The notes: generated by a model from the letters alone, not told the origin. A stretch of DNA of 64,000 nt from Oerskovia enterophila (GCF_001692445.1 NZ_MAQA01000004.1:1-64000); one strand, 5' to 3'. Shown: positions 1 to 64,000, counted from the stretch's first letter. Numbers and translations: made by a program.

Positions 1-25
1 GCTCTATCCCCTGAGCTACAGGCGC
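1..25 (-). tRNA. partial tRNA-Arg copy at window edge
   Basis: Read on the minus strand, these 25 bases match the 5' acceptor strand and D-arm of the complete tRNA-Arg at 141-213 exactly. The rest would lie outside the window. It is part of a 55-bp perfect inverted repeat with 111-165. It could be a real second, divergent tRNA-Arg gene, or a fold-back artefact at a contig end. The sequence alone cannot decide. Confidence 0.5.
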
Positions 26-66
26 GTGGGCACGAACACGGAGGATCGGGCCCGGGGTGGGCGCGG

Positions 67-97
67 TTGGGACAGTCCGGGGCCGGGACGCTAGGCT
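67..97 (+). promoter_or_regulatory. candidate tRNA-Arg promoter
   Basis: A TAGGCT -10-like hexamer lies at 92-97. A TTG-containing stretch at 67-74 could serve as the -35, with about 17-19 bp between them depending on the hexamer chosen. The tRNA starts 44 bp downstream. This is a by-eye assignment. Confidence 0.4.
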
Positions 98-140
98 GTC
101 GGGCGTCCCACCGGGCCCGATCCTCCGTGTTCGTGCCCAC

Positions 141-213
141 GCGCCTGTAGCTCAGGGGATAGAGCACCGCTCTCCTAAAGCGGGTGTCGCCAGTTCGAAT
201 CTGGCCAGGCGCA
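141..213 (+). tRNA. tRNA-Arg (anticodon CCU)
   Basis: This is a full 73-nt cloverleaf. Acceptor strands GCGCCTG and CAGGCGC pair around a GCTC/GAGC D-stem, an anticodon stem CCGCT/AGCGG with loop CTCCTAA (anticodon CCT), and a T-arm GCCAG-TTCGAAT-CTGGC. The discriminator is A, and the 3' CCA is not encoded (CCG follows). It reads AGG codons. Its 3' half is duplicated twice downstream, which marks it as the attachment site of the adjacent island. Confidence 0.95.
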
Positions 214-217
214 CCGA
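169..217 (+). repeat. att core copy 1 (within tRNA-Arg)
   Basis: This 49-bp stretch from the anticodon arm to just past the discriminator recurs at 2631-2679 with one mismatch. A 44-bp part recurs at 9523-9566 with one mismatch. Tyrosine integrases commonly use tRNA 3' ends as att sites and regenerate the tRNA at one end, as seen here. Confidence 0.85.
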
Positions 218-916
218 ACGAACCCGCAGGTCAAAGGCACTTTCTGTTAACACCCTGGCTATTGCGCCTCCCCCAGCGGGGGAGAGAAACTGCACCAAAC
301 TGCGACGCTTTGACCTGCACTGATACAAACTTGTTATTTCTGGACCTCCCCCAAACCTCCCCCAGGGGAGCCTGTAGAGCGGGCGTCTAGGGGTGCGGCG
401 GGACGGCGCTATCAAGCCGATCCTGAGCGCGGGAACGCGCGGGTGACAGGGGCGCCAATCTCGAAAGACCTCCCCCGGAGAGCGAAACCGTGCCGCTACG
501 TCCTGGTTAGACCCATTTAGACCAGCTTTCTTGGCGGCCTGGAGTTCACAGGCCGCGGAACCCCACGGGCCGGTCAGAATCTCGCCGGGGGGCACCGGGC
601 GATGGTCCGGAACGCGTCCTCCGCACGCAACCACACCACCAGATCGCGCTGACGCACCCCCGGGTGCGCTCATGACGTGGGTGTCGGTCCACTTGACCGC
701 CCTTGCGGACAGCAACACATCGTGCGCGCTCCACAGCGAGCCCCGAACTACGAACCCGTGCCGCGCCTATCCACGAGACACCACACAGTTCACCCGCGTC
801 GGCGAGCCCAGATCCGCTCCTTCGATGGCATCCTCACGGCAGGGCGGGTGCGCGCTGACCGCTACTTCAAGCAGATCCAACCCTTCGGACCCTTGATCGG
901 CTACATAGGAGGCCAA
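218..916. other. gene-free left part of island
   Basis: No convincing gene is visible on either strand. The stretch just after the tRNA holds an inverted repeat GCAGGTCAAAG (226-236) / CTTTGACCTGC (308-318). It also has a short hairpin at 268-284 and repeated CCTCCCCC motifs near 268, 345 and 471. Such repeats near an att site could be integrase or excisionase arm sites, but this is only inference. Confidence 0.45.
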
Positions 917-2377
917 GTGGCGAACTTCGTACGACTGACGATGGGTGGCCTCAGAGGCTTTGCCCAGGAGCAGAGTCTTGAGTTCGCGCAGCCCAACGGC
1001 TCCCAGGGAAGCGGGCTGACCTTGCTGGTTGGTGCCAACAACTCCGGCAAGTCGACGATCATCGAGGGTCTGCGAGCGCTCAGTCAGTCCGCACCGCCAG
1101 CGTTCTCCAGCGGTCGACGGAACCGTGCCTTCGGCGACCGAGTGATGATACGGCTGGAGGGCGCAGACGGGGAGCCTACCGTGAGGCTGGAATCCGTCCG
1201 ACCCGGTGGCAGTGAAGCAACGGCCGAAGGGACGATTGAGTCCGGCAGCCTCTTCGTCGTGCCGTCACGCCGCAGCTTCGCGCACCTGTTCCACGCCTCC
1301 ATAAACACCCCCGGAGATCGGGTCAACTACCTCGGGAGGTACAGGGACGAAAGCCTTCGCCAGCAGAACCTTAGCAATTTCGAGATTCGGTTGTTCTCCA
1401 TCGACCGAGATGCGAGTCGCAGAGCGACGTTCCAAAAGATGATGTCCAGAGTCATCGACCCGCCCCCGGAGTGGACGATCGACCAGTCGGACAATGGGCA
1501 GCATTTCCTCAAGTACCGGTGGCCCAGCCCCGGCGGACTCGACAGTGACCATTCGAGCGAGGGGCTCGGGGACGGGCTGACGAGCCTCCTGTCGATCATC
1601 GATGCTCTGTACGACTCAGAGCCATCGACCATGATCGTGATCGACGAGCCCGAGTTGTCTTTGCACCCGGAGTATCAGCGTCGACTCGCCGCGCTCCTTG
1701 TCGACCTGTCAAAAGACAGACAGATCGTCTGTGCAACGCATTCCCCGTACTTCATCTCGTGGGAGGCGATCAGCAACGGTGCCTGCGTCGTTCGGACGTA
1801 CCGCTCACCAGACGGCTGCCAGGTACGCGCCGCTTCGCGCGACTCGCTCCGGTCGGTTGCTAGATCGGTGCGCGACACAAATAACCCGCACACCCTGGGT
1901 CTTCAGGCGAACGAGGTGTTCTTCCTGCACGACAGGGTAATCCTCGTCGAGGGGCAGGAGGACGTGGTCTTCTTTGACTTCGTGATGAAGGCGCTGGGCG
2001 TTGAGCTGCCTGGTTCGTTCTTCGGCTGGGGTGTTGGCGGGGCCGGGAAGATGGGCGCATTCGCAGGGCTCCTGCGCGACCTTGGCTACGAGTTCGTCGT
2101 CGGTATCTTGGACAACGACAAGACGGAAGAGCGTGACAAGCTTAGGACTCGCTTCCCCGAGTACCACTTTGAGTGCATCCCAGCAGCGGACATCCGAACC
2201 AAAGAGGCCCAGCCTCCTCGTGAAGAAAAGGTCGGGTTGCTAGACAGCAAGGGTCGCATCCGCGAGGAGCACAAGGCGGATACCGCAGACATGTTCAGTC
2301 GGATCAAGGCATACTGCGAACCCACGACGGTTGACATTCCCGGAATCGCGGACGAAGACCATGCGTCGCAACGATGA
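917..2377 (+). CDS. OLD-family ATP-dependent nuclease (AAA + TOPRIM)
   Basis: This 486-residue protein is predicted to couple ATP hydrolysis to DNA cleavage or nicking, as in phage P2 OLD and related defence nucleases. A Walker A motif GANNSGKST lies at residues 39-47 and a Walker B VIDEPE near 241-246. A C-terminal TOPRIM-like region has LVEGQED at about 343-349 and ILDND at 397-401, supplying the usual Glu and Asp metal ligands. The GTG start at 917 is chosen because AGGAGG sits 4 bp upstream. The same frame is open back to 677, but that part reads as non-coding. No UvrD-like partner (as in Gabija) and no reverse transcriptase (as in some retrons) lies beside it, so it looks like a solitary class 1 OLD protein. 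It is the only gene of the first att-bounded segment. Confidence 0.85.
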   Translation: MANFVRLTMGGLRGFAQEQSLEFAQPNGSQGSGLTLLVGANNSGKSTIIEGLRALSQSAPPAFSSGRRNRAFGDRVMIRLEGADGEPTVRLESVRPGGSEATAEGTIESGSLFVVPSRRSFAHLFHASINTPGDRVNYLGRYRDESLRQQNLSNFEIRLFSIDRDASRRATFQKMMSRVIDPPPEWTIDQSDNGQHFLKYRWPSPGGLDSDHSSEGLGDGLTSLLSIIDALYDSEPSTMIVIDEPELSLHPEYQRRLAALLVDLSKDRQIVCATHSPYFISWEAISNGACVVRTYRSPDGCQVRAASRDSLRSVARSVRDTNNPHTLGLQANEVFFLHDRVILVEGQEDVVFFDFVMKALGVELPGSFFGWGVGGAGKMGAFAGLLRDLGYEFVVGILDNDKTEERDKLRTRFPEYHFECIPAADIRTKEAQPPREEKVGLLDSKGRIREEHKADTADMFSRIKAYCEPTTVDIPGIADEDHASQR

Positions 2378-2416
2378 TGAACGCATTTCCGCGGGCAGTA
2401 GCTCCTCGTGCATGTC

Positions 2417-2611
2417 TCACAGGAGCCTGACGATCGCCGGTAGGTCGCCCGACGGGCGGACGGGCGCACGTCCGGGCAGCTCGTAGTTCAAGGGCCTGCG
2501 CTGCGACCAGGGGCGGTCCTCCAACTGACCTGGGCGGGGCGCGGACGCCGTCAACCCGGCCCGGTCGTCTCTCTTGCGGCGGACCAACCGGGCATCTATG
2601 CTGACCTGCAA
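2417..2611 (-). CDS. possible small hypothetical or gene remnant
   Basis: This is a 64-codon frame between the OLD gene and the second att copy. The last 35 or so residues (Pro/Arg-rich, ending PAIVRLL) look protein-like, while the N-terminal part does not. No ribosome-binding site or known domain was recognised. It may be the tail of a gene cut off when the island formed. Apart from this frame, 2378-2630 shows nothing. Confidence 0.25.
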   Translation of the reverse strand: MQVSIDARLVRRKRDDRAGLTASAPRPGQLEDRPWSQRRPLNYELPGRAPVRPSGDLPAIVRLL

Positions 2612-2630
2612 AGACGTCCGATCTACCGCG

Positions 2631-2679
2631 GCTCTCCTAAAGCGGATGTCGCCAGTTCGAATCTGGCCAGGCGCACCGA
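2631..2679 (+). repeat. att core copy 2 (internal)
   Basis: This is a 49-bp direct copy of tRNA-Arg positions 169-217 with a single G-to-A change. The 5' half of the tRNA is absent, so it is not a functional tRNA. It separates the two island segments. About 120 bp downstream (near 2800) is a motif encoding PRKSP-like residues, resembling the integrase tail at 9450-9480, so another integrase end may once have been here. Confidence 0.85.
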
Positions 2680-2836
2680 GGTAAGAGCGCAGTTCAGAGG
2701 CTCGGAGGCCCTGGATCTGAGTTCCGAAGAGGCCGGATTCTGGGGACTAAAGCCGCACCGCGGTGATCTGCACTTATTCGAACCTGTCAACTCCACGAAT
2801 CCCCAGAAAATCCCCAGGGACTCTTCGGGACGGGGG

Positions 2837-3169
2837 TCAGATCGCGACGTCGATGTCGACGCCGTGGACCGTCACGACCAGCCGAGGTCGCTCGGCGCCC
2901 GCTGCGACGAGATGGTTGCGCAGTGTGGACAGCAGCATGTCGCTCTGGCGCTCGATCTGCGAGACCGCGCCCTGCGTCACGCCGAGCTGCTCTGCGATCT
3001 GCGCCTGGGTCTGGGCTCCCGCCCTGCGGATGGCAGACAGCGTCGCGGCGTAGGTGTCGTCCTCGGAGCGCATCTGCTCCCGGATGGCCTGAACCCGTGT
3101 CGCACGGTCTGGGTCTGCGAGTGTGCGGGCAAGCTTGTCGTTGCCTCGCACGAACTCGTTCTCGCTCAT
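2837..3169 (-). CDS. HigA-like helix-turn-helix antitoxin
   Basis: This 110-residue protein has a Cro/C1-type helix-turn-helix at about residues 55-75 (QIAEQLGVTQGAVSQIERQ). It is predicted to bind DNA, neutralise the upstream toxin and autorepress the pair. It starts with ATG at 3169, 1 bp after the toxin stop codon at 3171-3173. This toxin-then-antitoxin order is typical of HigBA. The partner toxin is truncated, so the antitoxin may now be an orphan. The N-terminal 45 residues are charged and could contact the toxin. Confidence 0.8.
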   Translation of the reverse strand: MSENEFVRGNDKLARTLADPDRATRVQAIREQMRSEDDTYAATLSAIRRAGAQTQAQIAEQLGVTQGAVSQIERQSDMLLSTLRNHLVAAGAERPRLVVTVHGVDIDVAI

Positions 3170-3170
3170 T

Positions 3171-3390
3171 TCACTTCTCCCTCTCTCGCAGCCACCGGTC
3201 GATGACCTGGTCCGCGCGGGTGCCCACGCTCTCGTAGAAGACGTCGCCCATGTTTGCCTTGTCCCCGGCCAACAGCGCGACGACCACCGTGTCCTCGTCG
3301 TCCGGGAACCAGCAGATCAGCCGCAGGGCGATTCCCTGCACGTAGGGGTGGCTGACCCGCCACACCGCGTACTTCTCGGGATCGACCCCG
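3171..3390 (-). pseudogene. HigB/RelE-like toxin, N-terminus missing
   Basis: The last 70 or so codons read as a RelE/HigB-superfamily toxin. A strand-rich stretch around residues LRLICWFPDD is followed by VVVALLAGDK and an Arg-rich C-terminus. Upstream of about 3385 the frame enters sequence that on the other strand is a Fic coding region, so the first part of the toxin is gone. It sits directly before the HigA-like gene. The family's mRNA-interferase activity probably needs the missing part, so it is scored as broken. Confidence 0.7.
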
Positions 3391-3392
3391 CG

Positions 3393-3719
3393 ATGATCGC
3401 CGTCGAGCTGCGCTCGACCTTCGACAATCTGCGCTACCGATGGGAGCACACCGACGACTGGACCGCAGCCGAGCTGGCGATCGCGAGGCACGCCGAGGCG
3501 GTACGGATCCACCCGTTCGTCGACGGCAACGGCAGGTCAACGCGCCTGCTGGCCGACCTCGTCCTCCTCACCGTCTCCCCGGACGACGAACCGGCAGTGG
3601 TGTTCGACTGGGACCTGGACAGGAGCTTCTACATCCCCGCGCTGCGCCGGTTCGACCAGACCCGCAACCCCGCAGAGCTTGCCGAGCTCGTCGCCCTCCA
3701 GCTCGTCGACTCTGACTGA
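3393..3719 (+). pseudogene. Fic-domain protein, C-terminal fragment
   Basis: This 108-residue fragment has the complete Fic motif HPFVDGNGRSTR at about residues 48-59, including the catalytic His and the Arg of the nucleotide-binding loop. Full Fic proteins transfer AMP or a related group to target proteins and are usually 200-400 residues. The first helices and any inhibitory helix are absent. An ATG at 3393 allows translation, but the frame begins right at the junction with the inverted toxin fragment. This suggests a rearrangement joined two broken genes. Translation of the fragment cannot be excluded. Confidence 0.7.
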
Positions 3720-3741
3720 ACAGCCCCGTCGGGACATGCCC

Positions 3742-3867
3742 TCAGAGTTCGGCGACGAACGGCGCGACGGCTCGCTCCATCGCATCCGCAAATTCGTTCG
3801 GTGAACCGAGCGGGACAGCACGATCTGGTCGTAGCAAGCACGGCTGGACCTGTTGGGACGCGGTCAC
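3742..3867 (-). CDS. possible 41-residue ORF or gene tail
   Basis: A GTG-initiated frame encodes 41 residues ending FVAEL, with amphipathic, protein-like composition (SPNEFADAMERAV). No Shine-Dalgarno or known family was recognised. It may be the C-terminal remnant of a gene whose start was lost in the nearby rearrangement. Confidence 0.25.
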   Translation of the reverse strand: MTASQQVQPCLLRPDRAVPLGSPNEFADAMERAVAPFVAEL

Positions 3868-3928
3868 CCGCAACGCCCAGAAACCCTCGACGCACTGAGC
3901 GCGTACAGGGCAGTCTGCGCAGGCTGGG

Positions 3929-4711
3929 TCAGGAAGGAACCGCGGGGCTGGACGAGTCGATCAGGACGACGCTCACTCCGCGGTACTGGTACCGCAGCTT
4001 CGTCTGTCCTGTGACGCGCGAGTCGTCGACAGGCCGACCGCACTCCGCGGAGAGCAGCGACTTGATCGTGTCACCGTCCACCCTGTTCTCGCTGCGAGCG
4101 TTGAACTCGGTCTCGACGAGCTGGAGCAGCTGGAGATCCGCGCCGACCTCGTCGGCGAACAGCATGATGTCTCGGATCTCGTGCAGGTTCTGCGGCTGCA
4201 CCAACGTGTTGATCTCGACCTTCGGTAGTCGCTCTGCGGCAAGCCGGATGGCGTTGGTCACCGCGCGCACGGGCATGCGGGTTGCGGCAATGGACGCGAA
4301 GCTGGAGTCGGACAGGTAGTGCAGCGACAGCTTGATCTTTTCGATGTGGCATTCCTCGAGCCAGCCGATCGCTCGCGGTAGCAAGGTGGCGTTGCTGACC
4401 AGTGCGACCGAGTAGTCCTTCGACGAGTGCTCTGGGATCGACTCCAGGATGGTGCGCGCGCCAGGGTGCAGAAGCGGCTCGCCTCCGGTGATGTAGATGT
4501 GGTGTGAGCCCAGCACTATCGCGGCACGTATGACGGCAACCGCAGTTTCCGTCTTGAGCATGCTCCCGGTTGCGGGCGTCACACTCTGCGGCGTTACGGC
4601 GCCTTCGTTGTGGCAGAACCAGCATGCGATGCGCCTCGCGATGTGAGCAACCAGCGCAGGGCGGCCGTCGATCTGGCAGAGGGGCTCCTTCACCAGTTCG
4701 GGCTCGACCAC
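3929..4711 (-). CDS. radical SAM-like protein with incomplete cluster motif
   Basis: This protein of about 260 residues resembles the MoaA/SPASM-type radical SAM core. It has ACWFCHNEG near residue 27 and a clear SAM-binding GGEP motif (YITGGEPLLHPG) near residue 75, followed by barrel-like segments. The family needs three cysteines in a CxxxCxxC motif to hold a 4Fe-4S cluster. Here the first position is Arg (RRIACWFC), so only two remain. The GTG at 4711 is a tentative start with a weak AGGTTGAG upstream, and a GTG at 4693 is also possible. Either the N-terminus has decayed or the enzyme is inactive. It is divergent from the large unknown gene at 4839. Confidence 0.6.
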   Translation of the reverse strand: MVEPELVKEPLCQIDGRPALVAHIARRIACWFCHNEGAVTPQSVTPATGSMLKTETAVAVIRAAIVLGSHHIYITGGEPLLHPGARTILESIPEHSSKDYSVALVSNATLLPRAIGWLEECHIEKIKLSLHYLSDSSFASIAATRMPVRAVTNAIRLAAERLPKVEINTLVQPQNLHEIRDIMLFADEVGADLQLLQLVETEFNARSENRVDGDTIKSLLSAECGRPVDDSRVTGQTKLRYQYRGVSVVLIDSSSPAVPS

Positions 4712-4838
4712 CTCAACCTGCTCGCTCGGCCCGGCGCCGGCTGAGCGCACGGTTGTTGGTCGACACCCGGTAGTGTGCCCCGGTGGGGCGGTGCTGTGGC
4801 GTTCGCGTCCACGTCGATGAGGACGACATGGAGGGGTT

Positions 4839-7172
4839 TTGGACGGGCTTCTAGACGGAGAGCTGCTTGAGGGGGCGCACGAGGCTCGGATCTCGTACAG
4901 GCCCGCCCGGATCGCGATGCCGCTCCGAGGTGGCGACTTCCGCAGACAGGTCGAGCACGTGTGCCAAGTGTGGGGTGGGGCCACGAGGCCGTTGATCCCC
5001 GTCGACCGCGAAGGGCGCGTCGGCGAGCTGTGGCGTGGCGTCCTGCCGGGAGCAGACGTGGACGGCCTGGACGGCGCCCACCCCTTCGATCTCGCGAAGA
5101 TCGAAGAGCTCCGGGTCACTTCCGATAGGTCCGGTCCGAGCTACGGGGACCAGCTCGCGATCACCCTGCTGCCGTACCGGCGAGAAGAGGAGTTCCCGAA
5201 GCTTGAGGTTGTGACGCTTGAGCTGGACGACCCGTGGGACGGAATCTACGCCGCCTGCTTGGGGGCACTGCCCGAGTCGCTTGATGCTGAGTACCTACGG
5301 ACTCAGCACTACAACCCAGATCTGGCGTTCGAGGATTTCGCACACGTTGACCGCGTACGAGTCATGGGTTCGCTGGACGACCTGCTGGAGCGTCTCGTGG
5401 CTCGTACGCCTGCCACGCCGAGGCGCATGTCGATGCTTCATCTCGCGTACGGGACGAGCGGGAGCAGTTCGATCCGCTCGAGGACAGACGTCATTCCTCA
5501 GGAGGGTTTCGCCCGCAACGACGCTGGCCCGAACGTCGTCGTCGTGTGTTCTCCTGGGAGCACCGACGACCTGGCGCTTCTGTGGAACCTGCGCGCGGCG
5601 AACGGCGACGCCTTCTCCGTACCGATCGGCGTACCAGCAGAATCCCTCGATGCCGACGCGCTCTCGAAGATCTTGCGTGAGGGCAGAATCGCGATCAACG
5701 GAATGCCTCACCGCTCGCTCTACGTGACGAGCACCAGCGTCTCGGCCGCCGACCTACGCAGCGCCGTGGCGCAGCAGGACATGGCAGAGATAGTCGAGCC
5801 TGCCGAATTGGTTGACTTAGGACGGCCGGGGACGATCAGCAGAGACGAGGTGCTCATCTGGGCAGAGGGGAAGTCCCGCGTTCAGATGGTGCCCCGGGAT
5901 TCAGTGGAACGGATCTTCGAGCGCGGGGCACCAAGCGACTTCACCCGGATGTACCTCGATGTGCAGGTGTATGACAGCCCCCTGCCCCAGGCCCCCGACT
6001 ACAGGGTCGGAGACTTCTACGCAGGGTCACGCACGACCTTCACAGTCCTAGACCGGTCGTCCAAGATCGAGGATCTTGAGTGGCCTTCGCGTCTGCTCAT
6101 GGCGCAGTCGCTGGCGGCGAGGCGCGGCTACGATCTCGCAGAGTCTGATCCGGGCCGTGTGGCGCGCTTCGCGCTCGCCGCCATGGGAAGCATTCCTGGA
6201 ATCGACATGCTCATCCACGCCCCGCTGCTCGGTCTCCTCGAAGAGATGGCGGCACGGCAAGGTTTCAACTGGTACAAGAGCCGCCTGCGATCTCAGGGGG
6301 ACACCGCAGACCCGCTCGACGCAGTCGGCCCAACAGTGGACGAACTCCCTCGCAAGACCCTCAACGACTTCAGAAAGGTGCTCGGCCAGAACTCGGCGGC
6401 CGCGCGCCAGTGGCTGGTGTGGGCCGAGAAGGCAAACGTCGTCGTCAAGGGTTTCGAGATTTCGTGCCCGGTGTGCGGGGCGAAGCAATGGCTCCCCGTC
6501 TCGGCGTTCGCCCCACCGATCACGTGCCGTGGCTGCGCCGGACACATCGAGTACCCGTTCGGCCAGCACACCTCGGTCGACTTTCGGTACCGGCTGTCCG
6601 AGCGCATGAGACGTGTGTTCGAGTGCGATGCGATGGGTCACCTGCTGCTGCTCCGGCTCTTCAGGTACGTCTTCCACCCGAGTCCGGGCGGCGGGGGTTT
6701 CCTCGTAGGTATGAGTCCGGGGATGGAGGTGCGCAAGCGCGGAACTGCTGACCCCCTCGGAGAGGCAGATCTCCTCATGCTCAGCCGTGCCGGGGAGTTC
6801 ATCCCGGCAGAGTTCAAACGTTCAGCGACCGGGTTGACTGAGGGCGAGATGGAGAAGCTCGATCGGCTCTGCGAGGCACTCCACTCACCCTGGTCCGTCG
6901 TTGCGTACGCCGCGTACAACAAGGACGTCGAGACCGACATCGCCGGTCTTGAGCGACGGGACAGCGCCGGGGTCCGCACGCGCGTCGTGCTCTCGTACGA
7001 CCGGCTTTTAAGCGTGCACCCCGTCTGGAGCATGGGCGACGATCCCTTCGCGATTCGGACAATGAGCCAGGAGGAGATCGACGAGCGCGAGGCGGCGTTC
7101 GTCAGCTCCCTCGCCGGGATTGATCCTGGTGATCGCAGCTGGCTGGAGTACTCGATGCTCGAGACCCGCTGA
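4839..7172 (+). CDS. unknown protein with zinc ribbon and PD-(D/E)XK-like motif
   Basis: This 777-residue protein belongs to no family I recognise. The C-terminal third has two legible modules. The first is a zinc ribbon with Cys543, Cys546, Cys563 and Cys566 (CX2C-X16-CX2C). The second is a stretch with Asp644 and Glu658-Phe-Lys660 (EADLLML, then PAEFKR), matching the spacing and hydrophobic context of PD-(D/E)XK nucleases. The first 500 residues lack Walker motifs or membrane segments. The TTG start at 4839 is uncertain: GGAGGGG lies only 2 bp upstream, and in-frame alternatives lie downstream. It is divergent from the radical-SAM gene and convergent, 6 bp apart, with the NERD-like gene. 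The island setting suggests a role in defence or DNA processing, which is inference. Confidence 0.6.
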   Translation: MDGLLDGELLEGAHEARISYRPARIAMPLRGGDFRRQVEHVCQVWGGATRPLIPVDREGRVGELWRGVLPGADVDGLDGAHPFDLAKIEELRVTSDRSGPSYGDQLAITLLPYRREEEFPKLEVVTLELDDPWDGIYAACLGALPESLDAEYLRTQHYNPDLAFEDFAHVDRVRVMGSLDDLLERLVARTPATPRRMSMLHLAYGTSGSSSIRSRTDVIPQEGFARNDAGPNVVVVCSPGSTDDLALLWNLRAANGDAFSVPIGVPAESLDADALSKILREGRIAINGMPHRSLYVTSTSVSAADLRSAVAQQDMAEIVEPAELVDLGRPGTISRDEVLIWAEGKSRVQMVPRDSVERIFERGAPSDFTRMYLDVQVYDSPLPQAPDYRVGDFYAGSRTTFTVLDRSSKIEDLEWPSRLLMAQSLAARRGYDLAESDPGRVARFALAAMGSIPGIDMLIHAPLLGLLEEMAARQGFNWYKSRLRSQGDTADPLDAVGPTVDELPRKTLNDFRKVLGQNSAAARQWLVWAEKANVVVKGFEISCPVCGAKQWLPVSAFAPPITCRGCAGHIEYPFGQHTSVDFRYRLSERMRRVFECDAMGHLLLLRLFRYVFHPSPGGGGFLVGMSPGMEVRKRGTADPLGEADLLMLSRAGEFIPAEFKRSATGLTEGEMEKLDRLCEALHSPWSVVAYAAYNKDVETDIAGLERRDSAGVRTRVVLSYDRLLSVHPVWSMGDDPFAIRTMSQEEIDEREAAFVSSLAGIDPGDRSWLEYSMLETR

Positions 7173-7178
7173 CGCTGG

Positions 7179-7790
7179 TCAGCCGGTCGGGTGCATCTGT
7201 GCGATAGGGCCGCGAGTAGTCCGATCGACCGGCTGGCGCCGGAGCCACCGCTCGAGCGCGAGGCCGAGCCGCGCAGCCACAATGGGGGTCGCCGGGTCCG
7301 GCGCGTCGGTGACGAACCCGCGCCGAGTGAGCGCGCCCTCGAGCCCGTCGAGCGAGACGACGTCGGCACCAGGCACGCTCAGCCAACGCACGCTCGCGCT
7401 CTCGCCAGCCTTGCTCGGCCACACAATCCAGAGCGGGCGCACCAGCACGCCGCCGGACTGACGGACGTACGAGCCCATCCTGTCGACGGCCAGCTGTGCG
7501 TGACGGTGCGTGGCCGGAGCGAACATTTCCGTGCCTCTGCGCGGGGTTACGCCCAGCCACCCACCCCAGTAGGTGCCTGGTTCCCAGAGCTTCGCGTCGA
7601 CCAGCAGCACGCGCCCACCGTGAACCCAGATGCCGTCCACATCCGCACCTCGCGATCCGGGGATCGTGCACGGCCCTAGTGCCACCGCGTGGGGCAGCTG
7701 CTCGTGCAGCAGGTCCTCCGTTGCTCGCTCGGCTCGCGCTGCGAGGTACTGGCCGCGGGCAGCGGTTTCCCGCCATCCGGTGCTCGTCAT
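7179..7790 (-). CDS. NERD-like nuclease-fold protein
   Basis: This 203-residue protein has an N-terminal NERD/restriction-endonuclease-like core: Glu25, then Asp52 (ADVDGIWV) and Asp65-Ala-Lys67 (LLVDAKLW). This follows the D-X12-(D/E)-X-K pattern of PD-(D/E)XK nucleases. NERD domains occur in DNA-processing and plasmid or phage proteins. The ATG at 7790 overlaps the stop of the frameshifted upstream gene (ATGA), so the two were probably co-translated. The C-terminal 90 residues are Arg/Trp-rich and could bind nucleic acid. It converges with the 777-residue protein, which also has a nuclease-like motif. Confidence 0.65.
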   Translation of the reverse strand: MTSTGWRETAARGQYLAARAERATEDLLHEQLPHAVALGPCTIPGSRGADVDGIWVHGGRVLLVDAKLWEPGTYWGGWLGVTPRRGTEMFAPATHRHAQLAVDRMGSYVRQSGGVLVRPLWIVWPSKAGESASVRWLSVPGADVVSLDGLEGALTRRGFVTDAPDPATPIVAARLGLALERWLRRQPVDRTTRGPIAQMHPTG

Positions 7791-8954
7791 GACTGCGTCT
7801 CCGTTCTCGACGGAGCCGTCCCCGTCGCCTCGTCGTCCGCTGCGTCGGTCCGAGCAGCGGTGCCTTCCTCTGTACCGCCGAGCAGGCGTCGTGCAGCCGA
7901 ATCCGCCCTGCGGCCAGCGGGCGTGCAGGACGAGGGTCTCCGCGACGACGGTGCCGACCGCGTCACTGCGGTCGTCGGGGACGGTCGCAGGGAGCACCGC
8001 GGCGGCCTCCATCCACGCGCGCAGCACTTCAGCGAATCCCTCAGGAGGGTTGTCGCCGACGAGCACCGGGGCCACCGAGGACCAGGCCCCGGATGCCAGG
8101 CGGCAGGAGCTTCCCGTACGCGCGCACCAGCTCGGTCTGCTCGTCGATGATCGGTAGGCCGCGCTTGCTCTGCTGGTGCAGCCGGACCGCGCGAGTGCGC
8201 TCCGCCTTCGCTTCCGCTCGTCGCGTCTTGCGTGTCTTTCGTGCCTCGGCGGCGCCAGAGGCCAGCGCTGCACGGTCGAGGTCTGCGACGGTCCACGTCT
8301 CCAGATCCACACCGGCGTCGGCGACAGCCCGGCGGGTATTCTTACCCAGGCCGCCGGCGACCCTGGCGTGCGGTTCGCGGCCGTCAGCGACAAGCGCGCG
8401 AGACAGCGCAGTGCGCATCAGTGCCCACCAGCCCATGCGACCAAGCCCAGCGCCCTCGAAGACGTCGTGGGTCACCAGCCGTGCGACGGAGCGCACGTCT
8501 TCGGTCATCAGCTGAGCAAGAGGCGACGCAGAACCCGCATAATTGAGGGCCACCCGGAAGCCGAGGCCTGAGCTACGGCCGTAGTCGCGACGGACCACCC
8601 ATACCCTCGACGGACCGGCATAACGACGAACCGCCGTGCGCACTGTCGCCGGGTCCCACCCGAGCGCCGCACCGGTGTCATGGGCCGTGCCTGGCGCAGC
8701 ACACCCACGACAGCCTTGATGTCGTCCGCGTCGCACGCACCAGCCGCACGATCTGCGTACTGCACGGCACGGGCAGCCGCCAAAGCAGCGGCGCGAGGGG
8801 AGCGTCCAAGTGCCCGCGTCTGCACAGCGCGCACAGCAGCATCACGGGCGGCTGGGTCAGCGCGCACAGCAGCATCACGGGCGGCTGGGTCAGCGCCCTT
8901 CCCACCGATATGCACACCCGCCGACGGTGCAGTGATGGTCGATACGTCACTCAT
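7787..8954 (-). pseudogene. frameshifted island gene of unknown function
   Basis: A good start is visible: ATG at 8954 with GGAGGTG 6 bp upstream. Protein-like sequence continues through four segments in different frames. The first is an Ala-rich N-terminus (to about 8690). Then comes a segment of about 200 residues with a possible helix-turn-helix (GWDPATVRTAVRRY) and a basic KTRKTRRAEAKAERT stretch. A segment at about 8050-7900 contains LVGDNPPEGFAEVLRAW, and an acidic tail ends at 7787. The tail overlaps the NERD gene start as ATGA, which supports it as the original 3' end. At least three frameshifts are needed to join them. Genuine decay and sequencing error are both possible. No family was recognised. 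Confidence 0.55.
8826..8891. repeat. 33-bp tandem duplication
   Basis: Two exact 33-bp units (8826-8858 and 8859-8891) lie head to tail inside the frameshifted gene. They duplicate 11 codons in frame, giving two DPAARDAAVRA units. This looks like a recent slippage event. Confidence 0.9.
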
Positions 8955-9195
8955 GAGGAACACCTCCCAGAGAGTCGGCGCGGGGCTCCGTCATCCGTCC
9001 CGACGTGCGCAACGCGGAGCGCCGCCGCGGAGCCGAGCGAAACTCGACCAGCGCGAAAATCGCGCGCAGCAAAGCCCCCACGGCGCCAGAGTGGAGGCGT
9101 TCTCGGCAACGCCGAGTCAGGGCGAGATTGGACGTCGTGGCGTGCGTCGTCGTGAGAAACGTCCGCAGTGTGACGAACAGGGCACCACCCTGAAC

Positions 9196-9506
9196 CGCCG
9201 GAACCTGGGGCAGCGGCAGATGGCCGCCGCGGCGGCGGCCATCGGAATCCCTGACTTGACCGTCCATGAGCTCCGGCACACCGCGCCATTGCATCCGGTC
9301 TCGATGTCCACGCTGTCCAGCGCATCGCCGGCCACTCGCGGCTGTCTACGAGCCTGACGTGTACTCGCACTGGCTGGGGGGAGGACTGGACCGCCGCGAG
9401 GGAGCAGATAGGGGACTACGTGGCTGCGGAGCGTGCGAAGGCTGCGCTCAAAGTCCCCAGAAAATCCCCTGAGGCTCCCGAGCAAGCCTCTGACCTGCGC
9501 GACTAA
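9196..9506 (+). pseudogene. tyrosine integrase, C-terminal remnant with frameshifts
   Basis: Pieces of a phage-type integrase catalytic domain are legible in three frames. IPDLTVHELRHTA contains the Arg-X-X-Arg-like LRHT box. HAVQRIAGHSRLST follows in a second frame and DVYSHWLG in a third. A final segment ends in VPRKSPEAPEQ and a stop at 9504-9506. The order matches the end of a tyrosine recombinase, but the N-terminal arm- and core-binding domains are missing. It ends 17 bp before the third att copy, the usual position of an integrase relative to its att site. Confidence 0.75.
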
Positions 9507-9522
9507 CTCAAAGACAACCGGG

Positions 9523-9566
9523 CTCCTAAGGCGGGTGTCGCCAGTTCGAATCTGGCCAGGCGCACC
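9523..9566 (+). repeat. att core copy 3 (right end of island)
   Basis: This is a 44-bp copy of tRNA-Arg positions 172-215 with one A-to-G change, lying just after the integrase remnant. Beyond it the sequence becomes typical high-G+C backbone with the esterase gene. I take this as the right attachment site. Confidence 0.85.
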
Positions 9567-9598
9567 AGCATCTCCCCGGCTTGCCTGGGCCCCCGGGT

Positions 9599-10786
9599 CT
9601 ACCGCTCGTCGCGCCGCTCGACCGACGCCCTCGTCGCCTCCGGCGCGCGGCCCCGCGCCACCACCCGCCCGGCGAACTCCTCGACCGCTGCGACGACCGC
9701 GTCGAACCTCATCGAGTGGAACAGGTCGAACCCGTGCTGCGCCCCGGGCAGCTCGGCGTACACGACCGGCGACGACGAGACCTCCCGCAGGTGCCGCACG
9801 AACCGGCGCGCCCCCTCGACCGGCACCAGGGTGTCCTGGTCGCCGTGCACCACGAGGAACGGGGGAGCGTCGGGCCGCACGTAGTCGGCCGGCGACGAGT
9901 CGACGGCCAGGTCGCGGCCGCTGCCGTAGTACTCGCCGAAGTAGCCGTAGAGGCAGACCACCCCGACCACGGACGTGTCGGCGCCCTCGAACCCGGGCTG
10001 GAACCGGGCGTCTCCCGGGGTGAGCGCGGCGAGCGCCGCGAGGTGCGCGCCGGCCGAGCTGCCCGCGACGACGACACGAGCGGTGTCGGCCCCGTGGTCG
10101 GCGCCGTGCTCGCGGACCCAGGCCAGCACCTGCTTGGCGTCGACCAGGTGGCCGGGGAAGTTCGTCGTCGGGCGCAGTCCGTAGTTCGCGCTCACGCACA
10201 CCCAGCCGTGGCTCGCGAGGCGCGAGAGCATCGCCCGGGCCTCGAGCTCCTTGCGCCCGCTCACGTACCCACCGCCGTGGAAGTACACGAGCGTCGGCCC
10301 GTCGGGCGGGCGCGACCGGGGGCGGTACACGTCGAGCCGGTGGTGCTGGGCGCCGTCGCCGTACGCCAGGTCGCGCACACGCGCGACGTCGCGTCGCCGT
10401 ACCGCGAACGGGGCCAGCAGGATCCGGCGCCAGGGCAGCCCGCGCGCCGTGACGGCTCCCGGCGCGGTCGCGAGTCCCGCGACGAGCGTGCGGTCGAGCG
10501 CGGGCACCGCGCGCAGGCCGCGTCGCGCGACCACGACGAGCCCGGCCGCGGTCAGGACGGACAGGGCGAGCCCGACGCGGCCGGCGGGCGTCGCGCCGTC
10601 GCCGTCGCCGACCGCGATCACCGACAGGGCGGTCAGCGCGGCCAGCATGACGAACGGCTGCTCGTTCACCAGGACGCTCAGGCGAAAGCTCAACCGTCCC
10701 AGTCCGGGCGGCCGGCGGGCGGGGACCAGGGACGTCGTGGTGCAGCACGCGAGCAGCAGCACCGGGACGAGGTACCCGATCGCCAT
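9599..10786 (-). CDS. membrane-anchored alpha/beta-hydrolase (esterase)
   Basis: This 395-residue protein has hydrophobic N-terminal segments (about residues 3-20, 45-60 and 72-88), followed by a hormone-sensitive-lipase-type alpha/beta-hydrolase. Motifs are HGGG (170-173, oxyanion hole), GSSAG (nucleophile Ser244), HGDQD (Asp316 or Asp318) and GAQHGF (His351), giving a complete catalytic triad. The domain likely hydrolyses small acyl esters, and the substrate is unknown. The C-terminal catalytic domain may face outward if the helices number three. It is the first backbone gene right of the island and ends about 33 bp beyond the att repeat. Confidence 0.85.
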   Translation of the reverse strand: MAIGYLVPVLLLACCTTTSLVPARRPPGLGRLSFRLSVLVNEQPFVMLAALTALSVIAVGDGDGATPAGRVGLALSVLTAAGLVVVARRGLRAVPALDRTLVAGLATAPGAVTARGLPWRRILLAPFAVRRRDVARVRDLAYGDGAQHHRLDVYRPRSRPPDGPTLVYFHGGGYVSGRKELEARAMLSRLASHGWVCVSANYGLRPTTNFPGHLVDAKQVLAWVREHGADHGADTARVVVAGSSAGAHLAALAALTPGDARFQPGFEGADTSVVGVVCLYGYFGEYYGSGRDLAVDSSPADYVRPDAPPFLVVHGDQDTLVPVEGARRFVRHLREVSSSPVVYAELPGAQHGFDLFHSMRFDAVVAAVEEFAGRVVARGRAPEATRASVERRDER

Positions 10787-10942
10787 GGCCCGCTCCTTCG
10801 CCGCCCGCGCGTGGACGCGTCGTCGTCCGCGTCTTCCGGTCTACACCGCCGGGCCCGACGGCGCGCGGGCAGGTCCGCACGCGCGGACGCCGCGGCCGGC
10901 CAGCCGGGGTGGGCTGACGGCCACGGCGTCAGGTTCTGTCCT

Positions 10943-10977
10943 CCCGTCGGTGCGGCACCTGTCGCCGCACCGACGGG
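10943..10977 (-). terminator. terminator of efflux operon
   Basis: A perfect 14-bp stem (10943-10956 / 10964-10977, starting CCCGTCGG) with a 7-nt loop lies 8 bp beyond the permease stop codon. There is no U-tract, which is common in high-G+C actinobacteria. Confidence 0.65.
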
Positions 10978-10984
10978 GCGTCGG

Positions 10985-12175
10985 TCAGCTGCTCAGCGCC
11001 GCGGTCGGCGAGGTGCGGGACGCGCGCACGGCGGGCAGGACGCCCGCGACCGCCCCCACGAGGATCGTGACGACGACCCCCAGCACGGGGACCTCGGGGG
11101 GGATCGCGAGACTCCACCCGTTCGTCCTGGCGACGACGGCCGTGATGACCCACCCGAGGACGGCTCCGGCGACCCCGCCGAGGGCCGAGAGCAGCATCGC
11201 CTCGAAGAGGAACTGCACCCGGATGTGCTTGCGCGTGGCGCCCAGGGAGCGCCGCAGACCGATCTCCTGGCGCCGTTCCAGGACCGAGATGACCATGGTG
11301 TTGGCCACCCCGATCCCACCGACGAGCAGGGCGATCGAGCCCACCCCGACCAGGAGCCCGGTGAAGGCCTGGTCGACCGTGTTCTTCGCGGCGAGGGCGT
11401 CCGAGGGGCGGCTGACCTGCACCTGGCTCGGCGAGTCGGGGTGGATCGTCGGCGGCAGAAGCTTGCGCACCTGGGCGACGCTCTCCTCCGTGGACCGCTC
11501 GTAGATCGTCGTCGGCGCACCGTCGTGGTCGAAGAGGTCGGAGGCGATCGGTTCGCCGACGAGTGCCGTCGAGTCGAGCTCCGGGGCGAGGGGCGACGAC
11601 TCGAGGATGCCCACGACGGTGAACGGGTGACCGCCCACCCACACGAGGCTGCCCACCGTGCCGATCCCCAGGCGTTCGGCCGTCCCGCGGCCCAGGACGA
11701 CGGCCGGGTACTGCGCGGTCGACTCGTTGAGCCACGACCCGTGCATGAGCCGGGCACCGGTCGCCTCGAGCAGGTCGAGGTCGGCGGCCGCCACGGTCAA
11801 CCCTCCGGTGCGGCCGGGATCGACCTCGGAGCTGCGGAAGATCGTGATCGTGTCGAGCGTGCCGATCGAGCTCACGTGCAGGACGTCCGGGATGCGCCGC
11901 ACGAGCGCGACCGCGTCCGGTGGGAGGGGCGCGTCCTGGCCGAGGACGTCCGTGCCGGCCGTGACCGTGAGCAGGTTGGTACCCAGCGCGGACAGCTTGT
12001 CCTTGATGAGCGCCTGGCTCGAGGTCGAGATGCCGATCACGGAGATCATGGCGGCGATACCGATCGCGATGCCCAAGGACGAGAGGATCGCGCGCATGGG
12101 GCGGGCGCGCAGCCCGTGCAGGCCGAGGCTGAAGAGGTCGCCGGGCCGGAGCCTGGAACGGCGGTCGAGGCTCAT
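10985..12175 (-). CDS. MacB/FtsX-type ABC transporter permease
   Basis: This 396-residue protein has the MacB layout. One N-terminal membrane helix (about 25-48) is followed by a large extracytoplasmic domain (about 50-260). Three C-terminal helices make up the FtsX domain, with the ERRQEIGLRRSLGATR motif just after the second helix. It would couple ATP hydrolysis by the adjacent ATPase to export or to extracytoplasmic signalling. The start overlaps the ATPase stop by 4 bp. It is the last gene of a four-gene operon (lipoprotein, adaptor, ATPase, permease). The exported substrate is unknown, but such operons often export peptides or antimicrobials. Confidence 0.88.
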   Translation of the reverse strand: MSLDRRSRLRPGDLFSLGLHGLRARPMRAILSSLGIAIGIAAMISVIGISTSSQALIKDKLSALGTNLLTVTAGTDVLGQDAPLPPDAVALVRRIPDVLHVSSIGTLDTITIFRSSEVDPGRTGGLTVAAADLDLLEATGARLMHGSWLNESTAQYPAVVLGRGTAERLGIGTVGSLVWVGGHPFTVVGILESSPLAPELDSTALVGEPIASDLFDHDGAPTTIYERSTEESVAQVRKLLPPTIHPDSPSQVQVSRPSDALAAKNTVDQAFTGLLVGVGSIALLVGGIGVANTMVISVLERRQEIGLRRSLGATRKHIRVQFLFEAMLLSALGGVAGAVLGWVITAVVARTNGWSLAIPPEVPVLGVVVTILVGAVAGVLPAVRASRTSPTAALSS

Positions 12176-12861
12176 CGGCTGTCCTCCCGGTCGTCGGAGA
12201 GGATCCTGCCGTCGCGGATGCGGACCTGCCGGGGCAGGCGGTCGGCGAGCTCCTGGTCGTGGGTGATGACCACGACCGTGGTCCCGGACCTGTTCAGGTC
12301 GTGGAGGATCTCGACGACGCCCTCGCCGGAGGCGGTGTCGAGGCTGCCGGTCGGCTCGTCCGCCAGGAGCAGGCGAGGTTCGCCGACGACGGCGCGCGCG
12401 ATCGCGACGCGCTGGCGCTCTCCGCCCGACATCTGCCGCGGGTGGTGGTGCAACCGTGCGCCGAGGCCCACGCGTTCGAGAGCAGTGCGCGCCCGGCGAC
12501 GGCGCTCGCGGGGCGCCAGGCCGGTGTACAGCAGACCGGTCGCGACGTTGTCGAGGGCCGTGACGCCGTCGGACAGGTGGAACTGCTGGAAGATGAACCC
12601 GATCGTGTAGGCCCGCAGGGCCGAGAGGCTCGCGTCGCTCATGGCGGTCACGTCGTTCCCGGCGATCCTGGTCGCGCCCGAGGACGCGCGGTCCAGGGAC
12701 CCGATGATGTTGAGCATGGTCGACTTGCCGGACCCGCTCGGGCCGACGATCGCGACCATCTCACCCTCGTCGATCTTCAGGGTGACTCCACCGAGCGCGA
12801 CCGTCGGTGGTGACCCGTAGGTGCGGGTCACGTCCTCCAGGTCGATGATCGCTGTGCTCAC
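12172..12861 (-). CDS. MacB/LolD-type ABC transporter ATPase
   Basis: This 229-residue ATPase has Walker A GPSGSGKST (about 37-45), a Q-loop at FIFQQFHL, signature MSGGERQR, Walker B LLLADEPTGSLD and the switch His in VITHD. These are the diagnostic motifs of the lipoprotein/macrolide-exporter group. The GTG start at 12861 overlaps the end of the adaptor gene, so translation is probably coupled. It pairs with the permease encoded just downstream. Confidence 0.92.
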   Translation of the reverse strand: MSTAIIDLEDVTRTYGSPPTVALGGVTLKIDEGEMVAIVGPSGSGKSTMLNIIGSLDRASSGATRIAGNDVTAMSDASLSALRAYTIGFIFQQFHLSDGVTALDNVATGLLYTGLAPRERRRRARTALERVGLGARLHHHPRQMSGGERQRVAIARAVVGEPRLLLADEPTGSLDTASGEGVVEILHDLNRSGTTVVVITHDQELADRLPRQVRIRDGRILSDDREDSR

Positions 12862-13961
12862 TTGGCCACCACGATCGTGTCGCCCACCTCGAGGTCGCCC
12901 CCGGTCACCTCGACCAGGCCGTTGGCGAACGTGCCGAGCTCGACCGGCACCAGGTGCGTGCTGTCGCCGTCCGAGGTCTCGACGGCGAAGCCGCCCCCCG
13001 GCTGCGCGAGCAGGGCCAGGACGGGCACGGTCAGCACGTCGGTCGCGCGGGTCCGGGTGAGCACGAGCGTGACGGCGACGTTGTCGAGAGACTCGGCCGC
13101 AGCCGGGTCGTCGAGCGTGAGGGTCACGGGCACCTTGAGCGTCTTGTCGTCGCCGCCCTCCTGCTCGACCGGCGCCCCCACCTCGGCGACCGTTCCCGTC
13201 GTGGAGACGCCTCCCGGGAGGGTGATCGCCACGTTGGTGCCGACGGGGGCGATGGGTGCCTGTGCCTGGTCGAGGAAGGCCTGGACCTGCTTGTCCGGTC
13301 CCGTGACGGAGAGGATCTCGGGACCGGCGGTGTCGCCGACCTGCGCCTTGTGCGACTGCACGCGGACGTCGACGAGCGAGAAGACGACCCGGCCCAGGTC
13401 GATCGTGCCGGTCTGCTCGACCTTCAGCGACTTCTGCCACTTCTTGATCGCGGCCGTCGTGCTCTCGCTGAACGTGGAGTCGGGCTTCGCGACGAAGAAG
13501 CCCAGCTGGGCGAGGTTCTGCTCGAGCTGGAGGACGTCGTTCCCCGGGGACATCCCGGCGGTGAACGCGCGCCAGGCGGGCAGGGGCCCTCGCAGCAGGG
13601 TCACGGGGAGGTCGTCGATCCGGAACAGCTCCTGGCCCACGGTGACCACCGTGCCCGGTGCGGGGAGCCCGGTGATCACCCCGGTGAGCTCCGTCCCCAG
13701 GTCGCGTTGCGCGTTGTGGGCCAAGGTGCCCTGGGTCCGGACCTGCTCCGTGAGGTCACCCCGGTTCACGGTGACGGTCTCGAGCTCGAGCCGGGTGCTC
13801 GTGGGGTCGGGGGCCGCGGGCGGACGCGTGAGAGCGACCACGCCGACGACGGCCGCGACGGCTGCGAGGGCGCCGAGGGTCGTCAGGATCCAGCGTCGTG
13901 CTCGGTGCGGGCGGGCGGTGGTGGTCGCCGAGGACTGGTCGGTGGTGGTGGGAGCGCTCAC
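12858..13961 (-). CDS. efflux adaptor (membrane-fusion-like) with PG-binding domain
   Basis: This 367-residue protein has one N-terminal membrane helix (about 24-46). Next comes a short beta-rich adaptor region. A peptidoglycan-binding-1 domain (about 140-175, NDVLQLEQNLAQLGFF and then AAIKKWQ) is inserted before the C-terminal HlyD-like beta-barrel. In actinobacteria such proteins take the adaptor place in MacB-type systems, probably linking the permease to the cell wall. The start overlaps the lipoprotein stop (ATGA), which supports an operon. It is almost certainly extracytoplasmic. Confidence 0.82.
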   Translation of the reverse strand: MSAPTTTDQSSATTTARPHRARRWILTTLGALAAVAAVVGVVALTRPPAAPDPTSTRLELETVTVNRGDLTEQVRTQGTLAHNAQRDLGTELTGVITGLPAPGTVVTVGQELFRIDDLPVTLLRGPLPAWRAFTAGMSPGNDVLQLEQNLAQLGFFVAKPDSTFSESTTAAIKKWQKSLKVEQTGTIDLGRVVFSLVDVRVQSHKAQVGDTAGPEILSVTGPDKQVQAFLDQAQAPIAPVGTNVAITLPGGVSTTGTVAEVGAPVEQEGGDDKTLKVPVTLTLDDPAAAESLDNVAVTLVLTRTRATDVLTVPVLALLAQPGGGFAVETSDGDSTHLVPVELGTFANGLVEVTGGDLEVGDTIVVAK

Positions 13962-14440
13962 TGGACGGCTTCCTGGCTCTTGGCGTAGCAGGTGTCGACG
14001 ACGTCGGGGTCGATCTCAGGACCGAGCGCCTCGCTCATGCCCGATCCCTTGACGGGGTCGGGGTAGTCGTAGCCGGCCTCGCGCATGCACGCGGCGAATG
14101 CCAGCTGGGCCTCGAACATCTCGTCCTCGGACGGCATGTTCTCGTCGACGGGGGCCTCGCCGATCTCGTCGATGCAGGCCGTGTACTCGGTGTCGAACGC
14201 CGCCGACTCCTCGCTCGTCATCGACGGCGTGCTGCCACCCCCCTCGCTCATGGCGACGAGGTCGTAGCCGGCGTCGAGCATGCAGTCGTCGACGTCCTGC
14301 CGCCATTCCTCGATGGTCATCTTGGCGGCTCCCGTGTCGAGCTCGGGGTCGGCGTCCGCAGCGGGGGAGCAGGCCGAGACCGCGAGGAGCAGGCCCGTCC
14401 CGAGGAGCGCGGTGAGGGAACGGATGGTCGTCGTGCGCAC
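13958..14440 (-). CDS. cysteine-containing lipoprotein of efflux operon
   Basis: This 160-residue protein has a signal peptide ending in a lipobox-like LLAVSAC (Cys24). The mature part is acidic and carries four more cysteines in two similar units, DDCMLDAGYD and AACMREAGYD, plus TACIDEIG and DTCYAK. The pattern suggests two disulphides and an internal duplication. The GTG start has AAAGGA 8 bp upstream. It is first in the operon facing the two-component system, so it could sense or bind the efflux substrate, which is inference. No named family was recognised. Confidence 0.75.
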   Translation of the reverse strand: MRTTTIRSLTALLGTGLLLAVSACSPAADADPELDTGAAKMTIEEWRQDVDDCMLDAGYDLVAMSEGGGSTPSMTSEESAAFDTEYTACIDEIGEAPVDENMPSEDEMFEAQLAFAACMREAGYDYPDPVKGSGMSEALGPEIDPDVVDTCYAKSQEAVQ

Positions 14441-14507
14441 AGTGTTGTCCTTTCGTCGCGTCGAGGTCGGGCGACCTGACGTGCTGCGCCGATCTCATCA
14501 AGCCCTT

Positions 14508-14549
14508 GGTTGCGGAAACGTAAGGTCCGCGCCTTACCTCGACGCAACC
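14508..14549. promoter_or_regulatory. 42-bp dyad operator between divergent operons
   Basis: Two nested inverted repeats share one centre. The outer pair is GGTTGCG (14508-14514) and CGCAACC (14543-14549). The inner pair is GTAAGG (14520-14525) and CCTTAC (14532-14537). Both gaps between outer and inner arms are 5 bp. It lies between the starts of the lipoprotein (14440) and the response regulator (14622), an ideal position for autoregulation and control of the efflux operon. Confidence 0.7.
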
Positions 14550-14621
14550 TTCTCCGTGGTCTCCTGAGGGAGATGGATCGGCGAGGCGCCGCGAACGGGC
14601 TTCCTGAGCGAAGGAAGAAGG

Positions 14622-15296
14622 GTGGACACGCACGTGAGAGTGCTGATCGTGGAGGACGAGGAGTACCTGGCCGACGCCGTCCGGGCACGTCTGGCCATGG
14701 AGGCGATCGCGGCCGACGTGGCCCCGGACGGCGACGCGGCGCTCCTCGCCGTCGACCTGTACGACTACGACGTGGTACTGCTCGACCGGGACATCCCCGG
14801 CGTGCACGGGGACGAGGTCTGCCGGCGCCTGGCGGCCGACCCTGCCGGGCCCGCGGTGCTGATGCTCACGGCAGCGGGGACCCTCGACGACCGTGTGGAC
14901 GGGCTCGGCCTCGGGGCCGACGACTATCTGTCCAAGCCGTTCGAGTTCCCCGAGCTCATCGCCCGGCTCCGCGCCCTCAACCGGCGCAGCTTCACGTCCC
15001 GGCCTCCGGTGCTCGAGCGACGCGGAGTCCGCCTTGACCCGTTCCGCCGCGAGGTCACGGTCAGGGGTCGGCGCGTCACCCTGACCCGGAAGGAGTTCGC
15101 GGTGCTGGAGCTGCTCCTGGCGGCCGACGGAGCCGTGGTCAGCGCGGAGACGCTCCTGGAGAAGGCCTGGGACGAGAACGCCAACCCCTTCACGCACGCC
15201 GTCAAGGTGACCGTCAGCACGCTGCGGCGCAAGCTCGGCGACCCGGGGGTCATCACGACGGTGCCCGGTGCGGGGTACGTGATCAGCGATGACTAG
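14622..15296 (+). CDS. OmpR-family response regulator
   Basis: This 224-residue protein has an N-terminal receiver with acidic pair EDEE (about 11-14), phospho-acceptor Asp in LLDRDIPG (about 55) and Lys in SKPF (about 104). A C-terminal winged helix follows (about 130-222, with LTRKEFAVLELL and VKVTVSTLRRKLG). The GTG at 14622 has GAAGGA a few bases upstream, and a GTG at 14634 is also possible. It overlaps the kinase gene by 8 bp and is divergent from the efflux operon it probably controls through the 14508-14549 dyad. Confidence 0.93.
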   Translation: MDTHVRVLIVEDEEYLADAVRARLAMEAIAADVAPDGDAALLAVDLYDYDVVLLDRDIPGVHGDEVCRRLAADPAGPAVLMLTAAGTLDDRVDGLGLGADDYLSKPFEFPELIARLRALNRRSFTSRPPVLERRGVRLDPFRREVTVRGRRVTLTRKEFAVLELLLAADGAVVSAETLLEKAWDENANPFTHAVKVTVSTLRRKLGDPGVITTVPGAGYVISDD

Positions 15297-16560
15297 CCCG
15301 CGGCCCACCCCGCCGCCGTCGGACCTCGACGGCGGGGAGCCGGTGACGAAGCGCTACCGCCTGACGGTGCGCGCGCGGCTCGCACTGACCTACTCGGCGC
15401 TCCTGACGGGGGCGGGCATCGTCCTGCTCGCGATCGTCTACGTCTTCATGCGCTACGTCCCCACCTACGACTTCGCCGCGGCCACGACGGCGTCCACCGA
15501 CGCGGCCTCGGTCGCCCCCGGGGGCTCGCTGGTCCCCACCGACGACCCGACGGCACCGGCAGCGGTGGTCGTCCCCGCGTCCGAGCTCCTGGTGACGTCG
15601 AGCGAGCAGCTCCTCAACCTCCTGCTCGTGACCTCGATCGTCGTGCTCGTCGTCCTGGCGGTGCTGGGCACCGCGGTCGGCTGGGCGGTGGCGGGCCGGA
15701 TGCTCCGGCCGTTGCAGGACATCAACTCGGCCGTGCACCGGGCGAGCGAGGGAGACCTGGCGCAGCGGATCCGGTTGTCCGGACCCCGGGACGAGATCTC
15801 GGAGCTCGCAGAGAGCTTCGACGAGATGCTCGATCGCCTCGACCGGTCCTTCACGGCCACGCGCCGCTTCGCAGCCAACGCCTCGCACGAGCTGCGGACC
15901 CCGCTCGCGACGACCCGGGCCATGCTGGACGTCGCCCTGGCCCAGCACGACGACCCGGAGGAGAGGGTCGTGTTCGACCGCCTCCGGGTCATGAACGAAC
16001 GGAACATCGAGACGGTGACGGCCCTTCTGGACCTGGCGAGGATCGACTCGTCGCCACCGCGCCTCGAGCAGTTCGACCCGTCCAGGGTCGTCGCCCAGGC
16101 GATCGAGTCGTGCGCCGAGGAGGCAGCGGCCCACGACGTGCGGATCGAGCACCGGCTGACCGAGACGACCATCGACGGCGAACCCGTCCTGCTCCGCCAG
16201 CTGGTCACCAATCTTGTGCAGAACGGGATTCGGCACAACGAGCCCGGCGGATTTCTCGCGGTCGAGGCCGCCCCGTCCGACGTTCCGGGGGGATGGGAGA
16301 TCGAGGTCGTCAGCTCCGGCCAGGTCCTCGATCCCGAGGCCGTCGAGAGATTCACCGATCCGTTCATGAGAGGAACCGGGCGCACGAGGAATGCGAGCTC
16401 GGCCGGACAGGGACTGGGGTTGTCGATCGTCGCGGCGATCGTCGACCGGTTCCGGGGCGAGCTCCGGCTCGCGCCGCGCCAGGGCGGGGGCCTGCGGGTG
16501 AGCGTGGTCCTCCCGCCGGCCCGCAGCGTGAACGGCGAGCACCCGCGGTCCATGACGTGA
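15289..16560 (+). CDS. sensor histidine kinase
   Basis: This 423-residue membrane kinase has TM1 at about 30-52, an extracytoplasmic loop of about 50 residues rich in Ala, Thr and Asp, TM2 at about 105-130, and a HAMP region. The phospho-accepting His lies in NASHELRTPL (about 204). The N box is LVQNGIRHN and the G box is GQGLGLSI. The loop is short, so it may sense signals in or near the membrane, as kinases paired with ABC exporters often do. It is translationally coupled to the regulator (start inside the regulator's end) and followed by a strong terminator. Confidence 0.93.
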   Translation: MTSPRPTPPPSDLDGGEPVTKRYRLTVRARLALTYSALLTGAGIVLLAIVYVFMRYVPTYDFAAATTASTDAASVAPGGSLVPTDDPTAPAAVVVPASELLVTSSEQLLNLLLVTSIVVLVVLAVLGTAVGWAVAGRMLRPLQDINSAVHRASEGDLAQRIRLSGPRDEISELAESFDEMLDRLDRSFTATRRFAANASHELRTPLATTRAMLDVALAQHDDPEERVVFDRLRVMNERNIETVTALLDLARIDSSPPRLEQFDPSRVVAQAIESCAEEAAAHDVRIEHRLTETTIDGEPVLLRQLVTNLVQNGIRHNEPGGFLAVEAAPSDVPGGWEIEVVSSGQVLDPEAVERFTDPFMRGTGRTRNASSAGQGLGLSIVAAIVDRFRGELRLAPRQGGGLRVSVVLPPARSVNGEHPRSMT

Positions 16561-16591
16561 AGAAGGTGATCCGGTGCCCGGGTCGCCTCGC

Positions 16592-16624
16592 CGGACCTGC
16601 CCCTCCCGACGAGGGGCAGGTCCG
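16592..16624 (+). terminator. terminator after histidine kinase
   Basis: A perfect 14-bp stem (16592-16605 / 16611-16624, beginning CGGACCTG) with loop CCGAC lies 31 bp past the kinase stop. No U-tract is present. Confidence 0.7.
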
Positions 16625-16886
16625 ATACCGAATTCCAGAGCGGTCTCTTTCCGGGCAGCCTTGACAAAGGCGTCAGGAATGTTCGCCCCAGCATCCGTGG
16701 CGAATTCGCCAGGTGTTTCTTCCGGAGGTGCACGGCTTCTTCCGTGCACCGTGCCCGCGCGGTCGGTCCATCTGCTGATCGCGCATTGTCCGCGAGAAGC
16801 CGCACCCGCACGTGCAGCGGGCACCACGCCCCTAGGCTGGAGGCGCCCCGGGGATGGCCGGGGCCACTGCCTGAAGGGCCGCACGC
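16625..16886. other. intergenic leader of VKOR gene
   Basis: No gene is seen. A small hairpin GTGCACGG (16728-16735) / CCGTGCAC (16742-16749) is present. A -10-like TAGGCT at 16832-16837 lies 50 bp before the VKOR start and is a likely promoter. Confidence 0.45.
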
Positions 16887-17531
16887 ATGAGCGACGTTCT
16901 GCACGACGACCAGACCCTCGACCCGCTGACCGTGAAGGGCTTCCGGCACAGCCGTCAGTGGGTGTTCGGCACCATGCTGTTCTCGGCGCTGGTCAGCCTG
17001 ACCGCTTCGTTCGTCCTGTCCTACGACGCGGTGCTCCTTGCAGCGAACCCGACGGCCGAGCTCTCGTGCAACGTCAACGAGGTCCTGTCCTGCGGCGCCG
17101 TGGGGGTCGCGTGGCAGTCGTCGTTGTTCGGCTTCCCCAACGCGTTCCTCGGGCTGATCGCCGAACCCGTGGTCATCACGATCGCGGTCGCGAGCCTCGG
17201 CGGGGTGCGGTTCCCGCGCTGGTTCATGTTCTCGGCGCAGGTCGTCTACACGCTGGGACTGATCTTCGCGTACTGGCTCTTCTACCAGTCCATGTTCGTG
17301 ATCGGCGCGCTGTGCCCCTGGTGCCTGCTCGTCACGCTCTCGACGACGCTCGTCTTCATGACGCTCCTGCACTGGAACATCCTCGAGAACAACCTCTACC
17401 TCCCGGCCAGGGCGCAGGAGCGCGCGCTGTCGTTCGTCCGCTCCGACGCGGACGTGTTCCTCACGGCGGCCTGGGTCGTCCTGATGATCGCGGGCGTCGT
17501 GCTCAAGCACGGTTCCAAGCTCTTCGGCTGA
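16887..17531 (+). CDS. vitamin K epoxide reductase family protein
   Basis: This 214-residue membrane protein has four to five hydrophobic helices. The VKOR redox residues are present: a loop pair in ELSCNVNEVLSCG and the active-site CPWC in the later helix (GALCPWCLLV). Bacterial VKORs use quinones to re-oxidise DsbA-like thiol oxidases and so support disulphide formation outside the membrane. No thioredoxin domain is fused here. The DsbA-like protein at 44327 is a possible distant partner. The ATG at 16887 has GAAGG about 10 bp upstream. It is a single-gene unit with its own terminator. Confidence 0.88.
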   Translation: MSDVLHDDQTLDPLTVKGFRHSRQWVFGTMLFSALVSLTASFVLSYDAVLLAANPTAELSCNVNEVLSCGAVGVAWQSSLFGFPNAFLGLIAEPVVITIAVASLGGVRFPRWFMFSAQVVYTLGLIFAYWLFYQSMFVIGALCPWCLLVTLSTTLVFMTLLHWNILENNLYLPARAQERALSFVRSDADVFLTAAWVVLMIAGVVLKHGSKLFG

Positions 17532-17583
17532 GCCCCGCGCAGGGCGGGGAAGAGCCTCCTGCCCGACGGCGCCACTCACCCTC

Positions 17584-17613
17584 GCGGCCACGCCCCACCC
17601 GGGGCGTGGCCGC
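17584..17613 (+). terminator. terminator after VKOR gene
   Basis: A perfect 13-bp stem (17584-17596 / 17601-17613, beginning GCGGCCAC) with a 4-nt loop lies 53 bp past the stop codon. Confidence 0.65.
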
Positions 17614-17993
17614 TCGTGCGTCAGCACACGATGTGGCCGATGTGGCACTGAATGCCACGTTGACGGCCGTCCAGGAAGAATCTGCCGCGGCGAACTGGAC
17701 GCTCGTCCACTTTCACCCGCTGCCGTCCGCTCACAGGTTTGACGAACCGTAGAAGACCTTGCAGAATCATCTCTGACGGTGCGTATCGCCTGCCCCCTGC
17801 GCGGTGCGCACCGTCCTCACACTTTCTCGGCCCGTTCTCGGTGCGCAATGACGCTCACAGCGAGTTCACAGGAGCCGGACCTCCCTCCCCGCAGTCGCCC
17901 TGGTGGCCTTTCTCGTCGCCCCGAGCAACCCGAAACGGCCGCCCACGGCGTGCCGGTGCCGGTTCGGCCACCCGCGACGGTTAGCGTTCCAGA
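17614..17993. other. intergenic region, less G+C-rich
   Basis: No confident gene is seen. The first half is less G+C-rich than its surroundings. On the minus strand a 49-codon ATG frame ends at 17621 with two cysteines in its last ten residues, but it has no Shine-Dalgarno and no recognisable family. A TAGCGT hexamer at 17982-17987 lies exactly 6 bp before the GTG of the next gene. Confidence 0.4.
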
Positions 17994-20900
17994 GTGAACG
18001 CAGCCGCCCGCACCTCATCTGCCCACGAGTCCGTGGCCGATTCCGCTCGGCCGCTCACCGACCAGACCGCGCCCGACGGCGCCTCAGCCGGTGCCCCGCC
18101 GAAGGGGTCCGACGGCGCGACCGTCGCAGGGCCGCCCGTGCTCGTCGAGCCCCCCACGACCGCCGAGCTCGTCGAGGACGCCGTCCGGTCCTGGCGTGCC
18201 TCGCTCGTCGAGCTCGCGGGCGGTTCCTCGCTCGCGGACATCGGGCTCCTGGGGGACGCCGTCATCGATCTCACCGCGGCCCACCCGTCGGGGGTCGCGC
18301 AGCTCTTCGCCGGCCGACCGACCCGCCTGTCCAACCTCTTCCGCGAAGGGGCGTCGCTGCCCGCTGCTCGCCGCCGGGCCCGCGCCGTGGTCGTCCGGTC
18401 GCAGGAGCACGCCCAGCGCTACGGCGTCGCACCGACCTACCTCGCGATCGGTGTCACGACCTGGACCGAGGAGGAGCCCTCACGGCTCCCCACCGACGAC
18501 GTCGCAGCGCTCGCGCACGTCGCCGGCTCGTCGCACGGCCGGACCATCGACGGGGCGACCGGCCTGCCTGCCGATCCCGCGGACCCGGCTCACGACCCCT
18601 CGGCCGACCCGGCCCAGGCCGCGCAGGGCGACCACGAGGCCGCCGCCGGCGCGCCGCACGCGGTGAGCGGCGCCGTCGGGCCCGAGGACGCCACGGTGAA
18701 CCCGGCCGGCGGGGCCACCGCGCCCGACCCGGTCCTGCCGCGCACCGTGCGCGCCCCCGTCCTGCTACGCCCTCTCACGCTCACCCCGCGCGGCGACAGC
18801 GAGACCGACTACGACCTCACGCTCGAACCGACCGTCGAGATCAACCCCCTGCTCGCCCGCACCCTGCGCGCCCACGGCGGGCTGATCGACCCCGTGACGC
18901 TCGCCCGCAGCGCCTTCACGCCCGCGGGCTTCGACCCCTCGGACGCGCTCACCAGGATCACGGCCGTGGGCCGGGCCGTGCTCGGCGACTTCGAGATGAC
19001 CCAGCGCGTGCTCGTCGGGACGTTCGTCCACCCCGGCCAGGTGCTCGTCGACGACCTCGACGAGCTGGCCTCGGGCCTGGAGCGGCACGAGGTCGTCGCG
19101 GCGCTCGCCGGCTCCGACGAGGCCGCGACCGCGCTCGAGCGCGAGCTCCCGGCGCCCCGCGTCGGGGACGCGGACCCCACCCAGGAGCGCGGGGTGGGCG
19201 ACCTCGACCCCGCCCAGCGCCACGTGATCGACACGCTCGCGACCGGCAGCCACCTGTTCGTCGACGCTCCCGCGGGGTCCGACGTCGCGGGCACGCTCGC
19301 GGCCGTCGTGGCCGAGGCGGCGGCCAGCGGGCGCAGCATCCTCTACGTCCCCGGGCACCGCAGGGCGGCCGACTCGCTGACCCACCGGCTCGAGACGCTC
19401 GGCCTGGACGGACTGATCCTCGACATCGAGCCCGAGCCCACGTGGCGGGCCACGGCCTCGCACCGCCTGCTCGCGGCCATGGCCGCCGAGGCCGAGGTCG
19501 TCGACACCGACGCCGTGGCCCGCGTGCGCGACGGGCTCCTCGGTGCGCGTGCCCAGCTCTCGGGCTACGTCGAGTCGCTGCACCTGGTGCGCGAGCCGTG
19601 GGGGGTGTCCGCGTACGCGGCCCTGCAGGCGCTCGCACGCCTCACCGCGCAGCGCCCCGCTCCCGCGACGACCGTCCGACTCGGACCCGAGGTCACGCTC
19701 CGGATCGGCGCCGAGCGCCGCGCCGAGCTCGCGGCGCGGCTCGAAGGCGCGGCCGACGTCGGCGCGTTCACGCTCCGCTCGACGTCCACGCCCTGGTTCG
19801 GCGCGGACATCACGAGCAGCGAGGGCGCCCAGGACGCACTGGTCCGGGTCGAGCGGCTCGCGGCGCGGACCCTGCCCGAGCTCCGCGAGCAGGTCGAGTC
19901 GGTCGCCCGGACCACGGGCCTCACGCCTGCCACGTCGGTCCGCCAGTGGGGCGAGCAGCTCACGATGCTCGGCGGGATGCGCGGCACCCTCGACGCGTTC
20001 CAGCCCCTGATCTTCGAGCGCACCGCGACCGACCTCGTCGAGGCCACCGGGACGCGCCAGTGGCGCGCCGACAACGGGATCGACATGGGCTGGGCCCATC
20101 GGCGACGGCTCCGCAAGCAGGCCAAGGACATGCTCCGTCCCGGGGTCCGGGTCGCGGACCTCCACGCGGCCCTCGTCGAGGTCCAGGCGCAGCGCGCGGT
20201 CTGGCAGGCGCAGTGCCCCCGCGGCGGCTGGCCCACCCTCCCCGAGGGGCTCGCGGCGATCGAGGACACGTTCGAGGCCGTGCGTCTCGACCTCGAGTAC
20301 CTCGAGCCGGTCCTGTCCACGACCCCCGTCGGGGCGGACCTGATGGATCTCCCGCTCCCCGAGCTCGCCGCGCGCCTCGTGAGCCTGAGCGAGGAGAAGG
20401 ACGCGCTCGAGCACCTGCCGGCACGCACCGCGGCGCTGCGGTCGCTGCGTGACGAGGGGCTCGGCGAGCTGCTCGACGACCTCTCGGCCCGACGCGTCGA
20501 GAAGGAGCTGGTGGGCCCCGAGCTCGACCTCGCGTGGTGGAGCTCGGTCTTCGAGCAGATCCTCGCGCAGGACCCCGCGCTGGCAGGTCAGGACGGTGCG
20601 GGCCTCGAGGCGCTCGCGGGCCGGTTCCGCGAGCTCGACCGGACCCACATCACCGCGCTCTCGGCCCCCGTGCGGGTCGCGGTGCGCGAGCACCTCGGCG
20701 GCGCGATGCGCGATCACCGGTCCGAGGCGGAGGCCCTGTTCACCGAGCTCCTCGAGGGGCGGCTCACGAGCCTGCGCGACGCGCACGAGCTCTACCCCGA
20801 GGTCCTGCGCCGGCTGCGCCCGTGCGTCGTCGCGTCGCCCACGCTCGTGCCGCACCTGTTCACCCCGGCGCGCACGGTCGACCTCGTGATCCTCGACGCC

Positions 20901-22139
20901 GTCCAGCACCTGCCGGTCGAGCTCGTGCTGTCGGCCCTCGCCCGCGGCCGTCAGGTCGTGGTCGTCGGGGACCCGCGTGCAGCGTCCGGGTCGGCCGTCA
21001 AGGAGCTCGCCGCCGTCCTGCCCACGGTCGCCCTGTCCGCGGGTGGTGCGCGACGCGACCCGTACCTGACGGCCTTCCTCGTCGCGCACGGGTACGAGGG
21101 CGTGCTCCGCCCGAGCCCGCTGCCGCGGGCCGAGCCCCTGGTGCACCTCGACCTGGTCGACGGCGCAGGGATGCCCGACCCGACCTCGGGAGCGGTCGAG
21201 AGCACGCAGGCCGAGGTGGACCGGGTCGTGGAGATCGCGATCGAGCACGCCATGACGCGCCCCGAGGAGTCGCTCGCGATCGTCACGGTGAGCGCGGTGC
21301 ACGCCGACCGGATCCGGGACGCGCTGCTCGCCGAGGTCCGGCAGAACCCGGCCCTTGCCGCGTTCTTCTCCGGTGCGCGGGCCGAGCCCGTCGTGGTGGC
21401 CGAGGTCTCGGCGGTCGCGGGGCTCACGCGTGACGCGATCGTCCTGTCGGTCGGGTACGGCCGCACCCCGCACGGGCGGGTCCTGCACCGGTTCGGCGTG
21501 CTCAACGCCGCGGGTGGGGACGCGATGCTCCTCGACACGCTGGGCTCGACGCGCCGTCGGCTGCACGTCGTCACGTGCTTCACCGCGGCCGACCTCGACC
21601 CCGAGAGGCTGCGGGGGCACGGCGCCAAGCTGCTCGCCGAGGTCCTGGACCTGGCCGAGCAGCGCAACGGCCGCGCGGACCAGGTCACGCTCGGCAACGG
21701 CGTGGACGTCGGGGGGAACCCGGACCGCCTCGTGATCGACCTGGCCGAGCGTCTGTGGCGCGCGGGTCTCGTGGTCGAGACCGACTACGGCGTGGCCGGG
21801 GGCGACCGGATCCCGCTCGTCGTGGGGCACCCCGACCTCCCGGGCGAGCTCCTCGTGGCGGTCCTGACCGACGACGACGCGTACGTCGCCGAGCGCAGCG
21901 TCCGCGTCCGCGACCGGCAGATCGCCGAGCGGCTCGAGTCCGCGGGATGGGTCGTGGCGCAGGTGTGGTCGGCGGCGGCGTTCCTCGACCCGGCCAAGGA
22001 GGCCGAGCGCATCCGCCGCGTGGTCCAGGCGGTGCGCGACGCTCGGCTGCCCGAGCGGGGCGGGATCGCGCAGACGGGGGGCGGCGACCGCATCGTCGTG
22101 GTGCCCGTGGTCGCGGACGACGAGTTCGGTACCGACTGA
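17994..22139 (+). CDS. large SF1 helicase/nuclease-like protein with degenerate active sites
   Basis: This 1381-residue protein follows the plan of DUF4011-type superfamily 1 proteins: a helicase core split by a long insert, then a Vsr-like nuclease domain. The expected Walker A is DAPAGSDVAGT at 424-434. The lysine position is Val431 and the following Ser/Thr is Ala432. Walker B reads LDAVQ, with Ala969 in place of the catalytic Glu. The motif V/VI region (AVAGLTRDAIVLSVGYG and then STRRRLHVV) is also changed. In the C-terminal domain the expected acidic residues are replaced (RIPLVV, AVLTDD). The fold seems kept but catalysis looks lost, so a structural or binding role is more likely. A leaderless start is suggested by TAGCGT 6 bp upstream of the GTG. 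Confidence 0.7.
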   Translation: MNAAARTSSAHESVADSARPLTDQTAPDGASAGAPPKGSDGATVAGPPVLVEPPTTAELVEDAVRSWRASLVELAGGSSLADIGLLGDAVIDLTAAHPSGVAQLFAGRPTRLSNLFREGASLPAARRRARAVVVRSQEHAQRYGVAPTYLAIGVTTWTEEEPSRLPTDDVAALAHVAGSSHGRTIDGATGLPADPADPAHDPSADPAQAAQGDHEAAAGAPHAVSGAVGPEDATVNPAGGATAPDPVLPRTVRAPVLLRPLTLTPRGDSETDYDLTLEPTVEINPLLARTLRAHGGLIDPVTLARSAFTPAGFDPSDALTRITAVGRAVLGDFEMTQRVLVGTFVHPGQVLVDDLDELASGLERHEVVAALAGSDEAATALERELPAPRVGDADPTQERGVGDLDPAQRHVIDTLATGSHLFVDAPAGSDVAGTLAAVVAEAAASGRSILYVPGHRRAADSLTHRLETLGLDGLILDIEPEPTWRATASHRLLAAMAAEAEVVDTDAVARVRDGLLGARAQLSGYVESLHLVREPWGVSAYAALQALARLTAQRPAPATTVRLGPEVTLRIGAERRAELAARLEGAADVGAFTLRSTSTPWFGADITSSEGAQDALVRVERLAARTLPELREQVESVARTTGLTPATSVRQWGEQLTMLGGMRGTLDAFQPLIFERTATDLVEATGTRQWRADNGIDMGWAHRRRLRKQAKDMLRPGVRVADLHAALVEVQAQRAVWQAQCPRGGWPTLPEGLAAIEDTFEAVRLDLEYLEPVLSTTPVGADLMDLPLPELAARLVSLSEEKDALEHLPARTAALRSLRDEGLGELLDDLSARRVEKELVGPELDLAWWSSVFEQILAQDPALAGQDGAGLEALAGRFRELDRTHITALSAPVRVAVREHLGGAMRDHRSEAEALFTELLEGRLTSLRDAHELYPEVLRRLRPCVVASPTLVPHLFTPARTVDLVILDAVQHLPVELVLSALARGRQVVVVGDPRAASGSAVKELAAVLPTVALSAGGARRDPYLTAFLVAHGYEGVLRPSPLPRAEPLVHLDLVDGAGMPDPTSGAVESTQAEVDRVVEIAIEHAMTRPEESLAIVTVSAVHADRIRDALLAEVRQNPALAAFFSGARAEPVVVAEVSAVAGLTRDAIVLSVGYGRTPHGRVLHRFGVLNAAGGDAMLLDTLGSTRRRLHVVTCFTAADLDPERLRGHGAKLLAEVLDLAEQRNGRADQVTLGNGVDVGGNPDRLVIDLAERLWRAGLVVETDYGVAGGDRIPLVVGHPDLPGELLVAVLTDDDAYVAERSVRVRDRQIAERLESAGWVVAQVWSAAAFLDPAKEAERIRRVVQAVRDARLPERGGIAQTGGGDRIVVVPVVADDEFGTD

Positions 22140-22158
22140 CGGCTGAGAGAATGGGCGT

Positions 22159-22425
22159 GTGCTCCCCGACGACCCAGCCTCCCGCCCCGATGCCCCGGAC
22201 CCTGCGGGAGACGTTGCGGGCGACGTTCCGGCGGTGGGCGTGCCGAGCGGGCATCCGCCGCGACGCAGGTCTCGCCGGGTCGTGCGACGGGGCACCGAGC
22301 AGGCAGGAGTCGCTGGACTGGGGTCCGACGACGACGCCGTGACCTGGGGCGACGCGCGCCCGGGGGCTGCGGAGAGCAGTCACGACGCCGAGCTTCTGCG
22401 AGACGTCCCGCCGCACTGGTCCTGA
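22159..22425 (+). CDS. small conserved-type hypothetical protein
   Basis: This 88-residue protein has a disordered Pro/Asp/Arg-rich N-terminus. Its C-terminus (VTWGD and then LLRDVPPHW) looks like a conserved short linear ending. It begins 19 bp after the helicase-like gene and is probably co-transcribed with it. GAGAAT just upstream could be a -10, or the GTG could be reached by re-initiation. No domain with known function was recognised. Confidence 0.6.
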   Translation: MLPDDPASRPDAPDPAGDVAGDVPAVGVPSGHPPRRRSRRVVRRGTEQAGVAGLGSDDDAVTWGDARPGAAESSHDAELLRDVPPHWS

Positions 22426-22511
22426 GTCGTCCGCTGCTCGGCGGGCTGCCCGGTCGGGCCGGCGCTCTTGCGGGCCGCGCCGGTGGGTCGGTGTTGCCAG
22501 GGGGCGGTGTT

Positions 22512-22553
22512 GTTTCTGCGTAGCCACCACGATTGTGGTGGCTACGCAGAAAC
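22512..22553. terminator. 19-bp perfect hairpin between convergent genes
   Basis: Stem 22512-22530 / 22535-22553 (starting GTTTCTGCG) is perfect around loop GATT. Pairing continues outward with one mismatch. It sits between the rightward small gene and leftward mscL, so it probably terminates both strands. Its lower G+C than usual terminators is notable. Confidence 0.7.
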
Positions 22554-22623
22554 ACCACCCTCCTCTACCCGGAGGTGAGGTCGGCGGCACGCGGCCGCCG
22601 CCTTGAGGGCGCGAGCACGAACC

Positions 22624-23070
22624 TCAGCGGATGCCGGGCCCGTCGACCGGACCGGAACCCGGGCCGGCGCCGCGTGCGTTCTGCGCCGCGAGCAGGTCGC
22701 GGATCTCCTGGAGGACCAGGACGTCCTCGGCCGGCGCCTCGGGCTCGGCCTGCTCACCCGTCTTGCGCATCGATGCCAGGTGGTTCATGGGCATGACGAT
22801 GACGAAGTAGAGCGCAGCGGCGACGCACAGGAACTTGAAGAGCGCGTCGAGGATGAGACCGATGCTGAAGTCGGCACCGTTGATGCTGAAGTTCAGGACA
22901 CCCGTCAGGTCCGGCTTCCCGAAGATGGCGGCGACGAGCGGGTTGATGAGGCCGTCGACGATCGACGTCACGACGAGCGTGAACGCCCCGCCGATCACGA
23001 CGCCGACCGCCAGGTCGATCGCGTTGCCGCGGAGCACGAACTCCTTGAAGCCGTTGAACACGTTCTTCAT
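22624..23070 (-). CDS. mscL: large-conductance mechanosensitive channel MscL
   Basis: This 148-residue protein is a homopentameric channel that opens under membrane tension to release solutes during hypo-osmotic shock. The N-terminal amphipathic helix FKEFVLRGNAIDLAVGVVIGGAF leads into TM1, and the second helix (FLCVAAALYFVIVMPMNHL) is TM2. A charged cytoplasmic tail follows. The ATG at 23070 has AAAGGA 8 bp upstream. The tail (EAPAEDVLVLQEIRDLL) matches the C-terminal bundle of actinobacterial MscL. Confidence 0.95.
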   Translation of the reverse strand: MKNVFNGFKEFVLRGNAIDLAVGVVIGGAFTLVVTSIVDGLINPLVAAIFGKPDLTGVLNFSINGADFSIGLILDALFKFLCVAAALYFVIVMPMNHLASMRKTGEQAEPEAPAEDVLVLQEIRDLLAAQNARGAGPGSGPVDGPGIR

Positions 23071-23091
23071 GCCAGGGTCCTTTCGAGAGGG

Positions 23092-23110
23092 GCGCAGACC
23101 CGGTCTGCGC
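23092..23110 (-). promoter_or_regulatory. dyad in mscL upstream region
   Basis: GCGCAGAC (23092-23099) and GTCTGCGC (23103-23110) form a near-palindrome 22 bp upstream of the mscL start. It could be an operator or a leader hairpin. The rest of 23071-23254 shows nothing else clear. Confidence 0.4.
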
Positions 23111-23254
23111 GCCGAGGTCTCGGCGGCGTCCGGCCGGCAGGTTTGTCCTGACGTGATCTTTCCATGCTCGGGTGGTCGCGCATCTGGACGTCCGGCGCGC
23201 CGCGCGTCCGGGCACCGCCGCCGGCGGGGGCACGACCGCGGCCGCCACCCGCCA

Positions 23255-23953
23255 CTACGGCACCAGCACGGCCGACAGTCCGCCCCACTGGCCGAGCCCC
23301 GCGAGCGACGCCGCTTCCTCGGGCAGCACGGCCACCAGCGTCACGCCGCTCTCGGCGGTGTCGCCGCCGAGAAGCCCGCCCGCGGGCTCCTTGGCGAGGG
23401 CCCCGGCCAGCACGAGCGCACGTCGCGCGACGTACGTGCCGGGCGCCCCGTCAGAGGACTCGTCGCCACCGGACGCGGCGACCAGGAGGTCCACCCGGTC
23501 CCCGGGGCCCAGCATGGTCGCCACGGCCGGGTCGGCCAGCCGCACCGGTGCCACGACCGTCCCGGCGGGGGCGGACGCCGCGAGCTCGCCCGCGGTCACG
23601 AGCGAGGGGGAGACGGTCTGCCCGCGCGGGAGTGCGACGGACGTCGTGCGCCCGACGGCGTCGCTCACCCTGGTCAGGGAGACCTGCGGTGCGAGCGACG
23701 ACGCGACGTCCTCGACCCGGAGGTCGCGTCCGGTCAGCACGACCCCGGCACCGACGTCCCGGGCGGCGACCACCACGGGGCTGGTCTCGGGGGGTGGTGG
23801 GCTCACCCTGCCCACGACGACCGCGGCCACGAGGCCGCATCCCACGGCGACCACGACGGGACGTGACCGCCACGCGAGGGCGTGCAGGCGCCGTCGGGCA
23901 GCTGAGGACCGCGGCCGGGACGTGCGCCGGGAGCGTTCTGAGGCAGGAGGCAT
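23255..23953 (-). CDS. SAF-domain protein (CpaB/RcpC-like)
   Basis: This 232-residue protein has a basic N-terminus, one membrane helix (about 27-45) and a SAF domain (about 50-115, VVVAARDVGAGVVLTGRDL). This resembles the Flp pilus assembly protein CpaB. The C-terminal half resembles the RcpC region (VDLLVAASGG). CpaB acts outside the membrane in type IVc pilus assembly, but no other pilus genes are nearby, so the role is open. The ATG at 23953 is chosen because TACGGT lies 6 bp upstream, suggesting a leaderless mRNA. Confidence 0.75.
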   Translation of the reverse strand: MPPASERSRRTSRPRSSAARRRLHALAWRSRPVVVAVGCGLVAAVVVGRVSPPPPETSPVVVAARDVGAGVVLTGRDLRVEDVASSLAPQVSLTRVSDAVGRTTSVALPRGQTVSPSLVTAGELAASAPAGTVVAPVRLADPAVATMLGPGDRVDLLVAASGGDESSDGAPGTYVARRALVLAGALAKEPAGGLLGGDTAESGVTLVAVLPEEAASLAGLGQWGGLSAVLVP

Positions 23954-24052
23954 GGCGCGACCGTAGGGCGCCCGGCGGGGGTCGTGCACCGCCACTGGGC
24001 TATCTGTGGACGGACCGCGCCGCCCACGGCCTGTGGACGGCCTGGAGGCGCG

Positions 24053-24412
24053 TCAGCTCGCGGAGGAGCCCGACGAGCTCGACGAACCCGACGTCCCGCT
24101 CGACGAGGACGTGCCCGTCGAGCCGCTCGACGAAGAACCGCTCGACGACGAGCCGCTGCTCGACGAGTCCGACGACTTGGACCCCGCGGAGGGCGTGGTC
24201 GACGCGCTGCCGGCTCCCATGCTGGACGACTTCGAGGACCGCGAGTCCGTCCGGTAGAAGCCCGAGCCCTTGAAGGTCACGCCGACCGACGAGAAGACCT
24301 TGCGCAGGCGTCCGCCGCACTCCGGGCACACCGTCAGAGCATCGTCGGTGAACGCCTGGTGGATGTCGAAGGCGTGGCCGCAGGCAGTGCACGTGTACGC
24401 GTAGGTGGGCAC
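24053..24412 (-). CDS. FmdB-type zinc-ribbon protein with Ser-rich tail
   Basis: This 119-residue protein begins with an FmdB/CxxC regulatory zinc ribbon: CTAC (about 8-11) and CPEC (about 29-32), followed by FKGSGFYRTD, the usual end of the domain. The last 50 residues are almost only Ser and Gly with a few Thr, encoded by repeated codons. They are likely disordered. The GTG at 24412 has GAGGAG 5 bp upstream. The function of this family is not settled. The low-complexity tail makes it longer than the minimal domain of about 70 residues. Confidence 0.85.
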   Translation of the reverse strand: MPTYAYTCTACGHAFDIHQAFTDDALTVCPECGGRLRKVFSSVGVTFKGSGFYRTDSRSSKSSSMGAGSASTTPSAGSKSSDSSSSGSSSSGSSSSGSTGTSSSSGTSGSSSSSGSSAS

Positions 24413-24571
24413 GGTCTCTCCTCAAGAGGTCGCGGGGGGAGTGCGGTCGTCGCGGGCCGGGCGCGAGCCTGGACCGGGTGCCCGGCGCCCGCTCGGAGGC
24501 AGGGCCGGACTGGCACTCGGGGCTTCTGAGTGCTAATCATACGCCTGGCCCGCCCGGGGTAGTCTCGCACC

Positions 24572-27274
24572 GTGTCTGCTGAAGTCCCTGCCGGAGTCCA
24601 CGGCGACCCGTCGCCGCCCGCCCACACGTCCCGACGGGGAGGTTCCCGAGCCCGCCGGGCCACGATCGCGATCGCCGCGCTGCTGGTCGTGCTGCTCGTC
24701 GGGGTGTCGATCTTCGCGTTCGTCACGGTCCGCCGCCCCCTCCCGCAGACCGACGGCACCCTCACGGTCCCCGGCCTGGACGGCGAGGTCAGCGTGCTCC
24801 GCGACGCCCAGGGCGTGCCGCAGATCTACGCCGACACCCCCGAGGACCTGTTCCGCGCGCAGGGCTACGTCCAGGCGCAGGACCGGTTCTTCGAGATGGA
24901 CTACCGCCGCCACGTCACGTCCGGTCGCCTGGCAGAGCTGGTCGGGGACAGCAAGGAGGCGATCGACGCGGACAAGGTCACCCGCACCTTCGGCTGGCGC
25001 CTCGTCGCCGAGGAGGAGTGGAAGATCGTCGCTCCCGAGACCAAGGCCTACCTCCAGGCGTACGCGGACGGCGTGAACGCGTACCTCGAGGACCGGGACC
25101 CGAGCGAGATCGCGCTCGAGTACACCGTGCTCGGGACGAGCGTGAGCGTGGCCGACCCCGAGCCGTGGGACCCGATCGACTCGCTCGCCTGGCTCAAGGC
25201 CATGGCCTGGGACCTGCGCGGCAACTACGACGACGAGCTCGAGCGCGCCATCGCCTACGGCAGCTTCGCCGGCGGCGGGACGGGCACCGAGGACCCGGCC
25301 CGCGTCGCGCAGGACGTCGCCCGCGTGGGGACGCTCTTCCCGGCCTACCTGTCGGACGTGAACCTCCCCATCCTCGACCCCGCCGAGGTCCCGACGGCGA
25401 CCGCCCCGGCCGAGGTCGACGTCGAGGACGTCGAGCAGACGAGCTACATGCCGACCCTCGGGGGCAGCGAGCTCCAGTCCGCGGTCGGCGCCGCCGACCG
25501 TGCGCTCGCAGCCGTCCCGGTCCTCGTCGGGCGTGGCGAGGGGACGGGCTCCAACTCCTGGGCCGTCTCGGGCGAGCACACCGAGAGCGGCAAGCCGCTC
25601 CTGGCGAACGACCCGCACCTCGCGCTCCAGGCCCCCGGGGTCTGGGCCCAGGTCGGGCTCCACTGCAACACCGTGAGCCCCTCGTGCGGGTTCGACGTCG
25701 CGGGCTTCTCGTTCGCCGGGTTCCCGGGCGTCATCATCGGTCACAACGCCGACGTCGCCTGGGGCCTGACCAACATGGGCGCGGACGTCACCGACTTCTT
25801 CATCGAGCGCGTCCGCGACGAGACGTACCTGCGGGGCGACGACTGGGTCCCGCTCGAGACCCGCACGGAGACCATCAAGGTCAACGGGGGACAGGACGTC
25901 GAGCTCGAGGTCTCGTCGACGCTCCACGGCCCGATCGTCTCGACCGTGCTGCCCCTGGACAAGGTCGCGGAGGCCCCCACCGAGGGCACCCCGCTCGGGG
26001 ACTACGAGGTCGCGCTCCAGTGGACCGCGCTCGAGCCCGGCCGCACGGCCGACGCGGTCTTCGCGTTCGACCTCGCGGCGAGCGCCGACGACATGCGCGA
26101 GGCCGCCGCACTCTTCGAGGTACCCGCGCAGAACGTCGTGTTCGCGACGACCGACGGCCACATCGGCTACCAGGCCCCGGGCAGGATCCCGGTGCGCGAG
26201 GTCGTCGAGGGACCGGTGCCCTCGGACGGTACCTGGCCCCGCCCGGGCTGGGACGAGCGCTTCGACTGGACGGGCTACGTGCCCGCTGCCCAGATGCCGG
26301 GGGTCGTCGACCCCGAGGAGGGCTTCATCGTCGCGGCGAACCAGGCCGTGCTGCCCGCCGGGACCACCCCGTTCCTCACGACGGACTGGGACTACGGCTA
26401 CCGTTCGCAGCGCATCCGGACGCTCCTGCAGACCGAGATCGACTCGGGCCGCAAGGTCGACGTCGCGATGATGAACACCATCCAGAACGACGACTGGAGC
26501 CCGTTCGCCGACGCCCTGCTCCCGTCGCTGCTCGACCAGGACATCGAGAACAGCAAGGGCGTCCGCAACGACTTCGCGGCCGAGGGCCAGGACCTGCTGG
26601 CCGACTGGGACGGCTCGATGGACAAGGACTCCGCGGCTGCGGCGTACTTCGCGGCCGTCTGGCGCAACCTGCTCGAGATCACCTTCTGGGACGACCTGCC
26701 CGAGGAGATCCGCCCCGCAGGCGGCAGCCGCTGGCTCGCCGTGGTCCAGAACATGCTCCTGGACGAGACCAACGCGTTCTGGGACGACCGGCAGACCGTG
26801 AGCGTCGTCGAGACCCGCGACGAGGTCCTCAACCAGGCGCTCGTCTCGGCCCGCCTCGACCTCACGACCGAGCTCTCCAAGAAGACGACCGACTGGGAGT
26901 GGGGCAAGCTGCACACGCTGTCCCTGGGGCACCTCGTCCTGGACAACGACGCCGTCCCGGGCGTCGTCCGCGCGTACATGAACCCGCGCACGGTGAGCAT
27001 GCCGGGCGGGTCCTCGATCGTCAACGCCACGTCGTGGGACGCCGCGTCGGGGAACTTCGAGGTCACCTCGGGCCCGTCGATGCGCATGGTCGTCGACCTC
27101 GACGACCTGGACTCCTCGACCTGGGTCACCGTGACGGGCGTCTCGGGCCACCCGGCGTCGAAGCACTACGAGGACCAGCTGGGCACGTGGGCCGCGGGCG
27201 AGACGTACGCGTGGCCGTTCTCGGTCTCGGCCGTCGCCGACCAGACGAAGGACGAGCTCCGCCTCGTCCCGTGA
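24572..27274 (+). CDS. penicillin acylase family (Ntn-hydrolase) protein
   Basis: This 900-residue precursor of a periplasmic-type N-terminal nucleophile amidase has one membrane or signal helix at about 31-53, then the alpha chain. The autocleavage site lies at SNSWAVSG, where the Ser after Gly becomes the N-terminal nucleophile of the beta chain (at about residue 326). ANDPHL and the FPGVIIGHNADVAWGLTN segment are typical. These enzymes hydrolyse amide bonds of acylated amino compounds, including some penicillins and acyl-homoserine lactones. The actual substrate cannot be told. TAGTCT lies exactly 6 bp before the GTG start, suggesting a leaderless transcript. It is a single gene ending in a strong terminator. 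Confidence 0.9.
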   Translation: MSAEVPAGVHGDPSPPAHTSRRGGSRARRATIAIAALLVVLLVGVSIFAFVTVRRPLPQTDGTLTVPGLDGEVSVLRDAQGVPQIYADTPEDLFRAQGYVQAQDRFFEMDYRRHVTSGRLAELVGDSKEAIDADKVTRTFGWRLVAEEEWKIVAPETKAYLQAYADGVNAYLEDRDPSEIALEYTVLGTSVSVADPEPWDPIDSLAWLKAMAWDLRGNYDDELERAIAYGSFAGGGTGTEDPARVAQDVARVGTLFPAYLSDVNLPILDPAEVPTATAPAEVDVEDVEQTSYMPTLGGSELQSAVGAADRALAAVPVLVGRGEGTGSNSWAVSGEHTESGKPLLANDPHLALQAPGVWAQVGLHCNTVSPSCGFDVAGFSFAGFPGVIIGHNADVAWGLTNMGADVTDFFIERVRDETYLRGDDWVPLETRTETIKVNGGQDVELEVSSTLHGPIVSTVLPLDKVAEAPTEGTPLGDYEVALQWTALEPGRTADAVFAFDLAASADDMREAAALFEVPAQNVVFATTDGHIGYQAPGRIPVREVVEGPVPSDGTWPRPGWDERFDWTGYVPAAQMPGVVDPEEGFIVAANQAVLPAGTTPFLTTDWDYGYRSQRIRTLLQTEIDSGRKVDVAMMNTIQNDDWSPFADALLPSLLDQDIENSKGVRNDFAAEGQDLLADWDGSMDKDSAAAAYFAAVWRNLLEITFWDDLPEEIRPAGGSRWLAVVQNMLLDETNAFWDDRQTVSVVETRDEVLNQALVSARLDLTTELSKKTTDWEWGKLHTLSLGHLVLDNDAVPGVVRAYMNPRTVSMPGGSSIVNATSWDAASGNFEVTSGPSMRMVVDLDDLDSSTWVTVTGVSGHPASKHYEDQLGTWAAGETYAWPFSVSAVADQTKDELRLVP

Positions 27275-27359
27275 CGGGCGCGCCGCCGTCGGGCACCTGC
27301 TGCCCGACGGCGCCACGCACCCGCCCGCCCGGCCCACCCCGGTGGGCGGCCGGCTGAGC

Positions 27360-27412
27360 ACGACGAAGGGGCCGGTCCGGGCGCGATGCGCCCGGACCGG
27401 CCCCTTCGTCGT
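27360..27412. terminator. 25-bp perfect hairpin, bidirectional terminator
   Basis: Stem 27360-27384 / 27388-27412 is perfect around a 3-nt loop GAT. It is centred between the convergent acylase and cyclo-ligase genes and is one of the longest hairpins in the window. Confidence 0.85.
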
Positions 27413-27427
27413 CGGGGAGGTGCGGGG

Positions 27428-28066
27428 TCAGTCCTGGACGAGCCAGCGCCATCCCTGCGGGGTCGCGACTCCGTCGATCGTCCGGTCGTGCTTCTCGAGG
27501 GGGAGCGGACGCTCGTCGGCGTCGTAGACCTCGTCGGGGAAGACCACGGCGATCACCTTGGTGCCGGGGCGCATGTGCTCCAGGGCCCTGTCGTACCAGC
27601 CGCCGCCCTGGCCCAGCCGGACACCGCGCGTGTCGACGGCGAGCGCCGGCGCGATGACGACGTCGGCGTCGACGAGCGCGGCCGCGCCCAGCGCAGGTCC
27701 GCTCGGCTCGGGCGGGCGGCCAGGGGCGCGCTCGCGCAGGTCGTGCGAGCCCGCGTACTCGGCCCAGTCGCGCTGCAGTCCCGCGCCGAGCACGGGGAGC
27801 AGGACCCGGACGCCGCGCGCGGCGAGGCGGTCGAGCATCGCGGTCGTGCCGGGCTCCGTGGGGCGTGCGGCGTAGGTCGCGACGCAGCGGGCCGACAGGA
27901 CCTCGGGGATGGTCTCGATCACGTCCGCGATAGCGACGGCCGCTTCGTCGCGGCGCCTCTCGCTACGCGTGGATCGGGCGGTGCGGATGGCTTTTCGGAG
28001 GATCTCCTTCGCGTCCTCGGGTTCGATGCTTCCGTGCAAGGGGTAGGGCTGAACCGGGCCACTCAT
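27428..28066 (-). CDS. 5-formyltetrahydrofolate cyclo-ligase
   Basis: This 212-residue enzyme converts 5-formyl-THF plus ATP to 5,10-methenyl-THF, returning folate to one-carbon metabolism. The diagnostic C-terminal loop RLGQGGGWYDR lies at about 157-167. The N-terminal basic helix (LRKAIRTARSTRS) and ADVVIAPALAVD are typical. The ATG at 28066 has GACAAT exactly 6 bp upstream, another probable leaderless start. It faces away from the rimJ-like gene. Confidence 0.92.
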   Translation of the reverse strand: MSGPVQPYPLHGSIEPEDAKEILRKAIRTARSTRSERRRDEAAVAIADVIETIPEVLSARCVATYAARPTEPGTTAMLDRLAARGVRVLLPVLGAGLQRDWAEYAGSHDLRERAPGRPPEPSGPALGAAALVDADVVIAPALAVDTRGVRLGQGGGWYDRALEHMRPGTKVIAVVFPDEVYDADERPLPLEKHDRTIDGVATPQGWRWLVQD

Positions 28067-28342
28067 GCGCCTATTGTCGCAAAGGTTCGGGCAAGAAGTG
28101 TCCGGGGTCCCGTCGTCGGACGGAAAGGGTCCGGGACGTGGGGGCTCGCGTGCCGACGGGTGTGGTGCGTGACTCGGCGCGCGGCGCTATCGTCGGTGCG
28201 CCAGATCGTGATACACCCTGTCCACCGGGCCTCACGTCAGTGATCCTGGTGCTCGGAGGCAGGACGTCTCGGGCTCTGCTGCCGGGAACGGATGATCGAT
28301 GGGCGCACGAGGATGACCAACAAGATCGCACGAGCATGGAGC

Positions 28343-28966
28343 ATGTCGAAGCCCTGGCCGGTCACGCTGCGCGAGGACGCGGTCGACGGCAGCGTGGTGC
28401 TGCGCCCGCTGCACCGTCGTGACGGCCACGACTGGATGACGCTGCGGGCCCGCAACGCGTCCTGGCTCGAACGCTGGGAGGCGACCTCGCCCCGACCCGG
28501 CACGGGGGCCGGCGGCCCGCCGACGTTCGGCGAGTACGCGCGCATCCTCGCCGCCCAGGCGCGCGCGGGGACGTCGTTGCCGTTCGCGGTCGAGCTCGAC
28601 GGCGAGCTGGTCGGTCAGCTCACGGTCTCGAGCATCACCTACGGGTCGCTCTGCTCGGCGAGCATCGGTTACTGGGTCGGTGAGCACGTCGCGGGGCGCG
28701 GGGTGATCCCGACCGCGGTCGCCATGAGCACGGACTACTGCTTCCAGGTGCTGGGCCTGCACCGCATCGAGATCAACATCCGCCCGGAGAACGGTCCCAG
28801 CATCCGGGTCGTCGAGAAGCTCGGGCTGCGCGACGAGGGGCTGCGCGAGAGATACCTGCACATCCAGGGGCAGTGGTGCGACCACCGGACCTTCGCGATC
28901 ACGGCCGAGGAGGTCCCCGACGGTCTGCTCGCGCGGTGGCAGGAGACACGGCGCTCGGCCTCCTAG
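28343..28966 (+). CDS. RimJ/RimL-type GNAT acetyltransferase
   Basis: This 207-residue GNAT protein is related to ribosomal-protein N-acetyltransferases (RimJ). The acetyl-CoA fold is legible: VVLRPLHRRD at the start, LTVSSITYG, SIGYWVGEHVAGRGV (P-loop region), LHRIEINIRPEN and VVEKLGLRDEG. The ATG at 28343 (MSKPWPVTLRE) is preferred because related proteins begin near this motif. In-frame ATGs at 28292 and 28313 are alternatives, and none has a convincing Shine-Dalgarno. In many actinobacteria this gene lies just upstream of the GlpR/SepX-type membrane protein, as here. Confidence 0.85.
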   Translation: MSKPWPVTLREDAVDGSVVLRPLHRRDGHDWMTLRARNASWLERWEATSPRPGTGAGGPPTFGEYARILAAQARAGTSLPFAVELDGELVGQLTVSSITYGSLCSASIGYWVGEHVAGRGVIPTAVAMSTDYCFQVLGLHRIEINIRPENGPSIRVVEKLGLRDEGLRERYLHIQGQWCDHRTFAITAEEVPDGLLARWQETRRSAS

Positions 28967-29047
28967 CGCACGGACGCGACCGCGAAAAGGACCGACACGC
29001 CGTCCGGCGTCCGGTCGACCGCGAGGGGCCTCGCCTACGGTCGGGAT

Positions 29048-30526
29048 GTGGATTCGACGACGGGCTCAGGAGGCGTGGCGGTCCTTGCGCTGTTCGTCCT
29101 GTGGTTCGCCTACTACGTCCCCCACCGGGTCAAGCAGCGCCAGCAGCTGCAGGACGCCCGGGTCGAGGACAGGTTCTCGGGGTCCTTGCGGGTCCTCGCG
29201 GTCGTCTCGGGACGTCGGCGCGGGGCACCGGGGGAGGGCGCGGAGCACGCGTCGTCGGGCGAGGGGCGTTCGTTGCTCCTGGGCCCGGTCCCGGTCAGCG
29301 AGCCGGACGTCGCCCTGATGTCGAGGGCGTCCGACGCGTCCGGGTCGACGTCACGCGTCCTGCAGGTCACGACCGGGGTCACCACCGACCGCCGGCCATC
29401 GTCGGAGGAGGAGCCGCAGACCATGGAGACAGACGTCCGCGCGAGCGATCCTCGCCCGAGCATCCCACCGCGCCGCCAGCCGGCCGGTGGAGGGTTCGAC
29501 GACCCCTTCCCCCCGCGCAAGGCCGCGTCCCCGTCGCGCATCGCGATGCTGGAACGCCGCGCCAAGGCCGCGCGCCGTCGTCTGGCGCTGACGGTCGTGC
29601 TGCTCCTCGCGAGCGTAGGGGCGTGGGTGGCCTTCGGGTACGGGCTGGTGCCGTGGTACGCCGCAGCAGGCCCGACGGCGGTCCTCGTCCTCGTCCTCGT
29701 CCTGGGCCGCCAGGCGGCGCTCGCCGGGAAGCGGGCCGACGCCACCTGGCATGCGGACCGCCGCACGGCTGCGCGCGACGCCGCCCGCGCCGCCCGGGGG
29801 CCCGTCGCGGGCAGCCCGGTCGCGCCGCGCAACGTCCACCCCTCGCGCGTCACGGGGCACGCGGTGCGCTCCTCGCAGACGAGCACCCAGATGATCCCGC
29901 GCGTGACCGCCGAGGACCTGGCCCGTGGCGCCGCGCGCGGCAGGGACCAGCGCCCGGCGACCGGGTCGACCGCGCGCGTCGAGTCCTCGACGGAGCCCGA
30001 CCAAGCACGGCCCCGGACGGGCGCGAGCGGCGGCGACCTGTTCGACGACCGCGATCGCTCGACGGGCTCGGAAGGCTCCGCGGCGGAGCAGACCGGTACC
30101 GCTCCCCGTGCGGGGACGGCACCCGGCGCCCCTGGTCACGTCGGCTCTGCCGCGGCGCCGACCTCCCCGGCGTCGGCACCGACCCCGGTCGTGCCCGTTG
30201 GTCGTCCGGAGACTCCCGAGGCGGAGATCGGCGCAGCGTGGGACCCGGTGCCCGTGCCGCGTCCGACGTACACCATGAAGCCCACGGCTCAGGAGACGGG
30301 TGTGCCGCCCGTCCAGGTGGCCGTCCCGACCGCCTCGCCCGCCCAGCCGAACCCGGCCCCTCCGCGGTCCGCGGAGTCGGAGGGCACGCCGTCGGGCGTC
30401 GGGGCTCCTCAGGGCGACCAGCCCGTGCCGTCGCCCGCCCCCGGGGACGAGAAGAAGCCCCGGACCGAGACGCTGGGCCTGGACCTCAACGAGATCCTGG
30501 CTCGCCGACGCGTCTCGGGGCAGTAG
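29048..30526 (+). CDS. GlpR/SepX-like membrane protein (possible divisome factor)
   Basis: This 492-residue protein has one N-terminal membrane helix (about 9-25, FVLWFAYYVPHRVKQRQQL). A long acidic linker and a pair of helices (about 180-220) follow. The C-terminus is Pro/Thr/Ser-rich with the segment WDPVPVPRPTYTMKP. The N-terminal helix plus this WDPVPVP motif, and placement after a rimJ-like gene, resemble actinobacterial GlpR/SepX proteins linked to cell division. The Glp/MoeA and galU genes usually nearby are not between the cyclo-ligase and rimJ here. Assignment rests on motif and context, so it is moderate. TACGGT is 6 bp before the GTG start. Confidence 0.55.
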   Translation: MDSTTGSGGVAVLALFVLWFAYYVPHRVKQRQQLQDARVEDRFSGSLRVLAVVSGRRRGAPGEGAEHASSGEGRSLLLGPVPVSEPDVALMSRASDASGSTSRVLQVTTGVTTDRRPSSEEEPQTMETDVRASDPRPSIPPRRQPAGGGFDDPFPPRKAASPSRIAMLERRAKAARRRLALTVVLLLASVGAWVAFGYGLVPWYAAAGPTAVLVLVLVLGRQAALAGKRADATWHADRRTAARDAARAARGPVAGSPVAPRNVHPSRVTGHAVRSSQTSTQMIPRVTAEDLARGAARGRDQRPATGSTARVESSTEPDQARPRTGASGGDLFDDRDRSTGSEGSAAEQTGTAPRAGTAPGAPGHVGSAAAPTSPASAPTPVVPVGRPETPEAEIGAAWDPVPVPRPTYTMKPTAQETGVPPVQVAVPTASPAQPNPAPPRSAESEGTPSGVGAPQGDQPVPSPAPGDEKKPRTETLGLDLNEILARRRVSGQ

Positions 30527-30603
30527 CCCGCGGGCCGCTCACCCCGCCGGGGGAGCGGATTTGTCGAAGTGCGCTGGTCAGGTGTTAATGTTGACCTCGT
30601 TCT

Positions 30604-30679
30604 GGGGCTATGGCGCAGTTGGTAGCGCGTCTCGTTCGCAATGAGAAGGTCGGGGGTTCGAATCCCCCTAGCTCCACCA
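30604..30679 (+). tRNA. tRNA-Ala (anticodon CGC)
   Basis: This is a complete 76-nt cloverleaf with encoded CCA. The acceptor is GGGGCTA/TAGCTCC, the D-stem GCGC/GCGC, the anticodon stem TCTCG/TGAGA with loop TTCGCAA (anticodon CGC), and the T-arm GGGGG-TTCGAAT-CCCCC. It reads GCG alanine codons, common in this genome. A 13-bp terminator follows at once. Confidence 0.96.
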
Positions 30680-30684
30680 GGCAC

Positions 30685-30714
30685 AAGGCCCGGAACCTCA
30701 CGGTTCCGGGCCTT
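30685..30714 (+). terminator. terminator after tRNA-Ala
   Basis: A perfect 13-bp stem AAGGCCCGGAACC (30685-30697) / 30702-30714 with loop TCAC starts 5 bp after the tRNA CCA end. A short T-rich stretch follows. Confidence 0.85.
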
Positions 30715-30858
30715 CGTCGTTCGTCTGGTCGGCCATGGCGGAGACGACCACCACGCGCGTGGTGGCGCGATGGTCGCCATCGATGTCGGCGCCGTCGTCG
30801 TCTTGGTGATCGAGCTGCGCAGGTGGCGACGGGCGCCGCTGCCGTGGCCTCTTTGGTC
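30715..30858. other. short intergenic region
   Basis: This is the region between the tRNA-Ala terminator and the end of the PAS-ANTAR gene. No gene or clear signal was seen. Confidence 0.4.
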
Positions 30859-31545
30859 CTAGGCGGGATCGGCCGGCGCAGGCGGGGCCTCGAAGAACAG
30901 GTCCAGGTCGCCCGGCGTCGGAGAGCTCACGTCGCTCCCTTCGGCGATGCTCTCCATGAGGCGGCGTGCGAGGCTGCGCAGCGATTCGTTGGTGACGTTC
31001 GAGTGATGGCGCAGGAGGTCGAAGGCTTCGTTCTCGGTCATCCCGTAGACCGTCATGACCGCTCCCTTGGCCTGCTCGATCACGGCCCGACTCTCGGCAG
31101 ACGCTCTGATCGACTCGGTCGCCTCACGCTGGGCGAGCGTGCGCTGGGTGATGGTCAGGTCCACGAAGTAGCCGGAGACCTGGACCACCTCCCCGGTCTC
31201 GTTCTCCTTGCGACCACGGCCGACGACGCCGAGCGTGCGCGTGTGCCCGTTCGCGTCGAGGATGCGGTGCACGCACGCGAACGGCTCTCCGGACGAGCAC
31301 GCCTGCGCAAGGACCGACTCCACGCGCGATCGGTCGTCGGGGTGCTTGTGCGCGAGCATGAGACCGGTGGTGGGAACGACGCCGCCGGGCTCGAAGCCGT
31401 GCATCGCATAGAGCCCGTCGGACCACCACCACTCGCCGGTGCGCACGGTCAGGACGAACTGGCCGACCGGCTGAGGAGTCCCAGCGAGCAGAACCTCCAT
31501 GAGGTCCGCATCAAGAGGGCGAGCCACGTTGTACGAAGTCGTCAT
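30859..31545 (-). CDS. PAS-ANTAR RNA-binding regulator
   Basis: This 228-residue protein has an N-terminal PAS fold (about 25-130, VRTGEWWWSDGLYAMHGFEPG and HPDDRSRV) followed by a C-terminal ANTAR domain (about 150-200, EQAKGAVMTVYGMTENEAFDLLRHHS). ANTAR domains bind dual-hairpin RNA and prevent transcription termination. PAS-ANTAR proteins in actinobacteria act in stress responses. The PAS region could sense light, redox or a ligand, but no cofactor residue is clear. The ATG at 31545 has AGGAG 6 bp upstream. It lies downstream of the 51-residue gene at 31663-31818 and probably shares its promoter. Confidence 0.88.
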   Translation of the reverse strand: MTTSYNVARPLDADLMEVLLAGTPQPVGQFVLTVRTGEWWWSDGLYAMHGFEPGGVVPTTGLMLAHKHPDDRSRVESVLAQACSSGEPFACVHRILDANGHTRTLGVVGRGRKENETGEVVQVSGYFVDLTITQRTLAQREATESIRASAESRAVIEQAKGAVMTVYGMTENEAFDLLRHHSNVTNESLRSLARRLMESIAEGSDVSSPTPGDLDLFFEAPPAPADPA

Positions 31546-31662
31546 CTCAACTCCTAGGTGCAGGGAAGCGAAGGGCCTACTTCCAGACTCCTGGCGGGAT
31601 CCTGTCGCCGCGCCTCTGAGCCTGTCCTGACCGGGTCGCTGCCGACGAACCGGCCTCGCCGA

Positions 31663-31818
31663 TCAGATGAACTCGTGGCCCGCGGCGTCGAACCCCACAG
31701 CCACCCCGTCCACCGACTCCCCAGGAGCCTCCGGCACCTGCATGCTCCACTCGACCAGCACCACGCCGCCGCACAGAGCGCACAGCTGATCCTGCTTCCA
31801 GCCTCGAGTCCTGGACAC
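31663..31818 (-). CDS. 51-residue protein with CxxC, upstream of PAS-ANTAR gene
   Basis: The GTG start at 31818 has a strong AAGGGGG 9 bp upstream. The frame encodes WKQDQLCALCGG near the N-terminus and ends in FDAAGHEFI. The single CALC pair could form half of a zinc site or a redox pair. The codon pattern is strongly G+C-biased at third positions, as in real genes here. It lies 117 bp upstream of the PAS-ANTAR start, below a good promoter on the same strand, so the two probably form an operon. No family was recognised. Confidence 0.55.
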   Translation of the reverse strand: MSRTRGWKQDQLCALCGGVVLVEWSMQVPEAPGESVDGVAVGFDAAGHEFI

Positions 31819-31887
31819 GCTCGCTGACCCCCTTCATGCATCGGACGACAAGGAACATCTGCACCACGGCACCGAGTGCCAGTCCGG

Positions 31888-31916
31888 AATGTTAGCGGAT
31901 CGTGACATCCGGTCAA
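31888..31916 (-). promoter_or_regulatory. promoter for small gene and PAS-ANTAR gene
   Basis: On the minus strand a near-consensus -35 TTGACC (31911-31916) lies 17 bp from AACATT (31888-31893), or 16 bp from TAACAT. Transcription would start about 60 bp before the small gene. The rest of 31819-32009 holds only the leaderless promoter of the next rightward gene. Confidence 0.65.
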
Positions 31917-32009
31917 GACCGCTCGAGGACCTCCCGCCGAGCGCTGTGGGGACGCCCCCGCCCAGGACCCGACCGCAGCCCGCGGCCCCCGCTCGGGTAC
32001 TGTCGCGGG

Positions 32010-32630
32010 ATGACCGAGCCGTTCCTTCCTGACTCCCTCGCGCTCGCCATCGGGTGCCACCACGACGGCCCCGGGCTGGCGGACCTCTCGCGTGCACGCC
32101 TGCCCTCCATGCCCCACCTGCACGACGAGGAGCTCTGGAGCACCACCTACCGGTTCGGGCCGGGCTTCCACCCGCGGGACCGGTACTTCCCGGTGCTGCG
32201 CGAGCAGGGCTCGGACTCCCGCGACGAGCACGTCGTCGCGTTCGCCTGGGTCGACGCCGCGCTCGACGAGCAGGCCGGCGTCGCGGAGCCGTGGTGGTGC
32301 CTCAACGCGATCGCGGTCGCGGACGAGCGCTCGGGCGCCGGGCTGGGCTCCTACCTGGTCCGCAAGGTCGTCGAGCAGGCGCGTGCCGCGGGGGTCTCGA
32401 CGCTCTACGGCCAGACGCCGCCCGAGGCCGCGGGCTTCTGGGACCGGCTCGGGTTCCGCGTCGGGGGCGTCGACGAGATGCTCGCGTCGGACCGGCTCGT
32501 GACACTCGCCGACGGGCGGACGCTCCGCCCGGTCGTGACGCCCGAGCCGGGGCACCGGTTCTTCGTGCTCAACGGTCTGCAGGGCCAGACCGACGCCCCG
32601 AGGCTGCTGCCCGCCCAGTACGAGGCCTGA
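32010..32630 (+). CDS. GNAT-family acetyltransferase
   Basis: This 206-residue protein has a GNAT core at about 75-155. WWCLNAIAVADERSGAGLG carries the acetyl-CoA binding loop, followed by VRKVVEQARAAG and PEAAGFWDRLGFRV. The N-terminal third is unusual (PHLHDEELWSTTYRFGPGFHPRD) and may shape the acceptor site. The acceptor is unknown. TACTGT lies exactly 6 bp before the ATG at 32010, with no Shine-Dalgarno, so a leaderless mRNA is likely. The ABC exporter gene follows after 45 bp with its own leaderless-type promoter. Confidence 0.85.
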   Translation: MTEPFLPDSLALAIGCHHDGPGLADLSRARLPSMPHLHDEELWSTTYRFGPGFHPRDRYFPVLREQGSDSRDEHVVAFAWVDAALDEQAGVAEPWWCLNAIAVADERSGAGLGSYLVRKVVEQARAAGVSTLYGQTPPEAAGFWDRLGFRVGGVDEMLASDRLVTLADGRTLRPVVTPEPGHRFFVLNGLQGQTDAPRLLPAQYEA

Positions 32631-32675
32631 GCCGCAGCCCAGGCCGATCCGCTCGCCGGTTCCTACGATGGTCGG

Positions 32676-34586
32676 ATGACGACCGAGGGCGCTGTCCGGC
32701 CCAAGAAGCTCGAGCCCGCCCAGTACGTCCGCGCCCTGTCGGAGATCGTCCGGCTCTCGGCGCGCACGTCGCCGCTCGCGGTGACCATGAAGGTGGTCGG
32801 GTCGATCGTGGCGGCCGCGCTCCCGCTCGTGACGACGTTCTTCGCGGCGCTGACCACGACGGCTCTCGCGGACGCGTACGCGGGCACCGACGGCGCGGGC
32901 AACCGGGCGATCGTGTACGTGATCGTCACGGCGGCCCTGGGGCTGTTCATGGTCGCGTTCAACAGCGTGGACCGCTACATCCAGCGTTCGATGCAGTACA
33001 AGGTGGGCGCCAAGGTCTCCGACATGATGTTCGAGCGCTTCATGTCGCTCGAGTTCTGGCGCTACGACGACAAGGAGACGGTCGACCTGTTCGACCGCGC
33101 CAAGCGGTTCTCCGAGGCGTACCCCCGCGTGCTGGACCGGCTCGCCACGATCTTCACGCAGGTCGTCTCGGTCGTCCTGTCGGTCGTGACGCTGTTCTTC
33201 GTGAGCTGGTGGATCGCGCTGATCGTGCTCGTCGCGATCCTGCCGAGCGTGTACCTGCAGTTCAAGCTGTCCCGGGCCCAGATCGCGCACTGGAACTCCC
33301 ACATCGAGGTGCGGCGTCGGCGCGGCATGATCGAGCGCGGCCTGCTCCAGCCCCAGTACATCTCCGAGCTGCGCGTCTACGGCATGGTCCGCCACCTGCT
33401 GGGGCTGCGCCGGGACCTGCGCGACGAGGACGAGAAGCGTCGCATGGAGTTCGAGAAGACGTACATCCCCAAGCAGCTCCTGGGCGACGGCCTCCAGGCG
33501 GCGGCCGAGGTCACGGCCCTGGTCTGGGTCGTGCGCCAGATCGTGCTCCAGGCCCAGCCCGTGGGGCAGTTCGTGCTGGTCCAGCAGGTCGTGTCGCGTG
33601 CGCTGGACAGCGCGAACGGACTGGTGGACTCGCTCAGCAGCATCGACGAGGACCTCGCGAACCTGTTCGACTACGAGGCGTTCATGGCGCTGCCCGTGCG
33701 GGGCGAGCGTGAACGTCAGCTCGCCGCGGCACCGGAGACCATCGCGGTCGAGGACGTCACGTTCCGCTACACGGGCTCCGACGTCGACGTCCTCAAGGGG
33801 GTGTCGCTGACCATCCACCGTGGGTGGCACGTCGCGATCGTCGGCGAGAACGGCGCGGGCAAGTCGACGCTCGTCAAGATCCTCGTGGGCCTCTACGCGC
33901 CCACGACGGGAGCGGTCCGGCTCGACGGCGTGGACCTCCAGGAGCTCGACGTGAACTCCTGGCACGAGCAGCTCGCGGTGCTCCAGCAGGACTACCTCAA
34001 GTACGACTTCGCGACGGCGCTCGAGAACATCCAGTACGGCGACATCGAGGACCCGCCCAGCCGTGAGCGCGCGCTGGCCGCCGCGCACGACGCCGAGGCC
34101 AAGGAGTTCCTCGAGAAGCTCCCGCGCGGGATCGACTCGTACCTGAGCAACTGGATGGAAGAGAAGGGTAGCCGCAAGCGCGGCACACAGCTCTCGGGCG
34201 GTCAGTGGCAGCGCCTCGCGCTCGCGCGGAACTTCTACCGGGCCGCGCCCGTGGTCATCATGGACGAGCCGACGTCGGCGATCGACGCCCTGGCCGAGGC
34301 GCACATCTTCCGTCGCCTGTTCGCGGACAGGTCGCGCACCATCATCGCGATCAGCCACCGGCTCGCGACCATCGAGAAGGCCGACGTGATCTACATGCTC
34401 GCCGACGGCGTGGTCGCCGAGCAGGGGACGCACGCCGAGCTCGTGGCCCTGCGAGGCAGGTACTACACGATGTTCGAGGCCCAGCTCTCGGACCGGGACC
34501 GCGAGCAGGGTGCTCCAGGGACCGGCGTCGACGCGCCGGAGCGCCCCGCGCCCGAGCCGACCGTCGCGGCGGGAGACGACGGGTAG
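32676..34586 (+). CDS. ABC exporter, fused membrane and ATPase domains
   Basis: This 636-residue half-transporter has hydrophobic helices across about 30-330 and an ATPase domain at about 345-605. Walker A is GENGAGKST, the signature is LSGGQWQR, Walker B is VVIMDEPTS, and the switch His lies in AISHRL. The insert TSYLSNWMEEKG before the signature and the polar first loops recall exporters of lipids or peptides. The substrate is unknown. It would act as a homodimer or with another half-transporter. TACGAT is exactly 6 bp before the ATG. A PfkB-type kinase gene follows 11 bp downstream. Confidence 0.9.
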   Translation: MTTEGAVRPKKLEPAQYVRALSEIVRLSARTSPLAVTMKVVGSIVAAALPLVTTFFAALTTTALADAYAGTDGAGNRAIVYVIVTAALGLFMVAFNSVDRYIQRSMQYKVGAKVSDMMFERFMSLEFWRYDDKETVDLFDRAKRFSEAYPRVLDRLATIFTQVVSVVLSVVTLFFVSWWIALIVLVAILPSVYLQFKLSRAQIAHWNSHIEVRRRRGMIERGLLQPQYISELRVYGMVRHLLGLRRDLRDEDEKRRMEFEKTYIPKQLLGDGLQAAAEVTALVWVVRQIVLQAQPVGQFVLVQQVVSRALDSANGLVDSLSSIDEDLANLFDYEAFMALPVRGERERQLAAAPETIAVEDVTFRYTGSDVDVLKGVSLTIHRGWHVAIVGENGAGKSTLVKILVGLYAPTTGAVRLDGVDLQELDVNSWHEQLAVLQQDYLKYDFATALENIQYGDIEDPPSRERALAAAHDAEAKEFLEKLPRGIDSYLSNWMEEKGSRKRGTQLSGGQWQRLALARNFYRAAPVVIMDEPTSAIDALAEAHIFRRLFADRSRTIIAISHRLATIEKADVIYMLADGVVAEQGTHAELVALRGRYYTMFEAQLSDRDREQGAPGTGVDAPERPAPEPTVAAGDDG

Positions 34587-34597
34587 CGTCGGGCGGC

Positions 34598-35461
34598 ATG
34601 GAACATCAGCCCGCCCCGGTCTTCGTCGCCGGCCCCGTGTCGTGGAACGAGCTCGTCTACCTCGACACCCTGCCCGAGCCCCGCTCGCAGACGCTCTTCG
34701 CGCAGCGCCACCTCGCCACGGTGGGCGGCACGTCGGCGGGCAAGGCGCTCAACCTGCGCGCGCTGGGGCGCGCGGTCACGCTGCGCACGGTCCTGGGGTC
34801 CGACGACGTCGCTCCCCGTGTCGAGGACGTCCTGCGCAGGGCGGGGGTCGCGCTCCTCGTGGAACCGGCCCCGGACGGCCGGACCGAGCGGCACCTGAAC
34901 CTCATGGGTGGCGCGGGCGAGCGGCTGTCGATCTACCTCCAGGCCCCGGGCGACGTGCCTCGTGGCGAGACCTGGGAGGCCGCGGTCGCGGCGCTGAGCG
35001 CCGCCCCGGCGGTCGTGATCGACCTCGCGGTCCCGGCGCTGCCGCTGCTGCGCGAGTCCCGACGACTGGGCAAGGACGTGTGGTGCGACGTGCACGACTA
35101 CGACGGCGAGGCCACGTTCCACCGCGAGTTCCTCGACGCCGCGACGTTCCTCTTCCTCAGCTCGGACCGGCTGCCGGGATATCGCGCGTTCATGGAGCAG
35201 CGGGTGGCGGCCGGCGCGCGGCTCGTGGTCTGCACGCACGGAGCCCGGGGAGCGAGCGCCCTGACGGCGGACGGCGAGTGGTTCGACGTGCCTGCCGTGG
35301 CGGTCGAGCGCGTCGTGGACACCAACGGGGCGGGGGACGCGTTCTTCGCGGGGTTCCTCGACGCGTACCTGTCAGGAGCGACGGTCGTCGAGGCGTTGCG
35401 CGCGGGTGCTGCCCGCGGGGCGCTGTGCGTCCAGAGCCCGGACCTCGCGCCGTCGGTCTGA
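34598..35461 (+). CDS. PfkB-family carbohydrate kinase
   Basis: This 287-residue protein belongs to the ribokinase/PfkB family. A glycine-rich N-terminal segment (VGGTSAGKALNLRALG) is followed by VVIDLAVPALPLL, and the ATP-site and catalytic motif DTNGAGDAFFAGFLDAYL has the general-base Asp in GAGD. It phosphorylates a sugar or nucleoside hydroxyl, and the substrate is not evident. The ATG at 34598 is 11 bp from the ABC exporter stop, with TAGCGT 8 bp upstream, so it may be both co-transcribed and independently started. Confidence 0.9.
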   Translation: MEHQPAPVFVAGPVSWNELVYLDTLPEPRSQTLFAQRHLATVGGTSAGKALNLRALGRAVTLRTVLGSDDVAPRVEDVLRRAGVALLVEPAPDGRTERHLNLMGGAGERLSIYLQAPGDVPRGETWEAAVAALSAAPAVVIDLAVPALPLLRESRRLGKDVWCDVHDYDGEATFHREFLDAATFLFLSSDRLPGYRAFMEQRVAAGARLVVCTHGARGASALTADGEWFDVPAVAVERVVDTNGAGDAFFAGFLDAYLSGATVVEALRAGAARGALCVQSPDLAPSV

Positions 35462-35510
35462 GCGCAGCGCGAGGAGATCCACGCTGGGGCCGAGGGGTGG
35501 GACGTGCTGG

Positions 35511-35831
35511 TCAGGACCCGGCGGGAGCGACGCACTCGATCGGACGCCCGTCGACCTCGTGGATCCCCGGGCCGAGCTCGGCGCACTCGCCCATGAGCCA
35601 GACCAGCGTCGCGGCCCAGATCACGATGGCCACGATCACGAGGAACGAGACGATGATCGCGGCCACGGCCCACCAGTTGTTCCGGTGCACCCGGCGTGCC
35701 TTGACGAGTCCCACGATCCCCAGGACCAGCCCGACCAGCGACAGGGGGATCGACAGCACGAGCGCGACGATGCCCAGGGTCTTGCCGGGGGTGGGGGTGA
35801 GCGGCTCGGTCTGGGTCACGGGGGTCCTCAC
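35511..35831 (-). CDS. DUF4190-like small membrane protein
   Basis: This 106-residue protein has a short Thr/Pro-rich N-terminus, then KTLGIVALVLSI with two hydrophobic helices (about 18-42 and 54-80). A short external tail has two cysteines (ECAELGPGIHEVDGRPIEC) that could form a disulphide. It is clearly paralogous to the neighbouring gene 36035-36547. The GTG start at 35831 is tentative. Function is unknown. Confidence 0.7.
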   Translation of the reverse strand: MRTPVTQTEPLTPTPGKTLGIVALVLSIPLSLVGLVLGIVGLVKARRVHRNNWWAVAAIIVSFLVIVAIVIWAATLVWLMGECAELGPGIHEVDGRPIECVAPAGS

Positions 35832-35977
35832 GGTCGGTGCGGGCGCTCGTCGTGGCGACGTGCCCGGGTGCGGTCGGTGCTGCGGGGGCGGTGCACGTTC
35901 GGCGGGCCGTCAGGGTCCGCCGGCCGCCCGTCTCCAGTATGGCCGAGCGACGGTCTCGCCCGGTGCCCGTCCCAGGA

Positions 35978-36022
35978 ACGCCCGTGGGCCCCGACCGGAG
36001 GACGGTCGGGGCCCACGGGCGT
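35978..36022 (-). terminator. 20-bp perfect hairpin after DUF4190-like gene
   Basis: Stem 35978-35997 / 36003-36022 is perfect around loop GAGGA. It lies 12 bp beyond the stop of the leftward gene 36035-36547, separating it from its paralog. Confidence 0.8.
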
Positions 36023-36034
36023 CGTGCGGAGAGG

Positions 36035-36547
36035 TCAGGAGCAGGTGTAGGTGACCCCGTCGACGTAGTGCGTGCCGGCTCCGAGCTCGGCGCACTTCTC
36101 GATGAGCTCCGCCGCACCGAGCCCGAGGACGATCCCGACGACGATGCTCACGACCAGCAGCACCGCCCCGACGATGATGCCGGCGAGCGCGATGCCGTTC
36201 TTGTAGCCGGCCTTCTTGGACTTGTTGAGCGCGACGATGCTCAGGATCAGGCCGATGAGCGACGTGCAGCCGATGATCGACAGCACGAGCCCGACGATGC
36301 CGAGCGTCTTGCCCGGGTCCTGGGCCGGTGCGCCGGGGACGCCACCGGGGGTGTACGGCGCCTGCGGGGCGCCCGCGCCGTAGGGGGCCTGGGGTGCGCC
36401 GGGCGCCGGCGCGCCGTACTGCGGGGCCTGCGGGGCGCCGTACTGGGGAGCCTGGGGTGCCTGACCGGCAGCAGGGTCCTGGGGGCCGCCGGCGTACGGG
36501 TTCGGCTGACCGGACGGGTTCTGCTCGGGCTGCTCGGGGTAGGACAT
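36035..36547 (-). CDS. DUF4190-like membrane protein with Pro/Gln/Tyr-rich N-terminus
   Basis: This 170-residue protein has 75 N-terminal residues of low-complexity repeats (QAPQYGAP units). DPGKTLGIVGLVLSI and two membrane helices follow, then a tail with CAELGAGTHYVDGVTYTC. The tail cysteines match those of the paralog at 35511-35831. Such disordered repeats may bind other proteins at the membrane. The ATG at 36547 has AGGAG 5 bp upstream. It is transcribed away from the lipoprotein gene at 36733. Confidence 0.78.
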   Translation of the reverse strand: MSYPEQPEQNPSGQPNPYAGGPQDPAAGQAPQAPQYGAPQAPQYGAPAPGAPQAPYGAGAPQAPYTPGGVPGAPAQDPGKTLGIVGLVLSIIGCTSLIGLILSIVALNKSKKAGYKNGIALAGIIVGAVLLVVSIVVGIVLGLGAAELIEKCAELGAGTHYVDGVTYTCS

Positions 36548-36732
36548 GTCACTCCTCGTGGTGCGGTCGATGATCGCCGACAGTATGTCGTGCGTGAGGA
36601 CCCACGACAATGGTGAGGGCACCCGTGTCGGGTGCGGCGCCGTCGGGCCTCCTGGGGCGCTGCGGGCCGCCCCGGATGTCCACGACTCGCCCACGACTCG
36701 GCGCGACAGACCAGGTAGGCGATGATAGAGAC

Positions 36733-38400
36733 GTGAATTCACGGAAGGTCCGAATCGTCGCTCTTGCCGCCTCTGTCCTGGTGGCGACCCCGCTGCTGGC
36801 CGGTTGTGGGGAGGAGGGCGGTCCAGCGAGCACGGCCGAGGCCCCCGACGGCGGGCTGCGCGTCGTCGCGGCCGACGAGGTCGCGCCCGTCGTCGTCCTC
36901 GGCTCGAGCGACCCCGCCGAGCTCACGCTCACGGCGAGCCAGGCGTTCTTCGCCTCCGCACCGGTCGTGATCCTGGCCGACGCCGAGGACGAGACCGCAC
37001 AGGCGGCCGCGGCCGCTGCTGCGCTCCCGCTCCACGCTCCCGTCCTGCTCACCGGCGGGGCGATCGCCGACAGCGGTCTCACCAAGGAGATCGCCCGGCT
37101 CGGCGCGGTCACGGCCGTCGTCGTGACGCCCGACCCGGCCCCGCGCGTCGACGCGTCGGGCACGGCCGGAACCTCCGGCGCGGCGGTCTCTTCCGTGTCC
37201 TCGTCCGAGGACCTCGAGGAGGAAGCGCGCAAGACGGTCCGGGCGATCGACCCGGACCTGCAGACGGTGCTCCTCGGGGCCGGGGCGCTCGTCGAGACCC
37301 AGGACGGCGGGACGGAGATCGACGACAGGGACCTCGCGGAGGTCCAGGAACAGCTTCCCGAGACCGAGTCCCCACGGCTCCTGACCGAGGTGCTCGCGCT
37401 GGTCGACCAGACCCCGGGGCAGGCGACGGCGCTCGCCACGGCACAGGCCGCGGGCGTGGTCCCGCTCGCGGTGCCTGGTGGTGACCCCCGCGCCTCGAGC
37501 GTCTCCGTCCAGGCCATGGCGCAGGCCAAGGCGCTCGCGGTCGTCGGGATCGGCGAGTCGTTCGGGACGGTCGAACAGCTGACCGCCCGCGTCCGGTCGG
37601 CCGAGACGGGTGTCGAGCTCACGGGCGGCGGGCAGCTCGTCACGGCGGGCAAGCGCTACGTCGTCCTGCCGGGGACGACCGTCCCGGCGACCCCGGCCAA
37701 GATCACCGACGCCGTCGCGCGGACCGCGGCTCGCGCCGAGCCGTACGTCGCGGTCGCGGGCGAGTCGGGCGAGACCGACAAGACCGTGACGGTCCCGACG
37801 CTCGAGCTGGTCGTCACGGAGGCGTCCGGGGCGGCGGGCAAGGACGGGAACTACTCGACCGAGCTCACGGTCGAGGCCGTGCGTCCCGCGGTCGAGGCGG
37901 CCCTCGGCGCGGGCCAGCACGTGCTCCTCGAGTTCCAGCCGGGGAAGGCGACGTTCGTCGAGCAGGTCCGGCAGTACGCGGATCTGCTGTCCCTGCCCGG
38001 CGTCGGGGTCTCGCTCGACCTCGACGCGCGCCGGGCGAGCGGCGCGGTCAAGAAGGACGGCGTGGTCCCCGCGCAGGAGATCGACGCGGTCGTCGACTAC
38101 CTCGCCGGGGTCGTGGAGGGCAAGGCCCTGCCGCAGAAGATGCTCGTGGTGCACGTCTCGCAGCCGGGCGCGCTGACCGAGGCGCAGTCGCTGACGACGA
38201 CCGACGACGCCGTGGCCGTGGTGCTGCACTCCGACGTCACGGGTTCGTCCGCGGTGCGGGAGAAGGCCTGGAACGAGCTCACCAAGGCCGTCCCCGGGGT
38301 GTCGTGGTGGGGCTGGACGGACGTGGCGGGCGAAGCGACCGCAGGGCCCGCCGCTGCCGCTGGCGGAGTCGGCGCACCGCTCGTCGTCGTCGTGGAGTAG
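36733..38400 (+). CDS. lipoprotein with cell-wall-binding-repeat-like region
   Basis: This 555-residue protein has a signal peptide with lipobox LLAGC at about residues 19-23. Residues of about 45-125 (VVVLGSSDPAELTLTASQAFF, APVVILADA and then APVLLTGGA) resemble cell-wall-binding repeat 2 units. A second alpha/beta domain lies in the C-terminal half (about 380-540, HVLLEFQPGKATFVEQVRQYADLL and then WGWTDVAGE), suggesting a barrel-type extracytoplasmic fold. No catalytic motif was recognised. GATGAT lies exactly 6 bp before the GTG start, suggesting a leaderless mRNA. The 36548-36732 gap otherwise holds only small hairpins. Confidence 0.65.
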   Translation: MNSRKVRIVALAASVLVATPLLAGCGEEGGPASTAEAPDGGLRVVAADEVAPVVVLGSSDPAELTLTASQAFFASAPVVILADAEDETAQAAAAAAALPLHAPVLLTGGAIADSGLTKEIARLGAVTAVVVTPDPAPRVDASGTAGTSGAAVSSVSSSEDLEEEARKTVRAIDPDLQTVLLGAGALVETQDGGTEIDDRDLAEVQEQLPETESPRLLTEVLALVDQTPGQATALATAQAAGVVPLAVPGGDPRASSVSVQAMAQAKALAVVGIGESFGTVEQLTARVRSAETGVELTGGGQLVTAGKRYVVLPGTTVPATPAKITDAVARTAARAEPYVAVAGESGETDKTVTVPTLELVVTEASGAAGKDGNYSTELTVEAVRPAVEAALGAGQHVLLEFQPGKATFVEQVRQYADLLSLPGVGVSLDLDARRASGAVKKDGVVPAQEIDAVVDYLAGVVEGKALPQKMLVVHVSQPGALTEAQSLTTTDDAVAVVLHSDVTGSSAVREKAWNELTKAVPGVSWWGWTDVAGEATAGPAAAAGGVGAPLVVVVE

Positions 38401-38425
38401 GGCGGGGCGCTCGCGCACAGGTCGC

Positions 38426-38483
38426 TTGTCCGCGCCTGCCGGGGCGGTTACGGTATGTCGACCAGAACAGACGAATCGATTCG
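38426..38483 (+). promoter_or_regulatory. promoter and palindrome of hexosaminidase gene
   Basis: The -35 TTGTCC (38426-38431), a 17-bp spacer and the -10 TACGGT (38449-38454) form a good promoter. A perfect 12-bp palindrome CGAATCGATTCG (38472-38483) lies about 10 bp past the expected start site. This is a typical repressor operator position for a sugar-responsive regulator. Confidence 0.6.
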
Positions 38484-38525
38484 ACACGGTCGGGTCGAGA
38501 GACGAACGACGACGAGGTCCCCCCG

Positions 38526-39989
38526 ATGGTCGCCATCATCCCCCAGCCCCTGCACGTCGAGTCCCCGGTGGGCGGTGCCGCGTTCCCGCTCGAGGGTGCC
38601 GTCCTCGTGGCCGGGCCCACCGAGGCCGAGCAGCGGGTCGCGGCCTACGCCGCGGACCTCCTGACGCGTGCCGCGGGCACACGGGTCGCCGTCGCGGGCT
38701 CCGTGCCCGACGGCGCCCCCTCCATCGCGCTGCGGCTCGCCGACGTCGCGGGCCCCTCCGGCTCGGACAGCCCCGAGCGCTACACGCTCGAGGTCGACGG
38801 CTCGGGTGCCGTCCTGACGGCCACCGCGCCGGTCGGCCTGTTCCACGCGGTCCAGACGCTCCGCCGGCTCGTGACCGAGGGCGAGCACGGCCCCGAGGTG
38901 AGCGCCGTCGTCGTGCACGACGCCCCGCGCTTCGCGTGGCGAGGCCTCTCGTTCGACGTGGCCCGCAACTTCTTCCCCGTGCGGCAGATCGAGCTCGTGA
39001 TCGACGTCCTCGCCTCGTACAAGCTCAACGTCCTGCACCTGCACCTGACCGACGACCAGGGCTGGCGCATCGAGACGCCGTCGCGCCCCGAGCTCGCGAA
39101 GCTCGCGTCCGAGACCTCCACGAGCGGCACGGCCGGCGGGCACCTGAGCCTCGCCGACTTCCGGCACCTGCAGGACTACGCCGCAGACCGCTTCGTGACG
39201 ATCGTCCCGGAGATCGACCTCCCCGGGCACACCAACGCCGCGACCTCGGTCTACGGCGAGCTGCGGGCCGACGGTCAGCGCACCGCACCCTACGAGGGCA
39301 TCGAGGTCGGGTTCTCGCAGCTCACGTACGACCTGCCCGCGACCGAGCCGTTCCTGCGCGAGGTCCTCGCGGACGTCGCCGCGATCACCGACGGCGAGTA
39401 CCTCCACGTGGGCGGTGACGAGGCGCTCACGCTGGGCGCCGAGGAGTACGCGCAGTTCATCGCGCTGCTCGAGGAGATCGTGGCCGAGACGGGCAAGAAG
39501 ACCATCACGTGGCAGGAGGCGGCCCAGGCCGGGACCCGCCCGGACACGCTCCTGCAGTACTGGGACAACCGGGTCGACAGCGCCCCGTTCCTCGCCGCGG
39601 CGGCCCGCGGCTCGCGCTTCATCATGTCCCCGGGCAACCGCGCCTACCTCGACATGAAGTACACCGCCGAGTACCCCCTGGGTCAGGACTGGGCAGGCCT
39701 CATCGAGCTGCGCACCGCGTACGACTGGGACCCGGCCGAGGTCATCGAGGGCCTGCCCGTCGACCAGATCGAGGGGGTCGAGGCCGCGGTGTGGACCGAG
39801 ACCCTCTCGACCCAGGAAGAGCTCTTCCTCATGCTCCTGCCGCGCCTGTCCGCGGTCGCCGAGGTCGCGTGGACCGCGCCCGAGCGCAAGGACTGGGACG
39901 ACTACCGCGCCCGCGTCGTGGCGGAGGCCGCGACGTGGCGTCGCGAGGGCCTGTCGTTCCACGAGACGCCGCAGGTCGACTGGTCGTAG
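38526..39989 (+). CDS. beta-N-acetylhexosaminidase (GH20)
   Basis: This 487-residue enzyme has a GH20b alpha/beta domain (about 1-130) followed by the GH20 barrel. The barrel contains LHLHLTDDQGWRIE, EIDLPGHTNA and the catalytic Asp-Glu pair in HVGGDEALTL. LQYWDN and WTETLSTQEELFLMLLPR follow. It removes terminal GlcNAc or GalNAc from chitin-derived or wall-derived oligosaccharides by substrate-assisted catalysis. No signal peptide is seen, so it probably acts on imported oligosaccharides. The ATG at 38526 has GAGG 8 bp upstream. Its promoter carries a palindrome that probably binds a sugar-responsive repressor. Confidence 0.92.
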   Translation: MVAIIPQPLHVESPVGGAAFPLEGAVLVAGPTEAEQRVAAYAADLLTRAAGTRVAVAGSVPDGAPSIALRLADVAGPSGSDSPERYTLEVDGSGAVLTATAPVGLFHAVQTLRRLVTEGEHGPEVSAVVVHDAPRFAWRGLSFDVARNFFPVRQIELVIDVLASYKLNVLHLHLTDDQGWRIETPSRPELAKLASETSTSGTAGGHLSLADFRHLQDYAADRFVTIVPEIDLPGHTNAATSVYGELRADGQRTAPYEGIEVGFSQLTYDLPATEPFLREVLADVAAITDGEYLHVGGDEALTLGAEEYAQFIALLEEIVAETGKKTITWQEAAQAGTRPDTLLQYWDNRVDSAPFLAAAARGSRFIMSPGNRAYLDMKYTAEYPLGQDWAGLIELRTAYDWDPAEVIEGLPVDQIEGVEAAVWTETLSTQEELFLMLLPRLSAVAEVAWTAPERKDWDDYRARVVAEAATWRREGLSFHETPQVDWS

Positions 39990-40024
39990 TCCGCGCCCCT
40001 GCGGCGCCGACCGCCCCGCGGTGC

Positions 40025-40077
40025 CGAGCATGCGGTCGTCGTCCACGATCCTGGGATCGACGACGACCGCATGCTCG
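40025..40077. terminator. bidirectional terminator between convergent genes
   Basis: A perfect 19-bp stem (40025-40043 / 40059-40077, beginning CGAGCATGC) encloses a 15-nt loop that has its own small GATCC/GGATC hairpin. It lies between the hexosaminidase and mannosyltransferase ends. Confidence 0.8.
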
Positions 40078-40152
40078 ACCGACCCCCACCCCATGCTCGG
40101 CTCACGACATCGGCTGGTCGGGCACGGGCAGGCCGCACCCGACCGGGGACGG

Positions 40153-41841
40153 CTAGATCCAGCTGGGCAGCCACATGTGCAGGCGCCAGAACCACTCGGG
40201 GACGTTCATGGCCGTCCAGATCGGGTAGAAGAAGATGCTCATCACGGCGATCACGGTGAGCAGCGCGGTCGCGCCCCAGACCACCCAGCCGCGGGCCGTC
40301 CGGTCCCGGTCGGTGGCCTCGAGCAGGACCGTCACGACGTAGACGAGCGCGAGGACCACCCACGGGGTGAACACGATCGCGTAGAACGTGAAGATCGTGC
40401 GGTCCGGGTACGCGAACCAGGGGAGCCAGCCCGCGACCAGGCCGCTCAGCACGGCCGTCGCGCGCCAGTCCTTGCGCCAGACCAGGAGCACGACCGTGGC
40501 CACGATCGCGAGCGCGGCCGACCACCACAGGACCGGGTTGCCCAGCGACGTGATGACCCGCGCGCACTCGTCGTAGCCGCAGCCCGTCACGCCGTCGGAC
40601 CCGTCGCGGTAGTAGAAGGACGTGGGCCGCCACTGCACGATCCACCCGATGGGCTTCGACGCGTACGAGTGCTCGGCGCTGAGCCCCGTGTGGAAGTCCC
40701 ACATCTTCTGGTGGTAGGCCCACAGCGAGCGCAGCGCCTCGGGGAGCCACTGCACGCCCTCGCCCGGATGCTCCGCGGCCCAGTCGCGCATGTACGAGCT
40801 CGGTGAGCGGAACCACGAGAACCAGGTCGCGAGATAGGTGAGCGCCGCGGTGGGCAGCATGACGAGCGCGGCCGGGACCGCGTCCGCGAGCAGCGCGTCC
40901 TCCCACCACCTCTTGATACCGACGGTGCGGCGCGCCGTGGCGTCCCACAGCACCGACAGCAGGGCGAAGGCCGCGAGGAAGTACAGGCCCGACCACTTGA
41001 CCCCGCACGCGAGACCGAGAGAGACGGCCGCCGCGAAGCGCCACCAGCGCCACCCCAGCCGCGGGCCGTAGCGGCCGATCTCCCGTCCCGAGTCGACGAG
41101 GGCGGCGACCCGGTCCGCGAGCCGGCGTCGTGCCTGCTCGCGGTCGAGCAGGAGGAAGCCGAACGCGACGAGCACCCAGAACATGAGGAAGTTGTCGAGC
41201 AGCCCCGTGCGCGAGTGCACGATCGCCATGCCGTCGATCGCGAGCAGGCCGCCCGCCAGGACGCCCATCGCGGTCGAGGCGAACAGGCGGCGCGCGATCC
41301 GGGCCAGCAGGAACACCGACAGGATCCCGACGAGCGCGGTCGAGATGCGCCACGACCACGGGTTCTCGGCCCCGCCGAAGAGCTGCATGCCGCCCGCGAT
41401 CATCCACTTGCCGAGCGGCGGGTGGACCACGTAGTCGGGGAGGTTCAGGAACGTGTCGACGTTCCCGGCCTCGAACGCGGGGTTGGGGTCCTCGGGCCAC
41501 TTGGCCTCGAAGCCCACCCGCAAGAGCGTGTAGGCCTGCTTGACGTAGTACGTCTCGTCGAACACGAGGTTGCCGGGGCGACCCAGGTCCCACAGGCGCA
41601 GGCCACCGGCCAGCAGCGCGACCAGCGCGGGGCCGAGCCATCCCCACAGGCGGTCCTGGGGCGTCGACCCCAGCGCGAGGCGGCGCGCTCCCAGGAGCTT
41701 GATCAGGAGGCGGTCGCGCACCGACAGCCCGGCCTCCTCCTCGGCCTCGACCCTGGCCACCGGGAACGGGGAGTCGCTCCCCGGACCTGGACCGGGGGCT
41801 GCGGGCGTGGGGTCGGCGGAGGGCTGGGGCACGTCGGCCAT
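40153..41841 (-). CDS. protein O-mannosyltransferase (PMT family)
   Basis: This 562-residue multi-spanning enzyme transfers mannose from polyprenyl-phosphate-mannose to Ser/Thr of exported proteins. A short acidic cytoplasmic N-terminus leads to TM1 (GPALVALLAGGLRLWDLG) and then the first extracytoplasmic loop with FDETYYVKQAYTLL. This contains the catalytic Asp-Glu of the family. PPLGKWMIAGGMQLFG follows, with about ten further helices. The ATG at 41841 is a tentative start. A TACGAT hexamer overlaps it, and a GTG 7 bp past that hexamer could be a leaderless alternative. It is divergent from rsmI, as in many actinobacteria. Confidence 0.92.
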   Translation of the reverse strand: MADVPQPSADPTPAAPGPGPGSDSPFPVARVEAEEEAGLSVRDRLLIKLLGARRLALGSTPQDRLWGWLGPALVALLAGGLRLWDLGRPGNLVFDETYYVKQAYTLLRVGFEAKWPEDPNPAFEAGNVDTFLNLPDYVVHPPLGKWMIAGGMQLFGGAENPWSWRISTALVGILSVFLLARIARRLFASTAMGVLAGGLLAIDGMAIVHSRTGLLDNFLMFWVLVAFGFLLLDREQARRRLADRVAALVDSGREIGRYGPRLGWRWWRFAAAVSLGLACGVKWSGLYFLAAFALLSVLWDATARRTVGIKRWWEDALLADAVPAALVMLPTAALTYLATWFSWFRSPSSYMRDWAAEHPGEGVQWLPEALRSLWAYHQKMWDFHTGLSAEHSYASKPIGWIVQWRPTSFYYRDGSDGVTGCGYDECARVITSLGNPVLWWSAALAIVATVVLLVWRKDWRATAVLSGLVAGWLPWFAYPDRTIFTFYAIVFTPWVVLALVYVVTVLLEATDRDRTARGWVVWGATALLTVIAVMSIFFYPIWTAMNVPEWFWRLHMWLPSWI

Positions 41842-41866
41842 CGTAGGACGTGGAACGCTAGGGGGT

Positions 41867-42859
41867 ATGAGCCACGCGCACCCCACCCCCGTTCCCGACC
41901 CGTTCGAGGCCCCTGCGGAGGGCGAGGACGTGGCGCGCGAGGTGAGCGACGCCGTCGGGCAGGAGAGCGAGGACACCCCCGACGAGCACGACGACGCGCC
42001 CGCAGGTCGCCGGCCGCGCGACGACGGGCACCTCGTCCTCGCCGCGACCCCCATCGGCAACGTCGAGGACGCGAGCCCGCGGCTGCGACGCCTCCTGGCG
42101 GAGTCCGCGGTCGTCGCGGCCGAGGACACGCGCCGCCTGCACGCCCTCGCCGCGCGCATGGGCGTGCCGATCGGCGGGCGCGTCGTGAGCTACCACGAGC
42201 ACAACGAGGTCGAGCGCGCCGACGAGCTGCTCGACGTCGTCGAGGGCGGCGGGACCGTCGTGATCGTGACCGACGCCGGCATGCCGTCCGTCTCGGACCC
42301 CGGCTACCGCGTCGTGACCCGGGCCGTCGAGCGCGACCTGCCCATCACCTCGGCCCCCGGCCCCAGCGCGGTCCTCACCGCGCTCGCGCTGTCCGGGCTG
42401 CCGACCGACCGCTTCTGCTTCGAGGGCTTCCCGCCCCGCAAGCCCGGCGAGCGTGCGCGCACGTTCGAGGCGCTCGCGCGCGAGGCCCGCACCATGGTCT
42501 TCTTCGAGGCCCCCCACCGCATCGACGACACGCTCGCCGCGATGGCCCAGGGGTTCGGCGCCGACCGGCCCGCGGCCGTGTGCCGCGAGCTCACCAAGAC
42601 CTACGAGGAGGTGCTGCGCGGCACGCTCGGCGAGCTCGCGGACGAGGCCGCCGAGCGGCAGCTGCGCGGCGAGATCTGCATCGTCGTGGCCGGGGCGCCC
42701 GCACGCGAGGCCGTGTCCGTCGAGGAGCTCGTGAGCGAGGTCCTCGCCCGGGTCGACGCCGGAGAGCGCCTCAAGGAGGCCGTCGCCGAGGTCGCGACCG
42801 CCACGGGAGTGCCCAAGCGCGAGCTGTACGCCGCGGCACTGGCGGCGCGCAAGGGCTGA
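41867..42859 (+). CDS. rsmI: 16S rRNA (cytidine-2'-O)-methyltransferase RsmI
   Basis: This 330-residue enzyme methylates the ribose 2'-O of C1402 in 16S rRNA. The tetrapyrrole-methylase fold is clear: LVLAATPIGNVEDASPRLRRLL (about 56-77), AEDTRRLHALA, VIVTDAGMPSVSDPGYRVV (SAM site) and FEGFPPRKPGER. An acidic N-terminal extension of about 50 residues is longer than in the E. coli protein and probably disordered. The ATG at 41867 lies 25 bp from the divergent mannosyltransferase start, so both promoters overlap. Confidence 0.94.
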   Translation: MSHAHPTPVPDPFEAPAEGEDVAREVSDAVGQESEDTPDEHDDAPAGRRPRDDGHLVLAATPIGNVEDASPRLRRLLAESAVVAAEDTRRLHALAARMGVPIGGRVVSYHEHNEVERADELLDVVEGGGTVVIVTDAGMPSVSDPGYRVVTRAVERDLPITSAPGPSAVLTALALSGLPTDRFCFEGFPPRKPGERARTFEALAREARTMVFFEAPHRIDDTLAAMAQGFGADRPAAVCRELTKTYEEVLRGTLGELADEAAERQLRGEICIVVAGAPAREAVSVEELVSEVLARVDAGERLKEAVAEVATATGVPKRELYAAALAARKG

Positions 42860-42911
42860 TCCCGGCGCGGACGGGTCGGAGCGGACGGGCCGTGCGCGCT
42901 CCGACGCGCCG

Positions 42912-43517
42912 CTAGACCTCGGTCGACCGTGCCAGCTCGACGCCGGCCGCCGCGAGCTCGACCCGTGCCGCCGCACCGAGGTCCTCGGACACCGGCACGG
43001 TCAGGTCGGTCAGGACGCGCGTCGCGAGCCCCAGCGCGTGCGCGTCGAGCGCAGTCGCCCGCACGCAGTGCGACTCCGCGATCCCGACCACGTCGGTCGA
43101 CGACACCCCGGCGTCCCGGAGCAGCTGCTCGAGGGTGCGCCCCTCGCCGTCGACCCCCTCGAAGCCCGAGTAGGCGGCCTGGTACTCGCCCTTCTTGACG
43201 CTCGCGTCGGGCGCGAGGTCCGCGAGCGCCGGGTGCAGCTCGGCGTTGGGCGTGCCGGCCAGGCCGTGCGGGGGCCACGTGTCGACGAAGTCGGGGACCG
43301 CCGGGGCCGTCGCGAAGTGGTGCCCCGGGTCGACGTGCCAGTCCTGCGTGGTCACCACGAGGTCGTAGTCCGCGCGCCGCTCGGCGGCGAAGACCGCGAT
43401 GGCCTGCGCGACGGCGTTGCCGCCCTCGACCGCGAGCTCACCGCCCTCGCAGAACGTGGGCTGGACGTCGACGACGATCAGGGCGCGACCGGTGGCGGTC
43501 GTGTCGGTGCTGGTCAT
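42912..43517 (-). CDS. nicotinamidase / isochorismatase family hydrolase
   Basis: This 201-residue enzyme is probably a nicotinamidase (nicotinamide to nicotinate in NAD salvage). The catalytic Asp is in VVDVQPTF (about 19), the Lys in VKKGEYQAAYSGF (about 108), and the Cys in GIAESHCVRATALDA (about 148). Metal ligands are suggested by TTQDWHVDPGHHF. The ATG at 43517 is preceded by CAGAGT 6 bp upstream. It faces away from the MarR-like gene. Confidence 0.9.
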   Translation of the reverse strand: MTSTDTTATGRALIVVDVQPTFCEGGELAVEGGNAVAQAIAVFAAERRADYDLVVTTQDWHVDPGHHFATAPAVPDFVDTWPPHGLAGTPNAELHPALADLAPDASVKKGEYQAAYSGFEGVDGEGRTLEQLLRDAGVSSTDVVGIAESHCVRATALDAHALGLATRVLTDLTVPVSEDLGAAARVELAAAGVELARSTEV

Positions 43518-43647
43518 GCCCCCACTCTGCCACCGGGGCCGTCGTTCGTGGAGCGCCCGGGCCCGGTCGTTCGTACGCTGGGGGACCAGACGAAGCAACC
43601 GCCGGCGGGCAGCCCGCACGCCGTGAGGCCGAGCGAAGGAGCCGTCC

Positions 43648-44178
43648 ATGAGCGCGTCCGAGGGGATCGACAGCCCGGCAGGCAGCGAGGGGTCTGTGGG
43701 CGGCGTGAGTGCGGCGGGCACGACGACCGACCGTGACCCGGGCGAGCGGCCCATCGGCTACTGGCTCAAGCTCGTCGACCGGCTGATCGACCAGGACGTC
43801 GACGAGGTGTTCCTGCGGACGGGCCTGACGCGGCGTCACTGGCAGGTCCTCAACATGGTCCGGGACGGCGTCTCGGACGTCACGACGGTCGACAGCGTCC
43901 TGTCGCCGTTCACGACCGGGGGCGCGGCGCGACCCGGCGGGCACGCGCCCGCGGTCAGCGCGGAGATCTCCGACCTCCAGGCCCGGGGGTGGGTGGCCCA
44001 GGGCGGGGCCGGGTGGGAGGTGACCGTCGCGGGGCAGCACGCTTACCACGACCTCCTCGACGCGGTCTCGCTCTCGCGCGAGCGCCTGGCCGAGGGGATC
44101 ACGCGCGAGCAGTACGACCGGACCATCGCGACGCTCGAGCAGATGGCGCGCAACCTCGGGTGGTCGCCGGGGACCTGA
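43648..44178 (+). CDS. MarR-like winged-helix regulator
   Basis: This 176-residue protein has a disordered N-terminus of 35 residues. A helical region (PIGYWLKLVDRLIDQDVDEVF) is followed by a winged helix (TRRHWQVLNMVRDGVSDVTTVDSVL to GWVAQGGAGWEVTVAG). A C-terminal dimerisation-type helix ends the protein. The overall plan is MarR-like, though similarity by eye is loose. A possible TACGCT -10 lies about 70 bp upstream of the ATG. The regulated genes are unknown, and the divergent nicotinamidase is a candidate. Confidence 0.65.
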   Translation: MSASEGIDSPAGSEGSVGGVSAAGTTTDRDPGERPIGYWLKLVDRLIDQDVDEVFLRTGLTRRHWQVLNMVRDGVSDVTTVDSVLSPFTTGGAARPGGHAPAVSAEISDLQARGWVAQGGAGWEVTVAGQHAYHDLLDAVSLSRERLAEGITREQYDRTIATLEQMARNLGWSPGT

Positions 44179-44326
44179 GCCCGTCCGAGGAGCGAGGCAG
44201 GGCGGCACCGACCGCCCGGGAGCCGCGTACCCTGGCGTGCGCGAGCCCTCGTGGTGCCGGTCGTCAGCCCGGCGGCGGGTCGCCCGCGCCACCAGACCCT
44301 GCCGCGCGACCCGAGGACCGACGACC

Positions 44327-45559
44327 ATGCTCCGTGACGAAGCCCTCCGCGCCGTGCAGGACCCGGCCGCCCCGCCGACCGTGCTCGCCCAGGTCGCCGG
44401 CGAGTTCCCCGACCTGCGTCCCCAGGTCGCCGCGCACCCCGGTGCCTACCCGGGGCTGCTCTCGTGGCTCGCGGCCGGAGGCGACCCCGCGGTCGACGCG
44501 GCGCTCGCGGCCCGCCGGGCCGCCCCTGCGGGGTACGGCGCCCCGATCCCGCCGTACGCGTCGCAGCCGCAGCCGTACGCGCCGGCACCTCCTGAGGCAG
44601 CGCACGTCACCCCTCCGTACGCGGCCCCGCCGTACGCCCAGCAGCCCACCGGCCGGCAGCCCTACGCCCCCGGCGGCCACGCGGTGCACCAGCCCCAGCC
44701 GGCCGCGCCGTACCCGCACCCCGCCGCGCCGTACGCGCCGTACGTGCCCGGGGCGGGCTACGCCGTCGGGCCGCAGGTCGCCGTGGGAACGCGGTCCTCC
44801 GCACAGCGGCGCGCACGCGTGACCCTGATCTCGGTGCTCGCGGGACTCGTCCTGGTGCTCCTCGTGGGTGTCGCCGCGTTCCTCGCGGCCGGCAGCGGGT
44901 CCCCGTCCGCTGGGCCCGCCGGACCAGGGGCCGCGGACCCGTCCGAGGGCCCGGCGTCAGACGCTGGTGCCCCCGGGAGCGCGACGCCGAACCACGGGCT
45001 GCTCGCGGGCGCGGGCGACGAGTCCGCCCCCGTGACGGTCGAGGTCTACGTCGACTACATGTGCCCGATCTGCGGGCAGTTCGAGGCCGTCAACGGCGAG
45101 AGCCTCGCAGCGCTGCGCGAGGCGGGGAGCGTGCGCGTCGTCTTCCACCCCATCGCGATCCTCGACCGGTACTCGCAGGGCTCGCAGTACTCGACGCGCG
45201 CCGCGTCGTCGGCCGCGCTCGTGGCCGACCGTGCCCCCGACGCGTTCCAGGACTTCCACGCGGGGCTGCTCGCGCACCAGCCCCAGGAGGGGTCGGAAGG
45301 CCTGAGCGACGCGGAGATCGCGGACGTCGCGCGCGCGGCGGGCGTCCCGGCGGACGTCGTCGCCGAGCTGGCCGACGGCGGGGCGGCCGAGTTCGCGCCC
45401 TGGGTCGCCACGGCCACGCAGGCCGCGACGAGCGACCCGGCGCTCGCGGGCCCGCGAGGCTTCGGCACGCCGACGATCGTGATCGACGGCGAGCGGTGGG
45501 CCGGGGACTGGAGCGACGCGCAGTCGCTCGTGCAGGCGATCGAGGGCACGGCCGTCTGA
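44327..45559 (+). CDS. LRV-linked, membrane-anchored DsbA-like thiol oxidoreductase
   Basis: This 410-residue protein has three parts. The first 65 residues (AQVAGEFPDLRPQVAAHPGA) resemble the variant leucine-rich repeat (LRV) module of actinobacteria. A Pro/Tyr/Gln-rich linker (about 66-155) and one membrane helix (about 165-187) follow. The external part is a DsbA-like thioredoxin domain with active site MCPICGQFE at about 246 and the cis-Pro motif GTPTIVIDG near the end. It probably exchanges disulphides in exported proteins, possibly re-oxidised by the VKOR protein at 16887. GAGGA lies 9 bp before the ATG at 44327. Confidence 0.82.
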   Translation: MLRDEALRAVQDPAAPPTVLAQVAGEFPDLRPQVAAHPGAYPGLLSWLAAGGDPAVDAALAARRAAPAGYGAPIPPYASQPQPYAPAPPEAAHVTPPYAAPPYAQQPTGRQPYAPGGHAVHQPQPAAPYPHPAAPYAPYVPGAGYAVGPQVAVGTRSSAQRRARVTLISVLAGLVLVLLVGVAAFLAAGSGSPSAGPAGPGAADPSEGPASDAGAPGSATPNHGLLAGAGDESAPVTVEVYVDYMCPICGQFEAVNGESLAALREAGSVRVVFHPIAILDRYSQGSQYSTRAASSAALVADRAPDAFQDFHAGLLAHQPQEGSEGLSDAEIADVARAAGVPADVVAELADGGAAEFAPWVATATQAATSDPALAGPRGFGTPTIVIDGERWAGDWSDAQSLVQAIEGTAV

Positions 45560-45678
45560 CGGCGCCGACCGAGCCCTGGCCCGGTCCCGACCGAGCCCTG
45601 CTCGAGCCCCGGACCGGGCGACGGACCATGCCCCTGGACCGGGCGACGGCCCGCGCACGGCAGGCGTACCCTGCCTCC

Positions 45679-46875
45679 ATGCCACGCGAGATGGAGTTCC
45701 GCCGGATCCCCGGCCTGCCCCCGTACGTCTTCACGATCATCGACTCGCTCAAGCTCGAGGCGCGTCGCGCCGGGCGCGACGTGATCGACCTGGGCTTCGG
45801 CAACCCCGACCTGCCGAGCCCGCAGGTCGCGGTCGACAAGCTCGCCGAGGCGGTCCACAACACGCGCAACCACCGGTACTCGGCGTCTCGCGGCATCCCC
45901 AAGCTCCGGCAGGCGGCCGCGGACATGTACCAGCGCCGGTTCGGGGTGACGCTCGACCCGGACACCGAGATCATCTCGACGATCGGGGCCAAGGAGGGCT
46001 TCAGCCACCTCATGTGGGTGCTGCTGCAGCCGGGCGACGCGGCGATCGTCCCCACGCCGAGCTACCCCATCCACATCTGGGGTCCCTACTTCGCGGGGGC
46101 CGACGCCCGCCAGGTCGCGATCGGCGACGGCACGGACGCCTCGGGGTACATCGACCGCGTCATGGAGGCGTGGGAGTACGGGTGGCCCAAGCCGCGCGTC
46201 GTGGTGCTCTCGTTCCCGCACAACCCGACCACGACCATCGCGACCAAGGAGGACCTCCAGCGCCTGGTCGACTGGGCGCGCGAGCGCGACGTGGTCCTGG
46301 TGCACGACCTCGCGTACGCCGACATGACGTTCGACGGCTGGCGCCCGCCCTCGATCATGGAGTGCGACGGGGCCAAGGAGGTCGCGGTCGAGCTCTACTC
46401 GATGACCAAGTCGTACTCCATGGCTGGGTGGCGCGTCGCGTTCCTCGTGGGGCGCCCGGACGTCGTGGGGGCGCTCGCCAAGCTCAAGTCGTACCTCGAC
46501 TACGGCACGTTCCAGCCCATCCAGATCGCGGCGACCGTGACGCTCAACGAGGCCCTCGACTTCCCCACGGAGGTCTCGGCGGTCTACGAGTCGCGGCGCA
46601 ACACGCTGTGCGACGGCCTGGACCGCATCGGCTGGGACATCCACCGGCCGAAGGGCACCATGTTCGCGTGGGCGCGCATCCCCGAGCCGTACCGCGAGAT
46701 GGGCTCGATCGAGTTCGCGACGCACGTGATCGAGAGCTGCGACGTCGCGGTCTCGCCGGGCGTGGGGTTCGGGCCGGGCGGCGACGGGTTCGTGCGGTTC
46801 GCGCTCATCGAGAACGAGCAGCGCACGGGGCAGGCGATCCGCAACCTCAAGAAGGGGCTGACGCGGCTGCAGTAG
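45679..46875 (+). CDS. AlaC-like aminotransferase (PLP fold type I)
   Basis: This 398-residue PLP enzyme is close to the AlaC (glutamate-pyruvate transaminase) group. Visible motifs are LGFGNPDLPSP, YSASRGIPKLR, TIGAKEGFSHL, SFPHNPTT, HDLAYADMTFDG, and the PLP lysine in SMTKSYSMAGWR at about 249. The C-terminal Arg site is in GDGFVRFALIENEQR. It likely transfers amino groups between alanine and 2-oxoglutarate, though other neutral amino acids are possible. TACCCT lies exactly 6 bp before the ATG at 45679, so a leaderless mRNA is likely. Confidence 0.9.
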   Translation: MPREMEFRRIPGLPPYVFTIIDSLKLEARRAGRDVIDLGFGNPDLPSPQVAVDKLAEAVHNTRNHRYSASRGIPKLRQAAADMYQRRFGVTLDPDTEIISTIGAKEGFSHLMWVLLQPGDAAIVPTPSYPIHIWGPYFAGADARQVAIGDGTDASGYIDRVMEAWEYGWPKPRVVVLSFPHNPTTTIATKEDLQRLVDWARERDVVLVHDLAYADMTFDGWRPPSIMECDGAKEVAVELYSMTKSYSMAGWRVAFLVGRPDVVGALAKLKSYLDYGTFQPIQIAATVTLNEALDFPTEVSAVYESRRNTLCDGLDRIGWDIHRPKGTMFAWARIPEPYREMGSIEFATHVIESCDVAVSPGVGFGPGGDGFVRFALIENEQRTGQAIRNLKKGLTRLQ

Positions 46876-46930
46876 CGGGGCCCCGAGCGCCCACGGCGTA
46901 GCTGTCAGAAGTGAGCCGGGCGCGACCCCA

Positions 46931-46952
46931 GGCCACGTCTGACAACGTGGCC
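46931..46952. terminator. hairpin after aminotransferase
   Basis: An 8-bp stem GGCCACGT (46931-46938) / ACGTGGCC (46945-46952) has a 6-nt loop. It is the first of two hairpins between convergent genes. Confidence 0.5.
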
Positions 46953-46957
46953 CAGCG

Positions 46958-47009
46958 GGCCCGACGACGGAGCGCACCTGGGCGCGCAGGTGCGCTCCGC
47001 CGTCGGGCC
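46958..47009. terminator. 23-bp hairpin, bidirectional terminator
   Basis: Arms 46958-46980 and 46987-47009 (starting GGCCCGACG) pair over 23 bp with one mismatch and a GGCGCG loop. It lies just beyond the stop of the leftward DUF5107-TPR gene. Confidence 0.8.
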
Positions 47010-47043
47010 GGACGTGTCGATCCGGCGGCGTGCGCCGCCGGGG

Positions 47044-50000
47044 TCAGGCCACGTGCTCCGGGGAGAGGCTGCCCCGGAGGTCGCGGCCGGCCGCGTCGAG
47101 CGGGTCGGCGTCCAGCACGGTCCGGAGCAGCGTGAGCGCCTCGGCGTCGGCGCCCTCCAGCGCCGCGAGCTGTGCGCGCAGGAGCAGGAGGGTCCCGTCC
47201 TGGCGCACCTGCGGGTCGTCCGTGAAGAGGAGCATGGTGGGCAGCGACGTCGCGAAGTAGTCGACCTGCGCGGGGGTGACCGCCAGGTGAGCGACGTGCT
47301 CGGCGAGGCCCTCGATCAGCGCATCGGCCCGGTCCTCCCGACCGAGCCGCCGCCATGCCAGGACCGACGCGCACGTCTTCTCGGAGTACGCCCGCACCTC
47401 CATCGTCTGGAAGTCGCCCTCGAACCGCGCGGCCTCCTCCCAGGCTGCGCGCGCGGCCCCGTGCTCGCCCCGGGCGGAACGCACGTCGCCCAGCAGCAGG
47501 TGCAGGTCCGACGCGTTCGCGAGCGGGTGACGTGCCTCGCCGAGCGCAGCCGGCACCTCGAGCGCGGCCTCGACGTGCGTCAGCGCGCCGTCGAGGTCTC
47601 CGGTGGTCAGGGCACGACGCGCGAGCGCGGCCCGGACGTGCTCCCACGCGCCCAGCGCCTGCCCCTCGCCGCCCTCCCACGGCTGGAACGACCGGTCGTC
47701 GAACAGGGCGAGCGCCTCGTCGAGCCTCCCGACGCTCACGAGGAGCTCGATCAGCACGATCGTCAGGTCGTCGCGCTCGTGCACCAGGTCGGGGCGCGCG
47801 AGCAGCGCCTCGATGCGGCTCGCGGCCGGTGCGCCGGTCCGGCCGGCGAGCTGGTCGCGCTCGTACCGGAGGCGCGCGTCGTCGGGAGCGAGCGCGATCG
47901 CCCGCTCGTAGCGGGCCGCGGCGGCCCCCACGTCCCCGAGCAGGTTGTACGCAGCGACCGCCAGGTTCCGGTGGACGACCGGGTCCGTGCCGTCGAGCGC
48001 GACGGACGTCTCCCACCACGTGACGGCCTCGTCGCGCCGTCCAACGGCGTACCCCCAGTGCCCGAGCAGGGCCCAGGCGCGGGCCGCCCACGGGAACGCC
48101 TCCACGATGCGGGCGAGCATGTCCGCGTCGTCGAGCCGGGAGGCCAGGCACCAACGGGCTCGGGCCTGCTGCGCGCGCTCGACGGCGGCCGCGGCGGCCA
48201 CCACGTCCCCTCGCCGCAGCGCGACGTCCGCGAGATGGAGCAGGGCCAGCGGGGCGACGTTGACGTCCCCCACGTGGACCGGGAGTGACGCGGTGTGGTC
48301 GAGGACGCGAGCGGCCGCGGCGAGCTCGCCGACCGAGACGAGCTCGAGCGCGACGTCGAGGGCGGTCGGCGGATGGGTCGGCAGCGCACCGTCGTCGAGG
48401 AACCGGAGCCACCAGTCCAGGCCGTCGAGGCGCCGGGACTCGTCGAGCAGGACCGCAGCCTCCCCGTGCCGACCCGCGCGGCGCAGGACGAGGACGCGCA
48501 CGGCCCGGGCCTGCAGGTTCTGCGGATCGACGGCCAGCACCTCGGCCGTCTCGGCGAGGGCCGCGGCGTCGTTCCCGTCACGGGCCTCCAGACGGGCGAG
48601 CGCGAGGCGCCCCGGGGACCTCCAGGATGCGTCCCACGCGGCCTTGCCGAACGCGTCGCGTGCGGCCTCGTCGTGCCCCGTGCGGGCCAGGACCTGGCCC
48701 AGGAGGTAGTGGGCCTCGCCGTCCCGGGGGTTGGGGTTGCGCAGGGTCAGGCGTCCGAGGGCTGCCTCGAGGTGGGTCCGGGCGTCGGCGTAGCGCCCGG
48801 CGCGACAGGAGCGGGCGGCGAGCGCCACGTGGGCGCGCGCGTCGTCGGGGTCGCGCCGCAGCGCCTCCTCCCAGTAGGGCTCGGGCGAGCGGGTCGCGTG
48901 CCGGTACTGGCTCAGGTGCAGACCCGTGGCGTGGAGCTCGTCGGCCGAGCCGATCTCGGCGGGAGCGGGAGGCTCGGTCGCAGGGTCCGGGAGGACGGCG
49001 TCGCCCGTGACGCGACGTGGCCGCCACCGGACGAGCGTCGTCCCCCGGTGCTCGACGACGACCTCCACCTCGGTGGGGTCGAGGGGCAGGTCCGTGCTGA
49101 TCGTGCGCACGAGGGAACGCCCCGGGCCGAGGTCGGCGTCCATCGTCGCGAGCCGGGCGCCGCCGGGGCCGGTAACCGTCACGGTCACCCCGTCGCGGGG
49201 CGAGGTCACCGCGACCCCGAGGCGCACCTCGCCGCCGGACGCGGACCGGACGACGTCGAGGTGCACCGCTGCGTCGAGCGACGCCTGGTGGGCCGGACCG
49301 ATGTCCTGGATCGGGAACCAGTACTGGCTGAACGTGCGGGTCTCGCCCGGGCGCAGGAACGTGAAGTCGGGCTGGTTGTCGGTGTAGACACCGGCCATGA
49401 GCTCGACGTAAGGGCCGTCGCCGTCGGTCAGGTGCGCGTCCCATGCCAGGCCGAACGGGGCGTTGCCCCAGGTCCACTGCTTCTTCCCCGGGGCGACCCG
49501 GTGGTCGGCCCAGTGGACGAACCCTGCTCCGACGCCGTGGTCGTACCCGCCGAAGAAGTCGTCCGACGTCCCGAGGCACATGTACGACGTGGGGACGGGC
49601 ACGTTGCGGTACCAGTCGATCCGGTCTCCGTCGGGGGTCCCGGGGGTGACCTGCGCGGGGTAGTCGACGCCGTAGTAGCGGCCGTCCGCGGAGGGGAAGG
49701 AGGAGACGGCGCGCTTCGCGTGGTCGGCGACGTGGTGGACGTCGGTCGGGAAGAACGACTGGTAGTCGTCGTTGGCGTGCGCGGCGACGTTGGCCCACCA
49801 CATGAACGTCTGCTCGTGCTCCGAGCGGTTGTAGAGACGCGCACGGAGCTCGATCACGGACGAGTCGGGGCGCAGACGGAACCCGTGCATGCCCTTCATG
49901 CGGGCGAAGGGGTCGTGATCGGAGCACCAGACCGTCACCGCGCCGTCGGGCTCGTGCTCGATCGACGCCGCGGTCGGGAGGAAGGTCGCCGGACGGTGGT

Positions 50001-50415
50001 GCTGGGGCCAGTTCAGCTCGACGCCGCCCGAGACCCACGGGCCCGCGAGCCCGACGAGGGCCGGCTTGATGACGTTGTTGCGGTAGAAGAAGTCGTAGTC
50101 CCTCGTCTTGTCGATCCCGACGTGCACGCGCCCGCCCAGCTCGGGCAGGATCATCAGCCGCACCCACTCGTTCTCGAGGTGGATCGCGTCCCACGAGCGC
50201 GAGACCTTCTCCTGGCTGATCCGTTCGTGGAACGGCAGCGGGTAGACCTGGCCCGAGGACCCCTGGTAGACGCGGGCGTCGAGGTAGGCGGGGTAGCGGT
50301 CGGGAGCGCGGGGCAGGTAGGTGTCGATGGCGACGTCCTCGCGCCAGGCGCGCACGGCGTCCGCGCGCTGCTGGGTCGGGGCGTCGGGAAGCTCGATGCG
50401 CGATGCGTTGACCAT
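47044..50415 (-). CDS. DUF5107-TPR protein
   Basis: This 1123-residue cytoplasmic protein starts with a DUF5107 domain (about 30-330, VRLMILPELGGRVHVGIDKT, GGVELNWPQHH and YYGVDYP). Its beta-sandwich resembles carbohydrate mutarotase-like folds. A beta-rich module follows, and about 650 residues of TPR-like helical repeats make up the rest. It may bind sugars and assemble partners, but its reaction is not known. It is divergent from the GH36 alpha-galactosidase, so a role in the same sugar pathway is likely. The ATG at 50415 has TACCGT 7 bp upstream and no Shine-Dalgarno. Confidence 0.8.
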   Translation of the reverse strand: MVNASRIELPDAPTQQRADAVRAWREDVAIDTYLPRAPDRYPAYLDARVYQGSSGQVYPLPFHERISQEKVSRSWDAIHLENEWVRLMILPELGGRVHVGIDKTRDYDFFYRNNVIKPALVGLAGPWVSGGVELNWPQHHRPATFLPTAASIEHEPDGAVTVWCSDHDPFARMKGMHGFRLRPDSSVIELRARLYNRSEHEQTFMWWANVAAHANDDYQSFFPTDVHHVADHAKRAVSSFPSADGRYYGVDYPAQVTPGTPDGDRIDWYRNVPVPTSYMCLGTSDDFFGGYDHGVGAGFVHWADHRVAPGKKQWTWGNAPFGLAWDAHLTDGDGPYVELMAGVYTDNQPDFTFLRPGETRTFSQYWFPIQDIGPAHQASLDAAVHLDVVRSASGGEVRLGVAVTSPRDGVTVTVTGPGGARLATMDADLGPGRSLVRTISTDLPLDPTEVEVVVEHRGTTLVRWRPRRVTGDAVLPDPATEPPAPAEIGSADELHATGLHLSQYRHATRSPEPYWEEALRRDPDDARAHVALAARSCRAGRYADARTHLEAALGRLTLRNPNPRDGEAHYLLGQVLARTGHDEAARDAFGKAAWDASWRSPGRLALARLEARDGNDAAALAETAEVLAVDPQNLQARAVRVLVLRRAGRHGEAAVLLDESRRLDGLDWWLRFLDDGALPTHPPTALDVALELVSVGELAAAARVLDHTASLPVHVGDVNVAPLALLHLADVALRRGDVVAAAAAVERAQQARARWCLASRLDDADMLARIVEAFPWAARAWALLGHWGYAVGRRDEAVTWWETSVALDGTDPVVHRNLAVAAYNLLGDVGAAAARYERAIALAPDDARLRYERDQLAGRTGAPAASRIEALLARPDLVHERDDLTIVLIELLVSVGRLDEALALFDDRSFQPWEGGEGQALGAWEHVRAALARRALTTGDLDGALTHVEAALEVPAALGEARHPLANASDLHLLLGDVRSARGEHGAARAAWEEAARFEGDFQTMEVRAYSEKTCASVLAWRRLGREDRADALIEGLAEHVAHLAVTPAQVDYFATSLPTMLLFTDDPQVRQDGTLLLLRAQLAALEGADAEALTLLRTVLDADPLDAAGRDLRGSLSPEHVA

Positions 50416-50471
50416 ACGATTCACGGTAGGCCGACGACGTGCGCGCCAGAATGACCGTTTCGCTCGCGGGG

Positions 50472-50575
50472 ATGGACGATTCGACTGTCCCTGCACGGCC
50501 CTGGCCGCCTGCTGGACCCGGTGGTGGCAAGGGCGGTCGAATCGTCCATGAGCACGGCGGAATCCTCCAGCAGGC
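50472..50575. promoter_or_regulatory. interleaved inverted repeats between divergent sugar genes
   Basis: Arm A ATGGACGATTCGAC (50472-50485) pairs with 50536-50549. Arm B GCCTGCTGGA (50507-50516) pairs with 50566-50575. The order A-B-A'-B' suggests operator pairs or a pseudoknot-like leader. It lies between the DUF5107 and GH36 starts, and the nearby AraC-type regulator (53725-54588) is the obvious candidate binder. Confidence 0.6.
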
Positions 50576-50641
50576 ACTCCTCGCCCCCCACCTAGCGTGA
50601 GGGCAGGACGACCCGACCAGCGGTGTGAAGGGAAAGTGCAG

Positions 50642-52783
50642 ATGACCGTCGAGACCTCAGTCGTCCACCTCCGAGGAGGTGGGACGAGCCTCGTCGTGAC
50701 GACGAGCGGCGCGCGGCTGCCGCGCATCCTCCACTGGGGGCCCGACCTCGGCGACCTGACCGACGCCGACCTCGCGACCCTGGAGACCACGGCGTCGCCC
50801 GCGATCGGCGACTCGGCCGTGACGTACCCCCAGCCGGTGCCGGTCGTCGCGCAGCTCGCCGAGGGGTGGCTCGGGAGGCCGGGCGTCGTGGGCGACCGTG
50901 CGGGCGCCCACTGGGCGCCGGTGTTCGTGGTCGACGACGTCGTGGTCGAGCGGGCGGACGACGCCGAGCGCCTGCGGGTCGCCTCGTCCGACGTCGCCTA
51001 CGCCCTCACGCTGGGCGTCGAGCTCGAGGTCCTCGCGTCGGGGCTGGTCCGCGTCCGGGCCGAGGTGGGGAACGTGGGCGACGAGCCTTACGAGGTCCGC
51101 GCGCTCGAGCTGGGCCTGCCGGTCCCGTCGACCGCGACCGAGCTGTGCGACCTGGCCGGACGCTGGGCGCTCGAGCGGGTCCCGCAGCGACGTCCCTTCG
51201 ATGTCGGTTCCTGGGTGCGCGAGGCCCGGGGCGGCAAGCCGGGGCTCGAGCACGCCTTCATGATGCTGGCGGGCGAGCAGGGCTTCGCCAACCGGGCAGG
51301 GCGGGTGTGGGGCGTCCACCTGGGATGGAGCGGCAACCACGCGCTCGCCGCGGAGCGCACCCCGGCCGGGAGCCGCCGGCTCTCGGGCGGTGAGCTCCCG
51401 TGGCCGGGCGAGCTGGTCGTCGAACCGGGAGCGACGAGCACGACCCCGTGGCTCTACGGCTCGTGGGGCGAGGGCCTCGACGACCTCTCGCACCGGGTGC
51501 ACCGCTGGATGCGGTCGCGTCCGACGCACCCCCGCACCCCGCGGCCCGTGGTGCTCAACACCTGGGAGGCCGTCTACTTCCAGCACGACCTCGCGACGCT
51601 CGAACGCCTGGCCGAGGCCGGTGCGGCGGTCGGCGTGGAACGGTTCGTCCTCGACGACGGCTGGTTCACCGGTCGCCGCGACGACACCACGTCGCTCGGC
51701 GACTGGACGGTGGACTCGACGGTCTGGCCCGACGGGATCGACGCGCTCGCCGACCGGGTGCGCGAGCTGGGCATGGACTTCGGGATCTGGTTCGAGCCCG
51801 AGATGGTCAACCTCGACTCCGACCTCGCGCGGAACCACCCCGAGTGGGTCTTCGACGCCGGGCACGGCCCGGGCATGGCCTCGCGCTACCAGCACGTCCT
51901 CGACCTGACCCACCCCGGGGCCTACCGCCACGTCCGGGACGCGATGTCCGAGGTCGTGGACCGCCTGGGCGTCGCGTACGTGAAGTGGGACCACAACCGG
52001 TACCTGCTCGACGCCGGGCACACGCCCACGGGCGTGGCGGCGGTCCGGGGACAGACCTTGGCCGCCTACGCGCTGATGGCCGAGCTCAAGGAGCGGCACC
52101 CAGGCCTGGAGATCGAGTCCTGCGCGAGCGGAGGCGGCCGCGTGGACCTGGGCGTGCTCCAGCTCACCGACCGGGTCTGGGCCTCGGACTGCAACGACCC
52201 GCACGACCGGCTCGAGATCCAGCGCTGGACCCGCCTGCTCGTGCCCCCGGAGCTCCAGGGGACGCACATCGGCGCGCGCGAGTCGCACACCACGCATCGT
52301 GTCCACCCGCTCGACTTCCGGGCGCAGGTCGCGCTGTGGGGGCACCTGGGGCTCGAGGTGAACCTTCTCGAGGCCTCCCCGGACGAGCTCGACGAGGTCC
52401 GGGCCTGGGTGGCGTTCCACACGGCGCACCGGTCCCTGCTGCACTCGGGCGACGTGGTCCACGCGGACCTCGGCGACCCCGCGCTGCGCCTCGAGGGCGT
52501 CGTGGCGACCGACCGTCGTGAGGCGATCTTCCAGCTCGCCGTGGTCGACCGGCCGATCACCTGGCCCCCTGGACGCGTCACCGTGCCGGGGCTCGACCCG
52601 GGGCGCCGGTACCGGGTCCGCCAGGTCAGCCCTGTCGAGCGGTCCGTCGCGGGGGTGCTGCCGCCGTGGACCGCGGCCGAGGAGGGTGTCGTGCTCCCGG
52701 GCGTCGTGCTGGCCCAGGCCGGGCTCGAGGCGCCGTCGCTCGACCCGGACCGCGGGGTCCTGTGGCACCTGGTGGCCGAGTGA
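50642..52783 (+). CDS. alpha-galactosidase (GH36)
   Basis: This 713-residue enzyme hydrolyses terminal alpha-1,6-linked galactose of raffinose-family sugars and galactomannan. An N-terminal beta-supersandwich (about 1-310) is followed by the catalytic barrel. Visible motifs are NTWEAVYF, FVLDDGWF, FGIWFEPEMVN, YVKWDHNR (nucleophile Asp), CASGGGRVD and ASDCNDPHDRL (acid/base Asp). No signal peptide is seen, so it acts on imported sugar. The ATG at 50642 has GAAGGGA about 8 bp upstream. It is coupled to the epimerase gene by GTGA overlap. Confidence 0.94.
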   Translation: MTVETSVVHLRGGGTSLVVTTSGARLPRILHWGPDLGDLTDADLATLETTASPAIGDSAVTYPQPVPVVAQLAEGWLGRPGVVGDRAGAHWAPVFVVDDVVVERADDAERLRVASSDVAYALTLGVELEVLASGLVRVRAEVGNVGDEPYEVRALELGLPVPSTATELCDLAGRWALERVPQRRPFDVGSWVREARGGKPGLEHAFMMLAGEQGFANRAGRVWGVHLGWSGNHALAAERTPAGSRRLSGGELPWPGELVVEPGATSTTPWLYGSWGEGLDDLSHRVHRWMRSRPTHPRTPRPVVLNTWEAVYFQHDLATLERLAEAGAAVGVERFVLDDGWFTGRRDDTTSLGDWTVDSTVWPDGIDALADRVRELGMDFGIWFEPEMVNLDSDLARNHPEWVFDAGHGPGMASRYQHVLDLTHPGAYRHVRDAMSEVVDRLGVAYVKWDHNRYLLDAGHTPTGVAAVRGQTLAAYALMAELKERHPGLEIESCASGGGRVDLGVLQLTDRVWASDCNDPHDRLEIQRWTRLLVPPELQGTHIGARESHTTHRVHPLDFRAQVALWGHLGLEVNLLEASPDELDEVRAWVAFHTAHRSLLHSGDVVHADLGDPALRLEGVVATDRREAIFQLAVVDRPITWPPGRVTVPGLDPGRRYRVRQVSPVERSVAGVLPPWTAAEEGVVLPGVVLAQAGLEAPSLDPDRGVLWHLVAE

Positions 52784-53703
52784 CCGATCTGCTCGACCAC
52801 GACACCCTGCGGCTCTCGCGGGGCTCGGTCGGCGGTGCCGTGTCGGTGTGGGGCGCGAGCCTCGTCGGGCTCGACGTCGGCGGCCATCACCTCGTGGAGC
52901 CGGTCGCGGGTGCGGCCCGCCCGCCGCTCGCGGCGGGGGCGACGCTCGTCCCCTGGCCCAACAGGGTCGAGGGCGCGGCGTGGACCAACGGCGGCGTGGT
53001 CAAGCGGCTCGAGGTGAGCGAGCCCCCGACGGGGCACGCGCTCCACGGTCTGCTGAGCGGCGTCCGGTGGGACGTCGCTCGGCAGGGCGCGGCCGCCGTG
53101 TCCCTCACGTCGCGGATCCGGCACGCTCCCGGGTACCCGTTCGACCTCGACGTCGAGGTGGCGTACTCGCTGACCCCGGCCGGGGTCGAGGTGAGGTGCA
53201 CGACGACGAACGTGGCGCCGTCGGGCCGTGCGCCCGTCGCGATCGGGGCGCACCCGTACCTGCGGTGCGGCGAGACCCCGGTCGAGGACCTGGTCGTCGC
53301 GATCGACGCGGGCGCGGCTCTCGCCCTCGACGGCGACGGCATCCCGCGAGGGGCCTTCGGGACCGCGGGGACCCCGCACGACCTGCGCGACGGCGTCGTC
53401 GTCCGGGACGCCGTGCCGCACGCGTGCCTGACGGGGCTCGCGACGCGGGGCGGCCGTGCCCGGCACGTCCTGGCCGACGCGACGGGCCGGCGCACCGTGC
53501 TCTGGGCGGACGAGGTGTTCGGCTACGTCCAGCTCTACGTCACCGACCTGATGCCCGGGCGCCCCGCGGCGATCGCGATCGAACCGATGACGGCGCCGCC
53601 GGACGCCCTGCGCTCGGGGCACGGTCTGCGGTGGATCGCCGCCGGCGAGAGCTGGACCGTGCGCTGGGGGATCGAGGACGAGGCGCGCGCTCCCGCGAGG
53701 TGA
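52780..53703 (+). CDS. aldose 1-epimerase (mutarotase) family
   Basis: This 307-residue protein has an aldose-1-epimerase fold: PWPNRVEGAAW, HALHGLLSG (catalytic-type His), APVAIGAHPYLR (second His region) and IAIEPMTAPPDA (Glu). It interconverts anomers of galactose or glucose released by the alpha-galactosidase. The GTG start lies inside the galactosidase stop (GTGA), giving tight translational coupling. A convergent AraC regulator follows after 21 bp. Confidence 0.9.
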   Translation: MTDLLDHDTLRLSRGSVGGAVSVWGASLVGLDVGGHHLVEPVAGAARPPLAAGATLVPWPNRVEGAAWTNGGVVKRLEVSEPPTGHALHGLLSGVRWDVARQGAAAVSLTSRIRHAPGYPFDLDVEVAYSLTPAGVEVRCTTTNVAPSGRAPVAIGAHPYLRCGETPVEDLVVAIDAGAALALDGDGIPRGAFGTAGTPHDLRDGVVVRDAVPHACLTGLATRGGRARHVLADATGRRTVLWADEVFGYVQLYVTDLMPGRPAAIAIEPMTAPPDALRSGHGLRWIAAGESWTVRWGIEDEARAPAR

Positions 53704-53724
53704 TCGCTCGGGACGGTGCCGGTG

Positions 53725-54588
53725 TCAGCCCTTGACGCGCCGCCGGTACTCGCTCGGGCTCACGTCGTGGATCCGCCGGAACAGGCGCGAGAAGTAGTAG
53801 GGGTCGTCGTAGCCGATCTCGTCCGCGACCGCCTTGACCGGGGCGGCGGTCGTGTCGAGCAGGTGCCGAGCCCGCGCCATCCGCAGCGACGTCTGGTACG
53901 CGATGACGCCACCGCCGGTCGCCCGGCGGAAGAGCGCCCCCAGGCGTGAGGGCGAGACCCCGACCATCGCGGCCAGCTCGGGGACGCGCAGGGGACCGTC
54001 GACCCGGTCCTTCACGTACTCCATGGCCCGTTCCAACGGGTCGCCCGGCGCCGGCTCGAGCCGGTCGACCGCGAGCTGTGCGAGCAGCCGCCACGCCGCA
54101 GCGGTCGTCGCGAGGAGCCGGACGGGCGCGTGGTCGCGCTCCAGGGTGGAGAGGATCTCGTCGAGCAGCGCCACGACCCGCTCGACGTTGCGCAGCACCA
54201 CGAGCGGGCGCAGGGCGTCGAGCTCGCCGACCGACAGGAGCTCGCCGACGTCGGAGCCCTGAAGGTGGCACCACCAGATCGACCACGGGCGGTCCGCCGC
54301 CGCGCCGTAGACGTGCGGGACGCCGCTCGGGATCACGACCGCGTGTCCCGCGCCGAGCCGGTGCTGCTGACCGAGCATCTCGACGAACCCTGTCCCGTCC
54401 GTGCACACGAGCAGGATCGTCTCGGGAGCGCCACCGGGGCGCTCCATGAGGTGCGTCTCGGCCCGCGGGTAGTAGCCCGCGTGGGTCACGACCAGGCGCC
54501 GGAGCAGCCGTCGCCCCAGGGCGTCCTTCACGACCGACCGGGGAAGGACGCTCAGTCGCTCGTTGTGGAAGCCGTCCTGCATCGTCAT
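53725..54588 (-). CDS. AraC-family transcriptional regulator
   Basis: This 287-residue regulator has an N-terminal cupin-like ligand-binding half (about 45-115, GAGHAVVIPSGVPHVYGA). The C-terminal double helix-turn-helix (about 190-285) has LAAMVGVSPSRLGALFRRATG, and KAVADEIGYDDPYYFSRLFRRI followed by SPSEYRR. It probably activates the galactosidase-epimerase genes in response to a sugar. The ATG at 54588 has GATACT exactly 6 bp upstream (leaderless type). Confidence 0.92.
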   Translation of the reverse strand: MTMQDGFHNERLSVLPRSVVKDALGRRLLRRLVVTHAGYYPRAETHLMERPGGAPETILLVCTDGTGFVEMLGQQHRLGAGHAVVIPSGVPHVYGAAADRPWSIWWCHLQGSDVGELLSVGELDALRPLVVLRNVERVVALLDEILSTLERDHAPVRLLATTAAAWRLLAQLAVDRLEPAPGDPLERAMEYVKDRVDGPLRVPELAAMVGVSPSRLGALFRRATGGGVIAYQTSLRMARARHLLDTTAAPVKAVADEIGYDDPYYFSRLFRRIHDVSPSEYRRRVKG

Positions 54589-54786
54589 GCCCTGAGTATC
54601 GGGCCTGCGGGCAGGGGACTCGTCGCGCCGGTGCGTCCCCCGGCGGCTCTGCCGGGTGCGGCGAGGCGCGGGGGAGCGGTCCCCGGGGGCTGCTGGTAGC
54701 GGTCGACGCGCGCGACGACCAGCGTGACGCCAGGGGCGATCGCTGCGACGATGAGGCTGAGCACCTTCGGGTTCAGGGAGGTTCCG

Positions 54787-56019
54787 ATGAGCACGGCGCG
54801 CGCGCTGCCAGGGACGCTCGTCGTCCTCGCCGTGCTGCTCGCGGGGGCGTGCTCGGACGGGCCCGTCCCCACCCCGAGCCCCGCCTCCGACGGTCAGGTC
54901 GTCGAGCCCGCCCCGGACGTCCCGACGGTCCGCGCGACCGCGACGTCCCTGATCGGCGACCTGCCCTCGCCCTGGGGGCTCGCGGCGCTCCCGGACGGCC
55001 GTCTCCTGAGCACGTCGCGCGACGAGGGGACGGTCAGCCTCCTCGACCCGGGGACAGGCCGCGTCACGACGGTCACGGGCGAGGGGGCCGACGACCTCGC
55101 GTCGGGGACCGACCACGGCGGCGAGGGCGGCCTGCTGGGCGTCGCGGTCGCGCCGACGTTCGCCGAGGACGGGTCCGTCGTGGTCTACCGGACGGGCGAG
55201 GCCGGCAACGAGGTGCTGCGGGGACGCCTCGACGTGGACGAGGCTCGCCTGGGTGCGCTCACGACCGTGCTCGAGGGCATCCCGAAGGCGAGCAACCACA
55301 ACGGCGGCCAGGTCTCGTTCGGCCCCGACGGCTTCCTCTACGTCGCGACCGGGGACGCGACCACGTCGGGGGCCGCGCAGGACCCGGGCTCGCTCGCGGG
55401 AAAGATCCTGCGGGTCGGGCTCGACGGCGAGGCCGCGCCCGGCAACCCTGACGGCTCGCGCGTGTGGAGCCTGGGGCACCGCAACGTCCAGGGCCTGGGA
55501 TGGGACGCCTCGGGCCGGATGTTCGCGAGCGAGTTCGGCCAGAGCACGCTCGACGAGCTCAACGTCATCGTCCCGGGCGGCAACTACGGCTGGCCGGACC
55601 GTGAGGGGACGCTCGGCGAGGCGGCCGCCGCGGACGGCACGGCGTTCGTCGACCCGGTCGCGACGTGGCCCACCTCGGACGCGAGCCCCAGCGGCCTCGC
55701 GGTCGCCGCGGACGCCGTGTACGTCGCGGGGCTGCGCGGGGAGCGCCTGTGGCGCGTCCCGTTCGCGGGCGGCGCGGCGGGGGAGGTCGAGGCGAGCCCG
55801 GTGCCCGACGGCGGAGCCTCGCCCGCCGCGTTCGGCGTGCCCCAGGCGCTGCTCACGGGGGAGTGGGGGCGGCTGCGCGCCGTCGTCGTGGCTCCCGAGA
55901 GCGCCGGCGACGCCGAGGGCGGGACGTCGTTGCTCGTCCTGACGAACGAGACCGACGGGCGGGGGAGTCCCGTTCAGGGCGACGACCATCTGCTGCGGGT
56001 CGACCTGGCGACGGGCTGA
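54787..56019 (+). CDS. lipoprotein sugar dehydrogenase (PQQ glucose/sorbosone type)
   Basis: This 410-residue protein has a signal peptide with lipobox LLAGAC (Cys at about 20). A six-bladed propeller of the glucose/sorbosone dehydrogenase family follows: LPSPWGLAALPDGRLL, GGEGGLLGVAVAP, NHNGGQVSFGPDGFLYVATGD and WSLGHRNVQGLGWD. Soluble PQQ-dependent sugar dehydrogenases share these motifs. Whether it binds PQQ here is not certain. It would act on the outer face of the membrane. The ATG at 54787 has GGGAGG 6 bp upstream. Downstream, 56020-56136 shows no gene. Confidence 0.88.
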   Translation: MSTARALPGTLVVLAVLLAGACSDGPVPTPSPASDGQVVEPAPDVPTVRATATSLIGDLPSPWGLAALPDGRLLSTSRDEGTVSLLDPGTGRVTTVTGEGADDLASGTDHGGEGGLLGVAVAPTFAEDGSVVVYRTGEAGNEVLRGRLDVDEARLGALTTVLEGIPKASNHNGGQVSFGPDGFLYVATGDATTSGAAQDPGSLAGKILRVGLDGEAAPGNPDGSRVWSLGHRNVQGLGWDASGRMFASEFGQSTLDELNVIVPGGNYGWPDREGTLGEAAAADGTAFVDPVATWPTSDASPSGLAVAADAVYVAGLRGERLWRVPFAGGAAGEVEASPVPDGGASPAAFGVPQALLTGEWGRLRAVVVAPESAGDAEGGTSLLVLTNETDGRGSPVQGDDHLLRVDLATG

Positions 56020-56145
56020 GGGCGGCCCTGGTCGGTCGCCGTCAGCCACGAGGTCGGTCACCCTCGGCGGCCCGGTCCGGTCGCCTCGGTCAGGCTCCTC
56101 GGACCGCGGCGCACCGGCGGGGTCCGGCCAACTACCATGAGGACC

Positions 56146-57792
56146 ATGCCTGACGCAGCCCCGGAGACCTTCTACCTCACCACCCCGATCTACTACGTGA
56201 ACGACGCCCCGCACATCGGGCACGCGTACACGACGGTCGCGGCCGACGTCGTCACCCGCTGGCACCGCCAGCGCCAGGAGCCGGTCTGGTTCCTGACGGG
56301 GACGGACGAGCACGGGCAGAAGGTCATGCGCACGGCCGAGGCCAACGACGTGACCCCCCAGGAGTGGGCGGACCGCCTGGTCGAGAGCTCGTGGAAGCCC
56401 GTGCTGCACACGCTCGACGCGCTCAACGACGACTTCATCCGCACCACGCAGCCCCGCCACACAGAGCGTGTACAGGCCTTCATTCAGGACTTGTACACCA
56501 AGGGCGAGATCTACGCGGGCTCGTACGAGGGCCCGTACTGCGTGGGCTGCGAGGAGTACAAGCTCCCGGGCGACCTGATCGACGGCACGGGCGAGTACGA
56601 GGGCCAGAAGCTCTGCCCCATCCACAGCAAGCCCGTCGAGATGCTCTCCGAGCAGAACTACTTCTTCAAGATGAGCGCGTACCAGGACCGCCTGCTCGCG
56701 CTCTACGAGGCGCACCCCGAGTTCGTCCAGCCGGCCAGCGCCCGCAACGAGGTGCTCGCGTTCGTCAAGGGCGGCCTGCAGGACCTCTCGATCTCGCGCA
56801 ACACGTTCGACTGGGGCATCCCCATCCCGTGGGACACCACGCACGTGCTCTACGTGTGGTTCGACGCGCTGCTCAACTACGCGACCGCCGTCGGGCTGGA
56901 CAGCGACGACCCGGAGCAGCAGGCCAAGTTCGCGGCCACGTGGCCCGCGAGCGTGCACCTGGTCGGCAAGGACATCCTGCGCTTCCACGCGGTGATCTGG
57001 CCCGCGATGCTCATGGCGGCGGGGCTTCCCCTGCCCAAGACGGTGTTCGCGCACGGCTGGCTCCTGGTCGGCGGCGAGAAGATGAGCAAGTCGAAGCTCA
57101 CGGGCATCGCGCCGAGCCAGATCATCGACCACTTCGGGTCCGACGCGTTCCGCTACTACTTCATGCGCGCGATCGCGTTCGGCCAGGACGGGTCGTTCTC
57201 GTGGGAGGACCTCTCGGCGCGCTACAACGCCGAGCTCGCGAACGGGTTCGGCAACCTGGCCTCGCGCGTCGCAGCCATGGTCGGCAAGTACTACGGGGGC
57301 GTGCTCCCGCAGGCGGGCCCCGCCGGGCCGGCCGAGCAGGCGCTCGAGCAGGTCGCCGCGCAGGCGGTCGAGGCCGCCGAGAAGGCGATCGACGCGCTCG
57401 CGATCCACGAGGCCATCAACTCGGTGTGGACGCTCGTCGACGCCACGAACCTGTACCTCACCGAGCAGGAGCCCTGGAAGGTCGCCAAGCTCGACGAGGA
57501 ACGTGACGGCACGGCGCCCGATGCCACCTGGATCCAGGAGGGGCGCCTCGCCACGGTGCTCGTCACGGCCGCCGAGGCCCTGCGCTCGCTCGCGGTGCTG
57601 CTGCACCCGATCACCCCGAAGGCCGCCCAGGCGCTGTGGGAGTCGCTCGGCGCGGAGGAGCCGCTCGGTGCGCTCTCGGTCCAGCCCGTCGACGGCGCCG
57701 CCCGCTTCGGCGTGCTGCCCGCGGGGACCACGGTCACCAAGGGGGCGTCGCTGTTCCCGCGGCTCGAGGACCCGGTCGTCGAGGGCGCCTGA
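56146..57792 (+). CDS. metG: methionyl-tRNA synthetase
   Basis: This 548-residue class I synthetase charges tRNA-Met. HIGH appears as HIGHAYT (about 20), the connective peptide has CVGC, and KMSKSK (about 310) is the second signature. The anticodon-binding helices follow. There is no C-terminal dimerisation domain. The second ATG (56146) is preferred over 56137 because TACCAT at 56133-56138 fits a leaderless -10 seven bp upstream. It forms the start of the metG-tatD-rpf-rsmA cluster seen across actinobacteria. Confidence 0.97.
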   Translation: MPDAAPETFYLTTPIYYVNDAPHIGHAYTTVAADVVTRWHRQRQEPVWFLTGTDEHGQKVMRTAEANDVTPQEWADRLVESSWKPVLHTLDALNDDFIRTTQPRHTERVQAFIQDLYTKGEIYAGSYEGPYCVGCEEYKLPGDLIDGTGEYEGQKLCPIHSKPVEMLSEQNYFFKMSAYQDRLLALYEAHPEFVQPASARNEVLAFVKGGLQDLSISRNTFDWGIPIPWDTTHVLYVWFDALLNYATAVGLDSDDPEQQAKFAATWPASVHLVGKDILRFHAVIWPAMLMAAGLPLPKTVFAHGWLLVGGEKMSKSKLTGIAPSQIIDHFGSDAFRYYFMRAIAFGQDGSFSWEDLSARYNAELANGFGNLASRVAAMVGKYYGGVLPQAGPAGPAEQALEQVAAQAVEAAEKAIDALAIHEAINSVWTLVDATNLYLTEQEPWKVAKLDEERDGTAPDATWIQEGRLATVLVTAAEALRSLAVLLHPITPKAAQALWESLGAEEPLGALSVQPVDGAARFGVLPAGTTVTKGASLFPRLEDPVVEGA

Positions 57793-57794
57793 CC

Positions 57795-58724
57795 ATGGCT
57801 CGCAAGCGCGAGCGCGGGTGGCCGCCCGCCCCCGAGGCGTTGCCGCTGCCCGTGGTCGACGACCACACGCACCTCGAGTCGATCGCCGGCGTCCTGCCCG
57901 ACGTCGACGAGGAGGGGCGACCCGTCCCGGTCCCGACGGTCGCGCAGCACATCGAGGATGCGGCCGGGGTCGGGGTGGACCGCATGGTCCAGGTCGGCTG
58001 CGACCTGCCCTCGGCCCGGCTGACGGACGCCCTGGTGCGTGAGCACCGGGCGCTCCTCGGGGCGATCGCGATCCACCCCAACGAGGCGACCCTGCACGCG
58101 GGCGTGACCGAGGTCGGCCCCGACGGGCTGGTCCCGACCCCCGAGGCGCGCCACGCCGTCGGGCTCGACGACGCGATCGCGGAGATCGCCGCGATCGCTC
58201 GCGACAACGACCGCATCCGGGCGATCGGCGAGACGGGCATGGACCTCTTCCGCACGGGCCCCCAGGGCGCAGCCGTCCAGCGCGAGTCGTTCCGGGCGCA
58301 CGTCGCGCTCGCCAAGGAGCTCGGGCTCCCGCTCCAGATCCACGACCGCGACGCGCACGCCGAGGTCATCGAGGTCCTCCTCGCCGACGGCGCCCCCGAG
58401 CGGACGGTCTTCCACTGCTTCTCGGGCGACGCCGAGATGGCGAGGCTGTGCGCCGCGCAGGGCTGGTACCTGTCGTTCGCGGGACCTGTGACGTTCGGCG
58501 CCAACGACGAGCTGCGCGCGGCTCTCGCGGCCGTGCCCCTGGGCCAGGTGCTGGTCGAGACCGACGCGCCCTACCTGACGCCGCACCCCTACCGCGGACG
58601 GCCCAACGCGCCCTACCTCCTGCCCCACACCGTGCGGAAGGTGGCCGAGGTGACCGGGACCGGGCTCGAGCAGGTCTGCACGCGGCTGAGCGAGACTGCC
58701 GAGCAGGTCTACGGCCCCTGGTGA
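57795..58724 (+). CDS. tatD: TatD-family metal-dependent hydrolase
   Basis: This 309-residue TatD-type DNase barrel has metal-binding motifs VVDDHTHLES (in place of the usual DTHCH), AIGETGMDLFR, PLQIHDRDAH, FHCFSGD and LVETDAPYLTP. The conserved carboxylates and histidines are all present. TatD enzymes have 3'-5' exonuclease activity and roles in DNA repair. It starts 2 bp after the metG stop, so it is co-translated. It is somewhat longer than E. coli TatD (260 residues), owing to loops at about 20-50. Confidence 0.93.
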   Translation: MARKRERGWPPAPEALPLPVVDDHTHLESIAGVLPDVDEEGRPVPVPTVAQHIEDAAGVGVDRMVQVGCDLPSARLTDALVREHRALLGAIAIHPNEATLHAGVTEVGPDGLVPTPEARHAVGLDDAIAEIAAIARDNDRIRAIGETGMDLFRTGPQGAAVQRESFRAHVALAKELGLPLQIHDRDAHAEVIEVLLADGAPERTVFHCFSGDAEMARLCAAQGWYLSFAGPVTFGANDELRAALAAVPLGQVLVETDAPYLTPHPYRGRPNAPYLLPHTVRKVAEVTGTGLEQVCTRLSETAEQVYGPW

Positions 58725-58890
58725 CAGCTCGGGCGACGACCTGACGAGTCCCCGTTCCCCCGCCGTGCGGTGCGTCCCGGCCGACGCGCCGGACGGGCTT
58801 CCCCCGAAGGTCGCGTTTCCACTACGGTCTGCTTGTCCGTGATGCCGGGAGCGTCACCGGACGCAGGTCGAGACAGGAACGGAAGGTCAC

Positions 58891-60069
58891 GTGGTCGGTG
58901 GCGACGGGGTGCGCAGGAGCTCCTTGACGGGTAGGTGGCGCCTGGCCGCGCAGGCGGCGATCCTGGCGACCGTGGTCGGGACGACCGGAGTCTTCGCGCT
59001 CGCCCACAAGTCCGTGGTCCTCGACGTCGACGGCGAGGTCCGCACGGTCAGCGCGTACGGCTCGACCGTCGGCGACCTTCTCGACTTCCAGGACGTCGCG
59101 ATCAAGGACTCCGACCTCGTGGAACCGGCGGCAGACGAGCGGGCGACCGACGGCGGCACCATCGTCGTCCGGACGAGCCGGCAGATCTCGCTCGAGCTCG
59201 ACGGGAAGCCGCAGACGTTCGTCACGACGGCCCGCACGGTCGGTGAGCTGCTCACTGCCCTCGGCCCGCGCGCCGAGGGCGCCATGACCTCGGCGTCGCG
59301 CTCGCAGTCGCTCGGTCGCGAGCAGATCCGGGTCTCGACCCTCAAGACCGTCCACGTCGCCGTGGACGGCGCGATCGTGACCGCCACGACCTCCGAGGCG
59401 TCGGTCGAGGGGGTCCTGGAGCACGCGGGGATCACCCTGTCGGTGGGCGACGCGGCGTCGGTCCCGCTCGGTGCCGCCGCGGTCGACGGCATGCTCGTGC
59501 TCGTCACGCGGGCCGCGAGCGGCGCGGCGACGGTCACGGAGACCCTCCCGTTCGAGACCGAGGAGGTCAAGGACCCCTACCTCCCGCAGGGGCAGCGCAA
59601 CGTCCGGACGTCGGGCAAGGTCGGCGAGGCCGTGACGACCTACGCCATCCAGACCGTCGGCGGTACCGAGGTCTCGCGGACCGTGGTGGACCGCACGGTG
59701 ACGCGCGAGCCGCGCACCGAGGTCGTCGTGGTCGGTTCGCTCGACCCGTCGACCATCAAGGTCGACCCGGGGTCGTCCAAGGCGATCGCCAAGTCCCTCG
59801 CGGCCCAGCGCGGCTGGGGTGACGACCAGTTCGCGTGCCTCGACCTGCTCTGGATGAAGGAGAGCAAGTGGAACGCGACGGCAGAGAACAGGTCGAGCGG
59901 CGCGTACGGGATCCCGCAGGCCCTCCCGGGCTCCAAGATGGCCAGCGCCGGAGCCGACTGGCGGACCAACCCGGCGACCCAGATCACCTGGGGGCTGGGG
60001 TACATCGAGGGCCGCTACGGCACGCCGTGCGGCGCCTGGAGCCACTCGCAGGCCAAGGGCTGGTACTGA
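58891..60069 (+). CDS. DUF348-G5 cell-wall hydrolase with SLT-type domain
   Basis: This 392-residue secreted or anchored protein has one membrane helix (about 18-38), three DUF348 (ubiquitin-like) units (about 40-210), a G5 domain (about 212-285, PFETEEVKD) and a C-terminal transglycosylase-like domain (about 305-392). The catalytic Glu is probably in LLWMKESKWN, with AYGIPQALPGSKMA and GYIEGRYGTPCGAW following. The last domain is SLT/aggregation-factor-like rather than a true Rpf fold. It likely cuts peptidoglycan glycan chains. GTG 58891 has GGAAGG 4 bp upstream. A TACGGT hexamer at 58823-58828 may be its promoter. It is first of three tandem paralogs. Confidence 0.85.
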   Translation: MVGGDGVRRSSLTGRWRLAAQAAILATVVGTTGVFALAHKSVVLDVDGEVRTVSAYGSTVGDLLDFQDVAIKDSDLVEPAADERATDGGTIVVRTSRQISLELDGKPQTFVTTARTVGELLTALGPRAEGAMTSASRSQSLGREQIRVSTLKTVHVAVDGAIVTATTSEASVEGVLEHAGITLSVGDAASVPLGAAAVDGMLVLVTRAASGAATVTETLPFETEEVKDPYLPQGQRNVRTSGKVGEAVTTYAIQTVGGTEVSRTVVDRTVTREPRTEVVVVGSLDPSTIKVDPGSSKAIAKSLAAQRGWGDDQFACLDLLWMKESKWNATAENRSSGAYGIPQALPGSKMASAGADWRTNPATQITWGLGYIEGRYGTPCGAWSHSQAKGWY

Positions 60070-60177
60070 GCAAGGGCCGTGCGAAGACCCTGTGAGGGTT
60101 CTCTCCGCAGGGGCTCGCCAAGCCCTGACATAGGTGGTGAAAACCGGACAGGGCGGCGGTGCCGCGCTCGGAAGGGG

Positions 60178-60206
60178 TTGGCACTGGATAACGGATCGGT
60201 TACGGT
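60178..60206 (+). promoter_or_regulatory. promoter of rpf paralog 2 with TAAC-N6-GTTA dyad
   Basis: The -35 TTGGCA (60178-60183), a 17-bp spacer and the -10 TACGGT (60201-60206) form the promoter. The spacer and -10 contain TAAC (60189-60192) and GTTA (60199-60202), an inverted repeat with 6 bp between. The same layout occurs upstream of paralog 3. The leader to the start codon is about 220-250 nt. Confidence 0.7.
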
Positions 60207-60459
60207 CAACTGTCGCGCACTGCAGCCCGCCCTGTCGTCACCCGCTCATCACCGGGGGCGAGACGGACGGAGGGTGCGCGTCCTGCTGTCGGCCCGAGAA
60301 GTGGTCCGTCGGTGGTAGACGACAGCCGGATCGGTCGTTCGGAACCAGCGGTAGGACGTCCTCGGACGCCCGCCCCGACGCTCCTCGGAGCCCAGGGCCG
60401 TCGGTGGCGCGCTGCGCCGTCCGAAGTCCGTGCCCGGGAGGCTCGACGACTGGACTCGA

Positions 60460-61770
60460 GTGAACAACCCCATTGACCGGACCGCTCACGCGGCCAGCGC
60501 CGACAGCGCAGCCAACACCCCCCAGACCCCTTCTCCTCTCGACGGCGTCGAGGCACAGGCCTCCGCCCCCACAGCCACCAAGCGCCGCCGCTGGCCCCTG
60601 ATCGCCGGTGCGACGGCCATCGCACTCGTCGCGACCGGAGCAGTCGCCTACGGCAGCGCCAAGAAGACCGTCCAGCTCGACGTCGACGGCAACATCACGA
60701 CGGTCTCGACGTTCGCGGGCTCGATCGAGGGTCTCCTCGACGAGCAGGACGTGCGTGTGACCGACCGCGACCTGATCGCCCCCGGGGCCGACGCGCCCCT
60801 CAAGAACGGTGCCGACGTCGTCGTGCGCTACGGGCGTCAGGTGACCGTTCAGACCGACGGCGCCCAGAGCGACGTGTGGCTCACCGCGCTCGACGCCGAC
60901 GAGGCGCTCGAGACCCTCGCGGACCGCGGCAGCGACGTGCGTCTCGTGGCCTCGCGCTCGGGAGCCGACGGCCGCGCCGCGCTCTCGCTGCGTCTCGACG
61001 CCGACGGGCCCGTCGCCGTCGTCGCGGACGGCGAGACCAAGACGGCCCCCGACGGCAGCATCGGCGTGAACGCGATCCTCGACCAGCAGGGCGTCGCCCT
61101 GGGCGAGCTCGACCGCGTCTCCGTGGCCCGTACGGCCGAGGAGACGTCGGACGTGCCCGCGGTCTCGCTGGTCGTCCAGCGCGTCGCGGTGAGCGAGGTC
61201 CCCACGGTCACCCCGATCCCGTTCGAGACGGTCACCGAGCAGGACGCGAACCAGTTCGCGGACCTCGCCCCGGTCGTCAAGCAGGAGGGCGTCGAGGGCG
61301 CCTCGACCAAGGTCGAGAGCGTGACCACGGTCGACGGCGTCGAGGAGTCCCGTGAGCTCGTGTCGGACGGCGTCACGTCCGATCCGGTCGCCAAGATCGT
61401 CGTGCAGGGCACCAAGGAGCGGCCCAAGGCTGCCCCGAAGGCTGCTGCGGCGGCCCCGAAGGCCGCTGCCGCTCCCGCTGCCCCTGCCCCCAAGGCGAGC
61501 GCACCGGCCGCGGCGGCACCGAGCACGGTCGGCGGCGACGTCTGGGCCGCGCTGGCCAAGTGCGAGTCGGGCGGCAACCCCGCGACGAACACGGGCAACG
61601 GCTACTACGGCCTCTACCAGTTCTCGGCCACCACCTGGCGTGCGATGGGTGGCTCCGGCCTCCCGTCCGACGCCTCGGCCGCGGAGCAGACGCAGCGTGC
61701 GCAGGCGCTCCAGGCCCGCTCGGGCTGGGGTCAGTGGCCCGGGTGCGCCCGGAAGCTCGGCCTGCTCTGA
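60460..61770 (+). CDS. resuscitation-promoting factor (RpfB type)
   Basis: This protein of about 436 residues has a membrane helix near 48-64 (WPLIAGATAIALVATGAVAYG), three DUF348 units (about 66-225), a G5 domain (about 250-325), an Ala/Lys/Pro-rich linker and a C-terminal Rpf domain. The Rpf domain begins VWAALAKCESGGN with the catalytic Glu, then NTGNGYYGLYQFS and WGQWPGC. Rpf enzymes cleave peptidoglycan and help dormant cells resume growth. The GTG at 60460 is a tentative start, and 60430 is an in-frame alternative. The first 14 codons of that longer form resemble paralog 3. Confidence 0.93.
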   Translation: MNNPIDRTAHAASADSAANTPQTPSPLDGVEAQASAPTATKRRRWPLIAGATAIALVATGAVAYGSAKKTVQLDVDGNITTVSTFAGSIEGLLDEQDVRVTDRDLIAPGADAPLKNGADVVVRYGRQVTVQTDGAQSDVWLTALDADEALETLADRGSDVRLVASRSGADGRAALSLRLDADGPVAVVADGETKTAPDGSIGVNAILDQQGVALGELDRVSVARTAEETSDVPAVSLVVQRVAVSEVPTVTPIPFETVTEQDANQFADLAPVVKQEGVEGASTKVESVTTVDGVEESRELVSDGVTSDPVAKIVVQGTKERPKAAPKAAAAAPKAAAAPAAPAPKASAPAAAAPSTVGGDVWAALAKCESGGNPATNTGNGYYGLYQFSATTWRAMGGSGLPSDASAAEQTQRAQALQARSGWGQWPGCARKLGLL

Positions 61771-61820
61771 GCGGTCCTGGCATCCTGACCGCGGCCACGG
61801 GCTGAGGTCGGACGAACGAG

Positions 61821-61860
61821 GGGTGTGGCCCACGGCGCGAGCCGTGGGCCACACCCTTTT
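61821..61860 (+). terminator. terminator after rpf paralog 2
   Basis: A perfect 16-bp stem (61821-61836 / 61841-61856) with loop GCGA is followed by TTTT. It is the most classical intrinsic terminator in the window. Confidence 0.9.
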
Positions 61861-62009
61861 CCTGTGCCCACTGGTTGCCCGGTGGCCGCCCGCTGGCCGC
61901 CCGCTCGGTGTCCGCGCGGACGAGAGACGCGCGCCGGGCGCGACGTCCGGGTCTGTCCGGGTGTGCTCGGATCGTCCTGTGACGTGGGTCGCGAGCTGGC
62001 GGGGCCGAC

Positions 62010-62038
62010 TTGGTGATCGATAACGAGTCGGTTACGGT
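62010..62038 (+). promoter_or_regulatory. promoter of rpf paralog 3 with TAAC-N6-GTTA dyad
   Basis: The -35 TTGGTG (62010-62015), a 17-bp spacer and the -10 TACGGT (62033-62038) form the promoter. TAAC (62021-62024) and GTTA (62031-62034) repeat the dyad of the paralog 2 promoter. The leader before the start codon is about 215 nt. Confidence 0.7.
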
Positions 62039-62252
62039 CGAGTGTCCCGCGTGCAGAAGTCGCCTCGGTGTGATCGGAGCGCGGGCGCCGTGTCGGCAGG
62101 GTGCAAGCCCAGGGCCCGACACCCTGGACCGCCGGATCGGCTGGTCGAGCCCCTGGAGCGACCCCGTCGCCTCGCGCCGTGCGCGGACCAGGGTGGCGCC
62201 GCAGCGCGCGCCTCGACCCCCCGTGCCCGGACAGCACGACGACTGGACCCTC

Positions 62253-63533
62253 GTGAAGAACCCTTTTCGCAGCATCGCCGGCGCGCACCGCGCGCGCCCC
62301 GCAGCCACCTCCGACGTGACGTCCACCGACGCCATCTCCTCCCAGGGCGTCGAGGCCCAGGCCTCCGCCTCCGCCACCAGGCGCCGCCGCTGGCCCCTCG
62401 TCGCGAGCGCGACGGCCGTCGCGCTCGTCGCGACCGGAGCGGTCGCCTACGGCAGCGCCAAGAAGACCGTCGAGCTCGACGTCGACGGCGAGGTCGCCAC
62501 GGTCAGCACGTACGCAGGCTCGGTCGAGGGCCTCCTCGCCGAGGAGGGCGTGCGTGTGACCGACCGCGACCTGATCGCCCCCGGGGCCGACGCGCCCCTC
62601 AAGAACGGTGCCGACGTCGTCGTGCGCTACGGGCGTCAGGTGACCGTCCAGACCGACGGCGCCCAGAGCGACGTGTGGCTCACCGCGCTCGACGCCGACG
62701 AGGCGCTCGAGACGCTCGCGGCGCGCGGCGGCGACGTGCGTCTGGTCGCGTCGCGCTCTGCGGCTGACGGCCGCGCCGAGCTCGGCGTCCGCCTCGACGC
62801 CGACGGGCCCGTCACCGTCGTCGCGGACGGCGAGAGCAGGACGGCCCCTGACGGGTCGATCGGTGTGGACGCGATCCTCGAGCAGCAGGGCATCGTCCTG
62901 GGCGAGCACGACCGCGTCTCGGTCGCCCGCGACGCCACGGCGGACCCTGCGGTGTCCCTCGTCGTCCACCGCGTGGTCGTCACGGACCTTCCGACCGCGA
63001 CCCCGATCCCGTTCGAGACCACCGTCCAGGAGGACGGCAACGTCTACAAGGACGAGGCTCCGACAGTCGCCCAGGAGGGTGTCGAGGGCGTGCACACGCT
63101 CGTCGAGCGCGTGACCACGGTCGACGGGGTCGAGGAGTCCCGTGAGGTCGTCTCGGACGGCGTGACGTCCGAGCCGGTCGCCAAGATCGTGGTGCAGGGC
63201 ACCAAGGAGCGCCCGAGCGGCCCGGCAGCGGCCGGATCGGCGCGCGAGATCGGGCAGCAGCTCGTCGCGGCCCGTGGTTGGGGCAGCGAGCAGTTCGCGT
63301 GCCTCGACAAGCTCTGGACCAAGGAGAGCAAATGGGACTCGTCGGCGACCAACCCGTCGTCGGGCGCGTTCGGCATCCCGCAGTCCCTGCCCGCCTCCAA
63401 GATGGCGAGCGCCGGGGCCGACTGGCGGACCAACCCCGCGACCCAGATCACCTGGGGTCTCAACTACATCGCGGGCAGCTACGGCACCCCGTGCGCGGCG
63501 TGGGGACACTCGCAGGCGAAGAACTGGTACTGA
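62253..63533 (+). CDS. DUF348-G5 cell-wall hydrolase with SLT-type domain
   Basis: This protein of about 426 residues has a membrane helix at about 47-63, three DUF348 units, a G5 domain (about 245-315) and a C-terminal SLT-like domain (about 340-426). The probable catalytic Glu is in LWTKESKWDS, followed by GIPQSLPASKMA. The N-terminal part is nearly identical to paralog 2, but the catalytic domain is the type found in paralog 1. The GTG at 62253 is a tentative start without a clear Shine-Dalgarno, and 62223 is an in-frame alternative. It probably cleaves peptidoglycan during growth or recovery. Confidence 0.85.
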   Translation: MKNPFRSIAGAHRARPAATSDVTSTDAISSQGVEAQASASATRRRRWPLVASATAVALVATGAVAYGSAKKTVELDVDGEVATVSTYAGSVEGLLAEEGVRVTDRDLIAPGADAPLKNGADVVVRYGRQVTVQTDGAQSDVWLTALDADEALETLAARGGDVRLVASRSAADGRAELGVRLDADGPVTVVADGESRTAPDGSIGVDAILEQQGIVLGEHDRVSVARDATADPAVSLVVHRVVVTDLPTATPIPFETTVQEDGNVYKDEAPTVAQEGVEGVHTLVERVTTVDGVEESREVVSDGVTSEPVAKIVVQGTKERPSGPAAAGSAREIGQQLVAARGWGSEQFACLDKLWTKESKWDSSATNPSSGAFGIPQSLPASKMASAGADWRTNPATQITWGLNYIAGSYGTPCAAWGHSQAKNWY

Positions 63534-63590
63534 GCCTGCCCTGGCGACCGTCGGGCGCTGAGCCTGCGCAGGCGGACGTCAGGTACCGGT

Positions 63591-63609
63591 CCGCGAGCAC
63601 CGCTCGCGG
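63591..63609 (+). terminator. small hairpin after rpf paralog 3
   Basis: An 8-bp stem CCGCGAGC (63591-63598) / GCTCGCGG (63602-63609) has a 3-nt loop. It lies 57 bp past the stop and is a weak terminator candidate. Confidence 0.4.
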
Positions 63610-63644
63610 CGGCCGGCACCGGTCCAACCGGTAGGCTTCCCCGC

Positions 63645-64000
63645 ATGAACGACACCCCCAACGCCCTGCTCGGTCCGGCACAGATCCGCGACCTGGCAGG
63701 GCGTCTGGGTGTGCGGCCCACCAAGACGCTCGGGCAGAACTTCGTGCACGACGGCGGGACCGTCCGCAAGATCGTCCGGACCGCCGGGATCGGGGCGGGG
63801 GACCGGGTGGTCGAGGTCGGACCGGGCCTGGGATCCCTCACGCTGGGCCTGCTCGAGGTGGGGGCGAGCGTCGTCGCGGTCGAGATCGACCCGCCCCTGG
63901 CGCAGCAGCTCGCCGCGACCGTGGCCGTGCACCAGCCCGACGCCGCCGACCGCCTGACCGTCGTGGCCGCGGACGCGCTCGAGGTCACGGAGCTCCCGGG
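63645..64000 (+). CDS. rsmA: 16S rRNA dimethyladenosine transferase RsmA (partial)
   Basis: The first 118 codons of RsmA/KsgA, which dimethylates A1518 and A1519 of 16S rRNA, run off the right edge of the window. Visible motifs are [18 protein letters not shown] and the SAM-binding [17 protein letters not shown], followed by [20 protein letters not shown] lies 7 bp before the ATG at 63645, suggesting a leaderless start. Position after rpf genes is the conserved actinobacterial order. Confidence 0.95.

Follow-up and report, generated by a model that had tools for sequence, protein, structure and literature searches.

A giant SF1 helicase and Vsr-like nuclease homolog of Oerskovia that appears to have lost catalysis, retained across its order with a PPHW-tailed microprotein

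A 1381-residue protein encoded in the window (the whole stretch of Oerskovia enterophila DNA analyzed here, 64,000 nucleotides) appears to have lost the catalytic residues of both an SF1 helicase and a Vsr-like nuclease, and its gene is followed by that of a microprotein with a conserved PPHW tail. The reading that we favor, at about even confidence, is that the large protein is an order-wide pseudoenzyme that works as a non-catalytic nucleic-acid-binding scaffold, with the microprotein as its flexible, disordered recruitment tail. The large gene contains the following features.

17994–22139, forward strand: pseudo-helicase-nuclease of 1381 aa, ProA/PDC-S37-related; GTG start, frame open for 1381 codons
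18171–18488, forward strand: DUF4011-like N-terminal region, residues about 60–165, recognizable by alignment but below the Pfam cutoff
19266–19295, forward strand: former Walker A, residues 425–434, APAGSDVAGT for GPPGTGKSQT, K to Val431 (alignment)
20883–20909, forward strand: former Walker B or motif II, residues 964–972, LVILDAVQH for VVVFDEASQ, E to Ala969 (alignment)
20961–20990, forward strand: former motif III, residues 990–999, VVGDPRAASG for VAGDERQLPP (alignment)
21405–21434, forward strand: former motif V, residues 1138–1147, VSAVAGLTRD for LERVQGDERD (alignment)
21522–21554, forward strand: former motif VI, residues 1177–1187, AMLLDTLGSTR for RRLNVAITRAR (alignment)
21741–22019, forward strand: Vsr-like REase (PF18741, MTES_1575), residues 1250–1342 (Pfam and alignment)

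The motifs were read by aligning the window protein with intact homologs, and the two substitutions named in an earlier note on this DNA, valine for the Walker A lysine and alanine for the Walker B glutamate, are exact in that alignment. Motif IV reads LSAGGAR where the intact homologs have LRWHYRS. All SF1 motifs examined, from I to VI, are eroded, and the arginine looked for in motif VI is not found. The earlier note had named a true Walker A elsewhere in the protein as grounds against its reading; none is present, as neither GxxxxGK[ST] nor hhhDE occurs anywhere in the 1381 residues, only eight of which are lysines. Its further claim that the nuclease acidic residues are changed holds for two of the three (D / ExD), with RIDL replaced by RIPL (D to Pro1274) and VESDG by VLTDD (E to Leu1291), but not for Asp1293, which is unchanged. 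Because this aspartate is kept, a residual or altered nuclease activity may formally exist.

For family placement, PF18741 is the sole Pfam family above its cutoff in the protein (46.3 bits vs. a gathering threshold of 38.2, residues 1250–1342). The DUF4011 match (PF13195) is sub-threshold at 12.9 bits vs. a gathering threshold of 22.2, whereas the intact homolog L038 passes with 29.3 bits, and the AAA domains (AAA_19) of the window protein also fall below the Pfam cutoffs. Among NCBIfam models, ProA (NF058533) matches with 339.7 bits and an E-value of 3e-101 without reaching its curated cutoff of 1500, whereas the canonical ProA-type homolog L054 scores 1557.3; Hhe (NF042953) matches with 167.2 bits, below its curated cutoff of 2000. 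The PADLOC match to PDC-S37 has an E-value of 7e-97. A sequence search of solved structures returned no match, and the nearest named record, from Oerskovia merdavium, is 97% identical over the whole protein. By score, the window protein can be assigned to the MTES_1575 REase fold family, without most of the active site. By the tests run, it is not a member of the ProA, Hhe, DUF4011, or RecC/AddB groups, and it behaves like a pseudohelicase in kind. The annotated start codon is uncertain because conservation with the homolog L002 does not extend to the N-terminal end, the match beginning at residue 8.

Purifying selection on the large gene is strong. Between Oerskovia species, its dN/dS (NG86) is 0.07–0.16, which is similar to or below the values of nearby genes (penicillin-acylase-like, 0.11–0.21; MscL, 0.12–0.35; VKOR-like, 0.07–0.15), and its divergence lies mostly at third codon positions. 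These patterns bear on the possibility that the frame belongs to a decaying pseudogene and is open by chance in GC-rich DNA. Long spurious ORFs do occur in GC-rich genomes, and an antisense ORF of 1176 aa is found here. However, the low dN/dS, the third-position-dominated divergence, a frame that is open in nearly all genera sampled, and a confident predicted fold make this explanation extremely unlikely; a passive pseudogene is rejected by dN/dS together with retention across relatives.

Conservation at the former motif I–III positions is average (0.56–0.58 vs. 0.54 overall), and the invariant sites include W601, A684, L727, G822, and W1319. An AlphaFold2 model of residues 240–1355, made with 43 homologs, has a mean pLDDT of 89.6 and a pTM of 0.73 and retains a UPF1-like SF1 core (two-RecA fold) and the nuclease. 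Because dN/dS is low, motif-site conservation is average, and the predicted fold is confident, selection appears to hold the fold and not catalysis. Foldseek matches were Aquarius (top), UPF1, IGHMBP2, Sen1/senataxin, Dna2, and ZNFX1, with E-values of 1e-8 to 1e-5 for Aquarius, UPF1, IGHMBP2, Sen1, and Dna2, whereas RecC and AddB are absent from the best 50 matches listed. The Aquarius match, along with Mycobacterium smegmatis HelD on RNA polymerase at rank 47, would fit a regulator of RNA polymerase or of an RNP, in which the SF1 fold docks structurally on a large machine. Nevertheless, such a role is very unlikely given that the TM-scores are low, reflecting the common SF1 core, that transcription-linked synteny is absent, and that HelD is itself an active ATPase.

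Homologs were sampled from roughly 120–140 genomes, with lineages given as family codes (f numbers), and one is present in all 39 sampled relatives (33 genera and 15 family codes). A 200-aa probe over the Walker A region found a match in every one of 39 genomes sampled within the order, but this probe also catches other helicases and the best match in some of these genomes may be such. When sampling was widened to the class, the probe matched 39 of 60 genomes, patchily and in many cases weakly; many of these weak matches are probably unrelated helicases. The set examined comprised 74 subfamily members and 15 ProA-type homologs, which form separate groups with a support of 100 in a maximum-likelihood tree with the motif columns removed. 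The SF1 motifs are kept in all 15 ProA-type sequences. Among the subfamily members, four are intact (L038 and L074 in f5, L075 in f17, and L102 in f45), six are helicase-dead with a nuclease triad, 61 have lost both, and three are incomplete. The intact L038 passes the Pfam cutoffs for AAA_11, AAA_12, DUF4011, and MTES_1575.

Judged from these sequences, motif loss is common to nearly the whole order and not peculiar to the Oerskovia genome. As for whether the same substitutions are conserved in related genera, a check that the earlier note had proposed, the loss is shared, but the Walker A lysine position is occupied by many different residues across members. Order-wide motif loss, near-universal retention, low dN/dS, and an intact predicted fold give good support to the proposal in that note that a non-enzymatic role is under selection; the claim in the same note that the SF1 and Vsr-like architecture is kept agrees with the UPF1-like core and nuclease of the model and with the PF18741 score. 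Asp1293 and a TDDDAYVAEPSxR..RDR stretch are retained in most members, and these residues, along with the full nuclease triad beside a dead helicase in six members, would be expected of a cryptic enzyme, i.e., a non-canonical ATPase or nuclease that uses different residues. However, with no Walker A or hhhDE in the window protein, so few lysines, erosion of motifs I–VI, and a variously occupied Walker A lysine position, this is quite unlikely.

Three conserved neighbors lie beside the large gene; these, as well as the VKOR and penicillin acylase genes, were named by eye from sequence, without a family search.

22624–23070, reverse strand: MscL, 148 aa, conserved neighbor (name assigned by eye)
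23255–23995, reverse strand: SAF-domain-like protein, conserved neighbor (name assigned by eye)
24053–24412, reverse strand: FmdB-like zinc-ribbon protein, conserved neighbor (name assigned by eye)

This MscL/SAF/FmdB context is common to most dead members and to the intact L038, L074, and L075. Because of this shared neighborhood, the intact f5 and f17 genes can be regarded as positional counterparts of the dead ones, not as a separate defense gene. Since three of the four intact members are found there, the subfamily ancestor was probably catalytically active. Moreover, some helicase-dead members keep the nuclease, which suggests loss of the ATPase before that of the nuclease. Parsimony gives four or three changes of the Walker A lysine (two analyses), and long branches affect how the sampled tree can be read. 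As AU tests do not reject fewer losses (p = 0.067, 0.124, and 0.338), several independent losses of this lysine are suggested but not proven. The gene for the large protein is a strongly conserved core gene that is inherited vertically and lies in a housekeeping neighborhood.

The second component is encoded immediately downstream of the large gene.

22159–22425, forward strand: 88-aa microprotein, disordered-looking, with the conserved C-terminal tail SHDAELLRDVPPHWS
22399–22422, forward strand: coding sequence of the RDVPPHWS tail

The 88-residue ORF starts at 22159, 19 bp downstream, as the earlier note had stated. The RDVPPHW-type coding pattern has a single match in the Oerskovia genome, at 22399–22422. 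Of the 74 subfamily members, 51 encode a C-terminal PPH[WY] tail, often in the context N-D-x-R-L-L-R-D-V-P-P-H-W, in an ORF of its own immediately after the large gene, and nine carry it as a fusion at the C-terminal end of the large protein (L007, L008, L039, L044, L075, L080, L085, L092, and L093). The other 14 have no strict tail match; two of them, L035 and L047, carry PPHW followed by further residues. Control scans of the same loci for this tail (antisense, upstream, and interior) each gave 0 of 74. The tail accompanies intact and dead enzymes alike. This conserved adjacency and the fusions give strong support to the suggestion in the earlier note of the 88-residue gene as a possible partner, and comparison across loci argues that the ORF is a real gene. 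Pfam and NCBIfam searches with the microprotein tail gave nothing significant, and the PPHW microprotein, being small, may be under-annotated. In an AlphaFold2 model of the natural fusion L007, the tail is disordered and undocked (pLDDT about 32–43). Docking of the tail on the core in this fusion is thus rejected, and no tail binding site is predicted.

A similar PPHW protein of 47–55 aa occurs in three genomes of f35, another family-level group, and no close helicase homolog was found in those three genomes. The tail is therefore not specific to the helicase, and the microprotein would represent an older or wider family used by the module. Two of the three genomes have the PPHW ORF in divergent orientation to a STAND-TPR NTPase gene, and the remaining one has a PepN-like sequence (identified by eye) adjoining that ORF.

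STAND-TPR NTPases are a class known from defense, and their position beside the f35 PPHW ORFs raises the possibility of an immune sensor or decoy. The large protein would then mimic ProA/Hhe/RecBCD-like enzymes to bind or sense phage inhibitors, with the microprotein as the signal or effector. This is a reasonable rival because the closest catalytic families (ProA, PDC-S37, and Hhe) are annotated as anti-phage, and the intact relative L038 scores 804 bits to PDC-S37. It is nonetheless unlikely. Unlike typical defense genes, the large gene occurs almost universally, keeps its synteny, and is subject to strong purifying selection; no defense genes were recognized beside it; and the STAND link consists of two loci. 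A phage-decoy role for the large protein, which the earlier note had raised, is not favored, given its core, syntenic location, and its universality and synteny favor a housekeeping role.

Comparison with known systems places the scaffold reading in context. ProA and PDC-S37 have the same domain order as the window protein (DUF4011-like, split SF1 core, and MTES_1575 Vsr-like REase; E-values of about 1e-97 to 1e-101). However, the window protein is shorter, has lost the catalytic motifs, and belongs to a separate clade (support of 100). Its gene is core and syntenic, whereas the ProA-type genes are scattered, and the PPHW partner is absent from the ProA-type loci examined. Hhe, a DUF4011 anti-phage protein, has the same broad architecture, but the window protein is without the catalytic motifs and remains at 167 bits vs. 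the cutoff of 2000. The giant MTES_1575 SF1 helicase-Vsr-wHTH proteins have the SF1 fold and PF18741 above cutoff in common with it; their description includes active HEPN, transglutaminase-like, and wHTH domains (PMC3710099), none of which was detected by Pfam in the window protein. RecC and AddB likewise keep an SF1 fold with lost motifs and use it non-catalytically (PMC4824097), but AddB is UvrD-like and both are part of a helicase-nuclease complex, whereas the window protein is UPF1-like and has no known active partner. D. radiodurans PriA (PMC4504706) and Utp25 (PMC9539457) also retain a helicase fold after loss of catalytic function. These two proteins belong to other helicase families than the window protein. 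To our knowledge, neither has a dead nuclease or a microprotein partner.

We propose that the ancestor was an SF1 helicase of the ProA/PDC-S37 kind that carried a Vsr-type nuclease, and that its gene became fixed next to MscL-SAF-FmdB in Actinobacteria. The residues for ATPase and translocase activity would have been lost, joined in most lineages by those of the nuclease, under strong selection that preserved the fold. The large protein would work by binding without turnover, and its UPF1-like SF1 core, which carries a long helical insert, would together with the Vsr fold offer a platform for nucleic acid and protein. The small PPHW microprotein, downstream or fused, would be a flexible tail that docks a third factor, a logic that may be likened to that of SSB, in which the C-terminal tail is a recruitment element. 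The scaffold logic follows RecC and AddB, in which dead SF1 domains hold and scan DNA (PMC4824097). Beyond the observed motif loss, predicted fold, selection, conservation, adjacency, and fusion, we infer that the large protein would bind nucleic acid and that the tail would be a docking peptide; the scaffold role that we infer for the large protein is plausible. More tentatively, and with less confidence than in the scaffold itself, the pair may be a module in two parts that is clade-defining in Actinobacteria. Through domestication, an SF1 helicase-Vsr nuclease, now dead and derived from an anti-phage-type enzyme, would have become an indispensable scaffold, for housekeeping or as an immune hub, acting via the PPHW microprotein, with the ATPase lost stepwise before the nuclease, perhaps independently in several lineages.

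No description of the large-protein family or of the PPHW microprotein was found in the open literature searched. Helicases and nucleases that have lost activity are known individually and as parts of RecBCD/AddAB. The protein described here is free-standing and giant, is apparently dead in both activities, and is kept in nearly every sampled genus of a large order. Apparently active relatives at the same chromosomal position provide a natural series (intact, ATPase dead, and both dead) that can be used to study how a defense-type enzyme becomes a pseudoenzyme, and the microprotein fusions offer a testable handle on function.

Many orthologues of the Oerskovia pseudo-helicase-nuclease (including the homologue loci L038, L048, L044, and L036) carry an extra C-terminal domain with the consensus GLPxxxYxxxxLDxxVxWIxSDGxxR...RRGxRVDAAIxxAIRR, which the Oerskovia protein (17994-22139, forward strand) lacks. 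Despite a dead helicase, the nuclease acidic triad is retained in six members (L034, L035, L036, L076, L077, and L080), and these sequences are candidates for nucleases uncoupled from ATP. In Actinomyces sp. oral taxon 448 (locus L018, 5731-10211), the orthologue is made up of two overlapping frames, a split that may reflect either a frameshift or an assembly error.

P. aeruginosa also has a DUF4011 gene as part of its core genome; it borders a defence hotspot (cDHS1) and adjoins a small hypothetical gene that is likewise conserved (PMC10250203). By analogy, this arrangement possibly resembles the Oerskovia pair of pseudo-helicase and microprotein.

Small proteins of 47-55 aa (family-level group f35) that end in '...DDTDLGWGEW...LLEDRPPHW' are encoded at L141, L142, and L143, in genomes G077, G097, and G114, which yielded no close homologue of the pseudo-helicase. 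In L141 and L143 the gene for the small protein is oriented divergently from a gene for a STAND-TPR NTPase, and in L142 it adjoins a sequence identified by eye as PepN-like. The f35 proteins suggest that the PPHW-tail family is wider within actinobacteria.
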